A stretch of 24,480 bases of DNA, from IMG/VR virus record IMGVR_UViG_3300035698_002304, positions 1 through 24,480 of that record. One strand, written 5' to 3'. Shown piece after piece: positions 1 through 24,480 of the stretch. How positions within the stretch are numbered: position 1 is the first letter of the stretch; each line of letters opens with the position of its first letter. The translations under genes and the position numbers were made by a program. The notes below the pieces were generated by a model that was given only the letters and a program-made list of their open reading frames with translations, did no database searches and had not been told where the DNA came from. Source of the DNA: a virus.

Positions 1-2
1 AT

Positions 3-128
3 ATTAAATTCTACGCGTCATGCATTGCATCACAATCGTTCAAGTGTGCTAGTTTTTCATCTAAACGAAGTAATGGATTTGCAAAATGTCTCGATAATGA
101 GATAGAGATAATCAAACATGAAAACTAA
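3..128 (+). CDS. C-terminal end of an upstream gene (partial)
   Basis: This frame is open from the window edge to a TAA at 126-128 and has no in-frame start, so it would be the last 41 residues of a gene that begins outside the window. The peptide is rich in Ser and Cys and ends with an acidic stretch (DNEIEI) before KHEN. It overlaps the next ORF by 11 bases, in keeping with the tight packing of this operon. A second frame is also open from base 1 to a TAG at 103-105, ending NVSIMR, and cannot be excluded. I prefer the longer frame because its sequence looks more protein-like. No function can be assigned. Confidence 0.35.
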   Translation: MKFYASCIASQSFKCASFSSKRSNGFAKCLDNEIEIIKHEN

Positions 129-285
129 ACCATTACTTATGGATCTAACGCGGTTTGCTAATATGAACTTTGGCGGCAATCGTGACAAGGCTACGGCGTG
201 GCTTATAAGTGACGATAGAGCATTGGAGCGTCGCAAGGTATATGAAGCTGGCGGAAAACGGGCACACCTCGAGGGTAAAGTATGA
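118..285 (+). CDS. Small basic hypothetical protein, 55 aa
   Basis: This short ORF begins with ATG at 118 (MKTKPLLMDLTRF) and ends KRAHLEGKV, with its TGA at 283-285. The stop overlaps the ATG of the ERF gene as ATGA, which is the coupling used throughout this operon and the main support for it being real. The product is hydrophilic and rich in Arg, Lys, Asp and Ala, with no membrane segment and no Cys. I do not recognise the family. Its place directly before the annealing protein suggests an early-gene accessory role, which is inference from position only. The upstream Shine-Dalgarno is weak (GAGATA), so translation may be coupled to the previous gene. Confidence 0.55.
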   Translation: MKTKPLLMDLTRFANMNFGGNRDKATAWLISDDRALERRKVYEAGGKRAHLEGKV

Positions 286-884
286 ACAGCAAAAATATTT
301 ATCAGCGCATCAATGCAGTAATGAATGATTGTGACTACATACAGAAGAAAGCAGCGCAAATGGGAAAGGGAATTAAATATGACGAAGTTATGGCAATGCT
401 TCGCAAGCACCTGATAGCTCACGGCGTAGTTATGGTCATTCGGCAAACCGAGCTAACACTTATCAATGACATTGAAGGAACAAAGCAAAAACTATATCAA
501 GGGAAGTTTGAAATGGATCTAATCAATATGGATGAGCCGAATCAAATAGTAACGCACACGTCATACGCTCAAGGCATGGACGGCGGCGACAAAGGCGCGG
601 GCAAGGCTCATACGTATGCAGTTAAGCAAATGCTCGTTAAAGGATTTGGCGTCGAGACTGGCGACGACGAGGAAAGCCGTTCAGAAAAGATTGATAAATC
701 AAACACAATAGACGCCGAACAGCAAAAAATACTAGCTGCCTCAGTCGGTGGATGTGAAAAAACGTGGGCTGCAATCACTAAAGCCTACAACATTACAAGC
801 ATCGATCAAATACCTATATCCAAATGTGACGATATACTAAAGCGAATAACGACATTCAAGGCCAAACTAAATGAAAGTGTTTAA
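282..884 (+). CDS. erf: ERF-family single-strand DNA annealing protein
   Basis: This 200-residue protein resembles the ERF superfamily of phage single-strand annealing recombinases, which coat single-stranded DNA and pair complementary strands during circularisation and recombination-dependent replication. The N-terminal part (about residues 5-60) has the family pattern of a short helix, a Y-D-E-V-M segment and L-x-x-H-G-V. The core carries a G-D-K-G-A-G-K-A-x-T-Y-A block near residues 103-114, then LVKGFGVETGDDEE near 118-131, matching the ERF signature around T-G-D-D. The last 60 residues look like a separate small helical domain. The start overlaps the stop of the preceding 55-residue gene (ATGA), and the 3' end overlaps the exonuclease gene by 14 bases. 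The adjacent exonuclease and SSB support the call. Confidence 0.85.
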   Translation: MNSKNIYQRINAVMNDCDYIQKKAAQMGKGIKYDEVMAMLRKHLIAHGVVMVIRQTELTLINDIEGTKQKLYQGKFEMDLINMDEPNQIVTHTSYAQGMDGGDKGAGKAHTYAVKQMLVKGFGVETGDDEESRSEKIDKSNTIDAEQQKILAASVGGCEKTWAAITKAYNITSIDQIPISKCDDILKRITTFKAKLNESV

Positions 885-1476
885 CGACATAGAGCAAGGA
901 ACTGAAGAGTGGCACGAAATGCGCCTATCTGTAATGACTGCCAGCAAATTCAAAGATGTTATAGCGGGAGGTGCAGGCAAAACAAGAAAGGCATACATGA
1001 TAAAGCTAGCAGCCGAATCCTTAACGGGTATGCGTGAGGAATCATTCAAGAGCGAATATATGGAGTGGGGCACAGCCACCGAGCCGCAAGCAAGATCAAT
1101 GTATGAGCTTGATACAGCTCAAGATGTGAACGAAGTTGCATTCATTAAGCACGACACACTAATGGCTGGATGCTCTCCAGATGGAATTGTCGGCGAAAAA
1201 GGCCTTGTTGAATTCAAGTGTCCAAAGTCAACAACTCAAATAGAAACGGTTTTAAGCGGAAAGATGCCAACAGGGCACGACGCTCAAGTTCAAGGCCAGC
1301 TATGGATAGCAGAAAGAGAATGGTGTGATTTCGTTTCATTCGATCCACGCATAAACGGGAACTCTTCATATTTTTGCGTTAGACAATATCGAGACGAAGA
1401 GAAAATAAAGCAAATCGAGGAAGGCGTAAAAGCATTCCAATCTGAACTATTAAAAATGATCGAGGGTTTAAGGTGA
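871..1476 (+). CDS. YqaJ/lambda-exo-type recombination exonuclease
   Basis: This 201-residue protein fits the YqaJ viral recombinase family, PD-(D/E)XK nucleases related to lambda exonuclease that resect double-stranded ends to give the annealing protein a 3' single strand. Visible motifs, in order, are Q-G-T-x-E-W near residues 9-14, the A-S-K-F helix, WGTATEP (about 66-72), the catalytic core GCSPDGIVG followed by GLVEFKCPK (about 99-117, metal-binding D and the E-x-K pair), and AQVQGQLWI (about 137-145). All expected active-site residues are present, so it should be active. The length is typical. It overlaps ERF by 14 bases upstream and SSB by one base downstream, forming an exonuclease-annealase-SSB unit. 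Confidence 0.9.
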   Translation: MKVFNDIEQGTEEWHEMRLSVMTASKFKDVIAGGAGKTRKAYMIKLAAESLTGMREESFKSEYMEWGTATEPQARSMYELDTAQDVNEVAFIKHDTLMAGCSPDGIVGEKGLVEFKCPKSTTQIETVLSGKMPTGHDAQVQGQLWIAEREWCDFVSFDPRINGNSSYFCVRQYRDEEKIKQIEEGVKAFQSELLKMIEGLR

Positions 1477-1796
1477 TGAGTAAAGTTGGCGTAACACTAA
1501 AAACTGACGTAACGAAAATAGACAAGGCGAGGTTGTTCAACGGGGCAAAAGGCACGTACTTAGATGCTACCGTATTTATTGATCTTTCACAGCTCGATCA
1601 ATATGGCAACTCGGGAATGATCACGCAAAACGTAACCGGTGACGAGAGAAACCAAGGCGTAAAAGGCAACATTCTAGGAAACTGCAAAGTGTTCTGGTCT
1701 GACTCCCAGCAAGCGCCGCAACAACAAGGTCAGCCAGTGACCACAAATCAGGCGGCACCAGGCACCGACAATTTCGACGACGACATTCCCTTTTAA
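1476..1796 (+). CDS. ssb: Single-stranded DNA-binding protein
   Basis: The product (106 residues from ATG 1476) looks like a small phage SSB. The N-terminal 75 residues have alternating beta-type segments consistent with an OB fold, including KARLFNGAKGTYLDATVFID and a Y-G-N-x-G-M-I-T-Q-N block. A low-complexity linker rich in Gln, Pro and Thr follows. The last residues, NFDDDIPF, form the acidic tail with terminal Pro-Phe by which SSBs recruit partner proteins. I chose ATG 1476 because it overlaps the exonuclease stop (TGATG). An upstream GTG at 1473 would add one residue. It would protect the single strands made by the exonuclease and pass them to ERF. Confidence 0.88.
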   Translation: MSKVGVTLKTDVTKIDKARLFNGAKGTYLDATVFIDLSQLDQYGNSGMITQNVTGDERNQGVKGNILGNCKVFWSDSQQAPQQQGQPVTTNQAAPGTDNFDDDIPF

Positions 1797-1816
1797 TTAA
1801 CAGCTATAGGTGATTT

Positions 1817-2191
1817 ATGAACGATCCGACGAAGTGGGTAGCATCAGGTGAACTACTAAAGCAGGCGTTCGCACTAACTGAAATTGACGACGAGGAAGCA
1901 AGAAACCTTCTTATATTTGCGTCAAGCGAACAAGCTTGTATTATTCATGTCGATAACAAGCAAAACCAACGTCGTCGCATCGAAGCGCTTAGCAATGTGC
2001 TATGTCTGGGCATACCAGATGAGGGACTTACTACAAAATGGACGCGCGAGAAAGAGGGTTTAGGTGAGGTTGCTATCACTCGAAAGAGGGCGGGGAGGCC
2101 GTACAGCGATAGAAGGACTGACCGTGTAGATATGCACTCTTGCTCATTCTCAGAGCACCAGATCTCTATTGATTTTGGCGGGCTACAGTGA
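1817..2191 (+). CDS. Hypothetical early protein, 124 aa
   Basis: ATG 1817 is preceded by a TAGGTGA Shine-Dalgarno-like sequence 20 bases after the SSB gene. The TGA at 2189-2191 overlaps the GTG start of ninG (GTGA), so the gene is embedded in the operon. The protein is soluble. Its first half is acidic and helical (ALTEIDDEEARNLL), the middle is basic (NKQNQRRRIEAL), and there is an Arg-rich patch (RKRAGRPYSDRRTDRVD, about residues 89-105). No Cys cluster or membrane segment is visible. I do not recognise a family. The Arg-rich patch would allow nucleic-acid contact, but that is only a guess. Confidence 0.7.
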   Translation: MNDPTKWVASGELLKQAFALTEIDDEEARNLLIFASSEQACIIHVDNKQNQRRRIEALSNVLCLGIPDEGLTTKWTREKEGLGEVAITRKRAGRPYSDRRTDRVDMHSCSFSEHQISIDFGGLQ

Positions 2192-2763
2192 AACGTAAAT
2201 GCTTTGGCTGCAAAAAGTCTTTTCCTGTAGCTGAACTGCACTTTTCAGAAACAAGGGCATACTGTTCAGCCGAGTGCGGAACAAAGCTTGCTATGTGGAA
2301 GCTCGACAAAGTAAAGAGCGCTAAACAAAAAAATGATCGTGCAAAGAGTCGGGCGGATAAAGAGTCTATAAAGACACGAACAAAATGGTTTGAGGATCTG
2401 CAGGCAGAGGTTAATAAATACGTTAGGCTTAGAGATAACCACAAGCCATGTTGCACATGTGGTACAAATAATTATGTAAAATATGACGCGGGTCATTATA
2501 GATCAAGAGGTGCGGCACCTGAGCTGCGTTTTGAACTCACAAATATTCACCGACAATGCTCCGTTAATTGCAATCAGCATGGTTCTGGAATGCGCGCAGA
2601 ATATAAGGAATTTATCAGAGCTAAATATGGCGACGAACATCTTGAATGGTTAGATGGAAATACTCACAAAACTCTGAAAGAGCAATTTCCACATAGGGAT
2701 GATATTAAACAAGAGATAATGAGATTTCGACAACTTAACAGAGAAATGTCATGCAAAGACTAA
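2188..2763 (+). CDS. ninG: NinG/Rap-type recombination protein
   Basis: This 191-residue protein is a recognisable NinG (lambda Rap) homologue, a structure-specific nuclease that acts on branched recombination intermediates in phage crosses. The N-terminus has a zinc-ribbon-like set of cysteines (KCFGCKK near residues 4-10, then YCSAECGTKLA near 25-35), followed by a long Lys/Arg-rich helix. The family core follows: PCCTCG (about 87-92), DAGHYRSRGAAPELRFE (about 100-116), NIHRQCSVNCNQHGSG (about 118-133). The His, Asn and Cys residues of this HNH-like part are intact. The start is GTG 2188, overlapping the preceding stop. The gene sits just downstream of the ERF/exonuclease/SSB block, as expected for a lambdoid nin-type region. 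Confidence 0.92.
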   Translation: MKRKCFGCKKSFPVAELHFSETRAYCSAECGTKLAMWKLDKVKSAKQKNDRAKSRADKESIKTRTKWFEDLQAEVNKYVRLRDNHKPCCTCGTNNYVKYDAGHYRSRGAAPELRFELTNIHRQCSVNCNQHGSGMRAEYKEFIRAKYGDEHLEWLDGNTHKTLKEQFPHRDDIKQEIMRFRQLNREMSCKD

Positions 2764-2891
2764 AAGACGCTGTATATGAATGGATACGATGGAATCAGGA
2801 CATTATACAAATAGTCCTGCTTCTTGCTGCAGGTGCCGGTATAGGCCTGCTTTTCATGGGCCTGCACTACGGATATATATTAGGGAATTAG
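2751..2891 (+). CDS. Single-pass membrane miniprotein, 46 aa
   Basis: This ORF starts with ATG 2751 inside the last codons of ninG (13-base overlap) and ends one base before the next gene. The sequence begins MQRLKDAVYEWIRWNQD, an amphipathic basic segment, followed by one strongly hydrophobic stretch at about residues 18-37 (IIQIVLLLAAGAGIGLLFMG) and a short polar tail. Charge distribution suggests the N-terminus stays in the cytoplasm. It exactly fills the space between two genes with overlapping junctions, which argues that it is real. It is short for a holin, and it lies among recombination genes rather than beside an endolysin, so I do not call it one. Confidence 0.6.
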   Translation: MQRLKDAVYEWIRWNQDIIQIVLLLAAGAGIGLLFMGLHYGYILGN

Positions 2892-2892
2892 C

Positions 2893-3324
2893 ATGGCTAA
2901 ATCATTTGAAATGCGCGTGAGAGATACCGTAGGATTCGGCCAGTTTATGAATAAGGCGCTTGATCAATTCGAGTCCTGTGGTGATGTTTATTTGACGTGT
3001 TCGGATCAAAAACCGGATGGCGTGTATTCAAAGAAGCAGCGAGGTTCATTGCACGTTTGGCTGCAAATGTTTGCTGATCTTCTTAATGATTCCGGCTATG
3101 TATACGCAACAAGAATAAAATTTAATGGCGACACAATTAAGCTTTCATGGACTATGAAGAACGTAAAGTATGACATTTATAAGCCCTCACTCGTCGCGCT
3201 AACAGGAAAACGATCAACCGAAGATCAAAGCAGCATCGATCCGTCGGTGGTGGCTGTTGAGCTCACTAGGTATTTTGGAGAAAAGCACGGCATTCCTTTG
3301 CCTGACTGGCCCTCTAATCGCTAG
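2893..3324 (+). CDS. Conserved phage protein in the NinB position
   Basis: This 143-residue protein has the layout of a conserved early phage family often found next to nin-type recombination genes: a polar N-terminus, K-K-Q-R-G-S-L-H-V-W-L-Q (about 48-59), an F-A-D-L-L-N-D-S-G segment, W-T-M-K-N-V-K-Y-D-I-Y-K-P (about 86-98), then ALTGKRSTEDQ (about 102-112), and GEKHGIPLPDWPS near the end. The K-x-Q-R...W arrangement is reminiscent of NinB (Orf), which helps load recombinases on SSB-coated DNA, but I cannot show homology by eye. The start lies two bases after the 46-residue gene. It is the last gene of the rightward operon, and its TAG stop shares a CTAG palindrome with the stop of the opposing tailspike gene. 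Confidence 0.65.
   Translation: MAKSFEMRVRDTVGFGQFMNKALDQFESCGDVYLTCSDQKPDGVYSKKQRGSLHVWLQMFADLLNDSGYVYATRIKFNGDTIKLSWTMKNVKYDIYKPSLVALTGKRSTEDQSSIDPSVVAVELTRYFGEKHGIPLPDWPSNR
3321..3324. other. Shared convergent stop codons (CTAG)
   Basis: The palindrome CTAG provides TAG on the plus strand for the last early gene (3322-3324) and TAG on the minus strand for the tailspike (3323-3321). The two operons therefore meet with no intergenic space, and neither has room for its own terminator before the other gene begins. Confidence 0.95.
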
Positions 3325-5639
3325 ATCGACAGGCCAAAAACCACGTCAGCAGTAATATCTACTGTGGATGATATTTCTAGCGTACTGCCGGCAGTGCCAG
3401 TATTATCAGTGCCCCACGTAATAACTAGATCACCTTCGAGTATAAGTGGGTCGGCATCGGCAGTATATGTCGCCGTAGGCGTTGACAGTCTTGTTGAGCC
3501 GGTGTGAACTTCAACGATCTCGATAGCACTACACGCTGTTGCACTTGACCACCTAACAGTGTATGTCACTGTATCAGTGAAAGTTGACTGCATGCGCGTA
3601 TGGCGGAACGACATAGTTTGATACTGATAATTGTTACCGTCGGCTAGATCGTGTCTTATTCTTATTGTTGTGTCACCTATGCCGTTGGACTTTGGTGCAA
3701 GCGTCCTTACTTTATAGTTATACATACCATTATAAAATGATCCACGATTAAAATATTTACCAACTTCACCATCGTGACCCATCCACTGCAGAGTTGAGTT
3801 AGCTACTAAGACAGGAGCAAGCCTTGTCCATACTGTAGTATCAGCTGAGTAAAGACCCACGGCAGGTAGTATTTTGTCCGTCTGAAAATTAATAACGTAG
3901 GCGTTTATGTAATTCCGGCTAAGTGTGCCCGCCACATCCGTTCCGACAAAAATTGCATCGCCAGTTATTGTTGAGTCGACAAGATTTATATTTTCATATG
4001 ATGCGAACGAATCGCTATTATCAACCTCGAGCTGACCGAAGTTCACATAGGTAACCCCAGTTATCCTCCAGTTTTTATATGATCTTGATATTTTTCTATC
4101 TGTAGCAAGAAAGGCACCCGTGCATACGACTGCAGTACACCCGTTTACACCATTAACGCTAACGTTGGTTATTGAGCTGCCTGAATCGTTAGGCGCTGTG
4201 CTAGCCTGAAACTGAGGCTGATTAACGAAGCCCGCAGATACATCAACATTATCTAATTCAAGTAAAACATTATCGCACTCACCAGAACCGTATTGGTTAT
4301 CAACTGGCGAAACAAGATCGCAATCAGAAAATATACCGGTAATATTTCTAACGCTGTATTGCTGGCACTGAGTTTTAACTATGCGCTTACAGCTTTTTAG
4401 CGTGTCGTTTTCTTGATGGACGTTATCAATAATTACGCTTGTTTTTAGTGCTGAACCTACCGCCTGAGAAATAGGGCCAAACACTTTAATCCCATCACTA
4501 TCAGTTATGGTTGTGCCGCCCTGCTCTGTAATATTTTTGAGCGTAGTGTTCAGTACTGAGATATTTAGAAATCCTTGGTCGTTGCTAGTAGCCCGGCCAA
4601 CAAAAACACCCGACGTATTAGACCTCCCCGCTATTGAATCAACATTCTCAACATGGGTGTTTGTCATTGAAAGGTTTTTACCAAGACCGAAGATGTAAAC
4701 CCCAACAACTGCGAGTGATCCGGTTCCGGCGCCGTAGATATTCTTTGATGTAATGTTTTCGGTAATAATGTTAGCTTCTGCTGTCAGCCCCTCGATAGCA
4801 AGCGGTCGATGAACCTGGCTTTGGCCGTCGATGTTTAGGTTTTTGACATTGGCGCCATTGTTAACCTTTATAGTTATAGCTGGGGCTGCGTCCTCTGCAT
4901 AGCCTATCGATATTAGACTGTCGTTCATGTCTAAATCTAGGTAATCAACGGTATTGCTTATTCGCGCCGTCATTGTAAACGTCAAGCCACCGGCTGAACG
5001 AACGGGCATTCCTGATTGCTGGGAGTAATCAATAGCATCAGAAAATGCAACCTCATCCAGCCCGAAATCTTCAACGTAGATATCAGAGAGAGCCGTGAAA
5101 TCGGAAAGACTTGTCACGGGCGTATTCGTACATTTCGATAATGTTTTCCCAGCTCTGTAATAATTTCCTGATATATGCGCAACAATACCACCTGGGGTTG
5201 TCCCTGAGATCATGTCAGCTATATTTGCGTAATACTGAGCATCAAGATAAGACTGAGCATCAATAGTGGTTCCGTTGCTAACATACGACACATCAGCAGC
5301 AGAAACAGTAGGGGCGCTAGTTATAGAATCCACAATCCAGAGCGCATTGGCGGTAGTGTTAGCGTCGGCATCGGCAGAATTTACGTACAGTGCGATCTTG
5401 TAATTCGCGTTAAAGTACGGAATAAATACGCTATCCTCATCCGCATCATTAGATATAGGCTCGCCGCGCGCATTAAGTTTGCACTTGGCTAGTGTAGATG
5501 TAGGCGTTGAATCTGTACCCATGCTCAATGGCGTGGTCGTGCCAGATACGTAGCCTTTGAGGTAGTATCCGCCAGCCGCCGAACCGCCAGCATTTTTTGC
5601 CAGCTGTGGTACTATTCCTGAAATTGGATTGTAAGCCAT
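3321..5639 (-). CDS. Tailspike/tail fibre, receptor-binding protein
   Basis: This 772-residue protein is the last gene of the late operon, the position of the tailspike in P22-like phages. Residues 1 to about 110 form a virion-attachment domain of a type common in podovirus tail proteins: NPISGIVPQ, then GGYYLKGYVSGTTTP, ANYKIALYVN and TANALWIVDS. From about residue 215 to 580 the sequence is Asn/Val/Ile-rich with repeated short beta strands (NVKNLNIDGQ, NISVLNTTLKNI, ITNVSVNGVNG), typical of a right-handed beta-helix such as those of polysaccharide-binding or -degrading spikes. The C-terminus (about 660-772) is Thr-rich beta structure, probably for trimerisation. It should recognise, and may cleave, a surface glycan. 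No catalytic residues can be picked by eye, and no S74 chaperone motif is seen at its end. Confidence 0.82.
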   Translation of the reverse strand: MAYNPISGIVPQLAKNAGGSAAGGYYLKGYVSGTTTPLSMGTDSTPTSTLAKCKLNARGEPISNDADEDSVFIPYFNANYKIALYVNSADADANTTANALWIVDSITSAPTVSAADVSYVSNGTTIDAQSYLDAQYYANIADMISGTTPGGIVAHISGNYYRAGKTLSKCTNTPVTSLSDFTALSDIYVEDFGLDEVAFSDAIDYSQQSGMPVRSAGGLTFTMTARISNTVDYLDLDMNDSLISIGYAEDAAPAITIKVNNGANVKNLNIDGQSQVHRPLAIEGLTAEANIITENITSKNIYGAGTGSLAVVGVYIFGLGKNLSMTNTHVENVDSIAGRSNTSGVFVGRATSNDQGFLNISVLNTTLKNITEQGGTTITDSDGIKVFGPISQAVGSALKTSVIIDNVHQENDTLKSCKRIVKTQCQQYSVRNITGIFSDCDLVSPVDNQYGSGECDNVLLELDNVDVSAGFVNQPQFQASTAPNDSGSSITNVSVNGVNGCTAVVCTGAFLATDRKISRSYKNWRITGVTYVNFGQLEVDNSDSFASYENINLVDSTITGDAIFVGTDVAGTLSRNYINAYVINFQTDKILPAVGLYSADTTVWTRLAPVLVANSTLQWMGHDGEVGKYFNRGSFYNGMYNYKVRTLAPKSNGIGDTTIRIRHDLADGNNYQYQTMSFRHTRMQSTFTDTVTYTVRWSSATACSAIEIVEVHTGSTRLSTPTATYTADADPLILEGDLVITWGTDNTGTAGSTLEISSTVDITADVVFGLSI

Positions 5640-5679
5640 TTGTCAAACCCTTTTTGCTTCAATTTTATAATGCAATATT

Positions 5680-5700
5680 AACACTAATGAGTGTTTTTAT
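5680..5700 (+). terminator. Hairpin with T tract, plus-strand orientation
   Basis: AACACT (5680-5685) and AGTGTT (5690-5695) form a perfect 6-bp stem with an AATG loop, followed on the plus strand by TTTAT and then a pyrimidine-rich stretch. In this orientation it would stop plus-strand transcripts that run from the early operon antisense through the tailspike gene. On the minus strand it is followed by AATATTG and lacks a T tract. The stem is short and A/T rich, so it may be weak. Confidence 0.4.
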
Positions 5701-7484
5701 TTCTTTGATCCGGAAAGCAGGCTTTCAAGAGATTTAATTAGGTTCTCTTCGTTTATGCCTCTAACGATATTTTTACCGGCAATAGCAGATTCAACCGCTA
5801 AGCTTGTTATGCCGCCACTTGCTGCCGACCTAATAGCAGACTCAGAAACCTTTTCAGTGGCGCGCTCAATTTGACCGGCAAATGATGTAGGAGACGACGA
5901 CCCGAATAGTTTTTCCATCTCGTCCATCCATACGGTCTGCCTCAATATATCATCGTCAAACTTTGCGCCATACTTTTTAGCCATTTCCTGAATCCCGTTG
6001 ATGGACTCAATCACGGGAATACGATTTTTATTATGGCTCATTATTGTTCTTAGCTGGCCAGCTAACATTTTACCAGCGCCCAACGATTCTAAATCAAGTC
6101 TTTTACTGGCTAGACCTTTAAAGTCGTTTAGTGCTTTAACAGTATCGGAAAACTTTTTATTTGCTTCTGCATATGGCTTTGAAGCTGCGACAAGAGTGTC
6201 GTTAATATCCTTGCGAAGTGATTTAAGTACCGCGTCACCCTTTTTTAGAATAGGGCTTACCGTACTTAGCTTGCCTTGCTCAACAGATCCATCAATAACT
6301 TTTTTCAACCTGTGCGCTGACAAGCCGCCAATATTAGGGTTTTGTGCCCTAACTAAAAAATCATCAAGAGCGCTTTGCGTTCCTGTTGATCTTGCGAACT
6401 CTGAATTAGAGTAATTTCCTTTTGGCTTTCCGTTCTTAGTTGTAAACGTTACCCCTAGATCCTCCAACTGAGCTATATAGTTATTATAAGCCTGCGTAAG
6501 ATCAACCTTCTTATTGCCAAGTTTTTCTGCTGCACGCCCGACTGCTTTACCAGCGTCCTTATTTATACTTTCAAGAGTCTTGACCTGCCGAAACAGTACG
6601 TCCCCAGCGGCATCACCTGGGCGGTTAGCTAGCGCGCCAAGCTTACCTTCGGCCGTCTGCCGCTTGTTATCTTTCAGAGTCTTGAGTGATCGACGCATAC
6701 TAATAATATCAGCTTTTGTCGAGGTTCTAACTAAGTCAACTAAGCCCTCGTCCACACCTTGCGCGATCGCTTTTTTAGCGGCTGAACTGCTTACATTTAT
6801 CGAAGATGACGCTGGCGACTGACCAGCAAAACCTTTTATCTGGGTGTCATCCGCATTCTTTGCAATCAGCTCGGATACCTTGGCCCTTGTCGGCGTTGCA
6901 GCCCTAAAGGTCATATTTATCGGTGGTTTGGTTGCCATTGCAAGCGCCTGTAACTCCGCAAGCGGCGGAATAGCAGCCAGTGGAGCAAGCGTTTCACCAA
7001 CCGATTTGGTAAAATCTTTACCCGCCTCAGATTCCGGCGTGTTTGTTAGCTGGCCTGATCGTTTCATTGCTAGAGCTTCGATTCTGTTGGCCGCTTCATT
7101 TGTCCCAAAGTCTCCGCCAATCATTTCTCTGCCAATACCTTCGATCGTTCCGGCAGCCTGACCCAAGAGGCCAGTCGTGGCACCCGTTCCAACCGCAAGC
7201 GCCGTCTCACCTATTCCTGATAGCGTCTCGCCAAATGTTCTTGCTGGCTTCTCTGTTTTAGCTGGCAGCAACTCACCTGGCGCCATGTCCAAAGCTTCAA
7301 GAGCCGAAGGTGTTCTTTCTACTCTCTCTGAACCAGTTATGCTTTCGGCTTGAGCTGGAGCGCCTTGCTGTTGCTGAGCAAAAAAATCAGCACCCATCTT
7401 CTGTGCCTGCTCGGGCGTAGTTTCTTCGGGAACCTCGAATCTAGCAACTCTTCCATCTGGCATTTGGTAGCGTGCAACTGGCAT
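5697..7484 (-). CDS. Putative ejection/internal virion protein, 595 aa
   Basis: The N-terminus (MPDGRVARFEVPEETTPEQAQ pattern, residues 8-28) matches a short module common at the start of phage structural and ejection proteins. A Glu/Pro-rich linker follows, then a Gly/Ala-rich hydrophobic stretch (about 88-125). The rest is a long, mostly helical, Lys/Ala-rich body (about 190-555). Another Ala/Gly-rich hydrophobic segment (SAASGGITSLAVESAIAG, about 555-572) lies near the C-terminus. Large helical proteins with membrane-active ends, encoded just before the tailspike, occupy the slot of P22 gp16, which enters the host with DNA and helps it cross the inner membrane. Function is inferred from position and composition. 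Its ATG overlaps the previous stop (TAATG at 7482-7486). Confidence 0.65.
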   Translation of the reverse strand: MPVARYQMPDGRVARFEVPEETTPEQAQKMGADFFAQQQQGAPAQAESITGSERVERTPSALEALDMAPGELLPAKTEKPARTFGETLSGIGETALAVGTGATTGLLGQAAGTIEGIGREMIGGDFGTNEAANRIEALAMKRSGQLTNTPESEAGKDFTKSVGETLAPLAAIPPLAELQALAMATKPPINMTFRAATPTRAKVSELIAKNADDTQIKGFAGQSPASSSINVSSSAAKKAIAQGVDEGLVDLVRTSTKADIISMRRSLKTLKDNKRQTAEGKLGALANRPGDAAGDVLFRQVKTLESINKDAGKAVGRAAEKLGNKKVDLTQAYNNYIAQLEDLGVTFTTKNGKPKGNYSNSEFARSTGTQSALDDFLVRAQNPNIGGLSAHRLKKVIDGSVEQGKLSTVSPILKKGDAVLKSLRKDINDTLVAASKPYAEANKKFSDTVKALNDFKGLASKRLDLESLGAGKMLAGQLRTIMSHNKNRIPVIESINGIQEMAKKYGAKFDDDILRQTVWMDEMEKLFGSSSPTSFAGQIERATEKVSESAIRSAASGGITSLAVESAIAGKNIVRGINEENLIKSLESLLSGSKK

Positions 7485-8551
7485 TATTCAAACCCCAAAA
7501 ATTTAACTTGCTGACCTTGGTTTGGCTGGGCGCCTTGCTGATTGGAATCTGTACCCGCCTTACGCTTAGCTCGTCGATTAGCCATAAGCTTTGGAATGCT
7601 TGCGCCATCCTCCGAGAGGAAAATTCCAGCCTCCTCAAGCGAGCTAAGCAACCTCTCTTGCTTTTCTATTCTCTCGTTAAACCAAGCTTTCAAATCCTCT
7701 CCATTGAGATTTGGCGGTACAGCAGTATCAAATGCTGTTTTAAGTTCGGATGCTGATAATGCGCCAAAGGTGACAGATGCAATAACATCCAAGCCCAATC
7801 TATTCTCAAGGTTTTTAAGCTTAACGGTCGATGCCTTGAGCGATGGTAGCCATTTATTTATAGGGCCAACGTTTGCGCCCTCATCGATCAAGGCCACACC
7901 TTCGCGCATGTTCGCTATATTTTGTTCTACATTATCTATTCGCCCGAATATTTCAGTAGATAGCGATGCAGCATCTTTAGCTAAAAGCTTTTGCTTTTCA
8001 AGATTTGGGGCGAGCCGAGTTTCAACATTTAGCTCCGCTTCCTTCTTGGCGCCTGCACGCGCAGCCGCCTCATTTGCAAGCGACCTACGATCATCAATGG
8101 TTTTTTCTTGGAGGCGTAATCTTTCACGCTCCAAGAAATTGCCCTCATCAACTTTAGGCGCAAACTGACCTAGTGAGCGCTCCATTCTGCCAAGAATCGC
8201 ATCATTAGGAGCTGGCGCCAAAGGATCAATACCAAACGAGCTGATAGCCTCCGCGTTCTGCTGAATAATAAACGAACGTTCTTCCTCTGGTACAGACTGA
8301 AGCTGTTTGATTAATGAGTAAGCCTGCGAACCTCTGGCAAACTTATCTTTCTGTGCTTGATCTTTCTGAAGTTGAGCGGCTTCGATCTGCTGACGTTGCG
8401 CCAAAGCCTCGCCCTGTTGCACGCGCTGACCAAGCAGCTGCTGCATTAAAGGCGCTTGCTTTAACGCTGTGCCGGCTCTCATGCCAGACTCTAGAGCCTG
8501 CATAAGGTTAGGAACTCGAGCTTGTAGCGGAATATTAGGATCTAATGGCAT
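7484..8551 (-). CDS. Putative DNA-ejection protein, 355 aa
   Basis: This Gln/Ala/Glu-rich, predominantly helical protein is consistent with an internal virion protein. Residues 30-75 are dense in Gln (LMQQLLGQRVQQGEALAQRQQ), and residues about 150-215 form a long charged helix likely to coil (ERLRLQEKTIDDRRSLANEAA). The C-terminus is low complexity with Gln, Asn and Gly. No enzyme motif, signal peptide or membrane segment is visible. It lies between the tandem MSF-type proteins and the 595-residue protein and is coupled to both by overlapping stop-start codons (TAATG). That matches the P22 gp7-gp20-gp16 ejection block in order, but I cannot assign a one-to-one equivalent. Confidence 0.65.
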   Translation of the reverse strand: MPLDPNIPLQARVPNLMQALESGMRAGTALKQAPLMQQLLGQRVQQGEALAQRQQIEAAQLQKDQAQKDKFARGSQAYSLIKQLQSVPEEERSFIIQQNAEAISSFGIDPLAPAPNDAILGRMERSLGQFAPKVDEGNFLERERLRLQEKTIDDRRSLANEAAARAGAKKEAELNVETRLAPNLEKQKLLAKDAASLSTEIFGRIDNVEQNIANMREGVALIDEGANVGPINKWLPSLKASTVKLKNLENRLGLDVIASVTFGALSASELKTAFDTAVPPNLNGEDLKAWFNERIEKQERLLSSLEEAGIFLSEDGASIPKLMANRRAKRKAGTDSNQQGAQPNQGQQVKFLGFE

Positions 8552-9318
8552 TATAATTTACTCATATCAACGATGTCGTAACCGGATTCATGCACGGATA
8601 CAGCACCAGGGTTGATGGTTTTAACCTCGTCCGACATAGGGCCAATATACCATTGATCGGAGTCCTTATATTGAAATTTGTACGTTTTATAGGGGCCGCT
8701 TACTCCGTGCGAAGATATGTTTCTTTTCAATCGTCTGTCACAGAAAATAGTGGCCATCAAGGTTGCAATGTTTTGTGCGCCTTCCGCCTCGGCATTTGCG
8801 GAGCCTACAAGCCCGCCAGCCGAAGCATTACCAATTTGTGTAAGCAAGTCGCTTGCACCCTGACCCGACTGCAATCCACCAGCACCTTGCTGAGCTGCCG
8901 AAGCCTGACCCAAGCTAAGCGAGCTTAGTAAGTCGCCACGCTGACGAGAAAGGAAGTCTGATCCAAGGCTTGCAATACCCGACTGAATAGCTAGCGGCGT
9001 CTCTCCCGTGCCTACGCGCCCTCCAGCAGCTTGACGATTAAGGATTTGTTGTTGCTGCCGATTAGCCAATGCTAAAAATGCTGGATCTTGCAGAGTTTGC
9101 TGCGCTCCACCCTGCCCGAAAGCTGCACCCGCTTGACCTACCAAATCATTACCAACACCAACAAAAGGGGCAAAGCCCTCTTCTAGTCGTGCCAGTGATT
9201 GGCGATTAACGTCCAAACCTTCCATGCCCAACCTAGCTTGAACTGCTGCTGCCTCTTTGGCTGCCTCTGATCCGGCCTCACCTGTAAAGCCGTCCGCTAC
9301 ATCCTCGAGAAAACTCAA
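8551..9318 (-). CDS. Internal virion protein with S74-like C-terminus
   Basis: The first 190 residues are Ala/Gln/Gly-rich and parallel the protein encoded just upstream (LEEGFAPFVG; SRQRGDLLSSLSLGQASAAQ; SDLLTQIGNASAGG). From residue 192 a different domain begins: F-C-D-R-R-L-K-R-N-I, then YKTYKFQYKD, WYIGPMSDEVKTINPGAV and a terminal DIVDMSKL. This is the pattern of the peptidase S74/endosialidase intramolecular chaperone domain, which helps trimers fold and then cuts itself off using a Ser-Lys pair five residues apart. Here Cys193 and Lys198 occupy those places. The domain is about 63 residues, short for the family. The start is TTG 9318, supported by overlap with the previous stop (TTGA), GGGGGTGG upstream, and an N-terminus (MSFLEDVADG) matching its paralogue (MSFAEDAAGG). 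Confidence 0.72.
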   Translation of the reverse strand: MSFLEDVADGFTGEAGSEAAKEAAAVQARLGMEGLDVNRQSLARLEEGFAPFVGVGNDLVGQAGAAFGQGGAQQTLQDPAFLALANRQQQQILNRQAAGGRVGTGETPLAIQSGIASLGSDFLSRQRGDLLSSLSLGQASAAQQGAGGLQSGQGASDLLTQIGNASAGGLVGSANAEAEGAQNIATLMATIFCDRRLKRNISSHGVSGPYKTYKFQYKDSDQWYIGPMSDEVKTINPGAVSVHESGYDIVDMSKL

Positions 9319-10025
9319 TTTCCACCCCCAAAACTACTACCTAAGGCCGCTAGACCGCCAATTAAATTCTGCGCCCCCTGGCTTTGTGCGTTTGATGCAC
9401 TAATTCCACCGGCTGCAATAGAGTTTCCTATTTGCGTAAGAAGATCAGACCTGTTGGCGCCCGTCTGTAGATTTCCAGCAGCTACTTGAGCTGCAGAAGC
9501 TTGACCTAAACCGATACCGCTCAACAGGTCGCCACGTTCACGACTAAGCATTTGAGGAGATAGGGCTAGCTGTCCTTGCTGAAAAACGCCAGCATTAGGA
9601 TTAACGAAAGGATTGGACGAAGCTGATTGATTGGCAAACTGCATAAGATCGACAATATTTTGACTGTTGCCGGCGGATTGAGATACGTCGCCAGAAAACA
9701 AGTCTTTGAAGCCTGGAATTATATCTGTACCAAACCCAACGAAGGGCGCTAACGTATCTTCAAGCCTACGCTGTGCCAAGTCTTGCTCGACAATTGCAGC
9801 CCTGCCTGCTGATTCCTGATTTGCCGCCGCCTCTTTGGCTGCTTCTGCCGCCTCTGAACCCGAAGCCTGCTCCAGCTCTTCTGCAGGCGAATCAATACCA
9901 AGCAGGTCACCCTGAAACTCACCACCAAAACTAACTTGGTCTACGTCTTCCCAGCTACCGTTGCCGGTAAATATATTTTCATTGGCGTCAAGCAATCCGC
10001 CAGCGGCGTCCTCTGCAAAGCTCAT
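9315..10025 (-). CDS. Internal virion protein, paralogue without S74 domain
   Basis: This 236-residue Ala/Gly/Ser/Gln-rich protein shares blocks in the same order with the next gene: MSFxEDxAxG at the start, GSEAAxxAAKEAAA (about 56-68), LAPFVGFGTDI (about 92-102), LSRERGDLLSGIGLGQASAAQ (about 160-180), and SDLLTQIGN with GAQNL near the C-terminus. It has an extra acidic insertion at about residues 14-55 and ends SSFGGGN where the neighbour continues into its S74-like domain. Composition and position suggest a small ejected or internal protein. Its ATG overlaps the upstream stop (ATGA). Confidence 0.68.
   Translation of the reverse strand: MSFAEDAAGGLLDANENIFTGNGSWEDVDQVSFGGEFQGDLLGIDSPAEELEQASGSEAAEAAKEAAANQESAGRAAIVEQDLAQRRLEDTLAPFVGFGTDIIPGFKDLFSGDVSQSAGNSQNIVDLMQFANQSASSNPFVNPNAGVFQQGQLALSPQMLSRERGDLLSGIGLGQASAAQVAAGNLQTGANRSDLLTQIGNSIAAGGISASNAQSQGAQNLIGGLAALGSSFGGGN
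9325..9329 (-). promoter_or_regulatory. Shine-Dalgarno supporting TTG start at 9318
   Basis: GGGGG within GGGGGTGG lies six bases upstream of the TTG start of the S74-domain protein and helps explain use of this rare start codon. It sits inside the final Gly codons of the upstream gene. Confidence 0.5.
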
Positions 10026-10402
10026 CGGTTAAACTCCAATACTAGTAGCACTCTGTCGTTAACCATATCAACCTCGTTAAATCCACCAATCTTGCTTAAT
10101 TTTATCAGACTTTTGTGATTTTTGTGTATCTTTGCAAATATGCGCGGTAGTTCGGTATTAGACTCGATCCAGTTTAAGAATCTGCGCATAATCCAGAATG
10201 ATCGGCTACGCTTGCCAGGCAAAAAGTTTGGATGTATCTGGCCGGAGTCGGAGAGTATTAAAACCTCGTTACCTGTCTCGGTGAGATACAGCCACGAATC
10301 AGGAGGTAAAACCTTTTCCATCTCTACACCATTTGATACCCTTGACCATATATCGTCATCAAAAAGAACGCGCTCTTTCTCGCTCCTTGTTGCCAGTCTC
10401 AC
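10022..10402 (-). CDS. Degenerate GNAT-like protein, 126 aa
   Basis: The C-terminal half resembles the GNAT acetyltransferase fold as seen in small phage proteins: a strand and turn NEVLILSDSGQIHPNF (about 49-64), a helix where acetyl-CoA binding occurs (GKRSRSFWIMRRFLNWI, about 68-84), a strand LPRIFAKIHKNHKS (about 90-103) and LIKLSKIGGFNEV (about 104-116), matching the family's N-x-x-S...L-x-x-x-G-F ending. The acetyl-CoA loop, normally R/Q-x-x-G-x-G/A, here reads RSRSF, so catalysis may be lost. The start is GTG 10402, overlapping the upstream stop (GTGA). It sits inside the structural operon just before the ejection genes. It may act on virion proteins or be a structural relic. Confidence 0.55.
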   Translation of the reverse strand: MRLATRSEKERVLFDDDIWSRVSNGVEMEKVLPPDSWLYLTETGNEVLILSDSGQIHPNFLPGKRSRSFWIMRRFLNWIESNTELPRIFAKIHKNHKSLIKLSKIGGFNEVDMVNDRVLLVLEFNR

Positions 10403-10734
10403 GCCGTAACCTCTTTAACCCCTACCGATAAGTTTAAGGATGAGGCAGTTCCGGCAATAGCATATATTGAATCGCCTGTTTTCATTACGCGGTTCACTAT
10501 TTTAAGAAGTGATAGCGTCCTACCTGCAGGAACCGTTTCACTTATGTACTGATTAGTTACAGACACGGAGCTACTAGACTGAACCACGTTTATAGTAATA
10601 GTGGCATTAGCCGCGCTTTCATTGTGAACAGCCGCATAAACAATATGAGCGCTGCCAACGGTTGGGGTCAAATACACCAGTGTTGATGTTGCCGGAACCT
10701 GCTCTTGAACGTTATCCTTATAATTTACCGTCAT
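10399..10734 (-). CDS. Small beta-rich virion protein, 111 aa
   Basis: The protein is Thr/Ser/Val-rich with alternating hydrophobic strands (STLVYLTPTV, ATITINVVQSSSSVSVTNQ, GRTLSLLKIVNRV, SIYAIAGTASSLNLSVGV) and a V-P-A-G turn, the look of a compact beta sandwich. It has no Cys, signal peptide or membrane helix. Such small proteins in a structural operon are often decoration or tail accessory proteins, but I do not recognise the family. The start is ATG 10734, five bases after the previous gene, and its stop overlaps the GTG of the GNAT-like gene. Confidence 0.65.
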   Translation of the reverse strand: MTVNYKDNVQEQVPATSTLVYLTPTVGSAHIVYAAVHNESAANATITINVVQSSSSVSVTNQYISETVPAGRTLSLLKIVNRVMKTGDSIYAIAGTASSLNLSVGVKEVTA

Positions 10735-10739
10735 AATAT

Positions 10740-11024
10740 CTACTCAATTAAAGCGCTTAATTTACTGTAAAGGTCGGCGAGGCTTGTAGGTGTTACACCA
10801 TTAACCGAATCAACAACTAGGAACCCCATAGTGTTAGCCGCATAATCAAAAATAACCCTAAGCTCATGAGATGAATCTAGATCAACATGAGTTCCGTTCA
10901 TTATTATAGCCTCTATAGAGATCAGTGAAAATGTAGCCGCTGTGCGGTCTTGAGCGAGAGGGGAATCATCATTAAAAACGAACTTAACAGCATTGGTGGT
11001 ACTCGTAACAACTGTATTCGTCAT
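10740..11024 (-). CDS. Hypothetical structural-module protein, 94 aa
   Basis: This small protein has several beta-type segments (NTVVTSTTNAVKFVFND, TFSLISIEAIIMNGTHVDLD, HELRVIFDYAANTMGFLVVD) and a short C-terminal helix (LADLYSKLSALIE). There is no recognisable enzyme motif. Its ATG overlaps the stop of the 402-residue gene (TGATG), so translation is probably coupled to that structural protein. It most likely contributes to the same part of the virion, which is inference from position. Confidence 0.6.
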   Translation of the reverse strand: MTNTVVTSTTNAVKFVFNDDSPLAQDRTAATFSLISIEAIIMNGTHVDLDSSHELRVIFDYAANTMGFLVVDSVNGVTPTSLADLYSKLSALIE

Positions 11025-12232
11025 CAGCTAAGCTCCCGCCAGGTTAGGGATGCTTGGACGGTGATATTATTTGTTATGGGCGTACAGGTTAAAATCATTT
11101 GATCGGCTGTGCCAGATATGGTCGAACCAAGCTTTAAAGCGTTAGGCACGGATGGATTAACAGGAAGAGCTGTTGAAAAATACCCTCCATCAATCGCAGT
11201 ACCTACAGTTACTATATTCGCAGATGTCCCAGCAACCGACTGAATTGTTGAGTTTGTTTCGTCTGCATAAGTGAATGTTCCAGCAATGGTAGGGTTGAAT
11301 ATTAATTCCCAGTGAGCCTGGTCATTGTTAGAGCTGCATATTAGCGAAACAGTTTCAAGGTTAATAACCCCATCTAACTTAGCGCTCTGCAATCTAATTC
11401 CAAGCATGGCATAAGTAACACCCGAAGATAAGCCAGATATAGAACGAGAGCCAAAATGTCGAAGTATGCCGTTTTTCTGCTGGCCGCCTTCGCTCTGAAC
11501 ACTTGTACAGATATGCACAAACTCATCTGCCGCACCTGTCCCATCATTCCGTATTTCGTACCTCACCGGCAAGTTTGGGGACGACATATAGACAACATCA
11601 AGTGCGTTAGCGTTTAGATATTGATGGCAATAATAAATCAACCCATCGATAACAAACCCCATTCTTACCCGACCAACACCAAGCCACTCGAAATCGATAA
11701 TACCAATCTGGGTCTTAGTAAAGTCCATAGTGATTCCAGATGCGCCGGTTCCGTCCATTACATCTAAGTTCCAACTTGTCTGGGCAATCGTAGTATCCAC
11801 GGCTGAACCGGTAACATGCGACCTCTGTGTAACACCAACAACACCAGCATCGCTCTCAAAGAAAACGCCGTTATCATCATCAAAATAACCAACGGCTTTA
11901 TATATTCCTGCGCCTGTATCAAGCTCAGAGAACGTGCATAAAATTTGCTGTGATTTTCCAGGCTGGTAATTGAACCGCTGGAACGTTTGTCTTGCTCTAA
12001 CCCCTGCAGCTGTGGCACCTACAGACATAGTAGTAGCGGCCTCATTTGCCGAATGAGATGTGCCAGTTCCGGCGCCAGATATCTCTTGATCATCCCAAAA
12101 CAAAGGCTGGCTATCATGAAGCTGCTTAGAGTCAAAAACTGTAAACGGTTGAGATATTCTTAGCCGACCGAACGCATCGATAGCTGGGGAGTCAGCGAAA
12201 CCTATATTTGTATCTTCTAGATTTAAACTCAT
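11024..12232 (-). CDS. Conserved phage virion structural protein, 402 aa
   Basis: The sequence carries blocks I associate with a structural protein family of aquatic phages: DAFGRLRISQPFTVFDSK near the N-terminus, FNYQPGKSQQILCTF, a glycine-rich D-D-D-N-G-V-F-F-E segment, WNLDVMDGTGASG, then IIDFEWLGVGRVRMGFVI and YMSSPNLPVRYEIRND. It is beta-rich throughout and lacks membrane segments. The family's exact role is not known to me. A position after the gp10-like gene suggests a tail or neck component. I place the start at ATG 12232, which overlaps the upstream stop (ATGA). A GTG at 12244 would add four residues. Confidence 0.75.
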   Translation of the reverse strand: MSLNLEDTNIGFADSPAIDAFGRLRISQPFTVFDSKQLHDSQPLFWDDQEISGAGTGTSHSANEAATTMSVGATAAGVRARQTFQRFNYQPGKSQQILCTFSELDTGAGIYKAVGYFDDDNGVFFESDAGVVGVTQRSHVTGSAVDTTIAQTSWNLDVMDGTGASGITMDFTKTQIGIIDFEWLGVGRVRMGFVIDGLIYYCHQYLNANALDVVYMSSPNLPVRYEIRNDGTGAADEFVHICTSVQSEGGQQKNGILRHFGSRSISGLSSGVTYAMLGIRLQSAKLDGVINLETVSLICSSNNDQAHWELIFNPTIAGTFTYADETNSTIQSVAGTSANIVTVGTAIDGGYFSTALPVNPSVPNALKLGSTISGTADQMILTCTPITNNITVQASLTWRELS

Positions 12233-12759
12233 CGTGCTAGCCACTCGTCAGTATCTATAAAATAATGGAAGACTATTGCTGTGCCTTCCTTCTTTAGGGC
12301 TCCCGTGCCAGCCCCGTTTATATTTTTCCCGTTACCCGCTAAAGATATTAATGACCCATCGCCGTTCCTTATAATTACCACATCATTCTCTTGCGGAAAC
12401 TGAGGAAGGGTTATTATAGCACCTAGCGTAGCGTTGACGAAATCCAGAGGAGCCGCAGTATAGCTTGCGGTTGCGGTAACTGCGTTATAACCATCAACAG
12501 AATAATCAGTACTATCAGGGCGGCCCTCGATGTCAGATATTCGCTCTATAGCTCCTATAATCTGAGCCAGAAGCATAGAAATTTGATTGTCGTTAGCACT
12601 AAACTCGTCGTCAGTCGAACTATCGATAGCGCCGCCTGAACGAAGGTACAGTTGCTGAAGGATACGCTCCAGCTGCTGAAGATAGTTGTTTTGTGACTTG
12701 GTAAGCTCCTTTATGGGGCGTATCTTAGCTAGACCATAAGGCTGGTTTACCTGACTCAT
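12229..12759 (-). CDS. Tail/neck structural protein, 176 aa
   Basis: The N-terminal 85 residues are helical and Gln/Leu-rich (NNYLQQLERILQQLYL, then ISMLLAQIIGAIERISDIEG), suggesting short coiled coils. The C-terminal 75 residues form a beta domain of a kind common in phage tail proteins (ATLGAIITLPQFP, DVVIIRNGDGSLISLAG, GTAIVFHYFIDTDEWLA). It directly follows the gp10-like gene, the place of the tail needle gp26 in P22. The coiled coil is much shorter than in gp26, so equivalence is uncertain. The start is ATG 12759, which overlaps the upstream stop (ATGA). The longer reading from 12771 would use GTG. Confidence 0.62.
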   Translation of the reverse strand: MSQVNQPYGLAKIRPIKELTKSQNNYLQQLERILQQLYLRSGGAIDSSTDDEFSANDNQISMLLAQIIGAIERISDIEGRPDSTDYSVDGYNAVTATASYTAAPLDFVNATLGAIITLPQFPQENDVVIIRNGDGSLISLAGNGKNINGAGTGALKKEGTAIVFHYFIDTDEWLAR

Positions 12760-14180
12760 GGTTTGCCACACTCACGCACATAGATAGCTGCGTTATTAAG
12801 TCCGAACGCTGTATCTTCGGTATACCGTATACGACAGGTTAAATCTTTAAACTTCTGATTACTGTAAACCTCTACTATTTCCAGGTAGTCACCATCGCCA
12901 CCAAGATTAGGCCAGTATTCACGACCGTAATTCCTGCCGCCATCAAACGAAAATTGTACGATCATCTGTGGATTTGACGTAACGCCAACACCCGTATCAA
13001 CAGCAAACTGAACAAGCTTCATCTGCATGTAGGCGCGAATAGCTCCCGCATTTTTTCCTGAGAACGGTCTAAATACTCGCTCCCTAACCTTCTGAACAGA
13101 GTTATCGTAATAAGTATCCTCATCTAAGCTGTAAATATTGCCACCCGATATATCACCAAACAGCGTCTTATCAAATAGGTAAGCGGCTGTCTTGCCGATG
13201 TATTGAGATACTGGCACTGTGCTATTAATCTGAAACCATAGATTCGTCAGCTCCGAGAATATCCACGTAACGCCAGGAGATGGGAAAAAGTACCCGACAA
13301 TGCTTTGACCTTTGTACTTCCAGCTATCAACGTATGCGCCTGTGGCGTCGTAAGTCTCGAACAGCTCAGCTATACCGAAGTTGCTCTCAGTTAGGTTTTG
13401 AGCCTGAAAGCTAACCAACCTATACGGTAATTTGTCAGCACTTAAAAAATACATTGCATCGTTCGTAGTGGACACGCAGAACTTATTTAATATCCCCACG
13501 TCTTCAATTATAGCGCCGTTCATTCTTTGAAGTGGAGGATTACCCTCGCCCGTATCTTCCCACGGCTCAATAGATCGAGAGCCGCAATTGAACACGACCT
13601 GATTAAAAACCTTTAAGCCAACAAGATCATCAGGAAGGCTTTCGGCCTGATAAACATTAGAGCCGTCAAAGTTAGTCGTGCCTACGTCCGACACCCACAC
13701 CTGGCCAGTGCTATCCAACACCAAAAACTTGAGGTTTATATACTCCAAATCAACAGGAGTAAACGAGAGTGTTAGCGACGTTATATTGACGCCATCAAAG
13801 CTATAGAGCGTTGACCCGCCAAGTATCAGCATGACAATACCGTTGTCACTCATGCGGGCGATTCCAGCGCCACCAATTACGCCAACGGATGTTTGTACGC
13901 CTACCGCATCAAACGAATAAAGAGTATTCCCGGATACTTTCCACCCCTTACCCAAAAACTTGCGCTTATAGATTCCTCTATCTGCCTCGCCAGCAACGCC
14001 AGCACTAAATATCTTTAGACCGCCATAGCTTAATAGCGCGGCACTATCGGTTAACGAGTTAGGAGCTGGCACAACTATCATATTAGCCGTGCATTGGACA
14101 GACAGATCCTTACTTGACGATATGAGCGAATCACCGGCAATGGAGTATGGAACCTTATTGAATGACGTTGATACCGGCAT
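12756..14180 (-). CDS. P22 gp10-like packaged-DNA stabilisation protein
   Basis: At 474 residues this is almost the same length as P22 gp10 (about 472), the tail hub protein that closes the portal channel and holds the DNA after packaging. Shared features include a beta-propeller-like series of strands with repeated LYSFDAVG/LYSFDGVN motifs, the block YQAESLPDDLVGLKVFNQVV followed by FNCGSRSIEPW (P22 gp10 has a similar AESQPDGIIGI...GSSTIEYF run), and near the end FSFDGGRNYGREYW and DLTCRIRYTE. Neither a signal peptide nor a membrane segment is seen. It follows the adaptor gene with a TAATG overlap, the same gp4-gp10 order as in P22. Confidence 0.85.
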   Translation of the reverse strand: MPVSTSFNKVPYSIAGDSLISSSKDLSVQCTANMIVVPAPNSLTDSAALLSYGGLKIFSAGVAGEADRGIYKRKFLGKGWKVSGNTLYSFDAVGVQTSVGVIGGAGIARMSDNGIVMLILGGSTLYSFDGVNITSLTLSFTPVDLEYINLKFLVLDSTGQVWVSDVGTTNFDGSNVYQAESLPDDLVGLKVFNQVVFNCGSRSIEPWEDTGEGNPPLQRMNGAIIEDVGILNKFCVSTTNDAMYFLSADKLPYRLVSFQAQNLTESNFGIAELFETYDATGAYVDSWKYKGQSIVGYFFPSPGVTWIFSELTNLWFQINSTVPVSQYIGKTAAYLFDKTLFGDISGGNIYSLDEDTYYDNSVQKVRERVFRPFSGKNAGAIRAYMQMKLVQFAVDTGVGVTSNPQMIVQFSFDGGRNYGREYWPNLGGDGDYLEIVEVYSNQKFKDLTCRIRYTEDTAFGLNNAAIYVRECGKP

Positions 14181-14806
14181 TATGGCGTAGCCCCCTCTGT
14201 TCTCATTGCAGCACCCGGCCCGTACCTGCCTTTTTTATCTAGTTTATTCGCCCCCTTAATGGAGTTAATAAATAGCTGATAATAATACGACGCCTTTTGT
14301 TCTTCCCCATTAAATAGGTTTACAGCCCACATCGCCCCATACAAATAGATAGTTGGGAACTTGGTAAGCACTGCGTTGGCTGTGTTCGTATCATCCAGCG
14401 CCGCAACCTTGGCTAGATAGCTAAGCTCGACTACATACGATGAGTCTGCAATTCTATCGAATTCAATCTGATCTGTAACGGTGAAGAACTTGGGGCGTCC
14501 AGCGGCTGAGTACGACTGCATTGATTCAGGTGTTGCGTAGAGAATATCTTGATCTTTACCGGGAAGCTTTAGGCGTACCCTGCGCAGATTAATGTAGTCA
14601 GTCGGTAGCGCCAGGTATGGAGTGGATGTGCTGGAGGTGTATTCTGTTACGTTCTCAAGAGAGCGAAGGTTAAGCGTAGTTGCTGCGTTCGCGTACATCT
14701 CCGATTCACATAGAATAATAGCGTCATCAACAATATCGGTGACGCTACTAGACCCATCCAATCGAACGATCGTTTCTTTTAAGTTTGAATAATTATCAAG
14801 TGCCAT
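14180..14806 (-). CDS. Adaptor/head-tail connector protein
   Basis: This 208-residue protein fits the phage adaptor family found in SU10-type and other podoviruses, which docks under the portal as P22 gp4 does. It opens with an N-terminal helix pair (NYSNLKETIVRL and VDDAIILCESEMYANA), then LRSLENVTEY, YLALPTDYINLRRVRLKLPG (about 64-83), a GRPKFFTV segment (about 102-109), strands around DSSYVVELSYLAKVAALDD, and FPTIYLYGAMWAVNLFNGEEQKASYYYQLF near the C-terminus. The spacing of the L-P-x-D-Y, G-R-P and Y-L-Y-G-A elements is what I rely on. The C-terminal tail is basic (KLDKKGRYG). It starts one base after the methyltransferase stop. Confidence 0.8.
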   Translation of the reverse strand: MALDNYSNLKETIVRLDGSSSVTDIVDDAIILCESEMYANAATTLNLRSLENVTEYTSSTSTPYLALPTDYINLRRVRLKLPGKDQDILYATPESMQSYSAAGRPKFFTVTDQIEFDRIADSSYVVELSYLAKVAALDDTNTANAVLTKFPTIYLYGAMWAVNLFNGEEQKASYYYQLFINSIKGANKLDKKGRYGPGAAMRTEGATP

Positions 14807-14807
14807 T

Positions 14808-15320
14808 TCATAGAGCCTTTACGATGACCACAAAACCGCTAGGCGTATGGGTCATTTGATGAATATGAAACCTATTCCACAACTTAGGAAGCCACCAAAT
14901 GTAATCTTCTTGCGTTAGGTGCGCATTCCTGCCATCACTTAGAACCTTTACCGCTGGGCCTGTATGTATAGTGAAGAAACCATACTCCAATGTTACACGC
15001 TTTAGATCATCAAGAACACTATCCAAATGTTGAGGCTCAATATGTTCTAAAACATCAATGCAGGTCACAAACTGGCTAGGGTCTGGCGTGTCGCTATAGT
15101 CAGGCATTGCGGGATCATACATCTGTATTCTTACCGCTCTGCTCGGCTGTATCGACTTAGCTAGCCGCCCCTTTCCGGCACCATAATCGAGCATCTCATC
15201 CACTTTAAGTGTGTCGATAACGCCAGACACCATAGGTGCGAACGAAACGCTAGCAACACCGTAATTAGGATTCTTATGTAGAGTTTCCTGCTCTTTCCTG
15301 TACTCCTCACTTATAAGCAT
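14808..15320 (-). CDS. Class I SAM-dependent methyltransferase
   Basis: The protein (170 residues) has the methyltransferase core: motif I LDYGAGKGRL (about residues 44-53, SAM-binding glycine loop), an acidic residue ending the next strand (MYDP, about 67-70), and motif IV-V CIDVLEHIEP (about 87-96) as in many small-molecule, sugar or O-methyltransferases. The family is compact and there is no target-recognition domain, which argues against a DNA methylase. No D/N-P-P-Y motif is present. A strong Shine-Dalgarno (AAGGAGG) lies nine bases before ATG 15320, inside the preceding glycosyltransferase gene. Next to two glycosyltransferase-like genes, it may methylate a sugar or a lipid-linked glycan, which is inference. 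Confidence 0.82.
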   Translation of the reverse strand: MLISEEYRKEQETLHKNPNYGVASVSFAPMVSGVIDTLKVDEMLDYGAGKGRLAKSIQPSRAVRIQMYDPAMPDYSDTPDPSQFVTCIDVLEHIEPQHLDSVLDDLKRVTLEYGFFTIHTGPAVKVLSDGRNAHLTQEDYIWWLPKLWNRFHIHQMTHTPSGFVVIVKAL

Positions 15321-15975
15321 AATTCATAGCCTCCTTTTCCTTAAACCATTCATCCGCATATTCTTGATTCTCATAGCCCTCAAAGCAGGGCGTACCCAAA
15401 GTAAAGTGAACAATGTTTGCGTGAGGATTTGGGGCTGACTCGCCCACCAAATGATTCCATGATGGCCCAAGCTCTCCAACTCGATCAGCATTAGCCCACT
15501 CAAATTGGTGTAGATATTTACCGCTGGCACCATTAACCACTTCAGGCGTTAAGCGTCGACAAGCTGAGTTGAAGTTATTAAATACCATCATGCTAGACCA
15601 ATTTTTCTTCGGGTAAACATGCTGATCATTGCCCAGAAACTTCTTTCCCTTTGATGGAGTGTAATCGTGCTTCACAACGAACACATCGTGCGTTAAGTCG
15701 CACTCCGCCAGCAGCTCCGACAGATCGCACCGAACCAACATATCACAATCCATAAATATAGACTGCCCAACGCTCCCGCTCAAATGAGGAGTAAGGAACC
15801 GAGAGAATGAGAATTCCGTACTCCCGTCCTCTTTGCCTCGGGTAAACTCAGGAATGTTCTTTTTGTTGATAGGGGTAAACGACACCGGCTGACTACAGCG
15901 CGACAAAATAGAGTGACATAAAACATGGTATGCCACAGTCTCAGCAGGATCATAACCAATGAATACCTTAAGCAT
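15307..15975 (-). CDS. GT-A type glycosyltransferase (GT8-like)
   Basis: The 222-residue protein begins with a Rossmann-type strand (LKVFIGYDPAETVAYHV) and carries a D-x-D motif in QSIFMDCDMLVRCDL (about 71-85, Asp76 and Asp78), where GT-A enzymes bind the metal and nucleotide-sugar. Further family-like blocks are KNWSSMMVFNN (about 124-134), WNHLVG (about 173-178) and VHFTLGTPCFEGY (about 189-201). It should transfer a hexose-type sugar from a nucleotide donor, with the acceptor unknown. There is no membrane segment, so it acts in the cytoplasm. It overlaps the methyltransferase by 14 bases and the 97-residue gene by 8 bases, so the three are translated together. Confidence 0.8.
   Translation of the reverse strand: MLKVFIGYDPAETVAYHVLCHSILSRCSQPVSFTPINKKNIPEFTRGKEDGSTEFSFSRFLTPHLSGSVGQSIFMDCDMLVRCDLSELLAECDLTHDVFVVKHDYTPSKGKKFLGNDQHVYPKKNWSSMMVFNNFNSACRRLTPEVVNGASGKYLHQFEWANADRVGELGPSWNHLVGESAPNPHANIVHFTLGTPCFEGYENQEYADEWFKEKEAMNYAYK
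15330..15336 (-). promoter_or_regulatory. Strong Shine-Dalgarno for methyltransferase
   Basis: AAGGAGG (minus strand) lies nine bases upstream of ATG 15320, within the 3' end of the glycosyltransferase gene. It is among the best matches to the anti-Shine-Dalgarno sequence that I noticed in the late operon and suggests efficient, independent initiation. Confidence 0.65.
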
Positions 15976-16261
15976 TAGTTGCTTTGCTCCATAAGTCTTT
16001 AGCTACAACCATAGGGATTCCCTTGCCGAACTTCCTGTACCAATCGCTGAAATTGTGATTCTCCCTGATCACAGTCTCCATCGTTGCAATTATCTGGCGC
16101 TGCTTCCAGGTGTAAGACTTAGGCTCATCGACAGGGGGAGACAATAGAATCTGCTCCTCCTCGATAATCTCTTCCTCTACATTAATCCCGCGCTTTCTAA
16201 GTCTGGCTATCATTCTCGATAACCCTTCGTAATCTTCCGGCTGTTTCTTTCCATCGCTCAT
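15968..16261 (-). CDS. Hypothetical cassette protein, 97 aa
   Basis: This small soluble protein sits between the two glycosyltransferase-like genes. It has a charged N-terminal helix (MIARLRKRGINVEEEIIEEEQ), a Pro-rich break, and a C-terminal helical part rich in Trp (YTWKQRQIIATMETVI, DWYRKFGKGIPMV, LWSK). The start chosen, ATG 16261, overlaps the preceding gene by 65 bases. A later in-frame ATG at 16213 would reduce that to 17 bases and leave 81 residues. I do not recognise the family. A partner or adaptor of one of the enzymes is a reasonable guess, from location only. Confidence 0.6.
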   Translation of the reverse strand: MSDGKKQPEDYEGLSRMIARLRKRGINVEEEIIEEEQILLSPPVDEPKSYTWKQRQIIATMETVIRENHNFSDWYRKFGKGIPMVVAKDLWSKATNA

Positions 16262-17525
16262 GTTTTAGTTGCCTTATAAGTTTAACTGAATTATACCAGG
16301 GGAAATCACCGCTAGTATGATACCTGTATCCAGGCTCTGAAGGGACCAGTACATAACAAGGAACACCGAGAGCCCCAGCGATATAAACGACAGTAGTGCA
16401 GCACGTAATAACATAATCTAGCTCTGAAATTATAGCCGCAACAAGGTCTATATCATTCCCACCCGCCGTTTCATCATAAACCTTTAACTTATATTTATCC
16501 TGAATTTCAGCAGATACCGCTTTATATTCAAGCGATATGTATGTGTTTTCATCGCTGAACACACTGGCAAAATCCTCAAGATCTAACGAGCGCTTTTTCT
16601 CACCCGTGTTCTTTATTCCGCCACGCCAAGCAACACCAACTTTCTTTCCCTTGAATGTATCGAATAAAGCGCGCCACTGAATGCGCCGCTCACCGTTAGC
16701 CACTAAGTATGGCGTACCTGGGAACGAATCATCATCACGCCTATAGTAATTCGGTAGCTGGCCAATCGCACACTGATAATTAAACTCCCTGTCAGCCGCC
16801 CTAGATTCAACCTTAAACCTATCTCCGTACACCTCACAGCCAAATGACCGAGAGAAGAGTCTTTCAAGGCGCGCATCACAATCGAATATAACCTTGTTAG
16901 TCTTCCTGAGATCAGCAATGCACGAGGCGTACATTATCTCGTCGCCAACACCCTGCTCACCATAAACCAAAACAGTTCCTTTCTCGCCATTCCATTCAGG
17001 CGCACCGTAATCCCTGGCCTCTCGATGCTTTACGCCAAGCGAGCTATTAAAATCCTCCCAGCCTCCCCAATCTCTAAGCATTAGCCTTGCAAGGCCTCGA
17101 TTATGTAGCGCTCCCTGCGTGTCACCACCGGCCTCGATAGCTATATTGGATAACTCTATACATTTAACCGGATTGGCCGCCTGTAGATGCATCAGGGCGC
17201 TATTAGCCAATGCTCTATAGTTCTTCGGGTTGAGCTTGAATGCCTTCTCGAAGAACCTCTGAGCCTTAGACGGATCATGCTCTTCAAGGCACATGCCCAT
17301 GTTCGACCAGATGTCGCTCATATCTGGGCGGAGTTGTGCGCATCGCTGATATATCTGATAAGCAAGGCCGTAACGTTCTGCCTGCATCATTATGTAACCC
17401 GTCATAAACAGCGCCATTTGGCCGTCTTGAGAGTCGAAGGATTCGTTTAGTATTTCATTGCAGATGCGGAGCGCCTCGTCTGGCTCCGTTTCAATGATAG
17501 ATTTAGCGTAGAGTAATTCTTGCAT
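16197..17525 (-). CDS. TPR-domain glycosyltransferase
   Basis: Residues about 35-165 contain tetratricopeptide repeats, the clearest being AYQIYQRCAQLRPDMSDIW and FFEKAFKLNPKNYRALANSA. The second half (about 185-425) is a GT-B-like fold related to heptosyltransferase and O-GlcNAc-transferase-type proteins: VLVYGEQGVGDEIMYASCI (about 185-203), KVGVAWRGGIKNTGEKKRSL (about 295-313), and ISELDYVITCCTTVVYIAG with ALGVPCYVLVP (about 366-395), the usual nucleotide-sugar site. TPRs in such enzymes bind the protein acceptor, so modification of a virion protein is attractive but unproven. I place the start at ATG 17525, preceded by GAGGAG and 19 bases after the previous stop. The longer frame would need TTG at 17600. 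Confidence 0.8.
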   Translation of the reverse strand: MQELLYAKSIIETEPDEALRICNEILNESFDSQDGQMALFMTGYIMMQAERYGLAYQIYQRCAQLRPDMSDIWSNMGMCLEEHDPSKAQRFFEKAFKLNPKNYRALANSALMHLQAANPVKCIELSNIAIEAGGDTQGALHNRGLARLMLRDWGGWEDFNSSLGVKHREARDYGAPEWNGEKGTVLVYGEQGVGDEIMYASCIADLRKTNKVIFDCDARLERLFSRSFGCEVYGDRFKVESRAADREFNYQCAIGQLPNYYRRDDDSFPGTPYLVANGERRIQWRALFDTFKGKKVGVAWRGGIKNTGEKKRSLDLEDFASVFSDENTYISLEYKAVSAEIQDKYKLKVYDETAGGNDIDLVAAIISELDYVITCCTTVVYIAGALGVPCYVLVPSEPGYRYHTSGDFPWYNSVKLIRQLKHERWKETAGRLRRVIENDSQT

Positions 17526-17528
17526 AAG

Positions 17529-17534
17529 CTCCTC
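17529..17534 (-). promoter_or_regulatory. Shine-Dalgarno for TPR-glycosyltransferase
   Basis: GAGGAG lies three bases before ATG 17525, or five bases if the GAGG part pairs. It favours this start over the TTG at 17600 that lies inside the upstream gene. Confidence 0.5.
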
Positions 17535-17544
17535 GAGGGTTGGC

Positions 17545-17871
17545 TTAGATTCGATCGACAGTAAGCAGAGCCTTATAGTCGCGTTGTAGTATTTTCTCAA
17601 TCTTAGGAAGATCGTCTTTGTTCTGCCAGTTAAGGTGATATTTTAACAGAATTTCATGCAAAACAGTATTAGGTACGCGGGCAAAATGGTACATGTCGTT
17701 CTTTATGCCTTGGCGCTTATAGTTGCTATCGTTAGCTAATCGTTTAGCTGTATCTAGATGCTGTCGTATATCCTGAGTTTGAGAGATTACAAAATTACCA
17801 GACGTTCCGCCACCTTCAAACCATGTGCTAGTCTTAGTATGCGGGTCGTAATCCATGAATCGTTTAGACAT
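17545..17871 (-). CDS. Conserved phage protein after major capsid, 108 aa
   Basis: The protein starts KRFMDYDPHTKTSTWFEGGG and continues with FVISQTQDIRQHLDTAKRLAND, IKNDMYHFARVPNTVLHEILLKY and a C-terminal DYKALLTVDRI. The order Y-D-P...T-x-x-x-F, D-x-x-x-x-L-D-x-x-K-x-L-x-N-D, then x-A-x-V/I-P is one I associate with a small family encoded next to phage capsid genes, of unknown function. It is soluble and mostly helical. It lies 38 bases behind the capsid gene, after a terminator-like hairpin, so it should be made at a lower level than the coat protein. GGTG precedes ATG 17871. Confidence 0.68.
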   Translation of the reverse strand: MSKRFMDYDPHTKTSTWFEGGGTSGNFVISQTQDIRQHLDTAKRLANDSNYKRQGIKNDMYHFARVPNTVLHEILLKYHLNWQNKDDLPKIEKILQRDYKALLTVDRI

Positions 17872-17880
17872 AAATACACC

Positions 17881-17903
17881 GAAGAAATGGCCCCCGAAGG
17901 GGC
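17881..17903 (-). terminator. UUCG-loop terminator behind major capsid gene
   Basis: On the minus strand GCCCC-TTCG-GGGGC forms a 5-bp G/C stem (17903-17890) with a C(UUCG)G tetraloop, one of the most stable RNA loops, followed by CATTTCTTC. It begins just after the capsid TAA (17912-17910). The T tract is interrupted, so partial termination or RNA stabilisation is likely, boosting coat relative to downstream genes. Confidence 0.65.
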
Positions 17904-17909
17904 TTAAGA

Positions 17910-18878
17910 TTATGAGGTTGTACAGTCAGTTACTTTACCGCTTGCTGACTCGTTATTAACTTCTAACGTGTACTCTGCTGTGATCAATGTCTTATCTGAA
18001 TCACCAGTTTTAGCTAGGTCGTCAAATTCCATGTCGCGCAACATCGCCACACCAACATACTCCATATCAAGAACAAGAGCAGTTTCGTCACGCTGAAAGC
18101 GGTTAGGGACAACCTTTAAGATGCCAAAGTTTGACTTGTAGAAGTCTACAGCGCCCATCAATGTAACGTCTTGACCTGAATTAGCGTCTGTTTGTAACGT
18201 TGATATGCCACTAAAACCAGATACAGCAGACCGATTGAACGGGCCAACCATGATAGTTTTAGGATCACCACCTTGAGTCCAACACTTCTGAATAACATCA
18301 TCCAATGAAGCCTTGGTAAACGCACCGAGAACAGTTGAATCGGTAGGTGCAGCAACGGAACCACCAGAGAAGCCTGGGGTAGTTTGCGCAACACCAGTAC
18401 CAACCGAAGTTTTGTTAGTTGACAACCACGACTCAAGTGAAGCCAATGAGCGAGCAGTTGTCGCGCCGCCAGATGATGAAGCCTGGTTGCGAGTCAATGC
18501 GTATTCCATATCACGTTTTATTTCACGTCCACGCTTAGCCACTTGATAAGCAAACTCATCAGAACGACCAGCACTGTCCACACTGCGCTGAGTGCCTGAA
18601 ACAGATACAGTCTTGCGAGAGATCTGGCAGTAGTTGCCTACTCGAGTAGTTGCAGAAAACGTATTAGCTGTAGCGTCGTCACCTTCAACCTGGCGGTTAG
18701 TGCCAGCAGCTTCTAACGCATCTGTTTGCCACTCATGGTAAACAGCAGTAGCTTTGGATTTCTTAGCCTCGGATAAAAACGGGGTATCCATTGGGCTGAT
18801 ATCATAAATTGCATTTGCAAGATCTTCCCGGTTACCTACCGCAGCGGTAGTTGTTACAGTATTGGTTGGAACAGTCAT
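17910..18878 (-). CDS. Major capsid protein, SU10-type
   Basis: The 322-residue product resembles the SU10-type major capsid family (HK97-fold coat proteins, also seen as DUF5309). Typical features are the N-terminal NREDLANAIYDISPMDTPFLS (about 16-36), YHEWQTDALEAAG (about 47-59), a GNYCQISRKTVSVSGTQRSV strand, the FAYQVAKRGREIKRDMEYAL spine helix (about 109-128), a Ser/Thr/Gly-rich loop (about 131-185), TIMVGPFNRSAVSGF, and the strands NFGILKVVPNRF and ALVLDMEYVGVAMLRD. The order scaffold-capsid and the large late operon support the call. AAGGTG precedes ATG 18878. A UUCG hairpin follows it, fitting a highly expressed gene. Confidence 0.9.
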   Translation of the reverse strand: MTVPTNTVTTTAAVGNREDLANAIYDISPMDTPFLSEAKKSKATAVYHEWQTDALEAAGTNRQVEGDDATANTFSATTRVGNYCQISRKTVSVSGTQRSVDSAGRSDEFAYQVAKRGREIKRDMEYALTRNQASSSGGATTARSLASLESWLSTNKTSVGTGVAQTTPGFSGGSVAAPTDSTVLGAFTKASLDDVIQKCWTQGGDPKTIMVGPFNRSAVSGFSGISTLQTDANSGQDVTLMGAVDFYKSNFGILKVVPNRFQRDETALVLDMEYVGVAMLRDMEFDDLAKTGDSDKTLITAEYTLEVNNESASGKVTDCTTS

Positions 18879-18889
18879 GATTACACACC

Positions 18890-19834
18890 TTATCTATTCA
18901 AAATATTTTTAATGGCATTCTTAGCGTCGTCCATGCGGCCAGTACTTCTGAGACGATCTCTAGCTGATACATTGCTAGCTGCTTTAATCTCGTCAGAACT
19001 CTTTGCGTGTCCAGGCTTAGCTGCCTTTGGTTTAGTTACTACCTTCTTTGTAGATGGTCTAGCGGCCTTCATCTTACGATACATCGCAGCCTCACGCGAC
19101 AAGACAACAAGTCTATGGTCGGTAAAACCGTTGAGATCTTCTTGAGTGAAACCCATATCAGACCACATGCCGTTGATCATCTCAGAATCTGCCTTTAATG
19201 TTGGCTCATCCAGCCATTCAGGCAACGCAGCCAAAAGCAATTCTTTCTCTTTTGACGCCTTACTAGCGGCTATCACTCCATCATTTTTTAAAGACTCATC
19301 CTTTAGAGATTTAATACGATTGGCACGAGCGCGTAACTTGTCGACCTTCTCTTCATAAGATGAACGGTCGTACTCTTTTAGCTCTAAATTCTCAGCACTA
19401 TTAAGGTCTTCCGCATCAAGCAACAAAAGCTGTTCAGCCTCATTTACTTTACTGCTAAGATCCTCATACTTAGAACTAACCTCGTCCCTCTGTCTTGCCA
19501 CATCTGTCGTCTTTTTACGATAATCAGACTCCATCATGTAGCCTTTACGAAGATCGTCGATAGACACGTCGACCTCTTCACCATTTACCTTAACCGTGTA
19601 CTTAGTTGGCTCCGACTCTGTGTCGCTATCGCCCTCAAGCTCCTGCGTTTCGTCTTCGCTTTCTTCGTGCTCAGTTTCACCGGTTGGTTCCGGCGTGCGA
19701 TCTTCCATTTCTGGCTGACCAGTTACCTCTTGCTCTACTTCTGCCTGAGGCTCTTCGGGTGTGTTATCACTTGGCTGTTCAGGCTGTAATAACTGTGCTA
19801 TTCGGGTGTGACCCCCATTCAAGTCGACTGCCAT
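18890..19834 (-). CDS. Capsid scaffolding protein
   Basis: This 314-residue protein has the composition of a phage scaffold: the first 80 residues are extremely acidic and Glu/Thr/Pro-rich, residues about 95-175 are a charged helical, coiled-coil-like region (DYRKKTTDVARQRDEVSSKY and on), and the C-terminus is basic (KKVVTKPKAAKPGHAKS, then NAIKNILNR), the part that usually contacts the coat protein. A short TKYTVKVNGEEVDVSIDDL segment (about 77-95) is a motif often seen in phage scaffolds before the coiled coil. There is no protease domain. It lies immediately upstream of the capsid gene, with CGGAGAC before ATG 19834. Confidence 0.85.
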   Translation of the reverse strand: MAVDLNGGHTRIAQLLQPEQPSDNTPEEPQAEVEQEVTGQPEMEDRTPEPTGETEHEESEDETQELEGDSDTESEPTKYTVKVNGEEVDVSIDDLRKGYMMESDYRKKTTDVARQRDEVSSKYEDLSSKVNEAEQLLLLDAEDLNSAENLELKEYDRSSYEEKVDKLRARANRIKSLKDESLKNDGVIAASKASKEKELLLAALPEWLDEPTLKADSEMINGMWSDMGFTQEDLNGFTDHRLVVLSREAAMYRKMKAARPSTKKVVTKPKAAKPGHAKSSDEIKAASNVSARDRLRSTGRMDDAKNAIKNILNR

Positions 19835-19853
19835 AAGGCTTGGTCTCCGTTAT

Positions 19854-20141
19854 TTATAATTCTTGTACTCGCCTAACCACTTTCTGCATTAGGCTTAACT
19901 TTTCTTCAGCTGCACGCCCTGTATTAATATGGCGCTTAAACATACCTTCAAAACTTTCAACAGCTCTAAGCATTCGATAGCAATCTTCACGCTCATCACT
20001 TTGACTAAAATCACTTTTACTAATGTTATTGTATAACGTATTCCTAATGTCTGCAAAGGCGCTCAACACTAGGTCATCACCCAGTATGCGCTTGGCTTGG
20101 TGGCCTCTCTGCTCTTTTCGCTTTAAGTCTAACTCATTCAT
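19854..20141 (-). CDS. Conserved small protein after portal, 95 aa
   Basis: The product is helical and charged: KRKEQRGHQAKRILGDDLVLSAF (about 7-29) and DEREDCYRMLRAVESFEGMFKRH (about 49-71). I have an impression of similar small proteins (K-x-x-x-R-G-x-x-A-x-x-I-L-x-D-x-L) beside portal genes in other podoviruses, with no known function. The start overlaps the portal stop (ATGA), so it is translationally coupled to the portal. A role in portal or scaffold assembly is possible. Confidence 0.65.
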   Translation of the reverse strand: MNELDLKRKEQRGHQAKRILGDDLVLSAFADIRNTLYNNISKSDFSQSDEREDCYRMLRAVESFEGMFKRHINTGRAAEEKLSLMQKVVRRVQEL

Positions 20142-22183
20142 ACAATAGCCCCTGGAACATCCTTCCCGTATTTTAACTCTAATTCAGTAAGATCCTTGAT
20201 TGTATCCTGATCATACTGACTCTGATCTTGACGCATCTTAAGCATAAACTGCTGCATATCCTGCTGCATCTGAGCAATTTTAATAGTGTCCTTCTGGTCG
20301 GCTTCCGACTTCTTAGACTGAGCAATCAACAAACTAGCTTCTGCTCTAATCTTCTCAGCGTCGGCGAGCTGCGTGTTCTGTAGTTGCGCCTGCTGCTGAA
20401 GCATCTTAAGCATGCCTGCCATCTTCTCGTTAGTAGCTTGCAAAACCTCATCAGGCTTGGTTGGATCATTAAAGTATAGCTGTGTATCCTTGAGCCCAAC
20501 CTCGGTGATTAGTTTCTCTAGCGTGTTATATATCTTTGACTGATCAGATAGCGGAGAGCCCAACTGTATGGCTTCCTTTTGAAGCATTAGCACATTGTTA
20601 AGATTGGCTATTTTGTCGTTTCGGTCGCCATCGGTTACCGTGATATAACAATCAAGATTGTATCTCCATGCGGTAGGGTCTACCTCTAGTAGAGCGCCTG
20701 ACACACGAATCTGCATTTTCTCATCTTGGTATTTTGAAATTAAAGCCACTGTCTTACGAAATATCTGTTTGACTCCTGTCTCTGCAAATATTCGAGCGAT
20801 CAAACCCTGTCGCTGTTGTGAGTAGTCCGATATTCCTTTAAACCCTGTAGCCGTCTGATTCAATGCATCACCGTCTAAGCCCTGAGAGAACCGAGTAAAC
20901 CCCGTTCTACGCTCTGCTGAAGAATCGACATACTCAACAGCCTGCAGTATCTGCTGAACTTGTGGCTGAGTAACAATAGGAAGAACAGAATCACCAATAG
21001 GGCCATCGCCATCGATGTGCACGGTTCCGCCTGCTCTCGGCGTCAATAGATCATCAAGATCAACGCGGTCATTGTAAGCGACACGCTGAAAGTTGGTTGC
21101 GTATATATTGTTTAACGACTGGCGAACAAGGACGGATTTAGTAAACTGTATGTCAGCTATCTGCTCAGCAGGACACGTACCGATGGCTCTATGCGGAATA
21201 GGAATAGGAGTTACAACAGCAAACGGGTGCTCATCCCAAAGGTTCTTTTCTAGTATCTGATTGCCAGCCTCGAATACTTGCCACAGCTCAGCTATACCAT
21301 CGTCATCTGAATCAATATATACGTACATCTCAGTTAGCTGAATAGTATCGGCTGATTTCTGCAATGAACCGGCATTCTCTTCTTGTCGTGAGTAATCCCA
21401 ATACCTAGCGTTCTTTTCTTCGTTGTTATTGATATTCGTGTCAGCGGGCAATGATTCAACGATCTCTTTATCGAAATCCATTTGAAGCAATTCGGAGCGA
21501 GTCTTGGGCGTCGTATGTCCAATCATTTGAGGCTTAACAAAGTCACGAGCCTGGCGACTAACAAGAAACTCTTCAGGCGGGATATTCTCGTATTTAACGC
21601 GACCAGTTTCTTTGATGCGCTTAACCCTGGCATTGAACGTTGTATTCCTAACCGTGCCTAGCTGAGTCTCCTCGGTCTCTATATTCTCCTCAACCTCAAC
21701 CATCTCGGTCTCTTCATCCATCTCAAGAGAATCAAACTCTTCCCGACTTAATCCAGAGTAGCGCTCCTCAGTGACTTCGCTGGACGTATCCCACACAACT
21801 TTGATCGCGCCAGTGTACTGAAGTAGAGCATCCTTAAACATATTATTGAGCGATAGAATTCCCTGGTTCTGACGAAAGAACACGTAATTAGCTAAGTCGG
21901 TCTTTTGTTTGGCCTCGTCATCACCATCAGGCAGATCAGACATAAACTGTCCAACATTCTTGCTCTGTGTGAAAACACGCATAAGGCTAGGTAGCATACC
22001 CTCTACAACATCACTAACGTCTGACGACACGTAACGGCTTTGACCGTCAACCTCGTCACCGTAGGGCTGCATGTTGTAGTAATCCATGAGCTTTGCACGC
22101 TTCTGGCCTATCTCGTCTCTATAGCCAATGCTATCGGCCTTTTGTGCTACCACTATGTTTAGAAACTCTCTGTCGCCTATCAT
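20138..22183 (-). CDS. Portal protein
   Basis: This 681-residue protein is a podovirus portal, which forms the dodecameric DNA channel at one capsid vertex. The N-terminus contains the helical clip/wing pattern (YRDEIGQKRAKLMDYYNMQPYGDEVDG), then SRYVSSDVSDVVEGMLPSLMRVF (about 44-66), typical of P22-like portals. The middle has YENIPPEEFLVSRQARD, YIDSDDDGIAELWQV, HPFAVVTPIPIPH and QSLNNIYATNFQRVAYND. The stem segment includes RTGFTRFSQGLDGDALNQTATGF. The last 90 residues are Gln/Lys-rich and likely coiled coil (the barrel). Length is close to P22 gp1 (725). The ATG lies inside the end of a 53-residue ORF. Confidence 0.92.
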   Translation of the reverse strand: MIGDREFLNIVVAQKADSIGYRDEIGQKRAKLMDYYNMQPYGDEVDGQSRYVSSDVSDVVEGMLPSLMRVFTQSKNVGQFMSDLPDGDDEAKQKTDLANYVFFRQNQGILSLNNMFKDALLQYTGAIKVVWDTSSEVTEERYSGLSREEFDSLEMDEETEMVEVEENIETEETQLGTVRNTTFNARVKRIKETGRVKYENIPPEEFLVSRQARDFVKPQMIGHTTPKTRSELLQMDFDKEIVESLPADTNINNNEEKNARYWDYSRQEENAGSLQKSADTIQLTEMYVYIDSDDDGIAELWQVFEAGNQILEKNLWDEHPFAVVTPIPIPHRAIGTCPAEQIADIQFTKSVLVRQSLNNIYATNFQRVAYNDRVDLDDLLTPRAGGTVHIDGDGPIGDSVLPIVTQPQVQQILQAVEYVDSSAERRTGFTRFSQGLDGDALNQTATGFKGISDYSQQRQGLIARIFAETGVKQIFRKTVALISKYQDEKMQIRVSGALLEVDPTAWRYNLDCYITVTDGDRNDKIANLNNVLMLQKEAIQLGSPLSDQSKIYNTLEKLITEVGLKDTQLYFNDPTKPDEVLQATNEKMAGMLKMLQQQAQLQNTQLADAEKIRAEASLLIAQSKKSEADQKDTIKIAQMQQDMQQFMLKMRQDQSQYDQDTIKDLTELELKYGKDVPGAIV

Positions 22184-22292
22184 CCGGTGCTACCTTTTGT
22201 TTGAGTTCTTCTAGCTCTTGCAACAACTTAACGTTAGCAGCCTCTAGAGCGTTAATTCTTGATTCTATTCTAATAAGTCTAGTGTTCATCAT
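22131..22292 (-). CDS. Coiled-coil miniprotein between terminase and portal, 53 aa
   Basis: ATG 22292 lies four bases after the large terminase stop and is preceded by AGGTGT. The peptide has a heptad-like Leu/Ile pattern over residues 6-30 (IRIESRINALEAANVKLLQE), then a basic tail (DDRRQRVSKHSGSTKGR) that reads through the first 53 bases of the portal gene in another frame and stops at TAG 22131. It fills the only gap between terL and portal. The short coiled coil suggests an oligomer. I do not recognise it. The second ATG at 22289 is equally possible. Confidence 0.55.
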   Translation of the reverse strand: MMNTRLIRIESRINALEAANVKLLQELEELKQKVAPDDRRQRVSKHSGSTKGR

Positions 22293-22296
22293 ACAC

Positions 22297-23847
22297 CTAT
22301 GCTATGGATATTTTAGGATATTTTCTTTTGCGTACCTGCTTTACCTTGAATGGCTCAGCGAATGTTAGCGCTAAGGCATCCCCCTCATCAGGCGAGAATC
22401 CATACTTTTCTTTTATCTTCTCTTTCCTCCATAGGATTATCCTGTCGTGACTATCCCTGTCATAAGGAGAGGCAGTAAGATCCGCCTGAAGACTATCGCT
22501 ATCAGGAATATCAACTTCTAGATTCTCATCATTTAACCATTCAGCCGCGAGACCCCACATCTCGCCACGCTTGTTTTTATACTTAAGATCATCAAGTGGC
22601 GAAGCTCCAAAATATATAGCCTTAACTCTCTTGTCATAGCCTAGCTCGTGCAGCCTGTCCGCAAGATCCGCCCCGCCGCCAGCATCAATAAACATCATAT
22701 CGGGAACCTTTCCAGCGTGCGGGCACACTGCATCTAAAACAGCCTTGCACTTAGATACCGCCTTACCCAGCTTATCTACCTGATCTCCCGTAAAGCTCTG
22801 CATGCCGTACGCCTTCCTGCCCTGCCTCTTGATTATAGAGAACCTATCTCCGCCTCTCGACGGATCAACACCAACAATCAATGGGCCGTACCCATCAATA
22901 GAGGAAGCCCTAGCCTTAAGTATTGAGCCTGACGAAATCAATCCCGCGCCACCCGAAACCTGAAAGGCTTCTGAAGCGTTCATGGGGTACTCTTGCATAA
23001 ATGCGGTCTCGCCATCCCGACCACCAGAAGACAACTCTAATATCTTCTGACGCCTCCAATAAACCTGCTCATCAGAAACATCGTAATTGCTTAAAACCTC
23101 CTCCTCTTCAAGACTAACGGCAAACCCTTCTGGCAGATCTTTCCTGTACTCTTCCTGCCAGAACCAGGGAACGAAGATGGCCTTAAACTCACTAAGCCCC
23201 GCTTCTGCATTCTTGTACTGTATATGAAAGAAGTTTCCGACCCCGTTGGCCGTGGACTCATATATAACCTCAGTACCAGGGGAGTCCGGTACTGTCTGCA
23301 ATATCCCCTTTGCGTGCTCAGCAGCGTTAGGCCAAAACCCAACCTCCGACCCATGAAAATATTGATTAGTTTGTGATCGCCCTACTGACTTATTGCCCGC
23401 TGTCCCGATCCTATACCCAGAATCAAGATGAACAAAATGAAGCTCTTTTGCATTACTTGCAGATATAGCAGGCTTAACAAATGGTGGAAGGTTGTCGTAA
23501 TATCGCTTAGCCATATCGAAAAGGTTCTGACTGGCGTCCTCTTCGTGCGTAAGAATAAATGCCTTTACGCCCATAGAGTGAGTGGTCAAATGCGTAAATC
23601 TTCCTTCGATATACGTGCTTGCTCCCTGCTGCCTTCCCTTAAGAATAACAACTCTAACCTTTCCCGTTATGGCTTTCTGCTCCTCTATCTGTTCGTGTAT
23701 GTAACGCTGAGCGCGATTAAGTATAAACGGCTTTACGCCAGAATCCTTGGTTCTTATAGATAGGCAGTGTTGGGCATAATAAGGAAAGTCATCCTTAAGC
23801 CGCATCCTCTTCTCTCGCTCATTCAAGGGAAGCAAGCCATTCTTCAT
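22297..23847 (-). CDS. terL: Terminase large subunit
   Basis: This 516-residue ATPase-nuclease cuts and pumps phage DNA into the capsid. The ATPase half shows a Walker A variant, LKGRQQGAST (about 69-78), the Walker B region YFHGSEVGFW with catalytic Glu168, and a coupling motif YESTANG (about 196-202). The nuclease half shows the acidic sites GVDPSRGGD (about 326-334), MFIDAGGG (about 385-392) and PDEGDALALT (about 486-495). All key residues are present. The ORF begins at ATG 23847, overlapping terS by 29 bases. ATG 23805, preceded by AGAAGAGG and 13 bases after the terS stop, is a credible alternative that shortens it by 14 residues. Confidence 0.95.
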   Translation of the reverse strand: MKNGLLPLNEREKRMRLKDDFPYYAQHCLSIRTKDSGVKPFILNRAQRYIHEQIEEQKAITGKVRVVILKGRQQGASTYIEGRFTHLTTHSMGVKAFILTHEEDASQNLFDMAKRYYDNLPPFVKPAISASNAKELHFVHLDSGYRIGTAGNKSVGRSQTNQYFHGSEVGFWPNAAEHAKGILQTVPDSPGTEVIYESTANGVGNFFHIQYKNAEAGLSEFKAIFVPWFWQEEYRKDLPEGFAVSLEEEEVLSNYDVSDEQVYWRRQKILELSSGGRDGETAFMQEYPMNASEAFQVSGGAGLISSGSILKARASSIDGYGPLIVGVDPSRGGDRFSIIKRQGRKAYGMQSFTGDQVDKLGKAVSKCKAVLDAVCPHAGKVPDMMFIDAGGGADLADRLHELGYDKRVKAIYFGASPLDDLKYKNKRGEMWGLAAEWLNDENLEVDIPDSDSLQADLTASPYDRDSHDRIILWRKEKIKEKYGFSPDEGDALALTFAEPFKVKQVRKRKYPKISIA

Positions 23848-24250
23848 GTGTCATGCTAGACACATTCGCCGATATTCTTTGAGCTGCATGATTACCATTC
23901 ATCCTATTGACTTCCGACACCGCACTCACAGAAGCACCAAGACCTTGCAGCTTCCCGTTAGCATCCGCCTGCATCCCCATATCTATAATTCTGCTTAGCT
24001 TTTCTTTGAGCTGAGACACACTTAAATCAAACTCCTTCTCGTCATTCAGTGCGATTTCTGTGCGTTTTTCGCCTATCCTTAGTAAAACCTTAGTGTCATT
24101 ATGAAACCTATTAGCTGCAACGCTTGTGGCTGCTGGGTTTGCTTTACTTTTAGGAAATGTGATTTTCCAAGATTTCGACTTATCGCCAGTTAATACAAAC
24201 TCACCAGCGTATACATCAATCTCATGGTCTGTCGGGGTTGATTGACTCAC
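23819..24250 (-). CDS. Putative terminase small subunit
   Basis: This 143-residue protein is encoded directly before the large terminase, the usual place of the DNA-recognition subunit. The segment SWKITFPKSKANPAATSVAANRF (about 27-49) looks like a small-terminase DNA-binding region, followed by a helical oligomerisation part (SVSQLKEKLSRIIDMGM, about 77-93) and SAVSEVNRMNGNHAA (about 109-123), similar to the end of other small terminases. The last residues (MTHEEWLASLE) could bind the large subunit. The start is GTG 24250, overlapping the stop of a 30-residue hydrophobic ORF (GTGA). I infer the function from these traits and position. Confidence 0.68.
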   Translation of the reverse strand: MSQSTPTDHEIDVYAGEFVLTGDKSKSWKITFPKSKANPAATSVAANRFHNDTKVLLRIGEKRTEIALNDEKEFDLSVSQLKEKLSRIIDMGMQADANGKLQGLGASVSAVSEVNRMNGNHAAQRISANVSSMTHEEWLASLE

Positions 24251-24339
24251 TTAACACCTGCCCTAGCGTTTGCGTCCTTGGCTATGAGCGTGCAGCTTAA
24301 GATTATTACGAGGACAAATATTGATAGTGCTATTAGCAT
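24247..24339 (-). CDS. Hydrophobic miniprotein before small terminase, 30 aa
   Basis: ATG 24339 has GGGAG nine bases upstream, and the TGA at 24249-24247 overlaps the GTG of the small terminase gene (GTGA). The peptide is one membrane segment (residues 1-19, MLIALSIFVLVIILSCTLI) followed by the polar tail AKDANARAGVK. A single Cys after I-L-S is a poor match to a lipobox. It could be a leader peptide that sets terminase translation, a small membrane protein of the lysis block, or the 3' part of a longer gene (the same frame is open upstream to a TAA at 24379). I do not know its role. Confidence 0.45.
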   Translation of the reverse strand: MLIALSIFVLVIILSCTLIAKDANARAGVK

Positions 24340-24378
24340 TTGACTTAGCTCCCACGGGCTAGCTAATGATTGAAGTGT

Positions 24379-24429
24379 TTATTTTACTACATATACGATT
24401 ATTGCGCTAATCGGTATTACATCACCCAT
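24379..24429 (-). CDS. Tiny hydrophobic ORF, 16 aa
   Basis: The ORF MGDVIPISAIIVYVVK starts at ATG 24429, five bases after GGCGGG, and ends at TAA 24379. It is in the same frame as the 30-residue ORF, 39 bases further on. The two may be a former single gene of about 60 codons split by one stop codon. Alone it is too short to judge. Confidence 0.25.
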   Translation of the reverse strand: MGDVIPISAIIVYVVK

Positions 24430-24441
24430 AAATCACCCGCC

Positions 24442-24480
24442 TTATTTTAAATTCCTGGGAATAAAAACTGCGTCAAATAA
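24442..24480 (-). CDS. C-terminal end of an upstream gene (partial)
   Basis: Reading leftward from the window edge, one frame gives 12 residues ending FIPRNLK and a TAA at 24444-24442. It would be the tail of the gene before the terminase block. Another frame is also open at the edge to a stop a few codons later (ending LFPGI), so the choice is not secure. Confidence 0.25.
   Translation of the reverse strand, partial: LFDAVFIPRNLK

Follow-up and report, generated by a model that had tools for sequence, protein, structure and literature searches.

The four genes between the head genes and the head-to-tail adaptor gene of the virus studied here probably form a module that glycosylates a head protein of the late operon, a reading to which we give a probability of about 0.65. 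A TPR-containing glycosyltransferase (TPR-GT) would add the first sugar, a second glycosyltransferase (GT-A) would extend the glycan, and a methyltransferase (MT) would cap it. The analysed DNA, referred to below as the window, is a genome fragment of 24,480 bases (IMG/VR virus record IMGVR_UViG_3300035698_002304). The analysis itself shows four things: the gene order, the folds, the active-site motifs, and the conservation and exchange of genes in the interval between capsid and adaptor, here called the slot.

The late genes lie on the minus strand in the order terminase, portal, 95-aa gene, scaffold, capsid, 108-aa gene, four cassette genes, adaptor and P22 gp10-like head closure. The major capsid protein is of the SU10 type (17910..18878; PF17236, 1.1e-98). 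The left border of the slot is the gene for a 108-aa head-region protein (17545..17871; phrog_3982), and the right border is that for an SU10-type head-to-tail adaptor (14180..14806; PF24175, 7.5e-20). Between them, all on the minus strand, stand TPR-GT (16197..17525; 442 aa, ATG at 17525), a 97-aa ORF (15968..16261), GT-A (15307..15975; 222 aa) and MT, a class I SAM methyltransferase (14808..15320; 170 aa). These genes overlap by 65, 8 and 14 nt, and the gaps are 19 nt to the 108-aa gene and 1 nt to the adaptor gene. The initial annotation had the four genes and their overlaps exactly right, but it placed them in a P22-like structural order. Portal (PF23899, 1e-174), capsid and adaptor all match SU10 families above the Pfam cut-off and follow the SU10/LUZ24-type order. 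In Pfam the capsid protein matched SU10_MCP only, with no match to the P22 coat family PF11651, and the sole P22-like gene (gp10/Hc3-like) is the one that follows the adaptor gene. Because portal, capsid and adaptor fall in SU10 families, we assign the phage background to the SU10/LUZ24 type and not to the P22-like one.

The G+C content of the cassette genes (0.45–0.47) is the same as that of the capsid gene and of the window, and hence gives no sign of recent insertion; on the grounds of equal G+C and vertical inheritance we reject such an event. A GC-rich hairpin, GCCCCTTCGGGGGC, is found on the minus strand at 17890-17903, directly after the capsid stop and ahead of the 108-aa gene, a position from which it could reduce expression of whatever lies downstream of the capsid gene. 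We do not claim it as a regulator, because scanning the operon for terminators and promoters gave the same counts as shuffled sequence. Elsewhere in the window, two adjoining genes (8551-9318 and 9315-10025; 255 and 236 aa) appear paralogous on visual inspection, and a terminal stretch of the 255-aa product (CDRRLKRNI...) resembles an S74-type chaperone end.

TPR-GT consists of a TPR array (approximately aa 1–150; Pfam TPR_2, 4.8e-8) and a GT-B domain (approximately aa 179–442), and its AlphaFold2 model has a mean pLDDT of 92.2. In structure comparisons of this model, the TPR part has a fold like that of OGT/CTPR (Z 17–20). The GT-B domain has a GT9-type fold, matching the GT9 structure 3tov with Z 17.0 and an rmsd of 3.2 Å over 247 residues, and the GT9 enzymes WaaC and WaaF with Z of about 17. 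For the whole chain, the best fold matches are O-GlcNAc transferase and SPINDLY, with a loose superposition (rmsd 13 Å and more). TPR-GT shares with these GT41 enzymes the layout of an N-terminal TPR array and a C-terminal GT-B domain, whereas its catalytic domain superposes compactly on GT9. Profile searches gave no match to the GT41 catalytic domain, Pfam at E values up to 1 returning TPR-type families alone, and Pfam Glyco_transf_9 was likewise unmatched at E up to 1. Because TPR-GT matches neither family in Pfam, we describe it on the basis of its modelled fold as GT9/OGT-like and file it in neither GT9 nor GT41. The chain shows no evident transmembrane-type segment; its most hydrophobic stretch sits within the modelled GT-B fold.

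GT-A matches phrog_28018 (4e-49), and its modelled structure (mean pLDDT 92.7) resembles GT8 enzymes, with Z 17.6 and an rmsd of 2.6 over 187 residues for 3tzt and Z 17.6 for LgtC. It shares with 3tzt, LgtC, glycogenin and the capsid glycosyltransferase of PBCV-1 (2p6w) a common fold, a DxD motif (D76/D78) and a metal-His motif (H190-x-T-x-G-x-P196), at a sequence identity to the GT8 structures and 2p6w of 10–19%. D76, D78, H190, T192, G194 and P196 are invariant across 45 GT-A sequences. Because the score against Pfam Glyco_transf_8 (E 0.0036, 17.4 bits) is under the curated cut-off of 24.3 bits, we call GT-A, from its model, a DxD glycosyltransferase with a GT8-like fold and not a GT8 enzyme. 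MT passes Methyltransf_23 (3.6e-7; 30.5 bits against a cut-off of 27) and matches the methyltransferase family phrog_24759 (1.2e-18). These profile matches, folds and motifs bear out the enzyme identities proposed at the outset (TPR plus GT-B-like, DxD GT-A, SAM methyltransferase). The 97-aa ORF fell into no family in profile searches of Pfam and PHROG, and a search of viral contigs (DNA-pattern scan plus tblastn) yielded no relative.

To place the locus among its relatives, we searched IMG/VR using GT-A, the capsid protein and TPR-GT as queries and assigned gene labels from our own profiles; 160 related contigs yielded 73 dereplicated SU10-type contigs with both capsid and adaptor. A glycosyltransferase lies between capsid and adaptor in 62 of the 73, a share that is no census because 9 of the 11 contigs lacking one are GenBank records fetched for comparison. 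In a subset picked by capsid similarity alone, the fraction was 17/19. Within the slot we counted 126 glycosyltransferase genes versus 2 outside it, numbers that are biased because slot genes served as seeds for the glycosyltransferase and methyltransferase profiles. When unassigned slot ORFs were scanned independently with Pfam, the matches were to FkbM and other class I methyltransferases, GT9, a DegT sugar aminotransferase, SPASM, NUDIX and HNH endonucleases; among 116 sampled ORFs outside the slot, three glycosyltransferase-type families were each matched once, possibly by a single protein. Given the DegT aminotransferase and SPASM among these jointly scanned slot ORFs, certain phages may synthesize a special sugar of their own. 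A glycan-building module in the head operon, as first suggested, is upheld, and its position is conserved and specific among the 73 relatives.

Of the 73 dereplicated phages, 48 have TPR-GT, in every case within the slot, and in 47 of them it is the first gene after the capsid and 108-aa genes. The capsids of these phages form one clade (support 100/98), and therefore much of the association between TPR-GT and the slot reflects a single evolutionary event. TPR-GT is a fixed gene of this lineage, not a stray insertion. The genes that follow it vary: GT-A is present in 36/48 and the MT family of the window in 23/48, each missing or replaced in the others, and the 97-aa ORF occurs in the window alone. 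TPR-GT may be followed by GT-A and MT, by MT alone, by another glycosyltransferase, by GT-A with one GT-B gene or two, sometimes alongside another methyltransferase, or by no further gene matching the profiles. This variation rules out a strict four-gene unit, and the inserted, movable cassette of the initial annotation must be given up in favor of a lineage-fixed first gene with changeable successors. What the comparison of relatives did preserve is the location of TPR-GT, which in these 48 phages is always the capsid-adaptor slot. In a sister group (14/73 contigs), the slot instead holds a single, unrelated GT-A enzyme (phrog_1574, with weak Anp1 and GT2 matches), joined in one contig by a GT11-type gene; TPR-GT and this enzyme occur together in 0 of 73 contigs. 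A cultured phage, Microcystis phage Mel-JY34, likewise has one phrog_1574-type glycosyltransferase adjacent to its capsid gene. The slot is therefore a site of exchange for different glycan genes, and its fixed, glycan-specific character, with two unrelated solutions, supports glycosylation of the virion.

Relatives with no slot glycosyltransferase have the order capsid, 108 aa, adaptor, and the bare arrangement of capsid, small gene and adaptor is seen in PaP3, Ss1, Venkman and MJing1. The 108-aa gene is conserved in nearly all relatives, cassette or not; it is a conserved head-region gene, not a member of the cassette. At the corresponding position, Sinorhizobium phage phiM5 has a small gene whose product is annotated as being in the particle proteome. 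The phiM5 slot (7346-8656 of its contig, L164) holds a GDSL/SGNH hydrolase, also annotated as detected in the particle proteome. In three contigs without a slot glycosyltransferase (L108, L135, L162), two small proteins (∼115 and ∼94 aa) of decoration-protein-like composition lie between capsid and adaptor, possibly another capsid dressing. Two further contigs (L192, L204) have long slots with many additional genes.

Phages of three other capsid types, namely Phage_cap_E, HK97 and the P22-coat type, also have GT-A homologues just behind the capsid gene. In the Phage_cap_E and HK97 phages, the homologue is on the same strand and mostly 0.4–5 kb downstream of the capsid gene, the exceptions being two cap_E contigs (L044, L075) in which it lies upstream; in another contig (L071), a sialyltransferase-like gene separates capsid and GT-A. 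One phage of the P22-coat type has GT-A last in a group of glycan genes ending at a DnaT_2-family protein. HK97 and cap_E phages are intermixed on the GT-A tree, and hence GT-A has changed capsid type and kept its place. In Tetraselmis viridis virus S20 (NC_020840), an extended cluster of glycan genes, one of them an MT homologue, separates the head genes from head closure; a portal with a head maturation protease, and sialyltransferase-like enzymes in place of TPR-GT, set this virus apart from the window. The recurrence of the GT-A family behind capsid genes of other types, together with the S20 cluster, argues for a virion target. So does sequence conservation: median identity to the window is 68% for GT-A, the same as for the capsid protein (68%) and above portal (52%) and adaptor (42%), with values of 62% for MT, 54% for TPR-GT and 31% for the gp10-like protein.

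Homologues are not confined to head operons, which weakens the case. In a different phage group (L041, L051, L053, L057), GT-A and TPR-GT homologues lie beside replication genes of the primase-polymerase type, accompanied in L053 by a TylF-like methyltransferase. Caulobacter phages carry homologues after their tail genes. Two cultured ones whose host is C. crescentus CB15, CcrBL9 and CcrColossus, have a GT-A homologue; in CcrBL9, a giant phage, the MT homologue adjoins it, and the region, which lies between tail and lysis genes, also holds a sialyltransferase-like gene (L326, 13706-18195). Those of Mosig and DLP_6 are located away from head genes as well. Bacterial chromosomes have homologues clustered with several TPR-GT and methyltransferase genes, which are a plausible source of the phage genes. 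The neighbors of bacterial GT-A, in Betaproteobacteria and others, include signalling, secretion-ATPase and regulatory genes, and no clear acceptor such as flagellin was found in the ten neighbors scanned.

These homologues, the few phage examples outside head operons and the bacterial clusters alike, are what would be expected if the enzymes acted late in infection on lipopolysaccharide, capsule or a protein of the host surface, keeping progeny off debris or excluding other phages, with the head operon merely a convenient place. The folds can be read in the same way, as that of GT-A is shared by the lipopolysaccharide enzymes LgtC and WbbM and the GT-B domain resembles the lipopolysaccharide heptosyltransferases WaaC/WaaF. 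We nevertheless consider this unlikely, given that the cassette is without membrane anchors or flippase genes, that TPR arrays suggest binding to a protein, that conservation of GT-A equals that of the capsid, and that the place beside capsid genes is kept across four capsid families. The overall interpretation offered at first, which favored the virion over a host-surface glycan, stands to this extent, shorn of the movable unit and the P22-like order.

A site behind the capsid gene may also simply be tolerant and well transcribed, and this too weakens the virion reading. The slot would then be a cargo site behind a strongly expressed gene, holding glycan genes whose targets differ by phage, and the HNH homing genes, the phiM5 hydrolase and the small unknown proteins found there fit such a picture. 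Against this, glycan genes dominate the slot and TPR-GT is never lost within the sampled clade, and we regard the idea as improbable. That the enzymes glycosylate modified bases of phage DNA, as do other phage glycosyltransferases such as the T4 alpha- and beta-GT mentioned in PMC13216743, is very improbable, since neither the late, head-linked place nor the TPR architecture suggests a DNA target and the folds match GT8 and GT9/OGT.

With glycosylation of a head protein as the preferred reading, the TPR domain would hold the acceptor, either the capsid protein or the 108-aa neighbor, in the cytoplasm while the GT-B domain attaches an initial sugar at Ser/Thr; GT-A would then use a nucleotide-sugar donor to add another, and MT would cap the glycan. 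Given that TPR-GT is fixed and the later genes vary, this is the simplest scheme. We infer the virion acceptor, the order of steps and the methyl cap from the arrangement of the genes, and the same is true of any benefit, which might lie in particle stability, adsorption or hiding of the capsid. If the first enzyme is kept and the later ones swapped, then the particles of relatives would differ in outer sugars on one conserved attachment. In the capsid, the candidate acceptor loop spans aa 163–170, with TTPG[FY] at aa 166–170 (TTPGF in the window); a relative with a solved structure is 9ny2. Ser/Thr is present at positions 166 and 167 in 94% and 89% of the TPR-GT clade, versus 8% and 8% outside it, making T166/T167 a correlated candidate acceptor from one clade only; this correlation counts as a single event, because the TPR-GT phages form one capsid clade. 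As for a distinctive capsid insertion in that clade, the only differences were one extra column near aa 174 and the difference in the loop. A bolder version, which we put forward tentatively and think rather doubtful, is that the capsid-adaptor interval is a dedicated glycosylation slot in many tailed phages, with TPR-GT reading the capsid via its TPR array and glycosylating T166/T167, and with downstream swaps giving serotype-like coats.

To our knowledge, a sugar coat on a phage's own particle has been experimentally shown for few phages so far. Citing Freeman et al. 2023, PMC11256854 and PMC12619734 describe the mycobacteriophages Che8 and Rita as bearing glycans on major capsid and tail proteins; phage-encoded glycosyltransferases are held responsible, and the glycans are reported to shield against antibodies. 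In Maravista, a relative of Che8, the glycosyltransferases are placed near the 3′ genome end (PMC11256854). Both systems involve phage-encoded glycosyltransferases; the putative one described here differs in the capsid-adaptor slot and the TPR-GT. Since phage virion glycosylation is already known from the mycobacteriophages, the TPR-GT/slot arrangement would be a variant of it. Neither a TPR-glycosyltransferase nor a glycan slot between capsid and adaptor turned up in the podophage literature, in a search that covered few subscription journals. The closest studied architecture appears to be that of FlmG of Caulobacter crescentus, a 596-aa protein with N-terminal TPR and C-terminal GT-B parts that carries out cytoplasmic O-glycosylation of flagellins, a self-assembling protein, with pseudaminic acid (PMC7591256). 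TPR-GT has the layout described for FlmG, in 442 aa. This likeness and the lack of a transmembrane-type segment further support glycosylation of a virion protein.

If the proposal is correct, sugar-coated particles would be common in environmental podophages and would be made by a few exchangeable enzymes encoded beside the capsid gene. It predicts mass shifts of the capsid protein in cultured phages, and it would bear on the survival of phages outside cells, on their binding to surfaces and hosts, and on their recognition by antibodies.
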